Shown: one piece after another, positions 1-64,000 of the stretch
How positions within the stretch are numbered: position 1 is the stretch's first letter
Layout: each line of letters begins with the position of its first letter
From: Pararhodobacter aggregans
GTDB lineage: Bacteria; Pseudomonadota; Alphaproteobacteria; Rhodobacterales; Rhodobacteraceae
Reading direction: 5' to 3'
DNA: 64,000 bases
Assembly: GCF_003075525.1 (NCBI RefSeq)
Contig: NZ_QDDR01000001.1
Location: 558,001 to 622,000, forward strand
Translations under genes and position numbers: made by a program
The notes under the pieces: model-generated
What the model was told of the DNA's origin: nothing
Databases searched by the model: none
What the model saw: only the letters and a program-made list of their open reading frames with translations

Positions 1-335
1 TCGCCTATACGATGGTCGGCGTCGCCGACCATTTGCGCCGCGTCTCGCAATCGGAAGTCATCAAGTATTCCGCCTCGGGTTTTCGCGACTTCACCCGGAT
101 CGCGGCCTCGGATCCGACCATGTGGCGCGATGTTTTCCTGACCAACAAGGACGCGACGCTCGACATCCTCGGCCGCTTCACCGAAGAATTGTTCGTGCTG
201 CAACGGGCGATCCGCATGGGCGACGGCGACCACCTCTTCGACTATTTCACCCGCACCCGGGCCATCCGGCGCGGGATCATCGAGGCCGGTCAGGACACCG
301 ACGCGCCGGATTTCGGCCGGGTGCGGAAGGGCTGA
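1..335 (+). CDS. tyrC: Prephenate/arogenate dehydrogenase, C-terminal part
   Basis: C-terminal fragment of a TyrA/TyrC-type dehydrogenase, the NAD(P)-dependent oxidative decarboxylation step of tyrosine synthesis. The gene begins left of the window; the first complete codon is at 3. About 110 residues are visible. They include AYTMVGVADHL near the edge, and FRDFTRIAASDPTMWRDVF with the arginine/aspartate pattern of the all-helical dimerisation domain of this family. The end (PDFGRVRKG, stop 333-335) is a natural C-terminus. The next gene starts 5 bases downstream on the same strand, so the two may be co-transcribed. The NAD-binding domain is not visible, so prephenate cannot be told from arogenate specificity. 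Confidence 0.85.
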   Translation, partial: AYTMVGVADHLRRVSQSEVIKYSASGFRDFTRIAASDPTMWRDVFLTNKDATLDILGRFTEELFVLQRAIRMGDGDHLFDYFTRTRAIRRGIIEAGQDTDAPDFGRVRKG

Positions 336-340
336 GGCGG

Positions 341-1351
341 GTGGCGTTCTGGCGCATCTCCCTGCTGGTTCTGGCGCTGATGGCGCCGGGGCCGGGCTGG
401 GGAGAGGCGCCGCTGACCTCGCCCGCTCCGCGCGCCCGCCCGGCCACCCCGGGCATCGACGCGGCCGTCGCCGCCGCCCTGACCGCCCCGCCGCCGCGTC
501 CGCCCGGTGCCGTCCCCCTGAGCGAGGCGGTCGCGGCCGAGGCACTGGCCGCCCAGCAGGCCGCCGATGCCGCCCGCCACGCCGCCGAAGCCGCGCAGGC
601 AGCGCGCATCGAGGCCGAGCGGCAGGTGGCCGAGCGCGTCGCGCATGACGACGACGCGGGAGCGGCCGAGATCAGCCCGCTTGCCGTCGCCAGCAGCCTG
701 TTTCCCCGGCGCCGGACCGCCTCGGTCGTGCAGCGCTTCGCCACGCTGGCGGGGATCCGGGCGCAGGCAAGGGCCGAACAGCAGGCCGCCGTCGCCGTGC
801 CGAACCGCACCGGCGGCCCCTCGGGCAGCGGCCTTTGCGGCGTGCGGGGCCTTGCCGGGCGGGAATTGCCGCGCATCACCTCGTCCACGCAGGGCTGCGG
901 CATCGCCCGGCCGGTCAGCGTCACCTCGGTCAACGGCATCCCGCTGTCCCTGGCCGCGACCCTCGATTGCGACGCGGCGACGGCCTTCGAACGCTGGGTC
1001 CGCACCGAGGCGCTGCCCGCCATCGGCCGCACCGGCGGCGGTGTCACCCAGATCCGCATCATGGGCCATTATTCCTGCCGTCCCCGCAACAACCAGCGCG
1101 GGGCGCGGATTTCCGAGCACGGGCGGGGCAGGGCGGTGGATGTCGGCGGCTTCCGGCTGGCCGACGGCACCGTCGTCACGGTCGAGCAGCATTACCGCCG
1201 CGGCCCCTACCGGCGCATGATGCGGCAGATGTATCAGGCGGCCTGCGGCATCTTCCGCACCACGCTCGGCCCCGATTCGGACCGCTTCCATCAGGATCAC
1301 TTCCACTTCGACGTGGCCCAGCACCGGGGCGGCGGCACCTATTGCCGCTGA
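341..1351 (+). CDS. Extensin-like secreted protein
   Basis: 336-residue protein with an extensin-like C-terminal domain (Pfam family named after the plant protein; bacterial role unknown, probably cell envelope). The open frame runs further upstream, but the GTG at 341 is chosen. It follows the previous stop by 5 bases, has a purine-rich stretch just before it, and gives a signal peptide (WRISLLVLALMAPGPGWG). Residues about 20-150 are Ala/Pro-rich and low complexity. The C-terminal 180 residues hold the conserved domain with STQGCGIARPVSVTSV, MGHYSCRPRN, a HGRGRAVDVGGF motif and DRFHQDHFHFDVA close to the end. These His/Asp residues resemble the D-Ala-D-Ala carboxypeptidase/VanY-like metal-site layout, but that function is inference. 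Confidence 0.85.
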   Translation: MAFWRISLLVLALMAPGPGWGEAPLTSPAPRARPATPGIDAAVAAALTAPPPRPPGAVPLSEAVAAEALAAQQAADAARHAAEAAQAARIEAERQVAERVAHDDDAGAAEISPLAVASSLFPRRRTASVVQRFATLAGIRAQARAEQQAAVAVPNRTGGPSGSGLCGVRGLAGRELPRITSSTQGCGIARPVSVTSVNGIPLSLAATLDCDAATAFERWVRTEALPAIGRTGGGVTQIRIMGHYSCRPRNNQRGARISEHGRGRAVDVGGFRLADGTVVTVEQHYRRGPYRRMMRQMYQAACGIFRTTLGPDSDRFHQDHFHFDVAQHRGGGTYCR

Positions 1352-1410
1352 GCGCTTCTGACGCTGCGTGACTTTCGCGCAGGGCGCTTTGTGCAGGTGC
1401 AGCACGGGTC

Positions 1411-1416
1411 TATAGA
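1411..1416 (+). promoter_or_regulatory. Possible -10 element before bktB
   Basis: TATAGA, 26 bases upstream of the thiolase start, with a poor -35 match (TTTGTG) 17 bases further upstream. It lies in the 91-base gap after the extensin gene. Sequence resemblance only. Confidence 0.3.
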
Positions 1417-1442
1417 AGGGGCGAGGAGCATCACGGAAAGGG

Positions 1443-2624
1443 ATGGACATGGACGAGATCGTCATTCTCAGCGGCGCGCGCAGCGCCATCGGCACCTTCG
1501 GCGGCAGCCTTGCGGGTCTGCCCCCGGCCGAGGTGGCGACGCAAGTCTCGAAAGCGGCGCTGGAGCGCGCGGGCGTCGATCCCGCGATGATCGGCACCGT
1601 GGTCTTCGGCCACGTCATCAACACCATCCCGCGCGACGCCTATCTGTCGCGCGTCGCGGCCATCGGCGCGGGCATCCCCGACACGACCCCGGCGATGAAC
1701 GTGAACCGGCTTTGCGGTTCGGGCGCGCAGGCCATCGTCTCGGCGGTGCAGGCGCTGGCGCTGGGCGACGCGGATTTCGCGCTGGCCGGTGGGGCCGAGA
1801 GCATGAGCCGTGCCCCCTATATCGTCCCGGCCGCGCGTTTCGGCCAGAAGATGGGCGACGCGCAGGTGCTCGACATGATGCTGGGCGCGCTGACCTGCCC
1901 CTTCGGCACCGGCCATATGGGCGTGACCGCCGAGAACGTCTCGGCCGAGCATGACATCAGCCGCGAGGCGCAGGATGCCTTCGCGCTGGAAAGCCAGAAC
2001 CGCGCGGCGCGGGCCATCGCCGAGGGCCGTTTCGCCAGCCAGATCGTTCCGATCACGGTGAAGGGCCGCAAGGGCGACGTGGTCTTCGACACCGACGAGC
2101 ACCCCAAGGCCACCTCGGCCGAGGCGCTGGCGGGCCTGCGCCCGGCCTTCAAGAAGGACGGCAGCGTGACGGCGGGCAATGCTTCGGGGATCAATGACGG
2201 GGCGGCGGCAGTGGTGCTGGCGCGGCGCGATGCGGCCGAGAAGGCGGGCCTGAAGCCCTTGGCGCGGATCGTCGGCTATGCCGTGGCGGGCGTCCGGCCC
2301 GAGGTCATGGGCATCGGCCCGATCCCGGCGGTGCAGCTGCTCTGCGCGCGCACCGGCCTCAAGGTCGAGGATTTCGATGTCATCGAATCGAACGAGGCTT
2401 TCGCGGCGCAGGCTCTGGCGGTGAACAAGGGCCTCGGCCTCGATCCGGCCAAGGTGAACCCCAACGGCGGCGCCATCGCGCTGGGCCATCCGGTCGGCGC
2501 CACCGGCGCCATCGTCACCGTCAAGACGATGTACGAGCTGGAGCGCATCGGCGGTCGCTATGGCCTCATCACCATGTGCATCGGCGGCGGGCAGGGCATC
2601 GCGCTGGCCATCGAACGGCTGTGA
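1443..2624 (+). CDS. bktB: Beta-ketothiolase (acetyl-CoA C-acyltransferase)
   Basis: 393-residue thiolase that condenses or cleaves 3-ketoacyl-CoA with acetyl-CoA in the cytoplasm, feeding polyhydroxyalkanoate synthesis or short-chain acyl-CoA degradation. All catalytic residues are visible: nucleophilic Cys91 in NRLCGSGAQ, His349 in ALGHPVGATGA and Cys379 in TMCIGGGQG. The N-terminal pattern AIGTFGGSL and HVINTIPRDAYLSRVA resembles the BktB group more than PhaA/AtoB, so acceptance of longer (C5) acyl chains is plausible but inferred. Start at ATG 1443 (a second ATG at 1449 is possible), preceded by GAGGAG and GGAAAGG. No PHA synthase or reductase gene lies beside it. Confidence 0.9.
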   Translation: MDMDEIVILSGARSAIGTFGGSLAGLPPAEVATQVSKAALERAGVDPAMIGTVVFGHVINTIPRDAYLSRVAAIGAGIPDTTPAMNVNRLCGSGAQAIVSAVQALALGDADFALAGGAESMSRAPYIVPAARFGQKMGDAQVLDMMLGALTCPFGTGHMGVTAENVSAEHDISREAQDAFALESQNRAARAIAEGRFASQIVPITVKGRKGDVVFDTDEHPKATSAEALAGLRPAFKKDGSVTAGNASGINDGAAAVVLARRDAAEKAGLKPLARIVGYAVAGVRPEVMGIGPIPAVQLLCARTGLKVEDFDVIESNEAFAAQALAVNKGLGLDPAKVNPNGGAIALGHPVGATGAIVTVKTMYELERIGGRYGLITMCIGGGQGIALAIERL

Positions 2625-2707
2625 CACGGCGGCCGTGACAAGACGCCCACCCGGCAAAAAACCCTACGCGGGTTAAGGACCTCTTCACCCATCCCGGGGA
2701 TCCTCGG

Positions 2708-2737
2708 CGGACCGGCCCTTGTGCCGGTCCGTTGATT
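2708..2737 (+). terminator. Hairpin after bktB, possible terminator
   Basis: Perfect 9-bp stem (2708-2716 with 2723-2731) and six-base loop, followed by TTGATT. It lies 84 bases after the bktB stop and only 17 bases before the kinase start. It is probably the bktB terminator but could also be in the kinase leader. Confidence 0.5.
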
Positions 2738-2753
2738 CAGGGTTACGGGGCAG

Positions 2754-4973
2754 ATGACGCTCTTCGACAAGCTCACTCAGGAGCGGCGCGCGCGGCTGAC
2801 CGCCGAGCAGCGCCTCGAACAGCGAACGCGGGAGCGGGATCAGGCGCTGGCCCAGGTCGATGCCATCCGGGCCGAGCTTCATTCCCTGCGCCAGCGCGGC
2901 CGCACCAGCGCGCTGGAGGAAGCGCAGCGCGCGGCCGAAGTGCAGACCCTGCAGCACCGCGCCCGGGCCGAGGCGGAGAATGCGCAGCGCCACGCCACCC
3001 AGGCGGAACGGCGGCTCTGGGATTCGATCAACACGATTCGCGACGGCTTTGCGGTCTTCAACAGCCAGCAGCAGCTGGTGATCGCCAATCAGGCTTATCT
3101 GGGCGTCTTTTCCGGCATCCCCGAGGTGCAGATCGGCATCAGCTACCGCCGGCTGGTCGAGATTCTGGTGCATGAAGAGCGCGTGCAGCTGGACGGCATC
3201 AGCAGGGAGGGCTGGATCGCCGCCATGCTGTCGCGCTGGGATGCCGAGGAGATCGAGCCGATGCTCCTGACCTTCACCCGGGGCGACACGGCGCGGATCT
3301 ACGACCGGCGCGCGCGCGGCGGCGATATCGTCAGCCTGGTGCGCGACATCACCGAAAGCCAGCGCCACGCCGCCGAACTGGACGATGCCCGCCAGCGGGC
3401 GGAGGCCGCGAACCGGGCGAAATCGGCGTTCCTGGCCAATATGAGCCACGAGATCCGCACGCCGATGAACGGCGTCGTCGGCATGGCGGAACTGCTCTGC
3501 GACACCAGCCTCAGCGACGAACAGCGCCTCTATGCCGAGACGATCCGCTCCTCGGGCGAGGCCTTGCTCAACATCATCAACGACGTGCTCGATTTCTCGA
3601 AGATCGAGGCCGACAAGCTGACGCTGCATCCCGAACCCTTCGATCTGGAGCGCTGCATCCATGAGGTGCTGATCCTGCTGCAGGCGGGCGCCCGCAAGCG
3701 GCGCATCGACCTGCTGATGGATTACGACCTGTTCCTGCCCACCCGGTTCATGGCCGACCCTGGGCGCATGCGGCAGGTGATGACCAACCTGATCGGCAAT
3801 GCGGTGAAGTTCACCCAGGACGGCCATGTGCTGATCCGCGTCGTCGGCATGGAGGAAGGCGAGGCCGCCTGCCGCGTCACGGTGACGGTCGAGGATACCG
3901 GGATCGGCATCGCCCCCGAACATGTCGAGCGGATCTTCGGCGAATTCGCCCAGGTCGACGAACAGGCCAACCGCAAGTTCGAGGGGACGGGCCTGGGCCT
4001 TGCCATCACCCGCCGCCTGATCGAGCTGATGGGCGGCCAGATCTGGGTCGAGAGCGAGCTGGGCAAGGGCTCGTGCTTCGGCTTCGCGCTGACCTTGCCG
4101 CTGGCCGAGGCCGGCGAGCCCTTCACCCATGCGCCGATCCGGCTGGACCATGTGATGGCCGTCGATGACAACGTCATCAACCGCACGATCCTGGACCGGC
4201 AGCTGGCCGCGCAGGGGCTGCGGGTGACGATGGCCGGCACGGCGCAGGCCGCGCTCGACCTCTTTGCCTCGGGCGCGGGGGAGGGGGTGGATCTGCTGAT
4301 AACCGATCACGAGATGCCGGGTCTGGACGGGCTGGATCTGGTGCTGAAACTGCGCGCGGCGGGCCACGCGGTGCCGGTGATCCTGCTCAGCTCCAGCCCC
4401 GCGGTGCTGCGCGATCACCCGGCGATCGGCGAGTTGCGGGCGATCCTGCAAAAGCCGCTGCTGCGCCACGATCTGGTGCGCCAGCTGCACCTGCTCTCGG
4501 CGCCCGATGCCCCGCCCGTGCCCCGCCCGGTCGCCGTCCTGCCGCCGCCCCCCCACGCGCCGGGGCGGCGGATGCGGATCCTCGCGGCCGAGGATAACCG
4601 CACCAACCGGCTGGTCTTTTCCAAGATGATCGACGGGCTGGCGGTCGATCTGACCTTTGCCGAGGACGGTGTGCAGGCGGTCGAGGCGTTTCGCGACCGA
4701 AAGCCCGACCTCATCTTCATGGACATCTCCATGCCCGGCATGGACGGCCGCGCCGCCACGCGCGAGATCCGGCAGATGCCGGGCGGCGCGCAGGTGCCGA
4801 TCGTGGCGCTGACCGCCCATGCGATGGAGGGGGACCGGGACGACATTCTGGCGGCGGGGCTGGATCACGTGATGACCAAGCCCCTGAAAAAGCCGCTCCT
4901 GATGGAAATGATCCAGCGTTACCACCCCGAAGGGGCCTGTCCGGTCGCCGCACCGCTGGAACGGCTGGCCTGA
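2754..4973 (+). CDS. Hybrid sensor histidine kinase with two receivers
   Basis: 739-residue hybrid kinase without a membrane segment or signal peptide, so cytoplasmic. Order: N-terminal coiled coil (about 5-88, rich in R, E, Q, A); a PAS-like domain (about 90-200, RLWDSINTIRDGFAVFN); HisKA with FLANMSHEIRTPMNG and phospho-acceptor His232; HATPase with NLIGNAVKFT, DTGIGI and GTGLGLAI; first receiver (AVDDN, phospho-Asp in LLITDHEMPG, Lys in LQKPL); a Pro-rich linker; second receiver (AAEDN, LIFMDISMPGMDG, MTKPLKK). Both receivers keep their acidic pocket, Asp and Lys. No Hpt domain or separate output regulator is next to it, so the phosphorelay partner is elsewhere. The signal is unknown. Confidence 0.9.
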   Translation: MTLFDKLTQERRARLTAEQRLEQRTRERDQALAQVDAIRAELHSLRQRGRTSALEEAQRAAEVQTLQHRARAEAENAQRHATQAERRLWDSINTIRDGFAVFNSQQQLVIANQAYLGVFSGIPEVQIGISYRRLVEILVHEERVQLDGISREGWIAAMLSRWDAEEIEPMLLTFTRGDTARIYDRRARGGDIVSLVRDITESQRHAAELDDARQRAEAANRAKSAFLANMSHEIRTPMNGVVGMAELLCDTSLSDEQRLYAETIRSSGEALLNIINDVLDFSKIEADKLTLHPEPFDLERCIHEVLILLQAGARKRRIDLLMDYDLFLPTRFMADPGRMRQVMTNLIGNAVKFTQDGHVLIRVVGMEEGEAACRVTVTVEDTGIGIAPEHVERIFGEFAQVDEQANRKFEGTGLGLAITRRLIELMGGQIWVESELGKGSCFGFALTLPLAEAGEPFTHAPIRLDHVMAVDDNVINRTILDRQLAAQGLRVTMAGTAQAALDLFASGAGEGVDLLITDHEMPGLDGLDLVLKLRAAGHAVPVILLSSSPAVLRDHPAIGELRAILQKPLLRHDLVRQLHLLSAPDAPPVPRPVAVLPPPPHAPGRRMRILAAEDNRTNRLVFSKMIDGLAVDLTFAEDGVQAVEAFRDRKPDLIFMDISMPGMDGRAATREIRQMPGGAQVPIVALTAHAMEGDRDDILAAGLDHVMTKPLKKPLLMEMIQRYHPEGACPVAAPLERLA

Positions 4974-5043
4974 GCGGTGTTGAAGGCTTGCGGCGGGCCG
5001 GTGCAGGCCTTACCTGAGGGAGACCCCGACGAAAGAGGCTTCC

Positions 5044-5331
5044 ATGACGTCCCTGATCCAGATCCTGCTGATGATTCTCGATGTCGTCTGGTGGATCGTC
5101 ATCGTCCATGTGATCATGTCCTGGCTGATCAATTTCCAGGTGCTGAACCTGCGCCAGCCGCTGGTCGGGCAGATCTGGGACGGGCTGAACCGGCTGCTGG
5201 ACCCGCTCTATTCGCGCATCCGCCGCCTCTTGCCCAATATGGGCGGGCTCGACCTGGCGCCGCTGATCGTGCTGCTGGCGATCTATGCGCTGCGGATCGT
5301 TCTGGTGAACAATTTCCTCTACGCCCGCTGA
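5044..5331 (+). CDS. YggT family membrane protein
   Basis: 95-residue YggT protein with two hydrophobic segments (about residues 4-28 and 68-90) around a conserved amphipathic centre (VIMSWLINFQVLN, LLDPLYSRIRRLLPNMGGLD). YggT proteins are small inner-membrane proteins linked in other bacteria to osmotic tolerance and envelope or septum organisation; the biochemical role is unclear. An AAGAGG sequence precedes ATG 5044. recQ begins 4 bases after the stop, suggesting translational coupling. Confidence 0.9.
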   Translation: MTSLIQILLMILDVVWWIVIVHVIMSWLINFQVLNLRQPLVGQIWDGLNRLLDPLYSRIRRLLPNMGGLDLAPLIVLLAIYALRIVLVNNFLYAR

Positions 5332-5335
5332 TCCG

Positions 5336-7399
5336 GTGAGCGAGGCCGCCGCCCCGGATCGCAGCCGCGACCTGCTGGCGCGGGTCTTCGGCTTTGCCGC
5401 CTTCCGCCCCGGGCAGGAAGAGATCGTCGAGGCGGTGATCGCCGGGCAGGATGTGCTGGCGATCATGCCCACGGGCGGCGGCAAGTCGCTGTGTTTCCAG
5501 CTGCCGGCGCTGGCGCGGGACGGGCTGACGGTGGTCATCTCGCCGCTGATCGCGTTGATGCGGGATCAGGTGCGCGGCCTGCAGGAAGCGGGCGTGGCCG
5601 CGGGCGCGCTGACCTCGGGCAACACGCCCGAAGAGAACGAGGAAATCTTCGCGGCGATGGAGGGGGGGCGGCTCAAGCTCCTCTATATCGCGCCGGAGCG
5701 GCTGGCCTCCTCGGGCACCACGGCGATGCTCAGACGCTCGGATTGCCGGCTGATCGCGGTGGATGAGGCGCATTGCGTCAGCCAATGGGGCCATGATTTC
5801 CGCCCCGATTACCTGCGCATCGGCGAACTCCGGCAGGCGCTGGGCGTCCCGCTCGCCGCCTTCACCGCCACCGCCGACCGCGCCACGCAGGACGAGATCG
5901 TCCAGCGCCTCTTTGCCGGGGGCCAGCCCGAGACCTTCCTGCGCGGTTTCGACCGGCCGAACATCCGTCTGGCCTTTGCCGCCAAGGACAGCCCGCGCAA
6001 GCAGATCATGGCCTTCGCCGCCGCCCGCAAGGGTCAGTCCGGCATCGTCTATTGCGCCACCCGCGCCCGGACCGAGACGCTGGCCCGCGCGCTGGAAGAG
6101 GCCGGGCACAATGCCCGCGCCTATCACGGCGGGATGGAGGATTGGGAGCGCCGCAAGGTCGAGAGCCTGTTTCAGACCGAAGAGGGCCTGATCGTCTGCG
6201 CCACCGTCGCCTTCGGCATGGGGGTGGACAAGCCCGATGTGCGCTGGGTCGCCCATTCCGACCTGCCGAAATCCATCGAGGCCTATTATCAGGAGATCGG
6301 CCGCGCCGGGCGCGACGGGCTGCCCGCCGATACGCTGACCCTCTATGGTCCCGACGACATCCGCCTGCGCCGGGCCCAGATCGACGAATCGAACGCGCCG
6401 CCCGAACGGCGCGAGGCCGATCACGCCCGCCTCAACACGCTGCTGGGGCTGGCCGAGGCCACCGCCTGCCGCCGCCGGATGCTGCTGGCCTATTTCGGTG
6501 AAGTGTCAGAGCCGTGCGGCAATTGCGACCTCTGCGAGCGCCCGGCCAAGACCTTCGACGCGACCGAGGCGGTGCGCAAGGCCCTGTCGGCCATGCTGCG
6601 CACGGGCGAGAGTTTCGGCACCGGCCATCTGGTCGATATCCTGACCGGCACGCTGACCGACAAGGTCAAGCAATGGCGCCACGACGATCTGCCGACCTTC
6701 GGCGTCGGACGGGAGCTGAGCAAGCACGCCTGGCAGGCGGTTTTCCGGCAGATGATGGGCCGCGATCTGGTGCGCCCCGATGCCGAACGCCACGGCGCGC
6801 TCAGGATGACCGAAGCGGCGCGGCCGGTGCTGAAAGGTGAGCAGGCACTCACCTTCCGCGCCGATACCGTCGAGCGGATCGCCACCCGGACCGAACCCCG
6901 GGCGCTGGTCTCGGACGAGGACGCGCCGCTGCTCTCGGCCCTCAAGGCGATGCGCCGGGCGCTGGCCGACCGGGCCGGGGTGCCGCCCTATGTGATCTTC
7001 ACCGACCGCTCGCTGATCGAGATGGCCGAACGGCGCCCGACCTCGCTGGACGATTTCGCGGCGATTTCCGGCGTGGGGGCGACCAAGCTCGAACGCTACG
7101 GCCAGACCTTCCTCGGCGTCATCACCGGGGCCGTGACGCCCGCCGCCCATCCCGCCCGCCGCAAGCTCGCGGGCAGCGAGGCGGGCGAGGTCATGGACCG
7201 CCTGGCCGAGGCGCAGGCAGCCCTCACGCGGGGCGAGGACGGCACCGGCAAATACCTCGTCTGTACCCATGCGACGCTGCGCGCCATCGCCGAGCGCCGC
7301 CCGCGCAGCCTGTCGGAACTGGAGCGGATCCAGGGCATGGGGACGGCCAAGGTCGAGCGCTTCGGCGAGGCGTTTCTGGGCGTGCTGGCCGATACCTAG
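5336..7399 (+). CDS. recQ: ATP-dependent DNA helicase RecQ
   Basis: 687-residue RecQ helicase that unwinds DNA 3' to 5' in recombination and fork repair. Walker A MPTGGGKSLCF with Lys50, DEAH box at residues 143-146 followed by CVSQWGHDFRPDY (the RecQ aromatic-rich loop), helicase motif VI QEIGRAGRDG, and the zinc-binding CGNCDLC of the RQC region. The C-terminus carries two HRDC-like modules in tandem (about 530-605 and 615-685), each with a 'RPxSLxxxxxIxGxGxxKxxxYG/FG' pattern; the usual bacterial protein of about 600 residues has one. GTG start with little Shine-Dalgarno signal, so coupling to yggT is likely. Its TAG stop overlaps the TAG stop of the convergent gene in the palindrome CTAG. 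Confidence 0.93.
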   Translation: MSEAAAPDRSRDLLARVFGFAAFRPGQEEIVEAVIAGQDVLAIMPTGGGKSLCFQLPALARDGLTVVISPLIALMRDQVRGLQEAGVAAGALTSGNTPEENEEIFAAMEGGRLKLLYIAPERLASSGTTAMLRRSDCRLIAVDEAHCVSQWGHDFRPDYLRIGELRQALGVPLAAFTATADRATQDEIVQRLFAGGQPETFLRGFDRPNIRLAFAAKDSPRKQIMAFAAARKGQSGIVYCATRARTETLARALEEAGHNARAYHGGMEDWERRKVESLFQTEEGLIVCATVAFGMGVDKPDVRWVAHSDLPKSIEAYYQEIGRAGRDGLPADTLTLYGPDDIRLRRAQIDESNAPPERREADHARLNTLLGLAEATACRRRMLLAYFGEVSEPCGNCDLCERPAKTFDATEAVRKALSAMLRTGESFGTGHLVDILTGTLTDKVKQWRHDDLPTFGVGRELSKHAWQAVFRQMMGRDLVRPDAERHGALRMTEAARPVLKGEQALTFRADTVERIATRTEPRALVSDEDAPLLSALKAMRRALADRAGVPPYVIFTDRSLIEMAERRPTSLDDFAAISGVGATKLERYGQTFLGVITGAVTPAAHPARRKLAGSEAGEVMDRLAEAQAALTRGEDGTGKYLVCTHATLRAIAERRPRSLSELERIQGMGTAKVERFGEAFLGVLADT

Positions 7400-8070
7400 G
7401 CCAGCGCCGCCTCCGGCCCCAGCAGCACGAAGACCAGCACCGCCGAGTAGAAGACGAAGCTCGCCGCCAGCACGAAGACGTGCCAGATCGTGTAATGGAA
7501 GGGCAGGCGGCGCCAGAGGTAGAAGACCACGCCCAGCGTATAGAGCCCGCCGCCCACCGCCATCAGCACCAGCACCGAGGTCGGCAGCGCCGCGAACAGC
7601 GGCCCGCCCGCCACCACGCCCGCCCAGCCCATGCCGAGATAGAGCGCCAGCGCGATCCATTTGAACCGCTCGGGCGAGACGATCTTCAGCGCGATCCCGG
7701 CCAGCGCCGCGCCCCAGACGCCCAGCGTCAGCGCCACGCCATGGCCCGACAGCAGGGTGAAGGGCGTGTAGGTGCCCGCGATCTTGAGGTAGATGGCGGA
7801 ATGGTCCAGCCGCCTGAGCAGCCATTCCTTGGCCGTGCCATAGCCCGAGGTCTCGCCGATATTATACAGCGCCGAGAACAGGATCATGGCGATCAGCGCG
7901 CCGCCATAGACCGAGACGCCGGTGATCGAGGCCGCATCGCCCCGGTAGAGCGCGGTCAGCACGATCAGGACGGGCACCGCCATCAGGACCAGCATCAGCC
8001 CGGCGACATGCACCACGGCATCCGAGATCTGCTCGGCCTTGGAATAGGCGGTGCGGAAGGCGCCGGTCAT
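7396..8070 (-). CDS. Hemolysin III / TrhA-type membrane protein
   Basis: 224-residue integral membrane protein of the hemolysin-III (YqfA/TrhA, PAQR-like) family with about seven hydrophobic helices. Family signatures are the early AEQISDAVVHVAG, SALYN, RRLDHSAIYLKIAGTYTPF and the C-terminal FHYTIWHVFVL; the His residues belong to the conserved metal-site pattern of PAQR-like proteins. The frame is open 23 codons further upstream, but the ATG at 8070 has GGAGACC 5-10 bases before it. In other bacteria members influence membrane energetics or fatty-acid homeostasis; toxicity is not implied. Convergent with recQ, with overlapping stops. Confidence 0.88.
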   Translation of the reverse strand: MTGAFRTAYSKAEQISDAVVHVAGLMLVLMAVPVLIVLTALYRGDAASITGVSVYGGALIAMILFSALYNIGETSGYGTAKEWLLRRLDHSAIYLKIAGTYTPFTLLSGHGVALTLGVWGAALAGIALKIVSPERFKWIALALYLGMGWAGVVAGGPLFAALPTSVLVLMAVGGGLYTLGVVFYLWRRLPFHYTIWHVFVLAASFVFYSAVLVFVLLGPEAALA

Positions 8071-8263
8071 CGTGGTCTCCGTGGGGTCACCCCATGCTAG
8101 GCGCGGGCGCGGGTCAGGGCAACGCCGACGCTTGGTCAACCTTGCACCCCGATTGTAACCGTTTCGTCAATCGGGCGGATTCCTGCCGGTTCTGACGCTG
8201 CGACGCGGGTTGACCCGGGCGCCCCGCTGGCCGAGGCAGGACCCCAGCCGCAGGAGGTCCCGC

Positions 8264-8791
8264 ATGTATCCTCTTCTTCGCTTCCTCAAGGAATCGGTGA
8301 CCCATCACCGCCGCCCGCTGGGCCTGTTCGAGACGCATGTCTCGCATCACCTCTGCTGGCCCTGGGACCTCGACCCCTGGATGGAGCTGAACAACGGCCG
8401 GACGCTGACGCTTTACGATCTGGGGCGGATCCCGCTCTGCACCCGGATCGGGCTGACGAAAGTGGTGTTCGGCAACCGCTGGGGCATGACGGTGGCCGGG
8501 TCCACCGTGCGCTATCGCCGACGGATCCGCGCCTTCCAGCGATTCGAGATGCACAGCCGGCTGCTGGGCTGGGACGGGCGGTTTCTCTATATCGAGCAGG
8601 CGATCTGGGGCGGGGGCGAGGCGCTGAACCACCTGCTGGTGCGGATGGCGGTGACCGGGCCGCGGGGGATCGTGCCACCCGTCGAGGTGGCGGCGCTCCT
8701 CGGTCAGGACCCGCCGCCACCGGAGCTGCCCGCCTGGGTCCGCGCCTGGATCGCGGCCGATGCCGAAAGGCCCTGGCCGCCGCAGGTCTGA
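8264..8791 (+). CDS. Thioesterase-like (4HBT-2 fold) protein
   Basis: 175-residue hot-dog-fold protein of the 4-hydroxybenzoyl-CoA thioesterase-like group (similar to the THEM6 type). WDLDPWMELNNGRTLTLYDLGR carries the Asp/Asn-rich active-site helix of this family, followed by the strand WGMTVAGSTVRYRRRI. Start ATG 8264 follows a near-perfect CAGGAGGT. The likely reaction is hydrolysis of an acyl-CoA or acyl-ACP; the substrate is unknown. The 193-base gap to the divergent hemolysin-III gene must hold both promoters. It includes several short inverted repeats (for example TGGGGTCACCCCA near 8080). Confidence 0.75.
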   Translation: MYPLLRFLKESVTHHRRPLGLFETHVSHHLCWPWDLDPWMELNNGRTLTLYDLGRIPLCTRIGLTKVVFGNRWGMTVAGSTVRYRRRIRAFQRFEMHSRLLGWDGRFLYIEQAIWGGGEALNHLLVRMAVTGPRGIVPPVEVAALLGQDPPPPELPAWVRAWIAADAERPWPPQV

Positions 8792-8860
8792 TCTGGCCGT
8801 TGCGGCTCTTCCCTTTGCCAGCCCGCGCGATACTCTGGCGCAAAGCGACAGGAGCGAGCC

Positions 8861-9421
8861 ATGGCAGGTATCGGACATAACAACGGCCCGACGATGGAAG
8901 CGGGCGAAAGCTGGCGGCGCCACGCCTGGGGCAAGGCGCGGGCCCGGCTGATGCCCACCCTGCCGATCGAGGTGGTGCGCCTGCGGGTGAAACGGGCGGC
9001 CGAGATCGGGCTCGATTACCGGACCTATGCCTCGATCCGCGCGGCCTCGGGTCATGACGTGATCGCCTTCCTGTTCTCGACCAACGCGCTGCGGCTGCTG
9101 GCGCCGCAACCGGCGCTGCCCGAAGACCGGGCGGCAAGGCTCGCGACCCTCGCCGCGGGCCGCGCGGCGCTGGCCCGGGCGCCGATCTCCGCCGCCCAGG
9201 TGCTGGACCTGGCACCTGGCCTGATCGACCATGCCGCCCCCGCGCCCCGGCCCTTCGCCCCCTGGTCCGAGAGCCGCCGGGCGCTGCTTGCGGCGGTGGC
9301 CGAAGGTCGCTGGCCCGCCGACCGGGTGGTGATGGTGGGGGATACGGCCGAGGAACGCGACTGGTCCCGGGCCGCGCGGCTGGGGTATTACCTGAGCGCC
9401 GAACGGTACTTCGCGGCCTGA
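8861..9421 (+). CDS. IGHNNGP-family hypothetical protein
   Basis: 186-residue protein of unknown function beginning MAGIGHNNGPTM. The short IGHNNGP motif at the extreme N-terminus recurs in many otherwise unrelated alphaproteobacterial hypothetical proteins (family knowledge). No signal peptide or membrane segment. The middle is Ala/Arg/Leu-rich. The last 30 residues (VVMVGDTAEERDW) superficially resemble the acidic motif of HAD-like proteins, but the N-terminal HAD motif DxDxT is absent. GGAG before ATG 8861 supports the start. Next on the same strand is a repeat element and then leuA; no functional link is evident. Confidence 0.75.
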   Translation: MAGIGHNNGPTMEAGESWRRHAWGKARARLMPTLPIEVVRLRVKRAAEIGLDYRTYASIRAASGHDVIAFLFSTNALRLLAPQPALPEDRAARLATLAAGRAALARAPISAAQVLDLAPGLIDHAAPAPRPFAPWSESRRALLAAVAEGRWPADRVVMVGDTAEERDWSRAARLGYYLSAERYFAA

Positions 9422-9439
9422 GGCCGGGCTGGAACATGC

Positions 9440-9683
9440 GGGGGGCCAGCCCCCTCGACTCCCGGCCGCGCCACGGGCGCGGCGTTCGCGGCTGAAACGC
9501 GCCACTGGCGCGTTTCCGAGACGCCGCTCACCCCCCGCCAAAGGGGACCCTCGGGCCCCCTTTGGAAACCCCCGAGGATATTTTTTGGAACAAAGATGAA
9601 GATTAAGAGGGCGTTAACCTGCCCATCTTCGTTCTGCAAATATCCTGCGGGAGGGTCCGGGAGGGTGCAAAACCCTCCCGGGG
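9440..9683 (+). repeat. Composite palindromic repeat, copy 1
   Basis: Intergenic element made of several inverted repeats. In order: GGGGGCCAGCCCCC and a CGCGCC/GGCGCG pair; an extra perfect 23-base palindrome at 9494-9516 not found in the other copies; a CCAAAGGGG/CCCCTTTGG hairpin (about 9538-9564); the core palindrome (about 9572-9650) with arms CCGAGGATATTT...AACAAAGATG and CATCTTCGTTCT..AAATATCC around GCGTTAACC; then a CGGGAGGGT/ACCCTCCCG hairpin to 9683. Near-identical cores occur at 30.8, 34.0, 38.3 and 62.6 kb in the same orientation. This copy fills most of the gap before the leuA promoter; no gene is seen in it. Confidence 0.9.
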
Positions 9684-9753
9684 CTCGCCGCGGGCGGGCG
9701 GTTGCGGCCCCCCGGATGGGCGCATTTTCACTTTTCTTTTCCGAAAGCCCCCG

Positions 9754-9759
9754 TATAGT
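9754..9759 (+). promoter_or_regulatory. Predicted -10 element of the leu leader
   Basis: TATAGT, seven bases before the ATG of the leader peptide, which places the expected transcription start at or within a base of that ATG. The -35 region is T-rich (CTTTTC at about 9731-9736) rather than consensus. Position and sequence are seen; promoter activity is inferred. Confidence 0.55.
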
Positions 9760-9766
9760 CCGGCCC

Positions 9767-9862
9767 ATGAACCGCACGCGCCCCCTTGATGTCCTGAGCC
9801 TGCTGGCCTCCCCGGCCCGGCCCTTGCGCGCGCGCGGTCTCCTGCTCCTTAGCCTCCTCTGA
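9767..9862 (+). CDS. leuL: Leucine-rich leader peptide of leuA
   Basis: 31-residue ORF starting MNRTRPLDVLSLL and ending GLLLLSLL. 11 of 31 residues are Leu, with six Leu codons among the last seven sense codons (9839-9859: CTC CTG CTC CTT AGC CTC CTC). It lies 84 bases upstream of leuA, and its TGA is inside the left arm of a perfect hairpin. This is the layout of a transcription-attenuation leader peptide that senses charged tRNA-Leu. There is no Shine-Dalgarno sequence, and the predicted promoter places the transcript start at the ATG, so it is probably leaderless. A longer in-frame start at 9596 is rejected because it would run through the repeat element and the promoter. Confidence 0.75.
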   Translation: MNRTRPLDVLSLLASPARPLRARGLLLLSLL

Positions 9863-9905
9863 GCGTGCCCCCGGGCGCGACCGCTCAGAGGTAGCCAGCG
9901 CCCGG
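9856..9905 (+). promoter_or_regulatory. leuA attenuator: two mutually exclusive hairpins
   Basis: Hairpin A: perfect 10-bp inverted repeat CCTCTGAGCG (9856-9865) with CGCTCAGAGG (9882-9891), containing the leader stop codon. Hairpin B: perfect 8-bp pair CCGGGCGC (9871-9878) with GCGCCCGG (9898-9905). B's left arm lies in the loop of A, and A's right arm lies in the loop of B, so they cannot coexist. Ribosome position on the Leu codons would choose between them. No U-run follows B, so a Rho-dependent or translational mechanism cannot be excluded. Confidence 0.65.
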
Positions 9906-9946
9906 ATACGACGCTAAAGGACACCAAGGACAGGAAAGATTTTCCC

Positions 9947-11515
9947 ATGACGGACGCAGCCAAAGCCCAAGATCATGTCTTGATCTTCGACACCACCCTG
10001 CGCGATGGCGAGCAATCGCCCGGCGCCACCATGAGCCATGACGAGAAGCTGGAGATCGCCGGCCTCCTGGACGAGATGGGGGTGGACATCATCGAGGCGG
10101 GGTTCCCCATCGCCTCGGAGGGCGATTTCGCCGCCGTTTCGGACATCGCCCGCAATTCCCGGAACTCGGTCATCTGCGGTCTGGCGCGGGCCAATTTCGC
10201 AGACATAGACCGCTGCTGGGAAGCGGTGAAGCATGCCGCGAAGCCGCGCATCCACACCTTCATCGGCACCTCGCCCCTGCACCGCGACATCACCGCGCTG
10301 GATCAGGAGGGGATGATCGAGAAGATCGCCGCCACCGTGGCCCATGCTCGCAACCTCTGCGACAATGTGCAATGGTCGCCGATGGATGCGACGCGGACCG
10401 AGCATGAGTATCTCTGCCGGGTGGTGGAAACCGCGATCAAGGCGGGTGCCACGACGATCAACATCCCCGATACCGTCGGCTACACCGCGCCGCGCGAAAG
10501 CGCCGACCTGATCCGCATGTTGCTGGAGCGGGTGCCGGGCGCCGACCGCATCGTCTTCGCCACGCATTGCCACAACGATCTGGGCATGGCGACGGCCAAC
10601 AGCCTCGCCGCGGTCGAGGCGGGCGCGCGGCAGATCGAATGCACGATCAACGGTCTGGGCGAGCGCGCCGGCAACACGGCGCTGGAAGAGGTGGTGATGG
10701 CGATGCGGGTGCGCAACGACATCATGCCCTATCAGACCGGGATCGACACGACGAAGATCATGCATCTGTCGCGCCGGGTGAGCCAGGTCTCGGGCTTTGC
10801 CGTCCAGTACAACAAGGCGGTGGTCGGCAAGAACGCCTTCTTGCACGAATCGGGCATCCATCAGGATGGCGTGCTGAAGAACGTCCAGACTTTCGAGATC
10901 ATGCGCCCCGAGGATATCGGCCTGACCTCGAAGAACATCGCCATGGGCAAGCATTCGGGCCGCGCGGCGCTGCGCGCCAAGATGGCCGAGCTGGGCTATG
11001 ATCTGGGCGACAACCAGCTGAAAGACGTCTTCGTGCGGTTCAAGGCCTTGGCCGACCGCAAGAAAGAGGTCTATGACGACGACCTGATCGCGCTGGTCGC
11101 CGATACCTCGGCCTCGGGCGGGGACGATCATCTCCAGGTCCGCAAGCTGCGCGTGGTCTGCGGCACCGAAGGCCCGCAGGAGGCCGAGCTGACGCTGGCC
11201 GTGGGCGGCGAGGAGAAATTCGTCGATGCCACGGGCGACGGGCCGGTCGATGCCTGTTTCAACGCGGTGAAGATGCTCTATCCGCACAGTGCCAAGCTCG
11301 ACCTCTATCAGGTCTCGGCCGTGACCGAGGGCACCGATGCCCAGGCCACGGTCAGCGTGCGGCTCAGCCGCGACGGGCGGGTCTATACCGGGCAATCGGC
11401 GGATACGGATACCGTCGTCGCCTCGGTCAAGGCCTATGTCAACGCGCTGAACCGGATGCATGCCGGGCAGGGGCGGGCCAACAATTCGGCGCTGCAGACC
11501 TCGGCCGCCGGGTAG
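9947..11515 (+). CDS. leuA: 2-isopropylmalate synthase
   Basis: 522-residue LeuA: acetyl-CoA plus 2-oxoisovalerate to 2-isopropylmalate, first committed step of leucine synthesis. N-terminal catalytic barrel with FDTTLRDGEQSPG (substrate/metal-binding Arg-Asp), the metal-binding THCHND, and NGLGERAGNTALEE. The C-terminal regulatory domain (about 390-510, DDHLQVRKLRVVCG, AKLDLYQVSAVTEG) is present, so feedback inhibition by leucine is likely. AGGAAAG precedes the ATG. It is preceded by a leucine-rich leader peptide and alternative hairpins, so expression is probably tuned by leucyl-tRNA charging. A perfect palindrome follows the stop. Confidence 0.96.
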   Translation: MTDAAKAQDHVLIFDTTLRDGEQSPGATMSHDEKLEIAGLLDEMGVDIIEAGFPIASEGDFAAVSDIARNSRNSVICGLARANFADIDRCWEAVKHAAKPRIHTFIGTSPLHRDITALDQEGMIEKIAATVAHARNLCDNVQWSPMDATRTEHEYLCRVVETAIKAGATTINIPDTVGYTAPRESADLIRMLLERVPGADRIVFATHCHNDLGMATANSLAAVEAGARQIECTINGLGERAGNTALEEVVMAMRVRNDIMPYQTGIDTTKIMHLSRRVSQVSGFAVQYNKAVVGKNAFLHESGIHQDGVLKNVQTFEIMRPEDIGLTSKNIAMGKHSGRAALRAKMAELGYDLGDNQLKDVFVRFKALADRKKEVYDDDLIALVADTSASGGDDHLQVRKLRVVCGTEGPQEAELTLAVGGEEKFVDATGDGPVDACFNAVKMLYPHSAKLDLYQVSAVTEGTDAQATVSVRLSRDGRVYTGQSADTDTVVASVKAYVNALNRMHAGQGRANNSALQTSAAG

Positions 11516-11532
11516 GCGTGGGGGCCTGCCCC

Positions 11533-11560
11533 GTAGGATGGGCAATATTGCCCATCCTAC
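11533..11560. repeat. Perfect 28-base REP-like palindrome after leuA
   Basis: Perfectly self-complementary 28-base sequence (arm GTAGGATGGGCAAT) starting 17 bases after the leuA stop. It could fold as a terminator hairpin but has no T-run. A related palindrome with GTAGGGTGGGC is at 63635-63660 after the cupin gene. The rest of the 255-base gap to mreB contains G/C-rich inverted repeats (GGCGGGGGGCG/CCCCCGCC near 11591-11620) but no gene. Confidence 0.75.
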
Positions 11561-11707
11561 CGGCACCGGCGCGGCGTATTTCCGGCAGAATGACGGGCGG
11601 GGGGCGCCAATCCCCCGCCCATACTGTTTCGTGAGCGGATAAGTGCCGTGCAAAGGCGGTCGCGGCGGGGCGGGGGCCTTTACGCGGCTGCCATAGGGGG
11701 CCTATAA

Positions 11708-12808
<1,101 letters not shown>

Positions 12809-12836
12809 CCCTTTGGGTCCCGCGTAGGGGATCGCC

Positions 12837-13850
12837 GTGCCCAGCGACCGCAGCAACGAGGCCGATTACGTCCGCCCCGTGCGCCGACTCGTCATCGGCG
12901 TGCTGGTGCTGGTGTTGTTCGGCCTTTTCCTGCTCTGGCGGATCGATTCGCCGCGGATCGAGCGGTTCCGGACCGCCGTGGTCGATGCCGTGGTGCCCAA
13001 CATGGATTGGGCCATGGCGCCGATCACCGGCGTCGCCCGGATGATCGAGGATTTCCGCAGCTACGCCCGGATCTACGAGCAGAACCAGGAACTCAGGCGC
13101 GAGTTGCAGCAGATGCGGGCCTGGCGAGAAGCGGCGCTGCAACTGGAACAGCGCAATGCGCAGTTGCTGGACATGGCGCGCGTCAGGCTTGATCCGCAGC
13201 TCACGCATGTCACCGGTGTGGTGATGGCCGACGCGGGCAGCCCCTACCGGCAATCGGTGCTGCTGAATGTGGGCGCGCGCGACGGGATCGTCGACGGCTG
13301 GGCGGTGATGGACGGGCTGGGCCTGGCCGGGCGCATCGCCGGGGTGGGGGACCGCTCGTCGCGCGTCATCCTGTTGACCGATTCGAACAGCCGCGTCCCG
13401 GTGATGGTGCAGCCCACCGGCCAGCGGGCGCTCTTGTCGGGGGACAACACCCCGCTGCCGGTCCTCGATTTCGTCGAATCGCCCGAGGCGCTCAGGCCCG
13501 GCGACCGGGTCATCAGCGCCTCGGACGGCGGGGTCTTTCCGCCCGGCCTGCTGGTGGGCGAGGTGGTGATGGCCACCGACGGGCGCCTCAGGGTGCAGCT
13601 GGCGGCCGATTACGGGCGGCTCGACTTCCTGCGCGTCCTGCGCTCGCGTCCGGCCGAGCGGATCGAGCAATCGGGCACGCTGCTGCGCCCGGTGGCGGGC
13701 GACGGGACGCTGCTGGATCCCGCGACCGGCGCGCCCGCGCAGCCGCCCTTGCCCGAGACGGTGCCCGACCCGGCCGCGGGCAGTGTCGAGGCCGTGCCCG
13801 CGGTGCCCTTGCCCGGGGCGGGCACCAGCGACGGGCCGCCCGATGAATGA
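12837..13850 (+). CDS. mreC: Rod shape-determining protein MreC
   Basis: 337-residue bitopic protein. Cytoplasmic N-terminus, one membrane segment (about residues 19-38, VIGVLVLVLFGLFLLW), a coiled coil (about 78-112) and the periplasmic beta-barrel region (VTGVVMADAGSPYRQSVLLNVG, DGWAVMDGLGLAGRI). The last 70 residues are Pro/Ala-rich. MreC links MreB filaments to PBP2 and activates it. GTG start, 28 bases after mreB, behind AGGGGA. The stop overlaps the mreD start by 8 bases. Confidence 0.93.
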   Translation: MPSDRSNEADYVRPVRRLVIGVLVLVLFGLFLLWRIDSPRIERFRTAVVDAVVPNMDWAMAPITGVARMIEDFRSYARIYEQNQELRRELQQMRAWREAALQLEQRNAQLLDMARVRLDPQLTHVTGVVMADAGSPYRQSVLLNVGARDGIVDGWAVMDGLGLAGRIAGVGDRSSRVILLTDSNSRVPVMVQPTGQRALLSGDNTPLPVLDFVESPEALRPGDRVISASDGGVFPPGLLVGEVVMATDGRLRVQLAADYGRLDFLRVLRSRPAERIEQSGTLLRPVAGDGTLLDPATGAPAQPPLPETVPDPAAGSVEAVPAVPLPGAGTSDGPPDE

Positions 13851-14382
13851 GACGCTGCGCTTCGATACGCTGGCCTATCTCGGCCTCTATCTGCTGATCG
13901 CCAGCGTCTCGATCCTGAGCCGGATCCTGCCACTTGGCGTGCTGGAAGCAGGCTGGCCGTTGCCGGACCTGCTGCTTCTCTTGACCATGGCCTGGGTGCT
14001 CAGGCGCCCCGCGCATCTGCCGGCGCTGGCCATCGTGCTGGTCTTTCTGGCCGAGGATCTGTTCATGATGCGTCCGCCCGGCCTCTGGGCGCTGGCGGTG
14101 CTGGCCGGGACCGAGTTCCTGCGCCGCCGCAACCAGGTGGTGCGCGAGATGAACCTGCTGCTGGAATGGGCCATGGTGGCGGCGGTTCTGGTCGCGATGA
14201 CCGTCGCGTACCGGCTTGTGCTCATGATCGTGATGTCCCCGCGCGAGCCGCTCGACTTGAGCCTGAAGACACTTGTCGTCACAATCCTTGTCTATCCGCT
14301 GGTCGTCTGGGTCTTGCAGGTCGTGCTGCGCGTGAAGAAACCCGCCACCGGCGAAGTGGACGAACTGGGCCGCAGGCTATGA
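13843..14382 (+). CDS. mreD: Rod shape-determining protein MreD
   Basis: 179-residue polytopic membrane protein with about five hydrophobic segments (LAYLGLYLLIASVSIL, LLLLLTMAWVL, LPALAIVLVFLAEDLFMM and others), matching MreD in size, topology and position. MreD is part of the elongasome with MreC and RodA. Its start lies inside mreC and its TGA overlaps the ATG of mrdA (ATGA), indicating translational coupling. Sequence conservation in this family is low, so the call rests partly on context. Confidence 0.88.
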   Translation: MNETLRFDTLAYLGLYLLIASVSILSRILPLGVLEAGWPLPDLLLLLTMAWVLRRPAHLPALAIVLVFLAEDLFMMRPPGLWALAVLAGTEFLRRRNQVVREMNLLLEWAMVAAVLVAMTVAYRLVLMIVMSPREPLDLSLKTLVVTILVYPLVVWVLQVVLRVKKPATGEVDELGRRL

Positions 14383-16328
14383 AGAGACCGCCCAAGGACA
14401 ACGAGGACAGCGCGCGCGTCATCTCGCGCCGGGCGATGCTCATGGGCGGCGCGCAGATGGTCTTTGCCGGGGCGCTGGTGCTGCGCATGCGCAACCTCCA
14501 GCTGGGCCAGGCCGAGGAATTCCGCCTGCTGGCCGATGAAAACCGGATCAACATCCGCCTGCTGCCGCCGTCGCGCGGGCTGATCGTCGACCGCAACGGC
14601 ACGCTTCTGGCGGGCAATGTGCAGAATTACCGCATCGTTCTGGTGCGCGAGGATGCCGGTGAGCCGCGGGCGGCGCTGGAGCGTCTGGCGCAGCTGATCC
14701 CGCTCTCGCCCGACGAAATCGACCGGGCCGAGCGTGAGATCATGCGCCACCGCCCCTTCGTGCCGGTCACCATCGTCGACCAGCTGAACTGGGAGGAGGT
14801 GGCGCGCGTCGCCGCCAATGCGCCTGCCATGCCCGGCATCACGCCCGAGGTCGGTTTCAACCGGCACTACCCCTTCGGCGCCGAATTCGCGCATTCCGTG
14901 GGCTATGTCGGCCCGGTGTCCGAGGCCGATCTGGCGGCGCGCGAGACGCCCGAACCGCTGCTGATGATCCCGCGTTTCCAGATCGGCAAGATCGGGGTGG
15001 AGCGGGAATACGAGGAGACCCTGCGCGGCACCGCCGGGCACCGCCGGGTCGAGGTCAACGCCGTCGGCCGCGAAATGCGCGAGCTGGACCGGCAGGAGGG
15101 CGACCCCGGCTCGACCCTGCAACTGACGCTGGACCGCCAGCTTCAGGCCTTCACCCTGGCCCGGCTGGGCGAGGACAGCGCGGCCGCCGTGGTGCTGGAG
15201 GTGCAGACCGGCAATGTGCTGGCGCTGGCCTCGGCCCCGTCCTTTGATCCGAACCTCTTCGTGCGCGGGATCTCGGTCGCGGATTACGGCGCGCTTCGGG
15301 ACAACGACCACCGGCCGATGTCCAACAAGACCGTGCAGGGCGCCTATCCGCCGGGCTCGACCTTCAAGATGGTCACGGCGCTGGCCGCTTTCGAGGCGGG
15401 GCTGGCGACGCCCGACGAGCGGGTCTATTGCCCGGGCTATATCGAGGCTGCGGGCCGCCGGTTCCATTGCTGGAACCGGGGCGGGCACGGGCGGGTCAAC
15501 CTGACCTCGGCGCTGTCCGAAAGCTGCGACGTCTTCTTCTACGACATGGCGCAGCGCGTCGGCATCGACCGGATCAACGCCATGGCCGAGCGGCTGGGCC
15601 TCGGCATCCGCTACGACCTGCCGCTGTCGGGGATCTCCTCGGGGCTCAACCCCTCGCGCGAGTGGAAGCGCGAGCGGCGCGGCGCCGAATGGGTGGTGGG
15701 CGACACGATCAACGCCTCGATCGGGCAGGGCTATGTGCTGGCCACGCCCCTGCAACTGGCGGTGATGACGGCGCGGCTGGCCACCAACCGGGCGATCCTG
15801 CCGCGGCTGATCCACGCCATCGACGATATCGAGCAGCCGATCCCCGACCAGCCGCCGCTGGGCCTGAGCGCCGCCGCGCTGGCGCAGGTGCAGCGCGGCA
15901 TGTGGGAAGTCTCGAACGCGCAGCGCGGCACGGCCTATGGCTCGCGCATCGTCGACGCCAATCTCAGGATGGCCGGCAAGACGGGCAGCAGCCAGGTCTT
16001 CTCGATCACCGCGGCCGAGCGGGCGGCGGGCGTCCGGCGCCAGGATCAGCTGCCGTGGAACCGGCGCGACCACGCGCTTTTCGTCTGCTACGCCCCCGAT
16101 ACCGACCCGCGCTATGCCGTCTCGGTCGTGGTGGAACACGGCGGCGGCGGCTCGTCGGTCGCGGCACCCATCGCCCGCGACATCATCCTGGCCGCGCAAT
16201 CGGGCGGCCTGCCGCCGATCGAGGCCTATCCCCAGCCGCAGCGCAACCGGATCGAGACCATGATGCGCACCATCAGCGAGCAGATCGGCCCCGCCGTCGC
16301 GCCGCCGACCGGGCGGAGCCGCGCATGA
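14379..16328 (+). CDS. mrdA: Penicillin-binding protein 2 (transpeptidase)
   Basis: 649-residue class B PBP that cross-links peptidoglycan during elongation. N-terminal membrane anchor (about 18-36, AMLMGGAQMVFAGALVLRM), pedestal region with PSRGLIVDRNGTLLAGN, then the transpeptidase domain: nucleophile Ser327 in PPGSTFKM (Lys330), the S-C-D motif at about 382-384 in LSESCDVFFYD and KTG at Lys534 in AGKTGSSQV. Start chosen at ATG 14379, which overlaps the mreD stop, instead of the longer open frame inside mreD. The stop overlaps the rodA ATG. Target of mecillinam-type beta-lactams by family knowledge. Confidence 0.96.
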   Translation: MKRPPKDNEDSARVISRRAMLMGGAQMVFAGALVLRMRNLQLGQAEEFRLLADENRINIRLLPPSRGLIVDRNGTLLAGNVQNYRIVLVREDAGEPRAALERLAQLIPLSPDEIDRAEREIMRHRPFVPVTIVDQLNWEEVARVAANAPAMPGITPEVGFNRHYPFGAEFAHSVGYVGPVSEADLAARETPEPLLMIPRFQIGKIGVEREYEETLRGTAGHRRVEVNAVGREMRELDRQEGDPGSTLQLTLDRQLQAFTLARLGEDSAAAVVLEVQTGNVLALASAPSFDPNLFVRGISVADYGALRDNDHRPMSNKTVQGAYPPGSTFKMVTALAAFEAGLATPDERVYCPGYIEAAGRRFHCWNRGGHGRVNLTSALSESCDVFFYDMAQRVGIDRINAMAERLGLGIRYDLPLSGISSGLNPSREWKRERRGAEWVVGDTINASIGQGYVLATPLQLAVMTARLATNRAILPRLIHAIDDIEQPIPDQPPLGLSAAALAQVQRGMWEVSNAQRGTAYGSRIVDANLRMAGKTGSSQVFSITAAERAAGVRRQDQLPWNRRDHALFVCYAPDTDPRYAVSVVVEHGGGGSSVAAPIARDIILAAQSGGLPPIEAYPQPQRNRIETMMRTISEQIGPAVAPPTGRSRA

Positions 16329-17473
16329 GCTACCTCGAATACAACGTCAAACGCTCGCCCTCGGGCTTTCGCAAGGTGCTGCATGTCAACTGGGCGCTGG
16401 TCCTGCTGCTGGCAGCGGTGGCCTCGATCGGCTTTCTGCAGCTCTATTCCGTCTCGGGCGGGAATTTCGAGCGCTGGACCGAGCCGCAGATGCAGCGCTT
16501 CGCTTTGGCGCTGGCGGTGATGTTCGCCATCGGCTTCGTGCCGCTGTGGTTCTGGCGCTCGCTGTCGGTCATGGCCTACGGGGTCTCGTTCGTCTTGCTC
16601 CTGGGGGTCGAGTTCTTCGGCTCGGTCGGCATGGGCGCGCAGCGCTGGCTGGAACTGGGGCCGATCCGGCTGCAACCCTCGGAAATGATGAAGATCGCCA
16701 TCGTCATGATGATGGCCGCCTATTACGACTGGCTCGACATCAAGCGCGTCTCGCATCCCTTCTGGGTGCTGGTGGCGGTGGCGCTGATCCTGGTGCCGTC
16801 GTTTCTGGTGCTGATCCAGCCCGACCTCGGCACCGCGCTGATGATTATCGGCGCGGGGGGCATGGTGATGTTCTTCGCCGGCGTCAGCCTGTGGTATTTC
16901 GGCGGCGTGATCGGCGCGGGCGCCGGGCTGGTCACGCTGGTCTTCGCCTCGCGGGGAACCTCGTGGCAATTGCTGCGCGACTACCAGTTCCGCCGCATCG
17001 ACGCCTTCCTCGACCCTTCGCTGGACCCGCTGGGATCGTCCTACCACATCAACCAGGCGATGATCGCGCTGGGCTCGGGCGGCTGGTCGGGGCGGGGCTT
17101 CATGCAGGGCACCCAGTCGCGGCTGAACTTCCTGCCGGAAAAGCACACCGATTTCATCTTCAACACCCTGGCCGAGGAATTCGGCTTCATCGGCGGCATC
17201 TTCCTGCTGACGCTCTATGTCGGCATCATCGTCACCTGCGTGATCGCGGCGATGCAGTCGAAGAACCGCTATGCCTCGCTGTTGATCCTCGGCATTGCCG
17301 GCAACTTCTTCCTCTATTTCGCGATCAACATGGCCATGGTCATGGGGCTGGCGCCGGTGGTCGGCGTGCCTCTGCCGCTGGTCAGCTACGGCGGATCGGC
17401 CATGCTGATGATCCTGATCGGCTTCGGCCTCGTGCAATCCGCCTGCATCCACCGCCCGAGGGAGAAGGCATGA
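16325..17473 (+). CDS. rodA: Peptidoglycan glycosyltransferase RodA
   Basis: 382-residue SEDS-family membrane protein with about ten hydrophobic segments; polymerises lipid II into glycan strands together with PBP2. SEDS signatures: RWLELGPIRLQPSEMMKI, LIQPDLGTALMI, QGTQSRLNFLPEKHTDFIF (with the catalytic Glu-Lys-His-Thr-Asp stretch) and GVPLPLVSYGGSAM. The ATG overlaps the mrdA stop (ATGA), and its own TGA overlaps the start of the next gene in the same way, so the operon continues beyond the usual rod cluster. Confidence 0.96.
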   Translation: MSYLEYNVKRSPSGFRKVLHVNWALVLLLAAVASIGFLQLYSVSGGNFERWTEPQMQRFALALAVMFAIGFVPLWFWRSLSVMAYGVSFVLLLGVEFFGSVGMGAQRWLELGPIRLQPSEMMKIAIVMMMAAYYDWLDIKRVSHPFWVLVAVALILVPSFLVLIQPDLGTALMIIGAGGMVMFFAGVSLWYFGGVIGAGAGLVTLVFASRGTSWQLLRDYQFRRIDAFLDPSLDPLGSSYHINQAMIALGSGGWSGRGFMQGTQSRLNFLPEKHTDFIFNTLAEEFGFIGGIFLLTLYVGIIVTCVIAAMQSKNRYASLLILGIAGNFFLYFAINMAMVMGLAPVVGVPLPLVSYGGSAMLMILIGFGLVQSACIHRPREKA

Positions 17474-18396
17474 AGGTTCTGTTTGCCGCCGGTGAAAGCC
17501 GCTGGCCCGCTTACGAGGCGCCGCTGCGCGCCGCGCTCGCCGAGGCGGGTCTTGATGTCGATCTGGTGCGCGACGCCGCGCCCGAGACGGTCGATGCGAT
17601 GATCTACGCCCCGGGCGGCGAGACGCCCGACGATTTCACCCCCTACACCGCCTGCCGCGCGGTGCTCAGCCTCTGGGCCGGGGTCGAGAAGATTGTCGGC
17701 AACCGCACGCTGACCCAGCCGCTGTGTCGCATGGTCGATCCCGGCCTGACCGAGGGGATGGTCGAATACGTGACCGGCCATGCGCTGCGCTATCATCTGG
17801 GAATCGACCGGGTGCTGGCGACGCAGGACCGCTGGGAGCCGGTGGTGCCGCCGCTGGCGCGTGAACGGCCGGTGGCGGTACTGGGCCTCGGCGCGCTGGG
17901 TGCGGCCTGCGCCGGGGCGCTGGCGGGGCTGGGCTTTCCGGTGCTGGGCTGGAGCAGGACGCCGAAGGATCTGCCGGGCATCGCCTGCCACCACGGCCGG
18001 GACGGGCTGAAGGCGGTGCTGAGCCGGGCGCAGATCGTGGTTACGCTGCTGCCCGCGACGCCGGGGACCGAGAACACGCTGAACGCCGAGACGCTGGGCT
18101 GGCTGCCGAAGGGCGCCGCGATCATCAACCCCGGCCGGGGTCCGCTGATCGACGACGAGGCGCTGCTCGCCGCGCTGGCCTCGGGCCAGGTCGGCGCCGC
18201 GACGCTCGATGTCTTCCGGGTGGAGCCCCTGCCGCCGGACCATCCCTATTGGGCGCATCCCAAGGTCACCGTGACGCCCCATATCGCCGCCGAAACCCGC
18301 GCGGTGACCGCCGCCCGCGTGGTGGTCGAGAACCTGCGGCGGCTGAGCGCGGGCGAGCCGCTTCTGCATCTCGTGGACCGGGCCGAGGGCTATTGA
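17470..18396 (+). CDS. ghrA: Glyoxylate/hydroxypyruvate reductase A-like dehydrogenase
   Basis: 308-residue D-2-hydroxyacid dehydrogenase of the GhrA group, reducing glyoxylate or hydroxypyruvate with NADPH. Rossmann motif AVLGLGALGAACAGALAGLGFPVLG, catalytic Arg in INPGRGPLIDDEALLAAL, Glu in FRVEPLPPDHPYW and His in VTPHIAAET. Translationally coupled to rodA (ATGA) and to the following flavoprotein (TGATG). A D-hydroxyacid enzyme attached to the elongasome operon is unusual; it may only be operon accretion. Confidence 0.85.
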   Translation: MKVLFAAGESRWPAYEAPLRAALAEAGLDVDLVRDAAPETVDAMIYAPGGETPDDFTPYTACRAVLSLWAGVEKIVGNRTLTQPLCRMVDPGLTEGMVEYVTGHALRYHLGIDRVLATQDRWEPVVPPLARERPVAVLGLGALGAACAGALAGLGFPVLGWSRTPKDLPGIACHHGRDGLKAVLSRAQIVVTLLPATPGTENTLNAETLGWLPKGAAIINPGRGPLIDDEALLAALASGQVGAATLDVFRVEPLPPDHPYWAHPKVTVTPHIAAETRAVTAARVVVENLRRLSAGEPLLHLVDRAEGY

Positions 18397-19604
18397 TGGA
18401 GATCGCGGTCGTCGGCGCGGGCATCATCGGCCTGACCGTCGCCCATCGGCTGGCGGGCGAGGGGCATCGCGTCACCCTGATCGCCCCGGCCGAGGAGCCG
18501 CACAAGGCCTCGACCGGCAATGCGGGGACCATCGCGGGCTATGCGGTCGATCCGGTCGGCACGCCCGAGGTGCTGCGCGACCTGCCGCGGCTTTTGCTCA
18601 ACCGCGACAGCCCCCTGGCGATCCACCGCCCCTCGGCCCTGCGGCTGGCGCCCTGGCTCTGGCGGTTCGCCCGGCAGGCGGGCCCCCGGGGGGCCGAGGC
18701 CAACCGCCGCGTGCTGGCCCGTATCCTGGGCGATGCCGACAGCCGCTGGCGGGGGCTGGCCTTCTCGCTGGGGGCAGGGGGGCTGCTGAGGGAGGCGGGC
18801 GCGCTCTATGCCTATGACACCGTCGAGGGTCTGAACGCGGCCGAGGCCGGGATGGACCGCCGTCGCGCCCATGGCGTCACGGTCGAGCGGCTCGATGCCT
18901 CGCAACTTCTGGCGCTGGAACCGCGCCTGCCGCCGGGACGGTTCGGGGGCGGGATGCTGTTTCCGGGCACGCTGTGGCTCAGCGATCCGGCCGCCATGCT
19001 CACCCGGATCGAGGCCGCGCTGCGCGTGGCGCGGATCGAGGCGCGGGTGACGGCGCTGACCCGGCGCGGCGCGGGCTGGCAGGTCACGCATGAAGAGGGC
19101 GCGCAGGAGGTCGAGGCCGTGGTGCTGGCCGCCGGGGCCTGGTCGGCGCGGCTGCTCAAACCGTTGGGCGTGCGGGTGCCGCTGACCGCCGAGCGCGGCT
19201 ATCATCTGGAATTCGACCGGGTGGAGAAGGTCGCGCGCCCGCTCTGTCCGGTGCGGCGCGGCTTCTATTTCACGCCGATGGCAGGGCGGCTGCGCGCGGC
19301 TGGCACGGTCGAGCTGGGCGGGATCGGCGCGGCGCCCTCGCCCCATCGCTGGGACTGGCTGGAAGAGGGGGTGCGCAGCGTCTTTCCCGACCTGCCGCCG
19401 CCGTCCCGCCGCTGGATGGGGCTGCGCCCCTCGGTCCCTGACAGCCTGCCGGTGGTGGGGCTGGCCCGCAAGGGGCTGGTCTGCGCCTTCGGCCATGGCC
19501 ATCTGGGCCTGACGCTGGCGCCCTGGACGGCCGAGCGGGTCTCGGCTGCGCTGGCGGGCGGGCCGCTGGACGAGGCGGTCAGCCCGCTGCGCTTCAACCG
19601 TTAA
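18396..19604 (+). CDS. FAD-dependent D-amino-acid dehydrogenase-like oxidoreductase
   Basis: 402-residue DAO-superfamily flavoprotein. N-terminal GxGxxG motif VVGAGIIGLTVAHRLAGEG, then the DadA-like STGNAGTIAGYAVDPVGTP and C-terminal WMGLRPSVPDSLPVVG with FGHGHLGLTLAP, a pattern typical of DadA/D-amino-acid dehydrogenases. The likely reaction is oxidative deamination of a D-amino acid to a 2-oxo acid, with electrons passed to the respiratory chain. Its ATG overlaps the stop of the ghrA-like gene by one base. Its TAA overlaps the stop of the convergent SDR gene (palindrome TTAA). Substrate not assignable. Confidence 0.8.
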   Translation: MEIAVVGAGIIGLTVAHRLAGEGHRVTLIAPAEEPHKASTGNAGTIAGYAVDPVGTPEVLRDLPRLLLNRDSPLAIHRPSALRLAPWLWRFARQAGPRGAEANRRVLARILGDADSRWRGLAFSLGAGGLLREAGALYAYDTVEGLNAAEAGMDRRRAHGVTVERLDASQLLALEPRLPPGRFGGGMLFPGTLWLSDPAAMLTRIEAALRVARIEARVTALTRRGAGWQVTHEEGAQEVEAVVLAAGAWSARLLKPLGVRVPLTAERGYHLEFDRVEKVARPLCPVRRGFYFTPMAGRLRAAGTVELGGIGAAPSPHRWDWLEEGVRSVFPDLPPPSRRWMGLRPSVPDSLPVVGLARKGLVCAFGHGHLGLTLAPWTAERVSAALAGGPLDEAVSPLRFNR

Positions 19605-20407
19605 TGGGCGGGCCGCTGCACGGTGTCCAGCACCGAGCGCCCGCCATCCAGCGTGACGATCTGCCCGGTCATGAAGGCCGAGGCCGACGAGGCCAGGAAC
19701 TGCGCCAGCTCCGCCACTTCCGAGGCCGTGCCGATCCGGTGCAAGGGCGTTCCGGCGATGATCGCCTCGCGGTATTCGGGATGCTCGGCAATCGTGTCGC
19801 GCAGGGTGCCCGACATGAGCGACCCCACGGCGATGGCATTGACCCGGATCGCCTGCGGCGCCAGCGACACGGCCAGCGAGCGGGTCATCTGTTCCAGCGC
19901 CGCGTTCGAGATCGAGAAGCCCAGCAATTCCGGCTGCGTCCGATGCGCGGCGATGGACGAGATATTGATGATCGCGCCCGCCACCTGCGGCTTGGTATCC
20001 TCTTGTTCCGCCTGCAGGATCATCCGCCGCGCCACCGCCTGCGAAGTGCGGAGCGCGACATTGAGGTTATGGTCCAGCAGCGTCTCGACCGAAGTGTCGG
20101 TCGGGTCCAGCGGGTCGGTCACGGCGAAGCTGCGCGTGGCGTTGATCAGGATATCCACCCGGTCGAAAGCGTCGAGCGCGGTCGACAGCAGGTTCGCCAC
20201 GTTCAGCTTCTCGCGCAGGTCACCGGCAAAAAGGCGGCAGTTCGGCAGGTCCGCCAGATCGTCGCACCCCGATTTCAGCCGCTTCTCGTTCATGTCCGAA
20301 AAGACGACATTGGCGCCTTCATCGACGAAATGCCGGGCGATGGCATGGCCGATGCCGGTGGCGGCGCCGGTGATGATCGCGGTCTTGCCCTCGATGGAAA
20401 AGCTCAT
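19601..20407 (-). CDS. SDR-family protein lacking the catalytic Tyr and Lys
   Basis: 268-residue classical SDR fold: GAATGIGHAIARHF cofactor loop, DILINATRSFAV (the NNAG motif is changed to INATR), catalytic-type Ser in INISSIAAHR, and C-terminal GQIVTLDGG. The YxxxK pair is replaced. The residue 13 after the Ser is Phe (codon TTC, 19916-19918) and the one 17 after is Asn (AAC, 19904-19906), giving GFSISNAALEQMTRSLA where FabG-like proteins have YSASKAAL. It is therefore probably not a conventional NAD(P)H oxidoreductase; a binding, structural or regulatory role is inference. The ATG overlaps the upstream methyltransferase stop (TGATG), so the two are translationally coupled. Confidence 0.8.
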   Translation of the reverse strand: MSFSIEGKTAIITGAATGIGHAIARHFVDEGANVVFSDMNEKRLKSGCDDLADLPNCRLFAGDLREKLNVANLLSTALDAFDRVDILINATRSFAVTDPLDPTDTSVETLLDHNLNVALRTSQAVARRMILQAEQEDTKPQVAGAIINISSIAAHRTQPELLGFSISNAALEQMTRSLAVSLAPQAIRVNAIAVGSLMSGTLRDTIAEHPEYREAIIAGTPLHRIGTASEVAELAQFLASSASAFMTGQIVTLDGGRSVLDTVQRPAH

Positions 20408-21477
20408 CAGCGCCGTCCTCTGCTGTGGGTCGCACGGGCGCGCGCGGCCGGGGCCGCGGCGGGCGCCCGCTGGGGGCCTTCGGCATGGAAGATCTTGAAG
20501 CCCGGGCTGCCGGGAAGCTCGCTGTGCTTGCGGAAGGCCTCGGCCAGGGTCTGCTCGTAGGGCAGGTGGCGGTTGGCCACCAGAAACAGCTGGCCCGAGG
20601 GTTTCAGCATCGCCGCCGCGCTGCGGATGAAGGCCGCGCCCAGCTGCGGCCGCGCCTCGCGGCCCTGATGGAAGGGCGGGTTCATCACCACGGCGTCAAG
20701 CGGCAATTTCAACGGGTTGGTGGCATCGGCCCAATGGAACTGCGCCCGGGGATCGGTCACGTTCTGGCGCGCGCAGGCCAAGGCGCGGGCGTCGGCCTCG
20801 ATCAGGTGCAGCGTGGCGATGCCGGGCGCGCGGGCAAGTATCTGCGCCGAGAGATACCCCCAGCCCGCGCCAAGGTCCGCCACCACGCCCTTCAACCCGG
20901 CGGGCAGCGAGGCCGCCAGCAGCGCCGAGGCCGGGTCGATCCCGTCGGCGGAAAAGAGGCCGGGCAGCGTGCGATAGATCCGCTCGCCGTCCTGCGCCTC
21001 GCCCGGGGCCGCGCGCCAATCGGCCAGCGCCGCACCCGGCGAGGGGAACCAGGCGATCTTGCCGTGGCCCTTGGCGATGGCCGCGCTCAGCTCCACCCGG
21101 TCGCGCAATTCGCGCAGCATGGCGTCAACGCCGTCGTTCTTCTGCCCGTCGATGATGACCGGGCCCGAGGTCAGCGCCGCGGCCTGGGCGATCAGGTCGC
21201 GGGCCTCGACCCGCGAACGGGGCAGACAGACCAGCGCCGCGGCATAGGGCCCCTCGGCCGCCTGCGCGCAAGCCAGGCCCCGGGCGGTGAAAAAGCCGTG
21301 GTCGGGCGCGAAGGGCGTCACGATCTGCAGCTGCGAGGAGGGCAGGGGGCCGAAATCCTCGCCCGCGCGGGGGTGGAGGACGGCAATGGTGCCCGCATCG
21401 GGCAGGGCCAGGCCTGCCTCGACGGCAAGCTCCAGCCGCAGCGCACGGGGCGCCGGTTCATGAAAGGACATGGTCAT
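20407..21477 (-). CDS. RsmC-like class I methyltransferase
   Basis: 356-residue SAM-dependent methyltransferase with the two-domain layout of RsmC/RlmG: a degenerate N-terminal domain (about 1-165) and a catalytic C-terminal domain with motif I VVADLGAGWGYLSAQIL, acidic motif LHLIEADARAL and catalytic motif VMNPPFHQGREARPQLG. This points to N2-guanine methylation of rRNA (16S G1207 for RsmC), but the exact target is inferred. The last 20 residues are Arg/Ala-rich. Two starts, 21477 and 21471, are possible. It lies 19 bases after clpS and overlaps the SDR gene by one base. Confidence 0.82.
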   Translation of the reverse strand: MTMSFHEPAPRALRLELAVEAGLALPDAGTIAVLHPRAGEDFGPLPSSQLQIVTPFAPDHGFFTARGLACAQAAEGPYAAALVCLPRSRVEARDLIAQAAALTSGPVIIDGQKNDGVDAMLRELRDRVELSAAIAKGHGKIAWFPSPGAALADWRAAPGEAQDGERIYRTLPGLFSADGIDPASALLAASLPAGLKGVVADLGAGWGYLSAQILARAPGIATLHLIEADARALACARQNVTDPRAQFHWADATNPLKLPLDAVVMNPPFHQGREARPQLGAAFIRSAAAMLKPSGQLFLVANRHLPYEQTLAEAFRKHSELPGSPGFKIFHAEGPQRAPAAAPAARARATHSRGRR

Positions 21478-21496
21478 CGGCGGGCGCAGACGCGCC

Positions 21497-21838
21497 TCAC
21501 TCCTTTTCCAGGGTGCATTGCAGCGGATGCTGGTGGCGGCGGGCGAAGTCCATCACCTGCGCGACCTTGGTCTCGGCGATCTCGTACGAGAAGACCCCGA
21601 CCACGGCCAGACCCTTCTTGTGGACCGTCAGCATGATCTCGAACGCCTGGGCGTGGCTCATGCCGAAGAAGCGTTCAAGCACATGCACGACGAATTCCAT
21701 CGGCGTGTAATCGTCGTTCAGCAGCATCACCTTGTACATCGGCGGGCGCTGGGTGCGGGTGCGGGTCTTGACCGCGACGCCCGGATCGCCCTCACCGGGG
21801 CCATGCTTGCGCTCGGTCATCGTAACGGTCTGAGCCAT
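21497..21838 (-). CDS. clpS: ATP-dependent Clp protease adaptor ClpS
   Basis: 113-residue N-recognin that delivers N-degron substrates to ClpA. The core motif [20 protein letters not shown] has the Asn-Asp-Asp residues that bind the N-terminal amino group, and is followed by [20 protein letters not shown] and ending QCTLEKE. The frame is open for 54 more codons upstream, but the start is taken at ATG 21838 (alternative ATG 21820), giving normal family length. A TATACT element on the minus strand (21877-21882) would give a leader of about 30 bases. clpA is not in the window. Confidence 0.93.
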
Positions 21839-21876
21839 GCGGTTGGGGCCTGGGGTGACAGATTCGGTTGCAGGGC

Positions 21877-21882
21877 AGTATA
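21877..21882 (-). promoter_or_regulatory. Possible -10 element of clpS
   Basis: TATACT read on the minus strand, about 40 bases before the clpS start, with a TTTCTT sequence about 17 bases upstream as a weak -35. It lies in the 86-base divergent gap between clpS and the HAD hydrolase. Confidence 0.35.
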
Positions 21883-21924
21883 TAGCGCCCACAGCGGCCA
21901 AGAAAACCCTAGCGGACAAAAGCC

Positions 21925-22626
21925 ATGACGCGCCTGACCACGATTGCCCTCGATGCCGATGATACGCTCTGGCACAACGAGCGTTTCTTCCACCTGACAC
22001 AGGCCCGGTTTGCCGAGCTTCTGGCCGATCACGCCGCGCCCGAGGATCTGGCGGACCGTCTTCTGGCCTCCGAGCGGCGCAACATCGGCCGTTATGGATT
22101 CGGCATCAAAGGCTTCATGCTGTCGATGATCGAGACGGCGGTCGAGGTGACCGAGGGCCGGGTGCCCGGCCATGTCATCGGCCAGATCATCGCCGCCGGG
22201 CAGGACATGCTGGCCCATCCGATCGAACTGCTGCCGGGGGTGGCCGAGACGGTCGAATCACTGGCCGGGGTGCATCGGCTGGTGCTGATCACCAAGGGCG
22301 ACCTGCTGGATCAGGAACGGAAGCTCGCGCAATCGGGGCTGGGCGATCATTTCGCCGGGGTCGAGATCGTCAGCCACAAGAATCCCGAGACCTATGCCAC
22401 TGTTTTCGCCCGCTATGGCGGGGCCGAGGGCGCGCTGATGGCGGGGAATTCCATGGCTTCGGACGTGGTGGCGCCGATCCGGGCCGGGGCCTGGGGGGTC
22501 TTTGTGCCGCACGGGCTGGAATGGGCGCTGGAAAGGGCCGACCCGCCCGAGGACCACCCCCGCTATCGGCGGATTTCCACCTTGTCGGATCTGCCCGATC
22601 TGATCCGCGATATCGAGCAATCCTGA
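21925..22626 (+). CDS. HAD-family hydrolase
   Basis: 233-residue HAD phosphatase-like protein with all motifs: [12 protein letters not shown] (motif I; DxDxT), LVLITKGD (motif II), Lys in [12 protein letters not shown] (motif III) and [18 protein letters not shown] (motif IV, GNSxxSD). The cap region lies between motifs I and II. Cytoplasmic, probably a small-molecule phosphatase; substrate unknown. Divergent from clpS with an 86-base gap. The 171-base gap after it contains a TGAAAAC/GTTTTCA inverted repeat (about 22694-22714) that may act as its terminator. Confidence 0.87.
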
Positions 22627-22797
22627 ATGTAGTAGCCCCGCGCGGAGAATCCGCGAAATCTTGATGCCGTCTCAAGATCGTCGGGAAAGGCGTTGAAAAC
22701 ACGGGGGGTTTTCATGTCGTGCCTTTGGTGGTAGCCTGTTGTTGAGCAAAATTGACGCCGCCGGATAAACGGGGGCGCAGAGGCAGAGGACAGGCAC

Positions 22798-24840
22798 GTG
22801 ACAACGCGATTCGGGCGTTGGTTCCGCGGCTTTGGCGTGATCGGCATGACGGCCCTGGTGGCTGTGATGGTGGTACTATGCGTCGCACCGCGCGCCCATG
22901 CGCAACCCTTCGCCGCGGTGGTCATGGACGCCCGCACCGGCGAAATCCTGTATCAGACCGACAATTCCACGTCGCGACTGCATCCCGCGTCGTTGACCAA
23001 GATGATGACGCTCTACATCGCCTTCGAGGCGTTGCAGAACGGCGAGATCACCGAGGACACGCCGGTGCGCATCTCGCGCCATGCCGCCTCGCAACCGCCC
23101 TCGCGGCTGGGTCTGCGGGCGGGCCAGACCATCGCCTTCCGCTATCTGATCCGCGCCGCCGCCCTGCGCTCGGCCAATGACGCGGCGGTGGCGATTGCCG
23201 AGGCTCTCGAAGGCTCGGTCCCGGCCTTCGCCGAGCGGATGAACCGCACGGCCCGCGCCATCGGCATGTCGCGCACCACCTTTCGCAACCCGCACGGGCT
23301 GACCACGGACGGGCATCTGTCCACCGCGCGCGACATGTCGATCCTGGGGCGGCAGCTCTATTTCGACTATCCCAGCTATTACGGCATCTTCTCGCGCCGG
23401 TCGGACAACGCCGGGATCGCCACGGTGAACAACACGAATCGGCTGTTCCTGGGCAGCTATCGCGGGGCCGACGGGATCAAGACCGGTTTCACCAATGCCG
23501 CGGGCTACAACCTCACCGCCATGGCCGAGCGGGACGGCGTGCGGCTGCTGGTCACCGTCTTCGGCGCGCGGTCGTCGCAGGACCGGCTGCGGCGGGTGTC
23601 GCAGCTGATGGACCGCGGCTTCCGCGACGCGCCGCGGCGCGCGGCGGTACGGCGTCCGGCGCGGCCCGATTACGTGCGCGGTGCCGATGATCGCGGCAGC
23701 GGCCCCGCCGCCGGTCGGGTGATCCGCCTGCAGACCGCGCCCACCACCTCGCGCTTTCCGCGGGCCCGCCCGCAACCGGGCGAGGCCCCGGCCGAGGAGC
23801 TGATCGCCGCCCTGAGCACCGGGATCGACGAGCTGATCGAGGAAATCCGCGAGCCCGATCCGGCCTCGGATACCGACGATCCGGGTGTCGCGCCCGGCGT
23901 GACCTCGGAAGAGCCCGAAGAGAGCGATGCGCCCGAGGGGCTGGCCGAAGCGGTCGACCAGGTTCTGGTCGCCGCCGTCGCCCCCGAGCGTTCGCCCCTG
24001 CCGCGGGGCAGGCCGGTGGACGAGGCGGTGACGCTGGCCGCCGCCGACCCCGCCGAGGCCGGGGAAGAGATCGCCATCGCGGCGCGCTCGGGTAGCGGTC
24101 CTCTGGGCACCGAGGATTACGTGGCGCTGGCCGAAAGCGGCGTGCAGGTGCCGGTGACGCCGCCCGCCCGGCCCGAGGATCTGGTCGCCGCCCTGGTCGG
24201 GGATCTGCCCGCCGATGGCACCGAGGCTCCGGCCGGGGACGCCGTGGCGCTGGCCGATGTCTCGACCGACGGCGGGGCGCTGACCATCCCCGGCCTGCCG
24301 CCGATCCCGCTGGCAGAGGGGGCCGAGGCGCCCGAAACCCAACCCGAAACCCAGCTTGCCGCGCTCGAAACCCCGGCCGAGGCGCCGCTGATGCCCTCGC
24401 TCGAACCCGTGGCCTCGGAGCTTTCCGTCGATGACGACGGCCGCATCCTGTGGCGCGACGAGGAACTCCTTCAGGCGCTGAGCCACGAGGACCCCGAAGA
24501 GCCGGTGCTGGCGCCGACCATCGTGCTGACCAGCTCGTCCGATGCCGATGTGGTGGCCAGCACCCCCACGCCCGAGATCGTCACCCATGTCTCGACTTCG
24601 GGCGGGCGGCTGTGGCGGGTGGAACTGGGCCGCTTCAACACTCCCTTCGACGCCGAGCGCGTGCTGCTGCGGGTGGCGCTGTCCGAGGCCGGGACGCTGC
24701 GCAACGGCGTGCGCCGGGTCACGGCGCGCGGCGGGCGCCACGTGGCCGAGGTCAATTCGCTGACCCATGAAGAGGCGCAGCTTGCCTGCCTGCGCCTTGC
24801 CGCCCGCGATCAGGATTGCACGGTGGTGGACCCCTCCTGA
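22798..24840 (+). CDS. D-alanyl-D-alanine carboxypeptidase with SPOR domain
   Basis: 680-residue low-molecular-weight PBP that trims the terminal D-Ala from stem peptides in the periplasm. Signal peptide (residues 1-36, FGVIGMTALVAVMVVLCVAPRAHA). Peptidase S11 motifs: Ser65 in PASLTKMMTL, Ser125 in LRSANDAAVA and Lys228 in GADGIKTGFTNAAG. Residues about 290-590 are a long acidic, Pro/Ala/Glu-rich, probably disordered linker. The last 80 residues (about 600-680, GRLWRVELGRFNTPFDAERVL) form a SPOR domain, which binds denuded glycan at the division septum. GTG start, with AGAGGACAGG upstream. The linker is much longer than in classical DacA/DacF proteins (about 400 residues). Confidence 0.92.
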   Translation: MTTRFGRWFRGFGVIGMTALVAVMVVLCVAPRAHAQPFAAVVMDARTGEILYQTDNSTSRLHPASLTKMMTLYIAFEALQNGEITEDTPVRISRHAASQPPSRLGLRAGQTIAFRYLIRAAALRSANDAAVAIAEALEGSVPAFAERMNRTARAIGMSRTTFRNPHGLTTDGHLSTARDMSILGRQLYFDYPSYYGIFSRRSDNAGIATVNNTNRLFLGSYRGADGIKTGFTNAAGYNLTAMAERDGVRLLVTVFGARSSQDRLRRVSQLMDRGFRDAPRRAAVRRPARPDYVRGADDRGSGPAAGRVIRLQTAPTTSRFPRARPQPGEAPAEELIAALSTGIDELIEEIREPDPASDTDDPGVAPGVTSEEPEESDAPEGLAEAVDQVLVAAVAPERSPLPRGRPVDEAVTLAAADPAEAGEEIAIAARSGSGPLGTEDYVALAESGVQVPVTPPARPEDLVAALVGDLPADGTEAPAGDAVALADVSTDGGALTIPGLPPIPLAEGAEAPETQPETQLAALETPAEAPLMPSLEPVASELSVDDDGRILWRDEELLQALSHEDPEEPVLAPTIVLTSSSDADVVASTPTPEIVTHVSTSGGRLWRVELGRFNTPFDAERVLLRVALSEAGTLRNGVRRVTARGGRHVAEVNSLTHEEAQLACLRLAARDQDCTVVDPS

Positions 24841-24901
24841 GGTCCGCCACCGGCGCCGGTTTGCGCGTGACGACGCCCGCCCCGCGTGGTAGCGCCGGGG
24901 G

Positions 24902-27115
24902 ATGAAACGTCTGCCCTCGAAACCCGAAATCGCCCAGTGGCTCTCTGAACACGAGGGGCGCCCGGCCTTTCACGACATCAGCCGCGCCTTCGGCATCAAG
25001 GGCGCGGCCAAGATCGACCTCAAGCGTATGCTGGCGGAACTGGAGGCCGAGGGTCTCTACGAGGGTCGCAAGAAGCGCCGTCCCCGGGGCGAGGGCCTGC
25101 CGCCGGTTGGCATCATCCGCGTGACCGGCCCCGATGCGCAGGGCGACCTGCTGGCCGAACCCGCCGACGGCGAGGGTGACGCGCCGCGCATCCTGGTGAT
25201 CGAGCGCAAGGACCAGCCGGCGCTGGGCGCGGGCGACCGGGTGCTGGCCAAGCTCACGCAGACCGAGGACGGCTGGCACGCCCATCCGATCCGCAAGCTG
25301 CAATCGGGCCCGCGCACCGTGCTGGGCATCTATCGCGCCGGGTCCGAATTCGGGCGGATCCTGCCCATCGACAAGGGCGCCGATCTGGAATTCCGGGTGG
25401 CGGCGGCCGATGCCCGGGGCGCCAAGGACGGCGAATTGGTCGAGGCCGAGCAGACCTCGCCGCCCCGTCTGGGCCTGCCCAAGGCGCGGATCGTGCGGCG
25501 GCTGGGCGATCCGGGCGCACCGCGCGCGGTCAGCCTGATCGCCATCCACCAGCACGGCATTCCCGACCATTTCCCCGACTCGGTTCTGGCCGAGGCCGAT
25601 TCCGCCCCCGCCGATCCCGGCGGTAAGCGCGAGGATCTGCGCGGGCTGCCCTTGCTGACCATCGACCCCTCGGATGCCCGCGACCATGATGACGCGGTCT
25701 GCGCCGAGCCGGGCGCGGACGGCGGGTTCGTTGTCTGGGTCGCCATCGCCGATGTCGCGGCCTATGTGCGCCCCGGCTCGGAACTGGACCGCGAGGCCCG
25801 CAAGCGCGGCAATTCCAGCTATTTCCCCGACCGCGTGGTGCCGATGCTGCCCGACCGGCTGTCGGGCGACCTGTGTTCGTTGCACGAGGGCGTGGACCGC
25901 CCGGTTCTGGCCGTGCGGATGGAGGTCAGTGCGCAAGGCGAGAAGACCGGCCATCGTTTCGTTCGGGGGATGATGAATTCCCGCGCCTCGCTGACCTATG
26001 AACAGGCGCAGGCCGCCTTCGAGGGGCGGCTCGACTCGCAGACCGACCCGCTGGCCGAGGGGCTGAGCCATCTCTACGCCGCCTGGCAGGCGACGCTGAC
26101 GGCCCGCGCCGCCCGCCAGCCGCTGGATCTGGACCTGCCCGAACGCCGGATCGTGCTGGACGAGGACGGAACCGTGACCTCGGTCGCCTTCAAGGACCGG
26201 CTCGACGCGCACAAGGTGATCGAGGAATTCATGGTGATGGCCAATGTCGCCGCCGCCGAGGAATTGATCGCCCGCCGCTCGCCCCTGCTGTTCCGGGTGC
26301 ACGAGGAACCAACCATCGAGAAAATCGAGGCATTGCGCGAGGTTGCGCAGGGGGCGGGGCTGGTGCTGGCCAAGGGGCAGGTGTTGCAAACCCGGCACCT
26401 GAACAAGCTGCTGGCCGATGCCGAGGGCTCGGAATTCGACGAACTCATCAACATGGCGACGCTCAGGTCCATGACCCAGGCCTATTACGCGCCCGAGAAT
26501 TTCGGCCATTTCGGCCTCGCGCTGCGCAATTACGCGCATTTCACCTCGCCGATCCGGCGCTATTCCGACCTGATCGTCCACCGCGCCCTGATCGCGGCCC
26601 ATAAATGGGGCAAGGACGGGCTCAGCGACTGGGACACCGAGCATCTGGCCGAGACCGCGACTCAGATCTCGGAAACCGAGCGCCGCTCGATGGCGGCCGA
26701 GCGCGACACCTCCGACCGTTATCTGGCGGCCTTCATGGCCGACCGGATCGGCGCCGTGTTCCGGGGCCGGATCAGCGGCGTGGCGCGCTTCGGTCTCTTC
26801 GTGAAACTCGACGAGACGGGGGCGGACGGGCTGGTGCCGATCCGCTCGCTGGGCGACGAATATTTCCACCACGATGCCGACAGCCAGACGCTGCGCGGCG
26901 AGAAGACCGGCACGGTTCTGGGCCTTGGTCAGCGGGTGGAGGTGAAACTGGCCGAGGCCGAGGCGATGACCGGCGGCCTGCTGCTGGAACTGCTGGAGGT
27001 CGAAGGCGCCCCCATGGCCCGCGCCCGCCGGGGCAAGGGTCGCGGCAAGGGGCCGGTCTCGCGCAAGGGGGCCGCCGCCAAGGCCGGCCGCATCCGCCGC
27101 CGCCGCGAGCGCTAG
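24902..27115 (+). CDS. rnr: Ribonuclease R
   Basis: 737-residue RNB-family 3'-5' exoribonuclease. N-terminal helix-turn-helix-like region (PSKPEIAQWLSEHEGRPAFHDI), cold-shock domains, then the RNB catalytic core with TIDPSDARDHDDAVCAE, where the metal-binding aspartates sit, and HFTSPIRRYSDLIVHR. An S1 domain (about 620-700, GRISGVARFGLFVKLDETGADGLVP) and a basic C-terminal tail (KGRGKG, RIRRRRER) typical of RNase R follow. Degrades structured RNA and participates in trans-translation quality control. 61 bases after the carboxypeptidase; followed by a clear intrinsic terminator. Confidence 0.95.
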   Translation: MKRLPSKPEIAQWLSEHEGRPAFHDISRAFGIKGAAKIDLKRMLAELEAEGLYEGRKKRRPRGEGLPPVGIIRVTGPDAQGDLLAEPADGEGDAPRILVIERKDQPALGAGDRVLAKLTQTEDGWHAHPIRKLQSGPRTVLGIYRAGSEFGRILPIDKGADLEFRVAAADARGAKDGELVEAEQTSPPRLGLPKARIVRRLGDPGAPRAVSLIAIHQHGIPDHFPDSVLAEADSAPADPGGKREDLRGLPLLTIDPSDARDHDDAVCAEPGADGGFVVWVAIADVAAYVRPGSELDREARKRGNSSYFPDRVVPMLPDRLSGDLCSLHEGVDRPVLAVRMEVSAQGEKTGHRFVRGMMNSRASLTYEQAQAAFEGRLDSQTDPLAEGLSHLYAAWQATLTARAARQPLDLDLPERRIVLDEDGTVTSVAFKDRLDAHKVIEEFMVMANVAAAEELIARRSPLLFRVHEEPTIEKIEALREVAQGAGLVLAKGQVLQTRHLNKLLADAEGSEFDELINMATLRSMTQAYYAPENFGHFGLALRNYAHFTSPIRRYSDLIVHRALIAAHKWGKDGLSDWDTEHLAETATQISETERRSMAAERDTSDRYLAAFMADRIGAVFRGRISGVARFGLFVKLDETGADGLVPIRSLGDEYFHHDADSQTLRGEKTGTVLGLGQRVEVKLAEAEAMTGGLLLELLEVEGAPMARARRGKGRGKGPVSRKGAAAKAGRIRRRRER

Positions 27116-27141
27116 GCGCCCGCCAGCCCCCCCAAATGCAG

Positions 27142-27170
27142 CGGGCAGGACCGAAGTCCTGCCCGTTCTT
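27142..27170 (+). terminator. Intrinsic terminator of rnr
   Basis: Perfect 10-bp GC-rich stem CGGGCAGGAC/GTCCTGCCCG (27142-27151 with 27156-27165), loop CGAA, followed by TTCTT, 26 bases after the rnr stop. The convergent methyltransferase stop is 20 bases further on, so it may serve both. Confidence 0.8.
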
Positions 27171-27189
27171 CCACCACCCGAGGGACTGC

Positions 27190-28206
27190 TCAGTCGCGGG
27201 TGCAGATCACCCGGACCGAATCGTATTTCTTCCGCGGCTCGGCCAGCGCGGTCGCGGCAAACAGCCGGGCCGAATGGCGGACCTGCGCGTCGATGTCGGC
27301 CTGCGTGACGTCGCGGCGCTCCATCTCGGCGGTGATCCGGGCCTCGTCGACCATCCAGTCAGGCAGGAATTGCCGGACATAGCCGCGATAGAGCACGGCC
27401 TGCACCTTCAGCCCCGCGGCCTCGGCGCAGGCCTGCAGGCTTTCCGGCGTGAAGAAATTCAGATGGCGCGGCACGTCCAGCCAGCGCCAGCGCGGGCCCA
27501 TCCGGCGGCTGCCCTCGGAGGCGTTGTTCGGCACTTCGACCGACATGACCCCGTCCTCGGTCAGCAGTTCACGGGCATTGGCCAGCGCCAGAACCGGGTC
27601 CAGCGTATGCTCCAGCACATGCGAGAAGACGATGAGGTCGTAGCGCCGGTCCTGCACCTCGGCGGGCAGCTGTTCGGCCGTGCCCTCCATCACGTCGAGG
27701 CCGCGCTCCCGCGCCACCCGGACCGCGCGCGGGTCGGGCTCCACCCCGCGGACATGGCGCAGATGGGGCCCGAAGGTCCGCATCCGGTCACCGTCGCCGC
27801 AACCGATTTCCAGCCCGTTCTCCGATCCCGCCGGAATGATCGAGCGCCACCAGGCCGAGGTGGGCTCCGCCCCGCGCTCGAACCGATAGGCCAGCGCGCC
27901 CAGCACCTTGCCCAGCAGACCCACGCTTTCGGCCTCGGCCTCCACATCGGGTTTGTAACGCTCGGCATGGGTGTAATAGGCGTCGATGTCGTAGAAACTG
28001 GCGACTTCGGAGGGGCGCGGCCGCGGGAAGACCTGGCCGAAACCGTCGTCGGCGTTCCACCAGATCTGCCAGGCGCGCCGGTCAGCGGGGCGGCGCCAGT
28101 CGATGGGCACCGTAAGACCGGGGTGCATGACAGACCCCGTGAGGGGGCAGCATGGGTAGATGCTCAGCGGGGCAATCGTTTCCGACATGCCTGCGAAGTC
28201 CTTCAT
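27190..28206 (-). CDS. Class I SAM-dependent methyltransferase
   Basis: 338-residue protein. An N-terminal zinc-finger-like stretch (SIYPCCPLTG) is followed by a region typical of C-methyltransferase-like proteins (FGQVFPRPRPSEVASFYDIDAYYTHAE) and a methyltransferase-11/23 domain with motif I GLEIGCGDGDRMRTFG, VEPDPRAVRVA, YDLIVFSHVLEHTLDP and VEVPN. The HVLEH motif is common in enzymes modifying sugars or lipids at the envelope; the target is unknown. ATG 28206 has GGAG 7 bases upstream, whereas the frame is open 45 codons further. No glycosyltransferase or sugar genes adjoin it. Confidence 0.82.
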   Translation of the reverse strand: MKDFAGMSETIAPLSIYPCCPLTGSVMHPGLTVPIDWRRPADRRAWQIWWNADDGFGQVFPRPRPSEVASFYDIDAYYTHAERYKPDVEAEAESVGLLGKVLGALAYRFERGAEPTSAWWRSIIPAGSENGLEIGCGDGDRMRTFGPHLRHVRGVEPDPRAVRVARERGLDVMEGTAEQLPAEVQDRRYDLIVFSHVLEHTLDPVLALANARELLTEDGVMSVEVPNNASEGSRRMGPRWRWLDVPRHLNFFTPESLQACAEAAGLKVQAVLYRGYVRQFLPDWMVDEARITAEMERRDVTQADIDAQVRHSARLFAATALAEPRKKYDSVRVICTRD

Positions 28207-28285
28207 GGGTCGTCTCCATCCGCTTGGAATGGATCGGTCGTGATCCCACAATGAGGCAACACTTGGGCAATGTATCGGAAAACCT

Positions 28286-28426
28286 TCAGATCGCGCCGGA
28301 GAAAATTGCAGGATGCAACGCCGCGACCTCGGTCGCGCCATGGCCGAGGGCCGAGACGGTCCCGGCGATCAGCAGGGCGGCGGCGACGGCGCCCCAGAGG
28401 CGGGCGGCTTTGAAATGGCGGGGCAT
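28286..28426 (-). CDS. Small single-span membrane or secreted peptide (46 aa)
   Basis: Short ORF MPRHFKAARLWGAVAAALLI... with a basic N-terminus, one hydrophobic segment (about residues 10-27) and the end HPAIFSGAI. It has a strong Shine-Dalgarno sequence, AAAGGAGA, about 5 bases before ATG 28426. This placement and the N-positive/hydrophobic pattern suggest a genuine small protein, either a signal-peptide-processed or a single-pass membrane peptide. It sits between the divergent hemC gene and the downstream methyltransferase (79 bases away, same strand). I do not recognise the family. Confidence 0.5.
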   Translation of the reverse strand: MPRHFKAARLWGAVAAALLIAGTVSALGHGATEVAALHPAIFSGAI

Positions 28427-28491
28427 GGCGGTCTCCTTTCACGCTGATGCCCATGGGTCGTGCGGCATCGCGCGCCGGTTCAAAAATGCGC

Positions 28492-28520
28492 GCCCCGTTG
28501 CGCGCCTTCGCGCGCGGGGC
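28492..28520 (+). other. Strong hairpin in the hemC leader
   Basis: Nested inverted repeats GCCCCG...CGGGGC (28492-28497, 28515-28520) and GCGCG...CGCGC inside them, ending just before the hemC Shine-Dalgarno AAGGAAAG. It could affect initiation or simply reflect the high GC content. Confidence 0.35.
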
Positions 28521-28531
28521 TAAGGAAAGCC

Positions 28532-29479
28532 ATGAGCGTGACCCTGCCTTCCCCCTCCGACCCGTTGCGTATCGGCACCCGCGGCTCGCCGCTGGCGCTG
28601 GCGCAGGCCCATGAAACGCGCGCCCGGCTGATGGCGGCCTTCGACCTGCCGGAAGCGGCCTTCGAGATCGTCACCGTGCTGACGACCGGCGACCGCGTGC
28701 AGGACCGCGCGCTGAAGGAGCTGGGCGGCAAGGGCCTTTTCACCCGCGAGATCGAGGAGATGATGCTGGCGGGGACGCTGGACATCGCCGTCCATTCGAT
28801 GAAGGACATGCCGGTCGCGCAGCCCGAGGGGCTGGTGCTGGACTGCTACCTGCCGCGTGAAGATGTGCGCGACGCCTTCGTCTCGCCGCAGGTCGGGCGG
28901 CTGGCGGATCTGGCGCCGGGGCAGGTGGTCGGCACCTCGTCGCTCAGGCGCCGCGCGCAGCTTCTGCACCGGCGGCCGGACCTGAAGGTCGTGGAATTCC
29001 GCGGCAACGTGCAGACCCGGCTGCGCAAATTGTCCGAGAAGGTCGCCGATTGCACCTTCCTCGCCATGGCGGGCCTCAACCGGCTGGGCATGGCCGAGGT
29101 GGCGCGCTCGGCCATCGCGCCCGAGGAGATGCTGCCGGCGGTCGCCCAGGGCGCCATCGGCATCGAGCGGCGGCAGGACGACCGGCGCGCGGCCGAGATG
29201 CTGGCGATGATCCACCACGGGCCGACCGGCCAGCGGCTGGCCGCCGAACGCGCCTATCTGGCGACGCTCGACGGCTCCTGCGAGACGCCGATCGCCGGGC
29301 TGGCGGTGCTGGAAGGCGGCGAGATCTGGCTCAGGGGCGAGATCCTGCGCCCCGACGGCTCGGACGCGCTGGCCGAGGAAGGCCGCGCCCCGGTCGCCGA
29401 GGGTGCGGCGCTGGGCGAGGAGATCGCCCGCCGCCTGCTGGCCCGGGCACCGGCCGGATTCTTCGACTGGCGGGCCTGA
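28532..29479 (+). CDS. hemC: Hydroxymethylbilane synthase (porphobilinogen deaminase)
   Basis: 315-residue HemC: polymerises four porphobilinogen molecules into hydroxymethylbilane, in heme and, where present, bacteriochlorophyll synthesis. RIGTRGSPLALAQA at the N-terminus, LKELGGKGLFTREIEE, DIAVHSMKDMP, TSSLRRRAQLL (cofactor/substrate-binding Arg) and cofactor-attachment Cys in LDGSCETPIAGLA. Start ATG 28532 follows TAAGGAAAG; the longer open frame from 28460 lacks such a site. The downstream hairpin is shared with the convergent mnmH. Confidence 0.96.
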   Translation: MSVTLPSPSDPLRIGTRGSPLALAQAHETRARLMAAFDLPEAAFEIVTVLTTGDRVQDRALKELGGKGLFTREIEEMMLAGTLDIAVHSMKDMPVAQPEGLVLDCYLPREDVRDAFVSPQVGRLADLAPGQVVGTSSLRRRAQLLHRRPDLKVVEFRGNVQTRLRKLSEKVADCTFLAMAGLNRLGMAEVARSAIAPEEMLPAVAQGAIGIERRQDDRRAAEMLAMIHHGPTGQRLAAERAYLATLDGSCETPIAGLAVLEGGEIWLRGEILRPDGSDALAEEGRAPVAEGAALGEEIARRLLARAPAGFFDWRA

Positions 29480-29502
29480 AGGCCTGACATTTCACTGATG
29501 TT

Positions 29503-29545
29503 GGAAAACTGAAACTCCGGCCGCCATGGCGCCGGGGTTTTCGTA
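29503..29545. terminator. Bidirectional terminator between hemC and mnmH
   Basis: CCGGCCGC/GCGCCGG stem (one bulge) around CATG, flanked by AAAACTGAAA on the left and GGGGTTTTC on the right, so a T-run follows the stem in either direction. It lies between two convergent genes (hemC stop 29479, mnmH stop 29565). Confidence 0.6.
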
Positions 29546-29564
29546 TTCCCCTGTCGGGAAAGTG

Positions 29565-30614
29565 TCAGCCGAGCCAGGCGGCGATGCGATCCGCCAGACC
29601 CTCCTGCGCGGCGTCGTCCAGCCTGTCCGCGACCAGGACCTCGGTCGCCGGGGCCTGCCGCAGCCGGGTCTTGGCATAGCGCGGATCGTAATGTTCCTGC
29701 ATCAGCCGCGCCGCCAGTGGTGCGAAATCGCCCGCCCCGGCCAGCGCCTGCCACTCGGCAATGGTCTCGCGCGCGTGATAGGGGCCAAGGGCGGCGATAC
29801 GTGCCGCCAGCTCCTCGGGGTCGGCGCTGATATCGGCATAGGCGCGGGTCAGCCATGCGGCCCGCGCCGCCACCGGCGCGGCGATCTCGATCCGCGGCGC
29901 CTCCTGCATCGCGCGCCACAGCGCAGGCGGCAGGCGCAGCTCGCCGATCCGGTTCGATTCCGCCTCGACCAGCACCGGCCGGGTGGGATCGAGCCGCGCC
30001 ATGGCATGGGCAAGCGCGCTCTCGAAGCCCTTCTGCGCCGGCTGGGCATCGCCCGGCACCAAGCCGAACAGGCTGCCCCGGTGCCGCGCCAGCCCCTCCA
30101 GGTCGATGACCTGCCCGCCGCGCGCCCGCACCTTCGCCAGGATCGCGGTCTTGGCGCTGCCGGTATTGCCGTCGAGCACCGCGACCGGGCCGGGGAAGGG
30201 CGCCTCGTAAAGCGCCTGCTGCACCAGCCGCCGCCAGCTGCGCCAGCCGCCCTCCAGCACGCCGACCCGCCAGCCGATCTGGCCGTAGATCAGGGCAATG
30301 GAATTCGAGCGCATGCCTCCGCGCCAGCAATAGACCAGCGGGCGATAGGTGGCGGGCTTGTCGGCCAGATGGGTCAGCAGGTGCCCGGCGGCGTTCCGCG
30401 CGACATAGGCGGCGCCGAGGCGCCGGGCGAGGAAGCGGCTTTCCTGCACATAGATCGTGCCGATCTCGGCCCGTTCCGCGTTGCTGAGCGACGGGAGGTT
30501 AACGGCGCCGGGGACGTGATCCTCGGCGTATTCGGCGGGCGAACGGGTGTCGATCACCTCGTCATAGGGAAGCGAGGCGAGATCGGCGATCGAGGTGAGG
30601 GTGACGCGCTGCAT
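29565..30614 (-). CDS. mnmH: tRNA 2-selenouridine synthase MnmH
   Basis: 349-residue MnmH/SelU: converts the wobble 2-thiouridine of certain tRNAs to 2-selenouridine, via a geranylated intermediate. N-terminal rhodanese domain (about 1-125: EVIDTRSPAEYAEDHVPGA, catalytic Cys in YCWRGGMRSN) and C-terminal P-loop domain with Walker A LDGNTGSAKTAIL, where Ala replaces the usual Gly before Lys, and VLVEAESNRIG. Length is normal. No selD or selA lies in the window, so use of selenium depends on genes elsewhere. Divergent from valS with a repeat element between them. Confidence 0.93.
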   Translation of the reverse strand: MQRVTLTSIADLASLPYDEVIDTRSPAEYAEDHVPGAVNLPSLSNAERAEIGTIYVQESRFLARRLGAAYVARNAAGHLLTHLADKPATYRPLVYCWRGGMRSNSIALIYGQIGWRVGVLEGGWRSWRRLVQQALYEAPFPGPVAVLDGNTGSAKTAILAKVRARGGQVIDLEGLARHRGSLFGLVPGDAQPAQKGFESALAHAMARLDPTRPVLVEAESNRIGELRLPPALWRAMQEAPRIEIAAPVAARAAWLTRAYADISADPEELAARIAALGPYHARETIAEWQALAGAGDFAPLAARLMQEHYDPRYAKTRLRQAPATEVLVADRLDDAAQEGLADRIAAWLG

Positions 30615-30719
30615 GGCTCTGGCTTAGCGGAGCGAAGGCAGGCCGGGAAGGGGTTTCGCCCTGGGCTGCACCTGCGGGCGACCGGGGCAGGTGGCTGCCG
30701 CCGCCAGAGAAGGCAAGAC

Positions 30720-30885
30720 GCGGGGGGCTGCCGCCCCCCGCACCCCCTGCCCAAAGGGGGGCACGCCCCCCTTTGGAAACCCCGTGGATATTTGAAGAAC
30801 AAAGATGCGGATTAGCGTTTCGTTAACCTGCATCTTTGTTCTTCAAATATCCCACGGGGGTCCGGGGGTGTGAAACCCCCGGGGC
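30720..30885 (+). repeat. Composite palindromic repeat, copy 2
   Basis: Hairpins CGGGGGG/CCCCCCG and CCAAAGGGGGG/CCCCCCTTTGG, then the core palindrome: left arm 30780-30808 and right arm 30830-30859 match over 29-30 bases with one indel, enclosing CGTTAACC. It ends with a CCGGGGG/CCCCCGG hairpin. It lies between the divergent genes mnmH and valS, so it cannot be a terminator for either. The 348-base gap holds no gene. Confidence 0.92.
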
Positions 30886-30962
30886 CTGCAACCAGTGCGC
30901 CGCTCTTCCCCTTTGCGCTTTGCTTGGCTAAACACCGGCGAAACCTCCCGAGGATTGCGCAG

Positions 30963-33881
<2,919 letters not shown>

Positions 33882-33920
33882 GGCGGGATCGGTTTCGCCC
33901 TCGTTCCTCGGGCGACCAAG

Positions 33921-34180
33921 GCGGGGGGCTGCCGCCCCCCGCACCCCCCGCCCAAAGGGGGGCACGCCCCCCTTTGGAAACCCCGTGGATATTTGAAGAA
34001 CAAAGATGGGAAAGCGGCGTGGCCACCGGGACCAGGCCGCCCTCTTCGTTCACGGTCATCGGCTTCCCAGCCTGTACCGTGGCCTCAGGATGGTGCGTTA
34101 ACCTTAAGGGTCGGTAAACTGCGCCATCTTTGTTCTCCAAATATCCTCCGGGGGGTCCGGGGGGTGGAAAACCCCCCGGC
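33921..34180 (+). repeat. Composite palindromic repeat, copy 3 (expanded loop)
   Basis: Same order as copy 2: CGGGGGG/CCCCCCG and CCAAAGGGG-type hairpins, left core arm (33981-34009, GTGGATATTTGAAGAACAAAG), right arm (34122-34152, ATCTTTGTTCTCCAAATATC) and a final CCGGGGGG/CCCCCCGG hairpin. The core loop is about 113 bases instead of about 20-25; the added sequence (about 34010-34110) has no start/stop structure suggesting a gene. It lies between the convergent valS and tesA. Confidence 0.88.
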
Positions 34181-34204
34181 CTCGCCACCAGCGCATCGCT
34201 CCGC

Positions 34205-34904
34205 TCAGGGCGTGATGCGGGCCAGGAGATCCTCGACCGCCGGACCCAGGGCCTCAACCACCAGGTCCACACCCTGCGGGTTGGGGTGGATCATGTCGTT
34301 CTGAAACAGCGACCCGGGCGCCGCCCCCGCCTCGACCGCGGCGCCGATCGGGGCCAGCATGTCGGGGACGAGGAGCGCGCCGTGTTCCGCCGCGACCTCG
34401 GGATACATCGCCGCGAAGGCCTGCTGATACTCCGGCCCGTAATTGCCGGGGGCGGGCAGGCCGACCAGCAGCGCCGGGATCCCCTCGTCCGAGAGCCGGG
34501 CCAGGATCGCGTCGAGGTTGGCGCGGCTCAGCGCCGGGTCAATCCCGCGCAACAGATCATTGCCCCCCAGCGCCACGATCACCGCCTGCGGCCCATCGGC
34601 CAGCGTCCAGTCGAGCCGCGCCAGCCCCCCGGTCGTCGTATCGCCGCTGACCCCCGCATTCTGCACCGCCACGTCATGCCCGCGCGCCCTGAGCCAGGCT
34701 TCCAGCTGCGGCACCAGCCCTTCGTCCTGCATCAGCCCGTAGCCCTGGGTCAGCGAATCCCCCAGTGCGGTGATGCGCAATGTTTCGGCAGAGGCGACGG
34801 AAAACGGCGCGGCCAGCGTGAAAACCAGCGCTGCCGCCGCCATCCAGCGCTTGCCTGTGCGCCCCGAGACCCCATATCGGCCTAAACCGCCAAGGAAATT
34901 CTTC

Positions 34905-34906
<2 letters not shown>
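34205..34906 (-). CDS. tesA: Arylesterase / acyl-CoA thioesterase I (TesA-type SGNH hydrolase)
   Basis: 233-residue SGNH-hydrolase with a signal peptide (RWMAAAALVFTLAAPFSVASA). Block I ITALGDSLTQGYGL (catalytic Ser), block II Gly in VSGDTTTGG, block III VIVALGGNDLLRG (Asn) and block V FQNDMIHPNPQG (Asp/His). Probably a periplasmic esterase/lysophospholipase. The start is taken at 34906, where AGGACAGGAT precedes it; an internal ATG at 34843 would shorten the signal peptide. Its start codon overlaps the start codon of the divergent ybbA by two bases (CATG). The tesA/ybbA/ybbP arrangement matches the E. coli locus. Confidence 0.9.
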
Positions 34907-35608
<702 letters not shown>

Positions 35609-35612
<4 letters not shown>

Positions 35613-38128
35613 GCCTCGCCATCGCCGCAAGGCTGGCCCGGCGCGAGCTGCGCAGCGGGTTGGGCGGGTTCCGCATCTTTCTTTTGTGCCTGACGCTGGG
35701 CGTGGGGGCCATCGCCGCCGTGGGTTCGGTCCGCTCGGCCATCGAGGGCGGGCTCGCCCGCGAGGGGCGGGCGCTTCTGGGCGGTGACGCCGAACTGCGC
35801 CTGACCTATCGCTTCGCCGATGAGGCCGAACGCGCCTGGCTGACCGAGCATGCCGCCGCCTGGTCGGAGGTGGTCGATTTCCGCTCCATGGCCACCGCGC
35901 CCTCGGGTGAGCGGTCGCTGACCCAGGTCAAGGCCATCGACGACAACTGGCCGCTGGTCGGCGCCCCGGTCTTCGAGCCGCCGATGGACGTGGCCACCCT
36001 GCTCGCCGGGCGCGACGGGCTGCCGGGCGCGGCGCTCGACCCCTTGCTGATCGACCGGCTGGGCCTCGCCGTGGGCGATACGGTGCGCCTCGGCACCCAG
36101 GATTTCGCCCTGATGGCCGCGGTGGTGCGCGAGCCGGACACCGTGGGCACCACCTTCGGCTTCGGCCCCCGCAGCCTGGTGGGGATCGAGGCCCTGCGCC
36201 AGTCCGGGCTGGTCGGCGCCGGGTCGATGTTCGACACCTCGTACCGGCTGCTGCTGCCCGAGGGCGCGACCCTGGCCCAGACCCGCCGCTCGCTGATCGA
36301 CACCTTCCACGACGCCGGCATCCGCTGGCGCGATTCGACCCGGGCCGAGCCGGGGATCGAGCGTTTCGTCGACCGGATCGGCGCCTTCCTGGTGCTGGTC
36401 GGGCTGGCCGGGCTCGCCGTGGGCGGCATCGGCGTCTCGGCGGCGGTGCGGGCCTATCTCGACGCGAAGACCGGGGTCATCGCCACGCTGAAGACGCTGG
36501 GGGCCGAGGGGCGGGTGATCTTCGCCACCTATTTCCTGCAGATCGGCGCGCTGACCCTGCTGGGCGTGGCGCTGGGCGTGGCGTTGGGCGCCGGGGCGCT
36601 GCTGGTCGCTGTGCCGCTGGCGCAGGACAGCCTGCCGGTGCCCATTGCCAACGGCATCTACCCGCGTCCGCTGGCCGAGGCCGCGCTCTATGGCCTGCTG
36701 ACGGCGCTGGTCTTCACCCTCTGGCCGCTGGCCCGGGTCGAACGGGTCCGCGCCGCCGCGCTGTATCGCGGGCAGGGGGGCGAGGCCCGGGCCCGGCCGC
36801 GCGCCTTGCTGATGCTGGCGCTGGCGCTCTCGGTCGCGGCGCTGATCGGCGTGGCGGTCTGGTTCTCGGGCACCTGGCAGCTGGCGCTGGGCACGGCGCT
36901 GGGCATCGCCGGCTCGCTCGGGCTGCTGGCGCTGGTGGCGGTGGCGCTCAGGGCGCTGGCCCGGCGGGCGGCGCGGTCGCGCGCACTCAGGGGGCGGACG
37001 GCGCTGCGGTTGGCGCTGGGCGCGGTCGGCAACCCGAGGGAAGGCGCGGTGGCGGTGGTGCTGTCGCTGGGGCTGGGCCTGACGGTGCTGGCCACCGTCG
37101 GGCAGATCGACGCCAACCTGCGCGGCGCCATCTCGACCGAGATGCCCGACCGCGCGCCCTCGTTCTTCTTCCTCGACCTGCAACCCGATCAGGTGGAACC
37201 GTTCCGGATGGCGCTTTCGTCCTTCGAGGGCGTGAGCGACATCGAGACGGCGCCGCAGCTGCGGGGGGTGATCGCCCAGATCAACGGCCGCCCGGCGCGG
37301 GAATACGGCAACCATTGGGTGCTGAGGGGCGACCGTGGCCTGACCTATGCCGCCGATCAGGGGCGGCTCAGGCTGACCGAGGGCGAGTGGTGGCCCGAGG
37401 ATTACGCTGGCCCGCCGCTGATCTCCTTCGGGGCCGAGGAAGGGGCGGAGCTGGGACTGAAGCTCGGCGACACGATCACCGTGAACGTGCTCGGCCGCGA
37501 CATCACCGGCACCATCGCCAATTTCCGCGAACTCGACTTCCGCACCGGCGGGATCGGCTTCGTCATGACCTTCAACCCGGGCGCCTTTACCGGGGCGCCG
37601 CATACGGTGATCGCCACCGCCCGTGCGCCCGAGGGCAGCGAGGGGGCGATCCTGCGGGCATTGGGGCGGGACTTCCCGAACGTGACCGCCATCCCGATCC
37701 GCGAGGCTGCCGAGCGGCTGGGCGAGGCGCTGGGCGCGCTGGCCGCCGCCACCTCGCTGGCGGCGCTGGCGACGCTCGCCACCGGCTTCGTGGTGCTGAT
37801 CGGCGCTGCCGCCGCGGGCGAAAGGGCGCGGGTCTTCGAGGCGGCGGTGCTGAAGACGCTGGGGGCGACGCGCGGCCGGATCCTCGCCAGCTTCGCCCTG
37901 CGCTCGGCGCTGATGGGGGGCGCGGCCGGGCTGGTGGCGATCGGCGCGGGCGGGTTTTCCGCCTGGGCCGTGCTCACCCAGGTGATGGAGATCCCGTTCC
38001 GCTTCGACCCGGTCTCGGCCCTGCTGATCGTGCTGGGCGGAATCCTGGCGGTGCTGCTCGCGGGGCTGTTGTTCGCGCTCCGTCCGCTGGCGGCGCGGCC
38101 TGCGGGCGTGCTCCGCGCTCAGGAGTGA
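35609..38128 (+). CDS. ybbP: FtsX-family ABC permease, YbbP type
   Basis: 839-residue permease. N-terminal membrane segment (IFLLCLTLGVGAIAAVGSV), a large periplasmic domain with the ALLGGDAEL motif, an FtsX core (about 255-380), a second set of membrane helices (about 390-470), a second periplasmic domain and a final FtsX core (about 705-830, ending RPAGVLRAQE). Ten or so hydrophobic segments, as in YbbP. Function uncertain; the link with the divergent esterase TesA suggests lipid or lysophospholipid handling in the envelope, which is inference. Overlaps ybbA by 4 bases. Confidence 0.9.
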
Positions 38129-38138
38129 GGAAGGAAGC

Positions 38139-38361
38139 GGGGGCCAGCCCCCTCGACTCCCGGCCGCGCCACGGGCGCGGCGTTCCCGAGACGCCGCTCA
38201 CCCCCCGCCAAAGGGGACCCTCGGGCCCCCTTTGGAAACCCCCGAGGATATTTTTAGAACAAAGATGAAGATTAAGAGGGCGTTAAGCCGCAATCTTCGT
38301 TCTTCAAATATCCTCGGGGGGTGAATGCCCGCAGGGCAGAGGGGGGCAGACGGCCCCCCTT
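38139..38361 (+). repeat. Composite palindromic repeat, copy 4
   Basis: Begins 10 bases after ybbP. It shares more than 40 bases almost identically with copy 1 (GGGGGCCAGCCCCCTCGACT and the CGCGCC/GGCGCG region) but lacks copy 1's 27-base insertion. Then the CCAAAGGGG/CCCCTTTGG hairpin, core arms (38239-38268 and 38292-38320) around GCGTTAAGCC, and a downstream GGGGGGC/GCCCCCC hairpin to 38361. Confidence 0.9.
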
Positions 38362-38499
38362 CTTCGGCGCGGCGGCACGCCGCGCCGCTGGTCGCCCGAG
38401 GCGCCCGCGATAGCGGGTAACGAGGGCGAAACCCCTCTGCTGCCCGCGCCTCCGTGCCGCAAGTCTGGCCGGTGCCTCCCCGGCTGGCACCCGCGCCGA

Positions 38500-39286
38500 C
38501 GCCATTCAGGCGGTGGGGCTCAGCCGTTCGCCCAGAAACATTGCCCTGGCGCCGAGGGCAATCACCGGACCGCTCAGCTGCGCCTCTGCCGCGCGGGCGG
38601 GGCCCGGGATCGCCTGCCGGAGCGGAGAACCCAGCCCCGAGGTCACCGCGCCCCATAGCGCCGCGCGCAGCAGGTCCCGGGGCTGGCTTTGCCCCAGCCG
38701 CGGGGCAGGAAGGCCAGAACCAGCAGCGGCATTGCCAGCAGGAGATGCCCGGCCGGCGCCCCGAGCGGCGGGCAGGCCTCCCGCCCGGGCGGGGACCATT
38801 ATCCCGCACCCGGCGCTACCCCCGCCGACAGCAGCGCCGCGGTTGGAGCGGGCGGCGCCCTCATCCCGGGCGGCGGCGGGGTTGTGGCTTCCGTCGGCGC
38901 CTCCGCGGCCTCGGCAAGGCGCCGTCTGCCCGGCTGCAGCGCCCTTTGTCAGCGCTTTCCCTGCCTTCCGGTGAACAGGACCAGCGCCCTGACGCCCGCG
39001 TCGAGCGCTCTTTGGGCCAAGGAGAAACCCGGCAGGTGGAGCGTCGGCCACAGGGCCGCCCAGGTCATCAGGAGCGCGGGCCCCGTCCGCGTGTCGGGCA
39101 GCAGCGCCGCCGGCCCCGCCAGCGCCGGCACAACGCCGCGCTGGGGGCTTCGCGCTCGCCACCACCCGGATCACGGCAAGGGGCAGGGCCTCGGTGAGCC
39201 CTGCCCTTGTCGCTGCCCGGCACAGCAGCGAACTGGCCGCGCGGGCCCCCGTCACCAGCGCCGCGAGCAGCGCCCGGCGTATCGCC
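38500..39286 (-). pseudogene. Decayed EamA/DMT-family transporter
   Basis: No intact ORF, but DMT-transporter fragments run in order on the minus strand in different frames. Near 39.27-39.15 kb: RRALLAALVTGARAASSLL...AGLTEALPLAVIRVV (N-terminal helix and arginine region). Near 39.13-38.95 kb: ALLMTWAALWPTLHLPGFSLAQ followed by LDAGVRALVLFTG. Near 38.66-38.52 kb: AVTSGLGSPLRQ, ARAAEAQLSGPVIALG and AMFLGERLSPTA, close to the 'AQLSxPVIAxxxGxxxLGERL' end of EamA proteins. Frameshifts separate them and a stop follows the last. It sits directly downstream of the aminotransferase on the same strand. Reading frames inferred by eye. Confidence 0.55.
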
Positions 39287-40411
39287 TCAGGCGACCGCCT
39301 TCAGCGCCGCGTCGAGGCGGGCCAGCGTGCCGGGGACGTCCTTCAGCTTGTCGAGCCCGAAGAGGCCGATGCGGAAGGTGCGGAAGCCCTCGCCCTCGCC
39401 GATCATCAGGGGCACGCCGGCGGCGATCTGGTATCCCGCGGCGGCGAAGGCCGAGCCGTTCTGCAGCTCGGGCCGGTCGGTATAGCAGACCACCACCCCC
39501 GGCGCGCCGAAGCCCTCGGCCGCCAGCGGCTTGTGGCCATAGGCGGCGAGCAGCGCCCGCGCGCCCTTGCCCAGCGCGTGTTGCGCGGCCTTGGCGGCGT
39601 CGAAGCCCATCGCCTTCGTCTCCAGCATCGCGTCGCGGAAGCCCGCCAGCGCGTCGGTGGGCATGGTCGCGTGATAGGCGTGGCCGCCGTCCTCGTAGGC
39701 CTTCATGATCGCGCGCCATTTCTTCAGGTCCAGCGCAAAACTGTCCGAGGTCGTGGCCTCGAGCCGCTGTTCGGCGCGCGTGCCCATCACCACGATCCCG
39801 GCCGAGGGCGAGGCGCTCCAGCCCTTTTGCGGCGCCGAGACCAGCACATCGACGCCGAGCGCCTTCATGTCGACCCAGGCCGCGCCCGAGGCGATGCAGT
39901 CCAGCACCATCAGCGCGCCCACTTCATGCGCGGCGTCGGCCATCGCCTTGATATAGGCGTCGGGCAGGATCATCCCGGCCGAGGTCTCGACATGCGGCGC
40001 GAAGACCGCTTCGGGCTTTTCCGACAGGATCCGGGCGGTGACTTCGGCGATGGGGGCGGGGGCGAAGGGGGCCTCGGACTCGTTGCCCTGGGGACGGGCG
40101 TTCATCACCTCGGTCCCGTCGTTCAGGTGGCCCGCGTCGAAGATCGCGCTCCAGCGGAAGCTGAACAGGCCGTTGCGGACCACGAGGCATTTGCCGCGGC
40201 CGAACTGGCGGGCGACCGATTCCATGGCGAAGGTGCCGCCGCCGGGCACGAGCGCCACGGCCGAGCCGTTGTAGACCTCTTTCATCGTGGCCGAGATGTC
40301 CGTCATCACGCCCTGAAAGCGCTTGGACATGTGGTTGAGCGAGCGGTCGGTGAAGACGACCGAGAATTCTTCGAGGCCGCCGGCGTCGATATGGTCGTGG
40401 AGGGCGGGCAT
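39287..40411 (-). CDS. Class V aminotransferase (alanine/serine-glyoxylate type)
   Basis: 374-residue fold-type I PLP enzyme. Phosphate/PLP region VPGGGTFAMESVARQF, Asp in LMVLDCIASGAAWVDM and Schiff-base Lys in SAPQKGWSASPSAG. The N-terminal SLNHMSKRFQGVMTDIS and HVETSAGMI agree with alanine-glyoxylate/serine-glyoxylate aminotransferases. Start ATG 40411 follows GGAGATTG; the frame is open 89 codons more but overlaps the deacetylase. A glyoxylate-consuming aminotransferase would fit with the GhrA-like reductase elsewhere in the window, but the substrate is not certain. Confidence 0.83.
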   Translation of the reverse strand: MPALHDHIDAGGLEEFSVVFTDRSLNHMSKRFQGVMTDISATMKEVYNGSAVALVPGGGTFAMESVARQFGRGKCLVVRNGLFSFRWSAIFDAGHLNDGTEVMNARPQGNESEAPFAPAPIAEVTARILSEKPEAVFAPHVETSAGMILPDAYIKAMADAAHEVGALMVLDCIASGAAWVDMKALGVDVLVSAPQKGWSASPSAGIVVMGTRAEQRLEATTSDSFALDLKKWRAIMKAYEDGGHAYHATMPTDALAGFRDAMLETKAMGFDAAKAAQHALGKGARALLAAYGHKPLAAEGFGAPGVVVCYTDRPELQNGSAFAAAGYQIAAGVPLMIGEGEGFRTFRIGLFGLDKLKDVPGTLARLDAALKAVA

Positions 40412-40442
40412 CTCAATCTCCGTGTTTGATGTCGCGCGCACA

Positions 40443-41165
40443 CTAGGGTGTGGCGGGGCCGGGCGCAACGCCGCCCGCGGCCAGCAGGTCGGGCACGGTG
40501 ACCAGCTGGAAGCCCCGGCCGCGCAGCCCGTCGATGATCGCGGGCAGCGCGGCGCGGGTAGCGGCGCGGCTCTCGTACATCGCATGCAGCAGGATGATCG
40601 ACCCCGGCCGCGCCTGATCGATGGCGGCGCGGGCGATGCGTTCGGCCCCGGCGTTGGGGTCGCTGTCGGGTTCGACATCCCACATCACCGTCAGCCGGTC
40701 CTGTTGCGCCAGCACCCAGGGCAGGGAGAACAGCTTCTTGCCATAGGGCGGGCGGAAGGGCAGCGGCCCCTCGTAGCCCGCGGCGCGGATCGCGGCATCG
40801 GTGCGGGCCAGTTCCTGGACGACCTCGGCCGGGCGCATCAGGACCATGCGCTGGTGGCTCCAGGAATGGTTGCCCAGCGCATGGCCGGCGGCGACCAGGG
40901 CGGCGGTCTCGGCCGGGTATTCGGCGGCCTCGCGGCCGGTGACGAAGAAGGTCGCCCGCACCCCGCGCCCGGCCAGGATGCCGAGGATCTGGTCGGTATA
41001 GCCCGGGGTCGGCCCGTCGTCGAAGGTCAGCGCGACCAGCGGGCGGTCGGTCGCCACATGGGCAATGAGCCGCCCGAAAAGCTGGAACTCCCGCGCCCGG
41101 GACAGCTGCCAGAGGCCCAGCACGAGGGCGGCGACGGCCGCGAGGAGCACCAACCAGCGAGTCAT
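40443..41165 (-). CDS. Polysaccharide deacetylase family protein
   Basis: 240-residue NodB-homology protein with an N-terminal hydrophobic anchor or signal (LVLLAAVAALVLGLW). Catalytic/metal motifs: VALTFDDGPTPGYTDQIL (Asp-Asp), GNHSWSHQRM (His-x3-His), RPPYGKKLFSLPW and IILLHAMYE. Probably removes N- or O-acetyl groups from a carbohydrate at the cell surface; substrate unknown. 31 bases upstream of the aminotransferase on the same strand and 70 bases downstream of the MBL protein. Confidence 0.88.
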   Translation of the reverse strand: MTRWLVLLAAVAALVLGLWQLSRAREFQLFGRLIAHVATDRPLVALTFDDGPTPGYTDQILGILAGRGVRATFFVTGREAAEYPAETAALVAAGHALGNHSWSHQRMVLMRPAEVVQELARTDAAIRAAGYEGPLPFRPPYGKKLFSLPWVLAQQDRLTVMWDVEPDSDPNAGAERIARAAIDQARPGSIILLHAMYESRAATRAALPAIIDGLRGRGFQLVTVPDLLAAGGVAPGPATP

Positions 41166-41235
41166 CCCGGCAGTCTGGGCGGGAAGGCCGAAGCCGTCCA
41201 GCCGCCCGCGCGGCCATGCGCGGAAGGGTGCCTAG

Positions 41236-42855
41236 TCAGCCGCCGTGTCCCGCCTGCCAGTCCTCCAGCGCGGCGCGCAGGCGGCGGATCAGCACGCCGC
41301 GGGCCTTTTCGTCGCCCGCGCCCGACAGCGCCTCGTTGAGGTCGAGGAAAAGCGTCGACACGTCGTTGTGCCAGTCGAGGTTGGCCACCGCTGCCGGGGG
41401 CAGGCGGGGGGCGGGGCGGCCCTGACCCTCGTCGAGTTCCTGCGGGCCCGAGGGGGTGAGCCGGTAGCTTGCGTCCAGCGCCGGTTGCAGGACGGGCAGG
41501 GGGGCCAGCGCCTCGGACTCGGACCGGGCCAGCGCTTCCATGGCCGGGGGCTCGCCATGGGTCAGGAACAGGGCCTGCCGCACCGGGGCGCGGGCGGCGA
41601 TCCAGGCGGTCAGTTCCGGCCCGTCGGCGTGGCCGGAATAAAGGTCGATCACCCGGATCCGGGCCTGCACGTCATAGCCCTCGCCCTGGATCCGCACCTG
41701 TTTCGCGCCGTCGACCAGCAGCCGCCCCAGCGTCCCCTGCGCCTGATAGCCGACGAAGAGGACCGTCGCCGCCTCGGACCAGAGCCAGCGTTTCAGCCGG
41801 TGGCGGATGCGCCCGGCCTCGGCCATGCCCGAGGCGGCGATGACGATGTGGAAGCCCTCGACCTGATCGAGGCGCTTCGACTCCTCGACATCCTGGGTGA
41901 AATGCAGGTTCGGGTTGTGCAGCCCCTTGGCCAGCGCATTGCCCTTCTCCAGCGTCCGGCGGTGGCGGTCGAAAACCTCGGTCGCGCGGGCGGCCAGCGG
42001 GCTGTCCACATAGATCGGGATCGGCGGCAGAACGCCCTCGTCCATCAGCCGGGTCAGGTCGGCGATCAGTTCCTGCGCGCGCTCGACGGCGAAGGAGGGG
42101 ATCAGCAGGGCGCCATCGGGCCGGATCGCCGCGCGCACCTCCTCGCCCAGGATGGCGCGGCGCACCTCGTCCGAGGCACCCAGCCGGTCGGTCCCGCCAT
42201 AGGTGCTTTCGCAGATCAGGTAATCGACACCCGCAGGCCCCTCGGGATCGGGATGCAGGAGCTTGTAGGCCGGGCCGATATCGCCCGAGAAACACAGCAC
42301 CATCGGCTCGCGGTGGCCGGGCAGCATCACCTCCAGCTCGACCGAGGCCGAGCCCAGCATATGCCCCGCGTTCCAGAACCGCGCCCGGAGCCCGGGCAGG
42401 ACCGCGACCCAATCGCCGTAATCATGGCCCCGCATCTGCGCCATGGTCCGGTCGACGTCGGCGCCGTCATAGATCGGCGTCACCGCGTCCTTCTGCCAGC
42501 GGGCGCGGCGGCGGTTGAGCTGCTGCACCTCCAGCGCCTGGATATGCGCGGAATCGGGCAGCATCACGCCGCAAAGGTCGACCGTGGCGCGCGTGGCATG
42601 GATCACGCCGGCAAACCCGTCATGCACCAGCTTCGGCAGAAGCCCGGAATGGTCGATATGGGCATGGGTCAGGACCACCGCGTCGATATCCGCGGGGTCG
42701 AAGGGGAAGGGGCGGTAGTTCAGCTCTTTCTCGGTCTTGGAACCCTGGAACATGCCGCAATCGACAAGGATCGTCCCCGCCGCGCACTTCAGCCGGAAGC
42801 ACGAGCCGGTGACACCGCGCGCCGCACCGTGAAAGGTCAGTTCGGGAAAGGACAT
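41236..42855 (-). CDS. MBL-fold beta-CASP (RNA-specificity) hydrolase
   Basis: 539-residue metallo-beta-lactamase protein of the CPSF73/YsaA-like group. Zinc motif LTHAHIDHSGLLPKL, later metal ligands in WNAGHMLGSASVEL and CFSGDIG, the beta-CASP region with ESTYGGTDR and IAASGMAEAGRIRHRL, and SGHADGPEL. The C-terminal 80 residues are an extra region without a recognised domain. Such proteins are usually RNases, but a nuclease role here is inferred. ATG 42855 follows GGAGG at 5-6 bases. Confidence 0.85.
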   Translation of the reverse strand: MSFPELTFHGAARGVTGSCFRLKCAAGTILVDCGMFQGSKTEKELNYRPFPFDPADIDAVVLTHAHIDHSGLLPKLVHDGFAGVIHATRATVDLCGVMLPDSAHIQALEVQQLNRRRARWQKDAVTPIYDGADVDRTMAQMRGHDYGDWVAVLPGLRARFWNAGHMLGSASVELEVMLPGHREPMVLCFSGDIGPAYKLLHPDPEGPAGVDYLICESTYGGTDRLGASDEVRRAILGEEVRAAIRPDGALLIPSFAVERAQELIADLTRLMDEGVLPPIPIYVDSPLAARATEVFDRHRRTLEKGNALAKGLHNPNLHFTQDVEESKRLDQVEGFHIVIAASGMAEAGRIRHRLKRWLWSEAATVLFVGYQAQGTLGRLLVDGAKQVRIQGEGYDVQARIRVIDLYSGHADGPELTAWIAARAPVRQALFLTHGEPPAMEALARSESEALAPLPVLQPALDASYRLTPSGPQELDEGQGRPAPRLPPAAVANLDWHNDVSTLFLDLNEALSGAGDEKARGVLIRRLRAALEDWQAGHGG

Positions 42856-42902
42856 GGCCACCTCCGCCGCCAGTCTCGCGCCAAGGCGTGGAAACGGCAA
42901 GG

Positions 42903-42929
42903 AAAAACCCCGGCCTTTCGGTCGGGGTT
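42903..42929 (-). terminator. Intrinsic terminator of gpt
   Basis: On the minus strand a stem AACCCCGACC/GGCCGGGGTT (one mismatch) with loop GAAA is followed by a T-run (plus strand A at 42903-42907). It starts 15 bases after the gpt stop. Confidence 0.78.
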
Positions 42930-42944
42930 CGGGGTGGGCGCCGG

Positions 42945-43463
42945 TCAGTCGCGGCCGCGGAAGGGCTCGACGTATTGCAGCGCCATGTCCCAGGGGAAGA
43001 AGATCCAGGTATCCTGGCTGACGCCGGTGATGAAGGTGTCGGTCTGCTTCTCGCCCTCGGGCTTGGCATAGACGCAGGCGAAATGCGCCTTGGGATAGAG
43101 CTTGCGCACCAGTTCCAGCGTCTTGCCGGTATCGACCAGATCGTCGACGACAAGAATGCCTTCGCCGTCGCCCATCATCTCGGCATTGGGGGATTTGATG
43201 ACCTGCGCCTCGCGCCGCTGGTCTTCCTTGCCGCCGCCCGAATGGTAGGACTTCACGCTGATCGTATCGACGGTGCGGATGTCGAGCTCGCGGGCGACGA
43301 TCATCGCCGGAGCCATACCGCCCCGGGTGATGGCCACCACCGCGCGCCAGCTGCCGTCATCGGGACCGCGGCCCTGCAGGCGCCAGGCCAGCGCGCGCGC
43401 GTCGCGGTGCAGCTGGTCCCAGCTGACGTGGAAGCCCTTTTCATGAGGCAGGCGGTCGATCAT
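42945..43463 (-). CDS. gpt: Xanthine phosphoribosyltransferase
   Basis: 172-residue XGPRT that salvages xanthine and guanine with PRPP. PRPP-binding motif [19 protein letters not shown]-terminal [17 protein letters not shown], the flexible-loop SVKSYHSGG region, and the C-terminal [18 protein letters not shown] characteristic of bacterial Gpt. Full length. A terminator follows it; the LysE-type gene is 11 bases upstream on the same strand, so they may be co-transcribed. Confidence 0.94.
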
Positions 43464-43474
43464 CGGGAACTCCT

Positions 43475-44089
43475 TCAGCGGGACAGAAGCAGGCGCAGCC
43501 CCAGCGCGCCCAGCACCGCCCCAGCGGTCCGGTCGATCCAGAGCTTGGCGCCGAGATAGGCCGCCCGCGCCGCAGGACGCGAGAGGATCAGCGCCAGAAG
43601 CGTATAGCCGAGGATCTCCAGCAGGAAATGGGCCGCGACGACGAACGTTGCGTCACCGAAGCCCAGCCCGGCAGGGAAGATCACCACCAGCACAGCGGCG
43701 GAAAAGAGCACCGATTTCGGATTGGCGAGGTTGACCAGCAGACCCGACCCGAAAGCCCGGCTCCAGCGCCGCCGCCCGTCCGAGGGGCCCTGACCCAGCG
43801 GGCTGCCCGCGTCGCGCCAGATCTGCACGGCGATCCACAGAAGATAGAGCGCGCCCGCCAGCTTCATCGCCGCAAAGGCCCAGGGCACCAGCACGAACAG
43901 CGCCCCCAGCCCCGCCAGCGCCGCCGCCGTCCAGCCGGCCGCGACCAGCGCCAGCCCGGCGCCGGTGGCGATCCCCGCCCCCAGCCCGCCGGTCAGCGTG
44001 TTCCTCAGCGCCAGCAGCATCGCCGGACCCGGCACGATGAAGGCCGCGGAGAGGGTCAGCACGAAGGCGGCAAGCTGGGCGGCGGTCAT
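43475..44089 (-). CDS. LysE/RhtB-family amino acid exporter
   Basis: 204-residue membrane protein with six hydrophobic segments. Family motif [19 protein letters not shown] near the N-terminus and [20 protein letters not shown] after the third segment. LysE-family proteins export amino acids such as threonine, homoserine or lysine; the substrate is not predictable. It starts one base after the fabI stop, so it is probably translated from the fabI transcript. Confidence 0.87.
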
Positions 44090-44090
44090 G

Positions 44091-44915
44091 TCACTCGCCC
44101 TTGCGGCCGGTCACCACGTCGATATCGGGCGCGTCCACCGCCTTCATGCCGACGACGTGATAGCCCGCATCGACATGCAGCGTCTCGCCCGTGGTGCCCG
44201 AGCCCAGATCCGACAGCAGGTAGAGCGCGGCCTTGCCGACCTCTTCCTGCGTCACGTTGCGGCGCAGCGGCGAGTTCAGCTCGTTCCACTTCATGATGTA
44301 GCGGAAATCGCCGATCCCCGAGGCCGCCAGCGTCTTGATCGGCCCGGCCGAGATGGCGTTGCAGCGGATGCCGTCCTTGCCCAGATCCTCGGCGATATAC
44401 ATGACCGAAGCCTCCAGCGCCGCCTTGGCGATGCCCATCACGTTGTAATGCGGCATGACCTGCTCGGCCCCGTAATAGGTCAGCGTCAGCAGCGAGCCGC
44501 CTTTGGGCATCATCGCCGCGGCGCGCTTGGCGACGGCGGTGAAGGAATAGACGGAAATATCCATCGTCATCAGGAAGTTGGCGTGGCTGGTATCGACATA
44601 GCGGCCGCGCAGCTCGTTCTTGTCGGAAAAGCCGATGGCGTGGACCACGAAGTCGATCTCGGGCCAGTCGGCCTGCAGCGCGGCGAACATCGAATCGACC
44701 GAGTCCATGTTCGAGACGTCGCATTCGAAGAGCCGCGGCGCGCCCAGGCTCTCGGCCAGCGGCACGACCCGCTTCTTCAGCGCTTCGCCCTGATAGCTGA
44801 AGGCCAGTTCCGCGCCCTGCGACGCCAGCGCCTGAGCAATGCCCCAGGCGATGGATTTGTCGTTGGCGAGGCCCATGATAAGGCCTTTTTTGCCCGCCAT
44901 AAGTCCTGCTGACAT
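44091..44915 (-). CDS. fabI: Enoyl-[acyl-carrier-protein] reductase (NADH) FabI
   Basis: 274-residue FabI that reduces trans-2-enoyl-ACP at the end of each fatty-acid elongation round. N-terminal KKGLIMGLANDKSIAWGIA, the cofactor region HAIGFSDKNELRGRY, active-site segment LTYYGAEQVMPHYNVMGIAKAALEAS (Tyr and Lys of the FabI pattern) and NAISAGPIKTLAASGI. Full length. Divergent from pdxH across 142 bases. A GCTTT/AAAGC inverted repeat near 44950-44965 in that gap may be regulatory. Classical triclosan/diazaborine target by family knowledge. Confidence 0.95.
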   Translation of the reverse strand: MSAGLMAGKKGLIMGLANDKSIAWGIAQALASQGAELAFSYQGEALKKRVVPLAESLGAPRLFECDVSNMDSVDSMFAALQADWPEIDFVVHAIGFSDKNELRGRYVDTSHANFLMTMDISVYSFTAVAKRAAAMMPKGGSLLTLTYYGAEQVMPHYNVMGIAKAALEASVMYIAEDLGKDGIRCNAISAGPIKTLAASGIGDFRYIMKWNELNSPLRRNVTQEEVGKAALYLLSDLGSGTTGETLHVDAGYHVVGMKAVDAPDIDVVTGRKGE

Positions 44916-45057
44916 CGCGCTCTCCGGCTCCTGAGTTTACGTAGGGGCCAGCTTTAGGCCAAAGCCCCTGACGCATCAAGGGCGCGCAGGACTTGCGGCC
45001 TGGCCGGGTTTGCTGCGAGTGTCGGCCCCGCGATCCGCCAGCAAGGAAGGCCCGGCC

Positions 45058-45696
45058 ATGAGCGACGACCACGACGACAGCATCCGTACCGGCATCTTCG
45101 CGGGCGAGGATCCCTTCGTCATCGCCCGCCGCTGGCTGGCCGAAGCCGAAGAGAGCGAACCGAACGATCCCAACGCAATAGCCCTTGCGACGGTTGACCC
45201 CGAGGGGCTGCCCAATGTCCGCATGGTGCTGCTCAAGGACATCGAGAGCCACGGCGGCGGCGACGGCGCCTTCGTCTTCTATACCAATTACGGCAGCCGC
45301 AAGGGGGCCGAGATCGAGGGCGCGGGCAAGGCGGCCTTCGTCATGCACTGGAAGTCGCTGCGCCGACAGATTCGCGTCCGCGGCACCGTGACCCGCGAAG
45401 AGGGGCCTCAGGCCGACGCCTATTACGCCAGCCGCTCGCTGCAATCGCGGCTCGGCGCCTGGGCCAGCAAGCAGTCGCAACCGCTCGAGTCGCGCGGCGC
45501 GCTGATGGCGGAGGTTGCAAAGATGAGTCTCAAATTCGGCATAAACCCGCCGAGACCTGAATTCTGGGGTGGATTTCGTCTCCTTCCGGTTGAAATTGAG
45601 TTCTGGGCAGACGGCGCCTTCCGGTTGCATGACCGGTTCCGCTTTACACGCAGTCAGGGAACGGGACGATGGACCAATATCCGGCTGAATCCGTGA
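45058..45696 (+). CDS. pdxH: Pyridoxamine 5'-phosphate oxidase
   Basis: 212-residue FMN enzyme that oxidises pyridoxine/pyridoxamine phosphate to [25 protein letters not shown] at the N-terminus, [26 protein letters not shown] (FMN/substrate-binding), [10 protein letters not shown] and the C-terminal [20 protein letters not shown]. The start at ATG 45058 follows CAAGGAAGG; the longer frame from 45010 is not used. The many PLP enzymes in the window would use its product, but no operon links them. Confidence 0.95.
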
Positions 45697-45787
45697 AATT
45701 CACGCTTCGCGAAACGCCTTCCCCTTGCACTTGCTGCAAAATGCGAAGATGCTGAACGCGGTTGGGACTTCTATGGTTGGGAATACA

Positions 45788-46306
45788 ATGGTCGAGGTTG
45801 AGCGGGGCCTCCCGCGCGTCCGTGGCAGCGTGAAATGGTTCGATCCTGCGAAAGGGTTCGGATTTATCGTTGCCGAGTCGGGGGGGCCGGACATTCTGCT
45901 GCATGTGAATGCGCTGCGGAATTTCGGGCAGAGTTCGGTATGTGACCGCGCGGGAATCGTGGTCAGTGTGCAGCAGACGCAACGCGGGCTGCAAGCGGTC
46001 GAGGTTTTCGAGGTGTCGCCGCCCGATGACGGCGAGGTCGATATGCCCGAACTCGACCCGGCGGACGAGCTGCTGACGCTCGAACCGGCGCGGGTGAAAT
46101 GGTTCGACAAGGTCAAGGGCTTCGGCTTTGCCAATGTCTTCGGCCGGCCCGAGGATGTCTTCATTCACATGGAAGTGCTGCGCAAATCGGGCTTCGCCGA
46201 GCTACAACCCGGTGAGGCCGTGGGTCTGCGCATCGTCGAGGGCGAGCGGGGCCGCATGGCGGTGTCCATCTCGTCGTGGGAAACGGCGTTGCACAAGAAG
46301 GAGTGA
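45788..46306 (+). CDS. Two-domain cold-shock protein
   Basis: About 172 residues with two cold-shock domains: one near the N-terminus (RGSVKWFDPAKGFGFIVAE, DILLHVNALR) and one from about residue 95 (ARVKWFDKVKGFGFANVF, DVFIHMEVLRKSG), joined by an acidic linker. Each keeps the RNP1-like KGFGF motif and an RNP2-like D[IV][LF][LI]H motif, so both should bind single-stranded RNA or DNA. ATG 45788 is taken as the start, but in-frame ATGs at 45773, 45749 and 45725 are possible and no Shine-Dalgarno sequence decides. Followed 6 bases later by the DUF192 gene. Confidence 0.88.
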   Translation: MVEVERGLPRVRGSVKWFDPAKGFGFIVAESGGPDILLHVNALRNFGQSSVCDRAGIVVSVQQTQRGLQAVEVFEVSPPDDGEVDMPELDPADELLTLEPARVKWFDKVKGFGFANVFGRPEDVFIHMEVLRKSGFAELQPGEAVGLRIVEGERGRMAVSISSWETALHKKE

Positions 46307-46312
46307 GGGCGG

Positions 46313-46798
46313 ATGCGTGAGGGGTTGGTCGGCGGCGTGCTGACGGGTTTCATCGCCCTGGTGATGATGGCGGTTCCGGCGCTGGCGTCGGAATGCCGCG
46401 AGGACCGGGTCCAGCTGCGCAGCGCGCAGGGGACCGCCGCCTTTACCGTCGAGATCGCCGACACCGACGCCGAGCGCGCCCAGGGGCTGATGCATGTCGC
46501 CTCGATGCCGCGCTTCAACGGCATGCTCTTCGTCTTCGACCGGCCGCAGCGCGCGGTCTTCTGGATGGAGAACACGCTGATCCCCCTCGACATGCTGTTC
46601 ATCGACGAACAGGGTGTGGTCCAGGCCGTGCACGAGAATGCCGTGCCGCTGGACCGCACCCCCATCGACGGGGGCGAGGGCATCCGCTACGTCCTCGAGA
46701 TCAACGGCGGCATGGCCTCGCGCCTGCACCTTGCGCCGGGGGCCGAGCTGCGTCATCCGGCCATCGCGCAAGATCTCGCGGCCTGGCCCTGCGAGTGA
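46313..46798 (+). CDS. DUF192 family secreted protein
   Basis: 161-residue protein with a signal peptide (GFIALVMMAVPALA, cleavage near residue 25) and a DUF192 domain (TVEIADTDAERAQGLMHV, MLFVFDRPQRAVFWMENTLIPLDMLF). The domain's function is unknown; it is usually a small exported beta-rich protein. AAGGAGTGAGGGCGG precedes the ATG. Co-transcribed with the cold-shock gene; tRNA-Pro follows 51 bases after its stop. This csp-DUF192-tRNA-Pro order is familiar from Rhodobacteraceae. Confidence 0.87.
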   Translation: MREGLVGGVLTGFIALVMMAVPALASECREDRVQLRSAQGTAAFTVEIADTDAERAQGLMHVASMPRFNGMLFVFDRPQRAVFWMENTLIPLDMLFIDEQGVVQAVHENAVPLDRTPIDGGEGIRYVLEINGGMASRLHLAPGAELRHPAIAQDLAAWPCE

Positions 46799-46849
46799 CC
46801 CTTTCCACTTCGCGCGCACTGGTCTAAGAGGCCGGTGACGAGGGATCAT

Positions 46850-46926
46850 CGGGGCGTGGCGCAGTCTGGTAGCGCGACGGTTTTGGGTACCGTAGGTCGT
46901 AGGTTCGAATCCTATCGCCCCGACCA
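46850..46926 (+). tRNA. tRNA-Pro (anticodon TGG)
   Basis: 77 bases with the 3' CCA encoded. Acceptor stem CGGGGCG (46850-46856) pairs with CGCCCCG (46916-46922). Anticodon stem ACGGT/ACCGT with loop TTTGGGT gives anticodon TGG. D arm GCGC...GCGC with TCTGGTA, and T arm GTAGG TTCGAAT CCTAT. UGG reads all or most proline codons. Confidence 0.97.
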
Positions 46927-47270
46927 TCCCGCGTTGAGGACCCGGCCCTGAGGGGCAAGGGGCCGAATGGCTGGGGGCGCTGCCAAACCTCCCGTGTTTC
47001 AGTCGTCTGCGGTGGATCCGAAACAGCCTGCCCGGTTGGCGGGGCGGTGCGCGTCATGTGGTTGCGCGTCGCGTGGCCGGCAAGCGCAAGGGTTGCTCTG
47101 CGGTCCGGCCGGAATGCCACTTCAAAGCGTCCGGCGACCCCGGGCCCAGGGGCAGGGCCCGCGCCTGAACACCAAAGCTGACCTTTCCTTTCGCGCAGAG
47201 AAGTTGATTTTCCGCGCCGGTCTTTCTTGTCACACTCCTCCGGCATCCCCTGCGGCATCGAAGGACGATC
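46927..47270 (+). other. Intergenic stretch without a recognisable gene
   Basis: 344 bases between tRNA-Pro and the catabolic operon. Frames here have no Shine-Dalgarno-supported start and no recognisable protein. It should hold the operon promoter and any LysR operator. A TTGATT sequence at 47204-47209 is a possible -35 element, without a good -10. A GTTTC...GAAAC inverted repeat lies at about 46997-47025. No copy of the tRNA 3' end was seen that would mark an integration site. Confidence 0.5.
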
Positions 47271-48938
47271 ATGACACGAACCGGCGGACAGCTCCTTGTC
47301 GATTGCCTGCTCGCGCTCGGCGCCGAGACGGGCTTCGGCGTTCCGGGCGAGAGCTATCTGGCGGTGCTGGACGCGCTGCATGACACCCGGGGCCGCCTCG
47401 ATTTCATCAATTGCCGCAACGAGGGTGGCGCCGCGTTCATGGCCGCGGCCTGGGGCAAGCTGACCGGCCGGCCGGGCCTGTGCTTCGTGACCCGCGGTCC
47501 GGGAGCAACCAATGCCGCGATCGGGGTGCATACGGCGATGCAGGACAGCGCGCCGATGATCCTGTTCGTCGGCCAGGTCGGCACAGACATGAAAGGCCGC
47601 GAGGCGTTTCAGGAACTCGATTACCGCGCGGTCTTCGGCTCGATGGCGAAAGCGGCGGTCGAGATCGACAGCGCCGACCGCGTCCCCGAGATCCTGGCCC
47701 GCGCCTGGACCACGGCGACCACCGGCCGCCCCGGCCCGGTGGTCATCGCGCTGCCCGAGGACATGCTGACCAGCCCCACCGAAGCCCTCCCCCTGACCGG
47801 CCCCGCCTTCGTCGCCGAAGCCGCGCCCTCAGCCGCCACGATGGACCGGGCGCGGGCGATCCTGGGCGACGCCCGGCGTCCGCTGATCCTGATCGGCGGC
47901 TGCAACTGGACGGCCGCGGGCCGGGCGGCCCTGCAAGCCTTTGCCGAGGCCAGCGACATCCCGGTCGTCGCCGCCTTCCGCTTTCAGGACCAATACGACA
48001 ATTCCTCGCGGGTCTATGTCGGCGAGGCCGGGGTCGGCATGAACCCGAACGTGCGCCGGGCGATCAGCGAGGCGGATGTGATCCTCGCCCTCAACGTCCG
48101 GTTCGGCGAGATGACGACGGATGGCTATACGCTTCTCGACGTGCCGGTCCCGAAACAGCGGCTGATCCATGTCCATGCCTCTCCGGCCGAGATCGGCAAG
48201 ATCTACCAGCCAGAGCTGGGCGTGCAGGCCGGACCCAACGCCTTCGCCATGGCGCTGAACCCGGTACAGGGCCCGTGGTCCGCATGGCGGGCGAGGGCCC
48301 GGGCCGAGTGGGAGGCGGGATTCGCCCTGCCGCCGCAGCCCTCGCCGGTCGATATGGGGGAGGTCACGGCGCATCTGCGTGACGTGCTGCCCGAGGATGT
48401 CATCCTGACCAATGGCGCGGGGAATTTCACCGTCTGGCCGAACAAGTTCTTCAAGTTCGGCCCGCGCGCGCGCCTGCTCGCGCCCCAATCGGGCGCCATG
48501 GGCTACGGCCTGCCCGCCGCCATCGCCGCCCGGATCGCCGACCCGTCGCGCCGGGTGGTCTGCTTCGCCGGGGACGGTGATTTTCAGATGAATTGTCAGG
48601 AGCTTGCCACCGCCGCGCAATATGGTGCGCAGCCGATCGTCCTGATCCTGAACAACGGCATCTATGGCACGATCCGCGCCCATCAGGAGCGGCATTATCC
48701 CGCCCGCGTTTCGGGCACCGACATGACGAACCCTGATTTCGTGGCTTTGGCAAAGGCTTACGGGTTCCACGCCGAACGCGTCGCCACCACCGGGGATTTC
48801 GCCCCGGCCTTCGCCCGGGCGCTGGCCTCGACGACCGGGGCGGTGCTGGACCTCGACATTTCGCCCGAAGCCCTGACCCCCCGCCAGACGCTCAGCCAGA
48901 TGCGCGCGGCGGCGCTTGCCCGGAAGGCCGCGCCATGA
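47271..48938 (+). CDS. ThDP-dependent enzyme, acetolactate synthase-like
   Basis: 555-residue thiamine-diphosphate enzyme of the acetolactate synthase/2-oxo-acid decarboxylase superfamily. Catalytic Glu51 in CRNEGGAAFMA, the RGPGATNA loop, and the C-terminal ThDP/Mg motif GDGDFQMNCQELATAAQYG...NN. It is not a classical IlvB: no IlvN partner follows and the context is catabolic. Possible roles are decarboxylation of a 2-oxo acid or a carboligase; the specific substrate is unknown. AAGGA lies 5 bases before the ATG. First gene of a tightly coupled series; its TGA overlaps the hyuA ATG. Confidence 0.8.
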   Translation: MTRTGGQLLVDCLLALGAETGFGVPGESYLAVLDALHDTRGRLDFINCRNEGGAAFMAAAWGKLTGRPGLCFVTRGPGATNAAIGVHTAMQDSAPMILFVGQVGTDMKGREAFQELDYRAVFGSMAKAAVEIDSADRVPEILARAWTTATTGRPGPVVIALPEDMLTSPTEALPLTGPAFVAEAAPSAATMDRARAILGDARRPLILIGGCNWTAAGRAALQAFAEASDIPVVAAFRFQDQYDNSSRVYVGEAGVGMNPNVRRAISEADVILALNVRFGEMTTDGYTLLDVPVPKQRLIHVHASPAEIGKIYQPELGVQAGPNAFAMALNPVQGPWSAWRARARAEWEAGFALPPQPSPVDMGEVTAHLRDVLPEDVILTNGAGNFTVWPNKFFKFGPRARLLAPQSGAMGYGLPAAIAARIADPSRRVVCFAGDGDFQMNCQELATAAQYGAQPIVLILNNGIYGTIRAHQERHYPARVSGTDMTNPDFVALAKAYGFHAERVATTGDFAPAFARALASTTGAVLDLDISPEALTPRQTLSQMRAAALARKAAP

Positions 48939-51025
48939 CCTCTTCGATCCGACTGGGGGCCGATATCGGCGGCACCTTCACCGATATCGCGCTGGAATAT
49001 CGCGGTGCGATCCACTCGACCAAGGTACTGACCAGCTACGCGGCGCCGGAGCAGGCGATCCTCGACGGGATCGACATCGTGCTGGCCGAGACCGGGATCG
49101 GCTATGCGGATCTGGAGATCGTGATCCACGGCACGACGCTGGCCACCAACGCGCTGATCGAACGGCGGGGCGCGAAGACCGCCTTCGTCACCACCGAGGG
49201 CTTCCGCGACGTGATCGAGATGCGGACCGAAAGCCGCTTCGACCAATACGACCTGACGATCCAGCTGCCCAAGCCGCTGGTCCCGCGTGAGGATCGCTTC
49301 GCCGTGGCCGGTCGGATCGGCGCGCAGGGGCAGGAGCTGGCGCCGCTGGACGAGGCGGCGCTGGCGGCGGTGGCCGAGCGGATCGCGACGGGCGGCTACG
49401 CGGCCGTGGCGATCGGTTTCATCCATGCCTATCTGAACCCCGCCCATGAGCGCCGGGCGCGCGAGATCATCGCCGCGCACTGCGACCTGCCGATCTCGCT
49501 CTCCAGCGAGGTCTCGCCGCAGATGCGCGAATTCGAGCGGTTCAACACCGTCTGCGCCAATGCCTATGTCCGGCCGCAGATGGCCAGCTATCTGCAGCGC
49601 CTGCAGGTCCGGCTGACGGAGAGGGGCGCGCGCTGCCCGGTCTTCATGATCCATTCGGGGGGCGGGCTGGTGTCCGTTGAAACCGCGGCCGAATTCCCGG
49701 TGCGGCTGGTCGAATCCGGGCCGGCCGGCGGCGCGATCTTCGCCGCCGATGTGGCGCGGCGCTTCGGGCTGGAGCGGGTCGTCAGCTACGACATGGGCGG
49801 CACCACCGCCAAGATCTGCCTGATCGAGGATTTCTCGCCCAAGACCGCGCGGACCTTCGAGGTGGCGCGCACCACGCGCTTCGCCAAGGGCTCGGGCATG
49901 CCGGTGTCGATCCCGGTGATCGAGATGATCGAGATCGGGGCGGGCGGCGGCTCCTTGGCCTGGGTCGATGCGATGGGCCGCATCCAGACCGGCCCCGAAA
50001 GCGCGGGGTCCGAACCCGGGCCCGCCTGCTATCAGCGGGGCGGGGCGCGTCCGGCGATCACCGATGCCGATCTGGTGCTGGGCAAGATCGACCCCGAGAA
50101 TTTCGCGGGCGGCGCCATCCGGCTGTCTCGCGATCTGGCCGAGGCGGCGATCCTGGGCGCGGTCGGCGACCGGCTCGGCCTCGACGCCGGGGCCGCGGCC
50201 TTCGGCATCGGCGAGGTGGTGGACGAGAACATGGCCAATGCCGCCCGGGTCCATGCGGTCGAGAACGGCAAGAACATCTCGGACAATATCATGGTGGCTT
50301 TCGGGGGGGCCGCGCCGCTTCATGCCGCCCGGCTCTGCGAGAAGCTGGGCATCGGCGACTGCCTGATCCCGCCGGGCGCGGGGGTGGGCTCGGCCATCGG
50401 CTTCCTGAAAGCCCCCTTCGGATACGAGGCGCTGGCCTCGCGCATCATCGGCATGTCGGCCTTCGATGCGGAGCAGGTCAACGCCCTGATCGCGGACCTG
50501 AAAGCCACCGCCGAGGGCTTCGTGCGTCAGGGGACCGAGGGCGCGATCCTGTCCGAGATCACCGCCTTCATGCGCTACCGCGGGCAGGGATGGGAGATCC
50601 CGGTGCCGCTGCCCGACCGCCCCTTCACCGCGGAGGACGCTGTCCTGATCGGCGCCGATTTCCGCGCGGCCTATGCGCGCTTCTTCGGCCGGGCCATCGA
50701 CGGGCTTTCGGGGCTGGAGGTCGAGATCGTCACCCTGTCGGTCAAGGCGATGGACGAACGCCCGGCACCGGCGCCGGTCACGCTGACCCGGGGCGCGCGG
50801 ATCCACGAGCCAAGCGTCTGGCGCGCGGTCTTCGACCCGGCGGCGGCGCGGCATCTCGACACCGCCATCGTTGCCCGCGCCGACCTTTCCCCGGGCGACC
50901 GGGTCCGCGGCCCCGCCGTCATCACCGAGCGCGAGACCTCGACCATCGTCACCTCGCCCTTCGATACCGTCATGCAGCCTGACGGCTCGCTGCTCCTCCT
51001 GCGCAAGGATATGGCCGATGAGTGA
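48935..51025 (+). CDS. hyuA: Hydantoinase/oxoprolinase subunit A
   Basis: 696-residue ATPase subunit of the N-methylhydantoinase/5-oxoprolinase/acetone carboxylase superfamily. ASKHA phosphate motifs LGADIGGTFTDIALEYRG (N-terminus) and VSYDMGGTTAKICLIE, plus VIHGTTLATNALIERRG, HSGGGLVSVETA and VAFGGAAPLHA. It couples ATP hydrolysis to opening of a cyclic amide or carboxylation of a substrate, with HyuB as partner. Coupled to the genes on both sides (4-base overlap upstream, 8-base overlap with hyuB). Confidence 0.9.
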   Translation: MTSSIRLGADIGGTFTDIALEYRGAIHSTKVLTSYAAPEQAILDGIDIVLAETGIGYADLEIVIHGTTLATNALIERRGAKTAFVTTEGFRDVIEMRTESRFDQYDLTIQLPKPLVPREDRFAVAGRIGAQGQELAPLDEAALAAVAERIATGGYAAVAIGFIHAYLNPAHERRAREIIAAHCDLPISLSSEVSPQMREFERFNTVCANAYVRPQMASYLQRLQVRLTERGARCPVFMIHSGGGLVSVETAAEFPVRLVESGPAGGAIFAADVARRFGLERVVSYDMGGTTAKICLIEDFSPKTARTFEVARTTRFAKGSGMPVSIPVIEMIEIGAGGGSLAWVDAMGRIQTGPESAGSEPGPACYQRGGARPAITDADLVLGKIDPENFAGGAIRLSRDLAEAAILGAVGDRLGLDAGAAAFGIGEVVDENMANAARVHAVENGKNISDNIMVAFGGAAPLHAARLCEKLGIGDCLIPPGAGVGSAIGFLKAPFGYEALASRIIGMSAFDAEQVNALIADLKATAEGFVRQGTEGAILSEITAFMRYRGQGWEIPVPLPDRPFTAEDAVLIGADFRAAYARFFGRAIDGLSGLEVEIVTLSVKAMDERPAPAPVTLTRGARIHEPSVWRAVFDPAAARHLDTAIVARADLSPGDRVRGPAVITERETSTIVTSPFDTVMQPDGSLLLLRKDMADE

Positions 51026-52640
51026 CCGGACCCGCGAGATCCGCCTTCAGGTGATGTGGAACCGCCTGATTTCCGTGGTCGAGGAACAGGCGATGACGCT
51101 GCTGCGTACCGCCTTTTCCACCTCGGTCCGGGAAGCCGGGGATCTTTCCGCCGGGGTCTTCGACCCTGAGGGCCGGATGCTGGCGCAGGCGGTGACCGGC
51201 ACCCCGGGCCATGTCAACACGATGGCCGAGGCGGTGCTGCATTTCGCCCGGGAGATCGGCTATGACGACATGTACCCGGGCGACACCTATGTCACCAACG
51301 ACCCCTGGAAGGGGACCGGGCATCTGCATGACATCACCATGGTCTCGCCCTCGTTCAAGGGCGACCGGCTGGTCGGCTTCTTCGCCTGCACCGCGCATGT
51401 GGTCGATGTCGGCGGGCGCGGCTTCGGGGCCGATGCCAAGACCGTCTACGAGGAAGGGATCCAGATCCCGATCATGAAATTCGCCGAGCGGGGCGTGGTG
51501 AACAAGGACTTGGTGCGGATGCTGCGCGCCAATGTGCGCGAACCCAATCAGGTGGTGGGCGATTTCTATTCGCTGGCCGCCTGCAACGATGTCGGCCACC
51601 GCCGCCTCATCGCCATGATGGAGGAGATCGGGCTTGAGACGCTGGACGAGCTCGGCGCCTTCATCTTCGAGCGGACGCGCGCCGCCACGCTCGACCGGAT
51701 CGCGGCGCTGCCTCGTGGGGCGTGGACCAACACGCTGGTCACGGACGGCTACGACCAGCCGGTGACGCTGAAAGCGACGCTGGAGACGCGCGGCGATACG
51801 GTGAATGTCGACTTCACCGGCACCGACGCGCCCAGCCGCTGGGGCATCAACGTGCCGATCATCTACACCAAGGCCTATGCCTGCTACGCGATGAAATGCG
51901 TGATCGCGCCGGACATTCCCAACAACTGGGCCTCGCTTGCGCCCTTCACCATCTCGTCGCCCGTCAATATCCTGAACGCCGAACGCCCGGCGCCGGTCAG
52001 CCTCAGGCATGTCTTCGGCCATATGGTGCCGGATCTGGTGCTGGGTGCGCTGGCGCAGGCGCTGCCCGGAAAGATCCTGGCCGAAGGGGCGGGGGCCCTG
52101 TGGAACATCCACATGTCGGTGCGTCCGGCCGGGGGGCAGGCGGGGCGGCAGGCCGAGATCCTGATGTTCAACTCGGGCGGCATGGGGGCGCGGCCGGGGC
52201 TGGACGGGCTCTCCGCGACCGCCTTCCCCTCGGGCGTGATGACCATGCCGATCGAGGCCACGGAACATACCGGCCCCATCGTCATCTGGCGCAAGGAGTT
52301 GCGGCCGGATTCCGGCGGCGACGGCGAGTTCCGGGGCGGTCTGGGCCAGGTGATCGAGATCGAGCCGGCGCCGGGGCATGAATTCGACTTCTCGGCCATG
52401 TTCGACCGCATCCACCACCCGGCGCGGGGCCGCGACGGCGGGCAGGAGGGCGCGGCGGGCTCGGCCTCGCTGGACGATGGGACGGTGCTGAAGCCGAAGG
52501 GCTGGCAGCATGTCCCCGCCGGGCGCCGTCTGGTGCTGGAACTGCCCGGCGGCGGCGGCTATGGCGATCCCGCGCGGCGCCCGGCCGAGGCGCGGGCGGG
52601 CGATCTGTCGAAGGGCTATGTCACGGAGAGGCGGAAATGA
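51018..52640 (+). CDS. hyuB: Hydantoinase/oxoprolinase subunit B
   Basis: 540-residue HyuB-type catalytic subunit. N-terminal IRLQVMWNRLISVVEEQAMTLLRTAFSTSVREAGD, GDTYVTNDPWKGTGHLHDI (metal-site region), RFRGGLGQ-type motif near the C-terminus (DGEFRGGLGQVIEIEP) and a Gly-rich end GGGGYGDPARR. ATG 51018 lies 8 bases inside hyuA. Together HyuA and HyuB should open a hydantoin, oxoproline or related lactam ring at the cost of ATP. Confidence 0.9.
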   Translation: MSDRTREIRLQVMWNRLISVVEEQAMTLLRTAFSTSVREAGDLSAGVFDPEGRMLAQAVTGTPGHVNTMAEAVLHFAREIGYDDMYPGDTYVTNDPWKGTGHLHDITMVSPSFKGDRLVGFFACTAHVVDVGGRGFGADAKTVYEEGIQIPIMKFAERGVVNKDLVRMLRANVREPNQVVGDFYSLAACNDVGHRRLIAMMEEIGLETLDELGAFIFERTRAATLDRIAALPRGAWTNTLVTDGYDQPVTLKATLETRGDTVNVDFTGTDAPSRWGINVPIIYTKAYACYAMKCVIAPDIPNNWASLAPFTISSPVNILNAERPAPVSLRHVFGHMVPDLVLGALAQALPGKILAEGAGALWNIHMSVRPAGGQAGRQAEILMFNSGGMGARPGLDGLSATAFPSGVMTMPIEATEHTGPIVIWRKELRPDSGGDGEFRGGLGQVIEIEPAPGHEFDFSAMFDRIHHPARGRDGGQEGAAGSASLDDGTVLKPKGWQHVPAGRRLVLELPGGGGYGDPARRPAEARAGDLSKGYVTERRK

Positions 52641-53845
52641 GCTATGTCGCAAGCCGCCTGTCGGCGGTGAAACCCTCGGCCTCGATGGCGGCCTCGCTGG
52701 CGGCCAAGGCGCTGAGGGCCAAGGGGGTTGACGTGATCGACCTCGGTCTGGGCGAGCCGGATTTCCCGACGCCCCGCCATATCATCGACGCCGCCCATCA
52801 GGCCGCGCTCCGGGGCGAGACGCTCTACACCGCCGCCGGAGGCACGCTTGAACTGCGCCAGGCGGTGGCCGGAAAGTTCCGGCGCGAGAACGGGCTCGAT
52901 TACAGCGTTGACGAGATCGCCGTGGCCAATGGCGCCAAGCAGATCATCTTCAACGCGCTGATGGCGACGCTGAACGAGGGGGACGAGGCCGTGCTGCCCG
53001 CGCCCTATTTCGTCAGCTACCCCGAGATGGTGAAGCTCTTGGGCGGTGTCCCCGTCACCCCGGTCTGCGGCGCGGGCTCGGGCTTTCGCCTGACGCCCGA
53101 GGCGCTGGAGGCCGCCATCACCCCCCGCACGAAATGGCTGTTCCTGAACATGCCCGGCAACCCCTCGGGCGCGGTCTATGGCATGGACGACCTGAAGGCG
53201 CTGGGCGCGGTGCTGGCCCGCCATCCGCAGGTGCTGATCCTGTCGGACGAGATCTACGAACACATCCTGTTCGACGGCCGCGCCTTCGTCAGCTTCGGTC
53301 AGGCCTGCCCGGAATTGCGCGACCGGACGCTCATCGTGAATGGCGTGGCCAAGGCCTATGCCATGACCGGCTGGCGCGTGGGTTATGCGGCGGGTCCGGC
53401 GCCCTTGGTGAAGGCGATGAACACCGTGCAAAGCCAGTCCTGCACCTCGGTCGCGGCACCGATGCAGGCGGCGGCGCTGGCGGCGCTCAATGGCCCGCAG
53501 GATTGCGTGGCCGAGTTCCGCGCGGCCTTCCAGCGCCGCCGGGATCTGGTCGTGGCGGGCGTGGCCGCGATCCCCGGCCTGACCCTGCCGCCGCCCGAAG
53601 GCGCCTTCTACGCCTATATCGGCTGCGCCGGGCTCCTTGGTAAACGCACGCCCGACGGCGCGATCCTGACCGACGACACCGATGTCGTGGCCTATCTGCT
53701 GAACGCGGGCCATGTCAGTTCGGTCCCCGGCGCCGCCTATGGCGTGTCGCCCTATTTCCGCATCTCGACCGCCACCGCCGATGCGGTGCTGGCCGAGGCG
53801 CTTTCGCGGATCGGCAAGGCCGTCGCCGCGCTGACGGAGGCCTGA
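52637..53845 (+). CDS. PLP-dependent class I/II aminotransferase
   Basis: 402-residue fold-type I aminotransferase of the aspartate aminotransferase I-gamma type. IDLGLGEPDFPTPRHI, ANGAKQIIFNAL, LNMPGNPSGAVYGMDD, LSDEIYEHILFDG, Lys Schiff-base region NGVAKAYAMTGWRVGYAAGP and a C-terminal FRISTATADAVLAEAL. It would convert an amino acid released by the pathway to its 2-oxo acid. ATGA overlap with hyuB; the next gene starts 1 base after its stop. Confidence 0.88.
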   Translation: MSYVASRLSAVKPSASMAASLAAKALRAKGVDVIDLGLGEPDFPTPRHIIDAAHQAALRGETLYTAAGGTLELRQAVAGKFRRENGLDYSVDEIAVANGAKQIIFNALMATLNEGDEAVLPAPYFVSYPEMVKLLGGVPVTPVCGAGSGFRLTPEALEAAITPRTKWLFLNMPGNPSGAVYGMDDLKALGAVLARHPQVLILSDEIYEHILFDGRAFVSFGQACPELRDRTLIVNGVAKAYAMTGWRVGYAAGPAPLVKAMNTVQSQSCTSVAAPMQAAALAALNGPQDCVAEFRAAFQRRRDLVVAGVAAIPGLTLPPPEGAFYAYIGCAGLLGKRTPDGAILTDDTDVVAYLLNAGHVSSVPGAAYGVSPYFRISTATADAVLAEALSRIGKAVAALTEA

Positions 53846-53846
53846 G

Positions 53847-54665
53847 ATGAGCACCCCCTTCGACACGATCCTGATGACCGGCGCCGCCGGACGGCTGGGC
53901 ACCGAATTGCGCCGCGGCCTGAAACCGCTGGCGCGCAAACTGCGGCTGGCCGATGTGACCGAGATCGCCGACCTTGCCCCGAACGAGGACGCCGTGACCT
54001 TCGACCTGGCCGATGAGGCGGCGGTCATGGCGGCGGTCGAGGGCGTCGATGCCATCGTCCATTTCGGCGGCGCACCGCTGGAACGGCCCTGGCAGGAGGT
54101 GCTCGATTCCAACATCCGCGGCAGTTACCACATCTACGAGGCGGCGCGGAAACACGGCGTGAAGCGCGTGGTCTATGCCTCGTCGGTGCATGCGATCGGC
54201 TATCACCGGCTCACCGACCAGATCGACGCCGAGGCGCCGCATCGCCCCGACAGCCTCTATGGTCTGTCGAAATGCTTCGTCGAGGACCTGGGCCGCCTGT
54301 ACTGGGACAAGTTCGGCATCGAAAGCGTGATGCTGCGGATCTTCTCGTCCTTCCCCGAACCCGCCGACCGCCGGATGCTCTGGTCCTGGCTCTCGTTCGA
54401 GGATTGCAACCGGCTGGTGAGCGCGGCGCTGACCGCGCCCAGCGTCGGTTTCACCATTTCCTTCGGCATGTCCGACAACAGGGTCAAGCCCGTGGACAAC
54501 CGGCTGGCCGGGCATCTGGGCTATCAGCCGCAGGACAATACCGAAGCCTTCCGCGCGGGCGTCGAGGCGCGGCTGCCCCGCCCGGACGGCACCGCCCCCG
54601 CCGTGCAATGCCTGGGCGGCTGGTTCGTCGATCTTGGCCATCCTGACGATGAGGCGCAAAAGTGA
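53847..54665 (+). CDS. NAD-dependent epimerase/dehydrogenase, uronate-dehydrogenase-like
   Basis: 272-residue extended SDR with N-terminal GxxGxxG motif LMTGAAGRLGTELRRGL, VHFGGAPLERPWQEVLDSNI, active-site YASSVHAIGY and YGLSKCFVEDLGRLYWDKFG (YxxxK). The HAIGY and YGxSK segments, and the lack of the C-terminal extension, resemble uronate dehydrogenase (Udh), which oxidises hexuronates to aldarolactones. In this cluster the substrate may differ. Coupled to the following gene (GTGA). Confidence 0.82.
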   Translation: MSTPFDTILMTGAAGRLGTELRRGLKPLARKLRLADVTEIADLAPNEDAVTFDLADEAAVMAAVEGVDAIVHFGGAPLERPWQEVLDSNIRGSYHIYEAARKHGVKRVVYASSVHAIGYHRLTDQIDAEAPHRPDSLYGLSKCFVEDLGRLYWDKFGIESVMLRIFSSFPEPADRRMLWSWLSFEDCNRLVSAALTAPSVGFTISFGMSDNRVKPVDNRLAGHLGYQPQDNTEAFRAGVEARLPRPDGTAPAVQCLGGWFVDLGHPDDEAQK

Positions 54666-55870
54666 AAGCGTCCTATGACGTGGTGATCGTGGGCGGGGCC
54701 GTGATCGGCTCGTCCGTCGCCTATTTCCTGGCCGCGAACCCGGATTTCGCGGGCTCAGTGCTGGTGGTCGAACGTGACCCGACCTATCGCTTCGCCGCGA
54801 CCTCGCTGTCGGCCGCCTCGATCCGGGTGCAATTCTCCAACCCGATCAATGTGAAGATCAGCCAGTTCGGCAGCGCCTTCATCCGCGATTTCGCCCGCAC
54901 CATGCAGGTGACGGGCGAGGCCCCGCCCGACCTCAATTTCCACAAGGGCGGCTATCTGTTCCTCGCCGCCACGCCCGAGCAGGAGCAGACCCTGCGCGAG
55001 AACCACGCCGTGCAGCGGGCCTGCGGCGCGGATGTGGTGCTGTGGGGGCCGGAGGACCTGTCGCGGGCCTTCCCGCATCTCAATGTCGCGGATGTGCGGC
55101 TGGCGAGCTACGGTCAGTCGAGCGAGGGGTGGTTCTCCAACACCGGCCTGATGAACGGCTTCCGGGCCAAGGCGCGGGAACTGGGCGTCGATTACGTCAC
55201 CGACGAGGTGGTCGCCATCACCCGGACCGGCGCGCGCGTGGCGTCGGTCACGCTGAAATCCGGCGCGGTGGTGGGGGCGGGGACCGTGGTCAACGCCTCG
55301 GGCCCGCGGGCGGCGCTGACGGCGCGGATGGCGGGGCTGGACGTGCCGGTCGAACCCCGCAAGCGCACGCTCTTCGTCTTCGATTGCGCGACGACGCCGG
55401 AGGGCAGCGCCACGGTCAACGAGGGCCGTCTGCCGCTGATGATCGACCCGACCGGCGTCTTCTGCCGGCCTGAGGGGCGTTACTTCCTGACCGGCTGCCC
55501 GCCGGTCGAGGATCCGGCCGCCGATTGGGACGATTTCGAGCCGCGCTATGAGGAATTCGAGGATATCATCTGGCCCGCGCTGGCCGACCGCTCGCCTGCC
55601 TTCGAGGCGATCAAGGTCGTCAACCGCTGGGCCGGGCATTACGATTTCAACGTGCTGGACCACAACCTGATCGTCGGCCGCCACCCGGAGGTGACGAATT
55701 TCATCTTCGCCAACGGCTTTTCGGGCCACGGCCTGCAGCAGGGTCCGGCGGCGGGGCGGGGGGTGGCCGAGCTCATCACCTATGGTGGGTTCCGCACGCT
55801 CGACCTGAGCGAGGTGGGCTATGAACGGGTGCTGGAAAACCGGCCCTTCCTGGAGAAGGCGGTGATCTGA
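54662..55870 (+). CDS. FAD-dependent oxidoreductase (DAO family)
   Basis: 402-residue flavoprotein with N-terminal DVVIVGGAVIGSSVAYFLAAN and C-terminal ANGFSGHGLQQGPAAGRGVAEL, both typical of the glycine/sarcosine/D-amino acid oxidase family. WAGHYDFNVLDHNLIVG also matches DAO proteins. Likely oxidises a secondary or primary amine, such as an N-methyl amino acid, to imine or aldehyde. GTG start overlaps the preceding stop. An 83-base gap separates it from the next SDR gene. Confidence 0.85.
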   Translation: MKASYDVVIVGGAVIGSSVAYFLAANPDFAGSVLVVERDPTYRFAATSLSAASIRVQFSNPINVKISQFGSAFIRDFARTMQVTGEAPPDLNFHKGGYLFLAATPEQEQTLRENHAVQRACGADVVLWGPEDLSRAFPHLNVADVRLASYGQSSEGWFSNTGLMNGFRAKARELGVDYVTDEVVAITRTGARVASVTLKSGAVVGAGTVVNASGPRAALTARMAGLDVPVEPRKRTLFVFDCATTPEGSATVNEGRLPLMIDPTGVFCRPEGRYFLTGCPPVEDPAADWDDFEPRYEEFEDIIWPALADRSPAFEAIKVVNRWAGHYDFNVLDHNLIVGRHPEVTNFIFANGFSGHGLQQGPAAGRGVAELITYGGFRTLDLSEVGYERVLENRPFLEKAVI

Positions 55871-55953
55871 GGGGCGCGCACCCCGGCCATGCGAGCCCTC
55901 CTTCCCCGGCGACGGGGGCGGAGCCCTGACCCGAGCAGAAAGGCGGAACCCCG

Positions 55954-56667
55954 ATGGACAGGATCCTCATCACCGGCGCGACCAGCGGCATCGGCCGGGC
56001 CATGGCGCTGACGCTGGCGCAGGCGGGCTACGCCGTGCTGGCGCTGGGCCGCAACCGCGCCGCGCTGGCGGCGCTCAGCGCCGAGGCGCCCGGGATCGAG
56101 GGGATTGCCCTCGACCTCGCCGACCACGCCGGGCTGGCCGAGGCGCTGGCGGGACGGGCCATCGACGTGCTGGTCAACAATGCCGGGATGATGCCGCGCC
56201 CGGGACCCTTCGCCAGCATGGAGCCCGAGGCGATCGGGCGCACGCTGGCGGTGAACCTCGCCGATACGCTGGCGCTCACCCGGCTTGTGCTGCCCGGGAT
56301 GCTGGCGCGGGGGGCGGGGCATGTGGTTTTCACCGGCTCTTCGGCCGCGCATGCGCCGGGGGCGGGGTTCGCCGCCTATGCCGCCTCGAAAGCCGGGATC
56401 GCCGCTTTCGCCACCGCGCTCAGGGCCGAGGTCTCGGCCCATGGCCTGCGCGTCACCGAGCTGGTCCCGGGGCGGGTGGAGACCGGGCTCTATTCCGGCG
56501 TTCTGCCCGAAGAGGCGCGGGCGGCGATGTATCACGACGGCCATGCGCTGCAGCCGCAGGACGTGGCCGATGTGCTGCTGGCGGTGCTGCGCCTGCCCGC
56601 CCGCGCCTCGGTCACGCGGGTCGATCTGATGCCGACCCGTCCCGTTTCCCCCGTCCCCCTGTCATGA
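55954..56667 (+). CDS. SDR-family oxidoreductase
   Basis: 237-residue classical short-chain dehydrogenase with all motifs: ITGATSGIGRAMALT, VLVNNAGMMPRPGP, catalytic Ser in FTGSSAAHAPG and YAASK with the active-site Tyr and Lys. NAD(P)-dependent; substrate unknown but likely an alcohol/ketone or aldehyde intermediate of the pathway. The gap upstream has AGAAAGGCGG before the ATG. ATGA overlap with the next SDR gene. Confidence 0.86.
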   Translation: MDRILITGATSGIGRAMALTLAQAGYAVLALGRNRAALAALSAEAPGIEGIALDLADHAGLAEALAGRAIDVLVNNAGMMPRPGPFASMEPEAIGRTLAVNLADTLALTRLVLPGMLARGAGHVVFTGSSAAHAPGAGFAAYAASKAGIAAFATALRAEVSAHGLRVTELVPGRVETGLYSGVLPEEARAAMYHDGHALQPQDVADVLLAVLRLPARASVTRVDLMPTRPVSPVPLS

Positions 56668-57425
56668 GGAACCAGATGCAGGATATGAGCTGGGTCATCG
56701 TCGGCGGCGCCTCGGGCCTCGGCGCCCTGCTGGCCGAGATGGCGGCCGAGGCCGGCGCGCGCGCCGTCGGCATCATCGACATCGACGGCGCGGCGGCCGA
56801 GGCCGCGCTGGCCCCGGCCCGCACCAAGGGCCTGACCACCGCCTTCGCCGCCTGCGATATCCGCAGGGCCCCGGCCTGCAATGCCGCCTTCGCCGAGGTG
56901 GCCGGGGCGCTGGGGCGGGTCGACACGCTGGTCAATTCCGCCGCGATCTATCCCCGGCGCCCGACTTTGGGCGTCACGGATGAAGACTGGGACCTGTCCA
57001 ACGCCATCAACATCAAGGGCACCTATCACATGATGGTCGCGGCCATCGCCCATATGCGGACGCAGGAACCGCGCGGGCATATTCGCGGCCGGATCGTCAA
57101 CATCACCTCGGTCGATGCCTTCAAGGCCCATCCCAACAACATCCATTACGCCGCGACCAAGGCGGCGGTGGTCAGCCTGACCCGCTCGGTCGCCGATCAC
57201 GTGGCGCCCGACGGGATCCTGGTCAATTCGGTGGCCCCGGCCGGGATGGCGACGGAAAAGGCCCGCCAGGCCGGGTTCCTGCCGGAACTGGCCAAGGCCA
57301 GCCCGCTGGGCCGCGGCGCGCTGCCGCGCGAGATCGCCGAATGGGTGCTGGTCGCGGGCGGGCCGAAGAACACCTACATGACCGGCGAGAACATCATCGT
57401 CTCGGGCGGCTATATCTACGCCTGA
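56664..57425 (+). CDS. SDR-family oxidoreductase
   Basis: 253-residue classical SDR: IVGGASGLGALLAEMAA, DTLVNSAAIYPRRPT, NITSVDAFKAH with catalytic Ser, HYAATKAAVVSLTRSVADHVAP with Tyr and Lys, and C-terminal MTGENIIVSGGYIYA. Very different from the SDR just upstream, so not a recent duplication. The start at ATG 56664 overlaps the previous stop. Last enzyme of the catabolic block. Confidence 0.86.
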   Translation: MRNQMQDMSWVIVGGASGLGALLAEMAAEAGARAVGIIDIDGAAAEAALAPARTKGLTTAFAACDIRRAPACNAAFAEVAGALGRVDTLVNSAAIYPRRPTLGVTDEDWDLSNAINIKGTYHMMVAAIAHMRTQEPRGHIRGRIVNITSVDAFKAHPNNIHYAATKAAVVSLTRSVADHVAPDGILVNSVAPAGMATEKARQAGFLPELAKASPLGRGALPREIAEWVLVAGGPKNTYMTGENIIVSGGYIYA

Positions 57426-57440
57426 CGGGGCAGGGGGCGA

Positions 57441-57489
57441 CAAAGCTGGGCTTTCGGGTTGCGGGCAGCGCCAGCCCGAGGGCGCTTTG
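57441..57489 (+). terminator. Possible terminator after the SDR genes
   Basis: Nested inverted repeats, outer CAAAGC (57441-57446) with GCTTTG (57484-57489) and inner GGGCT/AGCCC. No T-run follows, so this is weak; it lies between the operon and the LysR gene. Confidence 0.3.
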
Positions 57490-57542
57490 CCTCGTCAGCC
57501 TGAACGCGCTATGACCGGAGGACAGAACTTTCGCCCCCGATG

Positions 57543-57550
57543 AAGGAGGT
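57543..57550 (+). promoter_or_regulatory. Shine-Dalgarno sequence deciding the LysR start
   Basis: AAGGAGGT directly upstream of the GTG at 57555. An in-frame ATG at 57540 overlaps this site and would lack one itself, so the GTG is the better start. Confidence 0.75.
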
Positions 57551-57554
57551 CGCC

Positions 57555-58463
57555 GTGACGGGCCGCGTGCGTCTGCCCTCGCTCAATGCGCTGCGGGTCT
57601 TTCACGCGGTGGCGCGCTCGCGCTCGCTGGTCAAGGCGGCCGAGGAATTGCGCGTCTCGCCGCAGGCGGTCGGCCAGCAGATCCGTCAGCTGGAAGAGGC
57701 GCTGGGCGTCACGCTGGTCGAGCGCGAGGGCCGCTCGATCCGCCTGACCGATGCGGCGATCGCGCTGTCCTACCATGTCCGCGCCGGGTTCGACGAATTC
57801 GAGGAGGGGATCCGCCGCATCACCACCACCTCGGATCGGCCGCGCATCGCCTTCAACGTGAGCCCCTATTTCGGCACCCGCTACCTGATGCCGCGCCTCG
57901 CCGATTTCCGCAAAGCGGTGCCCGATGCCGAGATCGTGCTGACCACGCTCATCGACCTCGTGGACCTCGAACGCGACGAGATCGACCTGGCGGTGCAATG
58001 GGGCTACGGCGACCGCAAGGATGTGCAAAGCCACCTGCTGCTGCGCGATCCCAAGGTGATCTGCTGCCACCCCGATCTGGCCCGGGCGATCCGGGGGCCC
58101 GCCGATCTGCTGACGGTCGGCCTGTTGCAGCCCTCGCGTTCGACGCGGCTCTGGCCCGATATCCTGCTGTATCTGGGTCTGACGGTGCCGAAGCCGGACC
58201 GCCAGCTGACCTTCGACGATTCCGCCACCATGCGCCGCGCGGCGCAGCAGGGGCTGGGCGTGGGCCTCGTCTCGCGCATCGACGCCGAGGAGGATCTTGC
58301 CGCGGGCAGGCTGGTCGCGCCGCTGGGCCTTGATGCGCTGGTCGGCATGCCCGAGGCGGCGATCCCCGGTTTCTACGTCATCAGCACCAGGCCCCGGCTG
58401 CGCGTGAAGCCGGTTGCGGCCCTGCACCGCTGGCTGCTGGAGCAGGATTGGTCCCGCCCCTGA
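57555..58463 (+). CDS. LysR-family regulator, GcvA-like
   Basis: 302-residue LysR regulator. N-terminal winged helix LPSLNALRVFHAVARSRSLVKAAEELRVSPQAVGQQI and a substrate-binding domain with the GcvA-type SPYFGTRYLMPRLADF, QWGYGDRKD and MRRAAQQGLGVGLVSRIDAEEDLAAGRL. Starts at GTG 57555. It lies downstream of, and on the same strand as, the hyu-type operon and is the obvious candidate regulator. The usual divergent placement is absent, so the operator is probably in the 344-base gap before the first enzyme gene. Confidence 0.88.
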   Translation: MTGRVRLPSLNALRVFHAVARSRSLVKAAEELRVSPQAVGQQIRQLEEALGVTLVEREGRSIRLTDAAIALSYHVRAGFDEFEEGIRRITTTSDRPRIAFNVSPYFGTRYLMPRLADFRKAVPDAEIVLTTLIDLVDLERDEIDLAVQWGYGDRKDVQSHLLLRDPKVICCHPDLARAIRGPADLLTVGLLQPSRSTRLWPDILLYLGLTVPKPDRQLTFDDSATMRRAAQQGLGVGLVSRIDAEEDLAAGRLVAPLGLDALVGMPEAAIPGFYVISTRPRLRVKPVAALHRWLLEQDWSRP

Positions 58464-58482
58464 AAGGTGGTTAGGTGGCGCC

Positions 58483-59277
58483 ATGACCTTCCTGACCCTC
58501 ACCCCCGAGACCCTGCCCGACAGCCATATCTGCTGCGCGATGTCCGACCGGCGCTACGCCGCGGGCACCGAGGCCAAGAAGCGCTGGCTGGCCGAAACCC
58601 ATGCGCAGGGCTACCGCTTCTCGCGGCTGGACGAACGCGGCAAGGTGCTGATCGAATACGGGCCGGGGGCCGAGGCCTGGCAGCCGGTGGTGGCGCCCGA
58701 CTGGATGGTGATGGGCTGCTTCTGGGTCTCGGGCCGGTTCAAGCAGCAGGGGCACGGCAAGGCGCTGCTGGGGACCGCGCTGGAGGCGGCGCGCGGGGCA
58801 GGGCTGGCGGGATTGGTCGCGGTGGTGGGGCGGCGGAAGCTGCCCTTCCTCAGCGATGGCGCCTGGCTGCGCAGACAGGGCTTTCACGAAGTCGATGCGA
58901 CCGACAGCGGCTTCAGCCTGCTGGCGCTGGGCCATGAGGGCGCGGCCGCGGCGCCCGCCCCCCGCTTTGCCGACAGCGCCCGGCGGGGGCTGCCTGCGGG
59001 GACGCAGGGACTGACCGTCTTCTATTCCGACCGCTGCCCCTTCACCGAGTTTCACATCGGCACGGCGCTGCGCGAGACCTGTGCCAAACGGGGGCTGAGC
59101 CCGACCATCGTCAAGCTCGACAGCCGCGAGAAGGCGCAGAACGCCCCCTCACCGGCGACGATCTTCAGCCTGTTCGCCGGGGACCGCTTCGTCACGAATG
59201 ATCTGAGCGTCTGCCTCGACCACCGTTTCGACGCCATCCTGGCCAGGGCGGGCGTGGACCCGGCGCCCGGCCTCTAG
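58483..59277 (+). CDS. GNAT acetyltransferase with YoaP-like C-terminal domain
   Basis: 264-residue protein. The N-terminal half is an acetyltransferase-type domain (WMVMGCFWVSGRFKQQGHGKALL, the acetyl-CoA loop being QQGHGKA). The C-terminal half (about 175-260, GLTVFYSDRCPFTEFHIG) carries the Cys-Pro-containing thioredoxin-like region of YoaP proteins. Function unknown. ATG 58483 follows AGGTGG; the ORF start at 58414 is inside the LysR gene. It starts 19 bases after the LysR stop and may be co-transcribed. Confidence 0.83.
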   Translation: MTFLTLTPETLPDSHICCAMSDRRYAAGTEAKKRWLAETHAQGYRFSRLDERGKVLIEYGPGAEAWQPVVAPDWMVMGCFWVSGRFKQQGHGKALLGTALEAARGAGLAGLVAVVGRRKLPFLSDGAWLRRQGFHEVDATDSGFSLLALGHEGAAAAPAPRFADSARRGLPAGTQGLTVFYSDRCPFTEFHIGTALRETCAKRGLSPTIVKLDSREKAQNAPSPATIFSLFAGDRFVTNDLSVCLDHRFDAILARAGVDPAPGL

Positions 59278-59283
59278 CCGCGC

Positions 59284-60660
59284 TCAATTCCCCGGCAGCA
59301 GCTTGCCCGGGTTCATCAGCCCCTCGGGATCGAGCGCCGTCTTGATCGCGCCCATCACGTCCCAGGCGTCGCCATGCTCGGCCCGCATGTATTTGGTCTT
59401 GCCCATGCCGATCCCATGCTCGCCGCTGACCGTGCCGCCCAGCCTGAGCGCCCGCTCGGCCATGTTGGACGCCAGTTTCACCGCCGCCGCCTTCTGCACC
59501 GCGTCGCCCTTGCGGGGCAGCAGCAGCGCGTGGAAATTGCCGTCGCCGACATGGCCGACGATGGGGCCGGGGATGCCTGCTGCGGCGATTTCCGCCGCCG
59601 TCTCCTCGACCGCCTGCGCCAGTTTCGAGATCGGCACGCAGATATCCGTCGTCAGCGGGTCGCTGTCCGGATAGGCCCTGAGCGTGGTGCGATAGGCGTT
59701 GTGGCGCATGGCCCAGAGGGCCGTGCGGTCCTCGGGCTTCTCGGCCCAGCGGAAGTCTTGTCCGCCGAAATCGGTGGCGATCTCGGCGAAACGCGCCATC
59801 TGTTCGGTGACGCCCGCCTCGGTGCCGTGGAATTCCAGCATCAGATGCGGGGCGTCGGGCCAGTCCGATCCGGCGCCGCGGTTGAAGGCCTCGGCCGCGG
59901 CCCGGTCGACGAATTCGATCCGCGCCATGGGGATGCCCGACTGGATCGTGGCGATCACCGCATCGACCGCGCCCGCCATGCTGTCGAAGGCGCAGACCGC
60001 GGCCCGCACCGCCTCGGGCTGGCCGTGCAGTTTCAGGGTCAGTTCGGTGATGAGGCCCAGCGTGCCCTCGGCGCCCACGAACAGCGCCGTCAGGTCATAG
60101 CCGGTCGAGGACTTGGGCGCCCGCGTCCCGGTGCGGATGATGCGGCCATCGGCCAGCACCACCTCCAGCCCCAGCACATTGGCCCGCATCGTGCCATAGC
60201 GCACCGCCGTCGTGCCCGAGGCCCGGGTCGAGGCCATGCCGCCGAGGCTGGCATTGGCGCCGGGGTCGATGGGGAAGAAGAGCCCCGTGGCGCGCAGTTC
60301 GGTGTTCAGTTCCTCGCGGGTGATGCCGGGCTGGACGGTGACGACCATATCCTCGGGCGCGACCTCCAACACCTTGTTCATGCGGGTGAAATCGACCGTG
60401 ACCCCGCCCCGCGGGGCCAGCGCGTGCCCTTCGAGCGAGGTGCCGGCCCCCCAGCCGATCAGCGGCAATCCGGCAGCGCGGCACAGGCGCACGATCTCGG
60501 CCACCTCGGCGGTCGTCTCGGGATAGGCAACCGCGTCGGGCGGCATGTCCTGGAAATGCGCCTCGGAGCGGCCATGCAGCGCCCGGTCCGAGTCCGAGCG
60601 GTTGAGCCGCGGGCCAAGCAGGTCGCTCAAGGCCTCCAGCGCATCGTTCTTGGTGCTCAT
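59284..60660 (-). CDS. FAD-linked oxidase, D-lactate/glycolate dehydrogenase type
   Basis: 458-residue flavoprotein of the GlcD/D-lactate dehydrogenase group. FAD-binding PCMH domain with GWGAGTSLEGHALAPRGGV, VTVQPGITREELN, PGANASLGGMASTRASGT and FVGAEGTLGLITELTLKL, then the oxidase C-terminal domain with HVGDGNFHALLLP and GTVSGEHGIGMGKTKYM. Oxidises a D-2-hydroxy acid to the 2-oxo acid with electrons to the respiratory chain. Start ATG 60660 follows GGGGGAGGAAGGG. The frame is open 1.9 kb upstream only because the ClC gene is on the other strand. Confidence 0.92.
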   Translation of the reverse strand: MSTKNDALEALSDLLGPRLNRSDSDRALHGRSEAHFQDMPPDAVAYPETTAEVAEIVRLCRAAGLPLIGWGAGTSLEGHALAPRGGVTVDFTRMNKVLEVAPEDMVVTVQPGITREELNTELRATGLFFPIDPGANASLGGMASTRASGTTAVRYGTMRANVLGLEVVLADGRIIRTGTRAPKSSTGYDLTALFVGAEGTLGLITELTLKLHGQPEAVRAAVCAFDSMAGAVDAVIATIQSGIPMARIEFVDRAAAEAFNRGAGSDWPDAPHLMLEFHGTEAGVTEQMARFAEIATDFGGQDFRWAEKPEDRTALWAMRHNAYRTTLRAYPDSDPLTTDICVPISKLAQAVEETAAEIAAAGIPGPIVGHVGDGNFHALLLPRKGDAVQKAAAVKLASNMAERALRLGGTVSGEHGIGMGKTKYMRAEHGDAWDVMGAIKTALDPEGLMNPGKLLPGN

Positions 60661-60786
60661 CCCTTCCTCCCCCGGGGTATTTCCGTCCCGCCCGGACCCT
60701 AGCGGCTGGGCCGGGCGCTGACCAGAGGGGGCAAATCGCTTGCAACCCCGCCTGCTTGCGTGCTTTTCACAAGGTGAGAGGATGCG

Positions 60787-62451
60787 ATGCGCAAACACCA
60801 TCACCGCCCCCGGCTGACCCGATTGCTGACCCTGGCCCTGCGGCGCATCCGCCAGCAGGGACCGGACGAGGTGCAATTCTGGGTCATCGCCTTCTTCCTC
60901 GGCACCGCGGCGGGGGCGGCGGCGCTGTTGTTCCGGCTGGGGATCGGGACGCTGGAGACGCTGCTCTACGGCGCGCAGAACCACGCGGTCCTGGCGGCGG
61001 CCTCGGCGATGCCCTGGTGGGCGCTGGTGGCGATCCCGACACTGGCCGGGCTGCTGGTCGGGCTGATCCTGCACCGCTTCACCCCGGACGGACGGGTGCG
61101 CGCGGTGGCCGACGTGATCGAGGGCGCCGCCCTGCGCGGCGGCCGGGTCGAAACGCGCGAGGGACTGGCCTCGGCCCTGGCCTCGATGGTCACGCTGGGG
61201 GCAGGGGGCTCGGCCGGGCGCGAGGGGCCGGTGGTGCATCTCGCGGCCGTGCTGGCCACGCGGGTGGCGGACCGGATCCATGCCTCGGGCGTCACCGGGC
61301 GCGACCTGCTGGGCTGCGCGGTGGCCGCCGCCGTCTCGGCCTCGTTCAACGCGCCGATTGCCGGGGCGATCTTTGCCATGGAGGTGGTGCTGCGCCATTA
61401 CGCGCTGCACGCTTTCGCGCCCATCGCCATCGCCTCGATCATGGGGACGCTGGTCAACCGGCTGGCCTTCGGCGATGTCGCCGAATTCACCCTGCCGGTG
61501 CGCAACATGGTGGCCTTCTACTGGGAGATCCCGGCCTATCTGATCCTTGGTCTGGTTTCGGGCGCGGTGGCGGTGGCGCTGATGCGCTCGGTCTTCTTCG
61601 CCGAGGATCTGGCCAACCGGGTGCAGGCCCGGACCGGCCTGCCGCGCTGGCTGCGCCCGGCGGTGGCGGGGGCGCTGGTCGGCGCGCTGGCCATCGTCGC
61701 GCCGCAGGTCATCGGCATCGGCTACGAGGTGACGACCCTGGCCCTGACCGGGCACATGCTGCTGCACGAGGCGATCCTGATCGCCTTCGCCAAGGTGGTG
61801 GCGGTGTCGATCACGCTGGGCGGGCGGATGGGCGGCGGGGTGTTTTCCCCCTCTCTGGTGGTGGGGGCGCTGACCGGGCTCGCCTTCGGCCTGGTCGCGA
61901 CCGCGCTGATCCCGGCCTATTCCGGCAGCGCCACGACCTATGCGCTGGCGGGCATGGGGGCGGTGGCGGCGGCGGTGCTGGGGGCGCCGGTCTCGACCAC
62001 GCTGATCGTGTTCGAACTGACCGGCGACTGGCAGACGGCGATCGCGGTGCTGGCCGCGGTCTCGACCGGCTCGGCGGTGGCCAGCCGCTTCGTGAAACGC
62101 TCGTTCTTCCTGGCGCAACTGGCCCGGCGCGACGTGCGGATCGCCCAGGGGCCGCAGGAATACCTGCTGCAACTGGTCAGCGTCTCGGGCTCGACGCGCA
62201 AACCCGGCAGTCCCGGGGCGCCCCCGCTCGAGGAATTGGAGGCGCTGGCCGCCCAGGGCCGCAGCATCCCCTGGGAGGCGCGGCTGAAACCGGCGCTGCG
62301 GATCTTCGACCGCACCGGCGCCTCGCATCTGGCGGTGATGCAGCGCGGGGCGGACGGGGTGGTGAAGGTCGGCGGCAGCCTCAGCCATGTCGATGCGCTG
62401 AAGGCCTTCAACCGGGCGCTGGCGGCGACGGCCGCCGAGGAGCATTCCTGA
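60787..62451 (+). CDS. ClC-family chloride channel/antiporter
   Basis: 554-residue ClC protein with about a dozen membrane segments. Selectivity motifs GGSAGREGPVVHLAA (gating Glu146 present, typical of Cl-/H+ antiporters), ASFNAPIAGAIFAMEVVL, GGRMGGGVFSPSLVVGA and GAPVSTTLIVFELTGDW. A C-terminal region of about 100 residues (from about 450) after the last membrane segment resembles a divergent CBS-like tail, but CBS motifs are not clear. Divergent from the FAD-linked oxidase across 126 bases. Confidence 0.92.
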   Translation: MRKHHHRPRLTRLLTLALRRIRQQGPDEVQFWVIAFFLGTAAGAAALLFRLGIGTLETLLYGAQNHAVLAAASAMPWWALVAIPTLAGLLVGLILHRFTPDGRVRAVADVIEGAALRGGRVETREGLASALASMVTLGAGGSAGREGPVVHLAAVLATRVADRIHASGVTGRDLLGCAVAAAVSASFNAPIAGAIFAMEVVLRHYALHAFAPIAIASIMGTLVNRLAFGDVAEFTLPVRNMVAFYWEIPAYLILGLVSGAVAVALMRSVFFAEDLANRVQARTGLPRWLRPAVAGALVGALAIVAPQVIGIGYEVTTLALTGHMLLHEAILIAFAKVVAVSITLGGRMGGGVFSPSLVVGALTGLAFGLVATALIPAYSGSATTYALAGMGAVAAAVLGAPVSTTLIVFELTGDWQTAIAVLAAVSTGSAVASRFVKRSFFLAQLARRDVRIAQGPQEYLLQLVSVSGSTRKPGSPGAPPLEELEALAAQGRSIPWEARLKPALRIFDRTGASHLAVMQRGADGVVKVGGSLSHVDALKAFNRALAATAAEEHS

Positions 62452-62471
62452 GGGGACGGGTGAGCAAGGAG

Positions 62472-62655
62472 CGGGGGGCCAGCCCCCCGCACCCCCCGCC
62501 AAAGGGGACCCTCGGGCCCCCTTTGGAAACCCCCGAGGATATTTAGAGAACAAAGATGCAAGTTAAGAGGGCGTTAAGCCGCCTTCTTTGCGCTCCAAGT
62601 ATCCTCGGGGGGTGAATTGGCCGTCAGGCCAAGAGGGGGGCAGAAAGCCCCCCTT
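62472..62655 (+). repeat. Composite palindromic repeat, copy 5
   Basis: Starts 20 bases after the ClC stop: CGGGGGG/CCCCCCG-type hairpin, AAAGGGGACCCTCGGGCCCC hairpin, core arms (about 62529-62558 and 62583-62610) around GCGTTAAGCC, with a degraded right arm (CTTCTTTGCGCTCCAAGTAT), then a GGGGGGC/GCCCCCC hairpin like that of copy 4. It lies between convergent genes. Confidence 0.88.
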
Positions 62656-62671
62656 TGCACCGGCCGGGGCC

Positions 62672-63088
62672 TCAGCGCCGGAACGCGGCCACCTCGGTCT
62701 GCCAGTCGCGGAACGACAGCGCGAACCCGGGCGTGTCGGGGCGGGCGGCGCTGGCGCGGGCGACGGCGTCCGGGGTGACGCAGGAATACCAGCTGCGTCC
62801 GTCGCTGTTGGTCAGGGCGATGCAGATCCCGCCATGCGCCACGTCGATCTCGCCCGAGAAGAGGTTCCACACCCCGGCCAGATCGCCGCTCTCGGTCGTC
62901 AGGTTGCAGGTCCGCACGATTCCGGTCCCGCCGTCCCAGGCGTATTGCGTGGCGGTCGTCAGCGTGCCCATGGTCTTGGCCGGATAGACTTCGGCATTGG
63001 CGAAATGGCTGCCTTCGCTGCATCCCAGGGCAAGGGCGGGGCCGGTGGCGAGCAGGGAGAAGGCGGCGACGAGCAAGGTCTTGTGCAT
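62672..63088 (-). CDS. Small secreted protein of unknown function
   Basis: 138-residue protein with a clear signal peptide (MHKTLLVAAFSLLATGPALA) and a mature part of about 118 residues containing four Cys (GCSEGS, RTCNLT, GICIAL, YSCVTP), which could form two disulfides. No recognised domain. Likely periplasmic or extracellular. The frame extends upstream but the signal peptide sets the start at 63088. The Shine-Dalgarno sequence is weak. Confidence 0.7.
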   Translation of the reverse strand: MHKTLLVAAFSLLATGPALALGCSEGSHFANAEVYPAKTMGTLTTATQYAWDGGTGIVRTCNLTTESGDLAGVWNLFSGEIDVAHGGICIALTNSDGRSWYSCVTPDAVARASAARPDTPGFALSFRDWQTEVAAFRR

Positions 63089-63237
63089 GAATGAAATCCG
63101 GAAATGGCTGCAAAGAGGGTCATGATGCCATGAATTGGGGCACGGCCCCAGCCCCCGGGTTTCAGGATCGCGTGAGCGGGCTCTTGACCGGCGGGGCGGG
63201 GGATCCGATCCTGCCCGGCGCTGCACAGGAGGCCCGC

Positions 63238-63624
63238 ATGACCCGCCGCGATTTCGACCCTGCCGAGGTCCTGCCCGATGGCCGCCCGGCCGCCTCGGCC
63301 CGGCTCTTCGATCCGGCGGGCGGCGGTCCCTGGCGCGGGGTGGTCGAGGGGGCGGCGCTGGCCGGGCCGGTCACGGTGCTCGCCTATGGCACGGACCAGC
63401 CGGGCGAGGGGCCGCCCTGGCATGTCCATCCCTATGACGAGACCTTCGTCGTGCTCGAGGGCCGGGCGCGGTTCTTCGTGGGGGAGGCGGTGATCGAGGC
63501 TGCGGCGGGAAGCGTGCTGCTGGGCCCCCGCGGCGTGCCGCACCGGTTCGAGAACCTCGGGCCCGGGCGCCTGCAGACGCTCGACATCCATCACGCGCCG
63601 CGCTGGATCCAGACCAACCTCTGA
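63238..63624 (+). CDS. Cupin-domain protein
   Basis: 128-residue small cupin. Motif 1 GPPWHVHPYDETFVVLEGRARF (His-x-His...Glu) and motif 2 with LLGPRGVPHRFENLG (His) form the metal-binding barrel. Role unknown. ATG 63238 follows CAGGAGG; the frame is open 49 codons upstream. A palindrome follows the stop. Divergent from the secreted-protein gene. Confidence 0.85.
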   Translation: MTRRDFDPAEVLPDGRPAASARLFDPAGGGPWRGVVEGAALAGPVTVLAYGTDQPGEGPPWHVHPYDETFVVLEGRARFFVGEAVIEAAAGSVLLGPRGVPHRFENLGPGRLQTLDIHHAPRWIQTNL

Positions 63625-63634
63625 GGCCGCGGGG

Positions 63635-63660
63635 TAGGGTGGGCGATTCGCCCACCCCTC
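63635..63660. repeat. REP-like palindrome after the cupin gene
   Basis: Stem GGGTGGGCGA (63637-63646) with TCGCCCACCC (63648-63657), one base between the arms, so in practice a shorter stem with a small loop. Begins GTAGGGTGGGC, like the leuA palindrome at 11533. It lies between the convergent cupin and CorC-type genes and could act as a terminator, though no T-run is present. Confidence 0.6.
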
Positions 63661-64000
63661 ACATGGCGCGGATGCGCAGCCGGGTCAGGCGGTTCTCCAG
63701 CCGTTCGACCACGGTGAAGCGGAAGCCGTGGAACTGGAACACCTGCCCCGCCTCGGGGATCAGTTGCGCCTCGTGGATCACCAGCCCGGCGACGGTATTC
63801 GCCTCCTCGTCGGGCAGCGACCAGTCCATCGCCCGGTTCAGGTCACGGATCGTCATCGTGCCGTCGATCTCGATCGCGCCCGAATCGAGGCGGGTGATCG
63901 GGTCCTCGGTCGGCAGGTCGTGTTCGTCGACGATCTCGCCCACGATCTCCTCGAGGATGTCCTCGAGCGTGATGAGCCCCTGCAGCGCGCCGTATTCGTC
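63659..64000 (-). CDS. CorC/HlyC-type transporter-associated protein, C-terminal part
   Basis: C-terminal end (113 residues visible, 5' part beyond the window) of a hemolysin-C/CorC-like protein. DEYGALQGLITLEDILEEIVGEI is the conserved end of the CBS pair, followed by the transporter-associated CorC_HlyC domain (EIDGTMTIRDLNRAM, ANTVAGLVI, FQFHGFRFTVVE, ending TRLRIRAM). Whether the missing N-terminus has a DUF21 membrane domain (CNNM type) is unknown. Confidence 0.88.
   Translation of the reverse strand, partial: DEYGALQGLITLEDILEEIVGEIVDEHDLPTEDPITRLDSGAIEIDGTMTIRDLNRAMDWSLPDEEANTVAGLVIHEAQLIPEAGQVFQFHGFRFTVVERLENRLTRLRIRAM

Follow-up and report, generated by a model that had tools for sequence, protein, structure and literature searches.

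A conserved leucine-codon leader with a putative pseudoknot upstream of leuA in Alphaproteobacteria resembles the actinobacterial LEU element

The window analysed here is a 64,000-nt stretch of the Pararhodobacter aggregans contig NZ_QDDR01000001.1, in which leuA is preceded by a short leucine-rich open reading frame (ORF) and a series of complementary segments. Re-reading of the window upheld the preliminary description of this ORF, which consists of 31 sense codons followed by TGA, extends from an ATG at 9767 to 9862, ends 84 nt before the leuA ATG (9947), and encodes the peptide MNRTRPLDVLSLLASPARPLRARGLLLLSLL with 11 leucines, six of them in the last seven residues. The two stems described downstream were likewise perfect (A, 9856-9891; B, 9871-9905), and the TATAGT hexamer seven bases 5' of the leader ATG was confirmed at 9754-9759. 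A third predicted pairing (stem C), absent from that description, joins the leucine codons to the leuA initiation region. The features of the locus are as follows.

9731-9736, forward strand: -35-like hexamer CTTTTC, 17 nt from the -10 element; a similar block at such spacing in 87 aligned relatives
9754-9759, forward strand: -10 element TATAGT, 7 nt from the ATG; leaderless start predicted at 9767
9767-9862, forward strand: leader peptide ORF, 31 aa with 11 Leu; Leu kept while third codon positions change freely
9839-9859, forward strand: Leu codon cluster CTC CTG CTC CTT (AGC) CTC CTC
9846-9853, forward strand: putative base stem C, 5' arm TCCTTAGC, inside Leu/Ser codons; covaries with GCTAAGGA-type partners in relatives
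9856-9865, forward strand: stem A, 5' arm CCTCTGAGCG, containing the stop codon (9860-9862)
9871-9878, forward strand: stem B, 5' arm CCGGGCGC, in the loop of A (putative pseudoknot)
9882-9891, forward strand: stem A, 3' arm CGCTCAGAGG, 10 bp, perfect with the 5' arm
9898-9905, forward strand: stem B, 3' arm GCGCCCGG, 8 bp, perfect with the 5' arm
9913-9921, forward strand: putative 3' arm of base stem C, GCTAAAGGA; pairs over 8 bp with a single A bulged out, and in this species does not form an uninterrupted helix
9925-9941, forward strand: leuA Shine-Dalgarno (SD) region CAAGGACAGGAAAGATT, complementary to Leu codons 9836-9851
9947-11515, forward strand: leuA, 2-isopropylmalate synthase, the regulated gene, with HMGL-like, HCS_D2 and LeuA_dimer domains

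The window holds 278 ATG-started ORFs of 10-60 aa, none of which has at least five leucines in its last seven residues; the leader itself falls outside this set, its reading frame extending without a stop to an ATG further upstream at 9596. The comparison across relatives that had been suggested as a check was run on leuA loci from the genus and from named genomes (99 loci, counting that of the window, at ≥55% identity), of which three had less than 100 nt of upstream DNA, leaving 96 testable loci. A leader was accepted when an ATG-started ORF with at least three leucines in its last eight residues lay shortly 5' of leuA or of the gene preceding it, and such an ORF was present at 91 of the 96 loci, so that the Leu leader is kept in relatives. 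The five ORF-negative loci were also searched with an RNA model (R1), for which an alignment of the element (A1, 79 rows) was used: L013 and L066 hold the element, L104 gave a weak match (E 0.009) and L107 an unconvincing one (E 0.12), and at L097 the element was not found by this model. The 91 loci less three from Hyphomicrobiales form the close-relative set of 88 loci, all 88 of which use TGA as the leader stop codon. Leucine occupies codons -7, -6 and -5 before the stop at 72, 83 and 83 of them, respectively, with entropies of 1.67-1.91 bits at the third positions of these codons versus 0.18-0.80 bits at positions 1 and 2; this freedom at the third positions of kept Leu codons indicates selection on the leucine codons themselves. 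The N-terminal parts of the leaders vary in sequence and in length (13-38 aa). A real, conserved and leuA-specific leader lies upstream of leuA.

The placement of the promoter was examined at the 87 loci with enough upstream DNA. A match of at least 5/6 to TATAAT or TATAGT, 7 or 8 nt before the ATG, was found in 63 of the 87 relatives, as against a mean of 1.05 and a maximum of 7 same-spacing matches in 500 shuffles, a tally that is biased because the leader ATG had been chosen with the -10 element in the score. This bias is largely avoided by a frame-blind test at the 88 loci accepted by the leader-ORF criterion, in which a -10 element and an ATG 5-9 nt apart were allowed in any frame: such a pair was present at 72 loci and absent at 16, and all 72 ATGs were in frame with the Leu run, the expectation being one third. 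SD-like tetramers precede the leader ATG in 2 of 87 loci. No consensus sigma-70 promoter was returned by a scan of 9600-9960, where the -35 region is not TTGACA-like; a conserved A/T-rich block (AATTT) lies about ten bases upstream of the CTTTTC block (9725-9741 in the window, and in relatives). Judged from promoter placement, the leader transcript is very probably leaderless in the close-relative group, as had been proposed from the single sequence. This placement is not general outside the close relatives, and by inspection a purine-rich stretch lies 5' of the ATG in the three leaders from Hyphomicrobiales.

The arms of the two stems follow one another in the order A5-B5-A3-B3, with the 5' arm of B inside the loop of A, so that A and B, which had been thought mutually exclusive, could form together as an H-type pseudoknot; this helix order is compatible with the pseudoknot by which the LEU element is recognized. 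Both stems covary across relatives, in answer to the earlier question of compensatory changes. In a partner-swapping test, in which each 5' arm was scored against its own or its relatives' downstream sequence (91 loci, 2000 permutations, kinship kept), stem A scored 26.45 with its own partner versus 25.04 with the best swap and stem B 19.89 versus 18.15, and for either stem 0 of 2000 permutations reached the observed mean. Stem A is also far beyond chance when compared with shuffled 3' windows (mean 12.9, 99th percentile 21.5), while stem B in a single locus is within chance (mean 19.9; shuffled mean 13.7, 99th percentile 21.5); since the search takes the best helix (7-12 bp for A and 5-11 bp for B across the 91 loci), the presence of stem B alone is weak evidence. 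Of the 790 cells that stem A occupies in A1 (79 rows), 98.1% are paired and 19 show two-sided changes, versus 2.5 in shuffles; the number of stem A pairs with a two-sided change (3) is unexceptional, being reached in 49 of 500 shuffles. The stem letters of the putative compact pseudoknot are strongly conserved.

For stem C, the duplex between Leu codons 9836-9851 and the SD region at 9925-9941 in the window was calculated at -13.9 kcal/mol. Paired segments in the relatives include TCCTTAGC/GCTAAGGA, CTACTAAGC/GCTTAGTAG and TTCTTACGCTT/AAGCGTAAGAA, and further out TCCTTCGA/TCGAAGGA or GCTCCTTAT/ATAAGGAGC. Own partners gave -12.49 kcal/mol versus -10.39 kcal/mol for the best swap across the 91 loci, with 0 of 2000 permutations reaching this value; the class-wide test gave -12.86 versus -10.68 for swapped partners (sd 0.29; 0 of 2000) at 74 of 77 class loci, after removal of L132, which gave an empty window, and of L207 and L173, where no leader was found. 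The helix is strong and uninterrupted in no more than 40 of the 88 loci from close relatives and 43 of the 74 from the class. The 3' arms of the 40 close-relative helices end at a median of 18 nt before the start codon, often just upstream of the SD, and lie 0-90 nt from stem B; at 21 of the 43 class loci the 3' arm ends 4-20 nt 5' of the leuA ATG, and 19 of these 21 arms contain AAGG. An SD-like tetramer is found near the leuA start at only 60 of 88 loci. Where another ORF stands before leuA (L053, L059 and L068, the last with an ORF of 55 aa), the 3' arm of C ends 5-7 nt before the start of that ORF.

Nested folding, which is unable to represent a pseudoknot, lent no support to the mechanism proposed below. 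The minimum-energy nested fold of the window includes stem B and the pairing of Leu codons with the SD, and leaves out stem A; for the strand 9836-9960 the z score was only -1.96, with 7 of 200 shuffles folding as well. When the leader was masked as by a stalled ribosome, mean SD openness rose from 0.507 to 0.644, with an increase in 55 of 81 loci. A shuffled leader hid the SD equally well (0.499, P=0.40), leaving specific masking of the SD unsupported by nested folding, and in the window itself masking of the leader lowered SD openness from 0.477 to 0.301, the opposite of what is proposed below.

The RNA models were then used across the class. R1 matched 24 of 385 genomes, the window's own included, and all 24 sites stand 5' of leuA and share its strand; within the genome of the window, the leuA site alone reached significance. 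A second model (R2; 32 rows, comprising 22 R1 matches and ten named loci) matched 82 of 385 alphaproteobacterial genomes, and all 82 sites again precede leuA in its own orientation. Fifty-eight of these genomes had no R1 match; some of them may be of the same species as the ten named alignment loci. The element was found in 66 of 277 sampled alphaproteobacterial genera, providing enough sequence diversity for a covariation test of each helix. Misses of R2 are not absences, since in two genomes of the window's own family without an R2 match (G553 and G710) the element was recognized by eye. The 59 matches in a draw of 398 genomes from the phylum, genomes of the class among them, all fell in the window's own family (25) or class (34). 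The Rfam models gave nothing relevant at the element, at gathering score or at E≤5, in the window and at seven relative loci. Both the architecture of the element and its specificity for leuA are well supported.

The class loci differ from the close relatives at the end of the leader, which is mostly L-R-L-x-x-P: the last residue is proline in 72 of 77 class leaders and the middle leucine is replaced by arginine in 47 of 77, with the codon CGA in 45 (three of the 77 leaders being misassigned), so that there are fewer Leu codons there. At some class loci this CGA codon is itself part of the pairing with the leuA SD region. Among 76 class genomes, 21 exceed the cut-off of TIGR00970 and thus have the other LeuA type; TIGR00970-type alphaproteobacterial leuA genes (L231 and L237) can also have Leu leaders, that of L231, read by eye, being MLRLTTLRLIG. 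In pSymB of Sinorhizobium meliloti, a 41-aa ORF with SLLLLGLIRG has its ATG 7 nt after TATAGG. A protein of 117-118 aa is encoded between element and leuA at L053, L059, L083, L114 and L117, and the L059 copy is a Cupin_2 protein. Two of these loci (L114 and L117) are R1 matches with a cupin gene in this position, and where such a gene intervenes the element fronts that gene first. Large replicons of Paracoccus and a 17.9-kb plasmid of Phaeobacter inhibens also carry leuA of the window's type; the leuA copy of Paracoccus denitrificans (L238) carries the element, which makes the mechanism testable in that species.

Taken together, these data describe a cis-regulatory RNA of LEU-element type that is specific for leuA and probably acts by translational attenuation. 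Transcription would begin at or next to the AUG of the leaderless Leu-rich ORF, as the promoter suggests. As long as no ribosome is stalled on the leader, the Leu-codon segment would pair with the leuA initiation region (stem C) beside the A/B pseudoknot, and closure of stem C would keep leuA translation low. A shortage of charged Leu-tRNA would make a ribosome stall on the Leu codons, where it would occupy the 5' arm of C and so free the leuA SD region; judged by the usual ribosome footprint, a ribosome whose A site held the first Leu codons would be expected to shield the 5' arm of C without obstructing stem A. With plentiful leucine, the ribosome would reach the UGA inside stem A and depart, allowing the RNA to close again. 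That the Leu codons are complementary to the initiation region of leuA points to control when translation begins and not at an intrinsic terminator of transcription, and translational attenuation would account for the missing U-run. The rarity of U-runs, this complementarity, and the position of the C arm before another first ORF favour control of leuA translation.

Control of transcription by Rho, or by pausing of RNA polymerase, is the alternative that survives best: the translation state of the leader and the pseudoknot would together decide whether transcription stops before leuA. The Leu codons, the stop codon within a stem and the absent U-run would fit such a mechanism equally, as would the variable distance from stem B to the 3' arm of C, and Rho is raised for terminator-less cys leaders in PMC1262725. 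It leaves unexplained, however, why the Leu segment should be able to pair with the leuA initiation region, or with that of another first ORF at three loci, and why this pairing of Leu codons and initiation region covaries. Counter-evidence comes from nested folding blind to the pseudoknot, from the many loci where the C helix is weak or interrupted or where no SD-like tetramer was found near leuA, from the smaller number of Leu codons outside the close relatives, and from the Streptomyces coelicolor mutation data cited in PMC1262725. On the balance of the evidence, we consider translational attenuation the probable mechanism and a Rho-type mechanism unlikely.

The RNA could instead be the binding site of a protein or ligand, as proposed for the LEU element and the ML1624 helicase, the peptide being incidental. 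A putative compact pseudoknot with strongly conserved letters would suit a binding site, and a protein was argued for in PMC1262725; the same paper places close homologues of the proposed protein in Actinobacteria alone, whereas the element is present here. An incidental peptide is also hard to reconcile with Leu codons kept with free third positions, which argue for the ribosome as sensor over the actinobacterial helicase, and with a promoter-placed ATG that is in frame at 72 of 72 loci, making this reading improbable. Nascent-chain arrest is known from TnaC, which responds to tryptophan. An arrest peptide at leuA, whose nascent chain (L-R-L-x-x-P or LLLLSxL) would itself stall the ribosome upon leucine, would account for the recurrent proline and arginine outside the close relatives, but the last residues are also fixed by pairing in stem A and the N-terminal parts vary, and we regard such arrest as very improbable. 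No more credible is classical intrinsic-terminator attenuation with two competing stems, the 'classic attenuation logic' of the preliminary description, which has in its favour the control codons of the leader ORF and the perfect pairing of both stems: the absence of a U-run after either stem, already remarked there, was confirmed in the window, TTTT occurs within 12 nt 3' of stem A or B at 2 of 88 loci, the single terminator-like site in a scan of 9600-9960 lies elsewhere (9609-9624) and none lies at the stems, A and B are compatible as a pseudoknot, both stems covary, and the third pairing reaches the leuA initiation region.

Among known systems, the rhizobial trp attenuator had been named as a parallel; closer ones are the actinobacterial LEU element and the leuA leader of Streptomyces lividans. 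The LEU element upstream of leuA was described by Seliverstov et al. (2005; PMC1262725), whose text gives its components as a leader with a Leu run, a pseudoknot and a base stem formed by Leu codons with the leuA SD, leaves the mechanism open while proposing a protein, cites mutation data from Streptomyces coelicolor that do not fit classical attenuation, and reports that close homologues of the ML1624-type protein are not found outside Actinobacteria. In the literature searched, the LEU element is this 2005 prediction in Actinobacteria, with the mechanism unsettled. The window element has the same three components, as predicted from its sequence, likewise stands upstream of leuA, and likewise is without other attenuator parts. 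The two differ in the stop codon, which lies in the loop of the first stem in Microbacterium (L232) and inside the 5' arm of stem A in the window, and in the type of LeuA, the actinobacterial genes having been found with a TIGR00970-type LeuA, whereas the window LeuA scores 128.8 bits against that family's cut-off of 697.4 bits. When applied to five actinobacterial leuA upstream regions, R2 matched Microbacterium, whose leader is MQFGLLLLSCRDESSD, and Nonomuraea, whose leader ends similarly, each immediately 5' of leuA and at a low score of 23.0 bits (E 7.8e-4 in 31 kb); R1 found the same two sites among four actinobacterial regions at low scores of 17.7 and 16.6 bits (E 0.003 and 0.006, respectively). 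R2 gave no match upstream of leuA in Nocardia, Tsukamurella or a Streptomyces plasmid copy, and short Leu-rich ORFs lie upstream of leuA in Nocardia and Tsukamurella.

LeuL1 of S. lividans (MRFGLLLLSCRGEGL) is, according to PMC8079986, a leaderless leader peptide without a typical Rho-independent terminator. It shares with the window a Leu leader before leuA, the lack of a typical terminator and, by prediction for the window, a leaderless transcript; it differs in being actinobacterial and shorter, and in having its start mapped by RNA-seq, that of the window being predicted. The rhizobial rnTrpL/peTrpL system, an attenuator that yields a dual-function sRNA (PMC10117765), has, as is predicted for the window, a leaderless leader peptide in an alphaproteobacterium, with Trp instead of Leu and, in the window, no U-run. 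The cysS leader motif uORFC-8-2 of Rhodobacterales, which has Cys codons and an intrinsic terminator stem (PMC8632094), is like the window a candidate for ribosome-mediated attenuation in the same order, and is unlike it in its Cys codons, its gene cysS and its terminator. No description of the element in Alphaproteobacteria was found in the literature searched, which covered few subscription papers, and one may be in print; the parts available of PMC5784534, PMC4046766, PMC4117421, PMC4842269 and PMC3616915 were not found to mention it.

By this comparison, the window element resembles the LEU element in its architectural features and may act like one, a likeness that may stem from shared descent or from convergence. 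We tentatively entertain the further possibility that the Leu codons are both sensor and lock (an anti-Shine-Dalgarno), such that a stall would directly unmask leuA, and that this arrangement is ancient or has spread horizontally, occurring in Alphaproteobacteria and Actinobacteria with two LeuA types. If true, a self-masking sensor built on the Leu-codon segment would be shared by both groups, across the two types of the enzyme.
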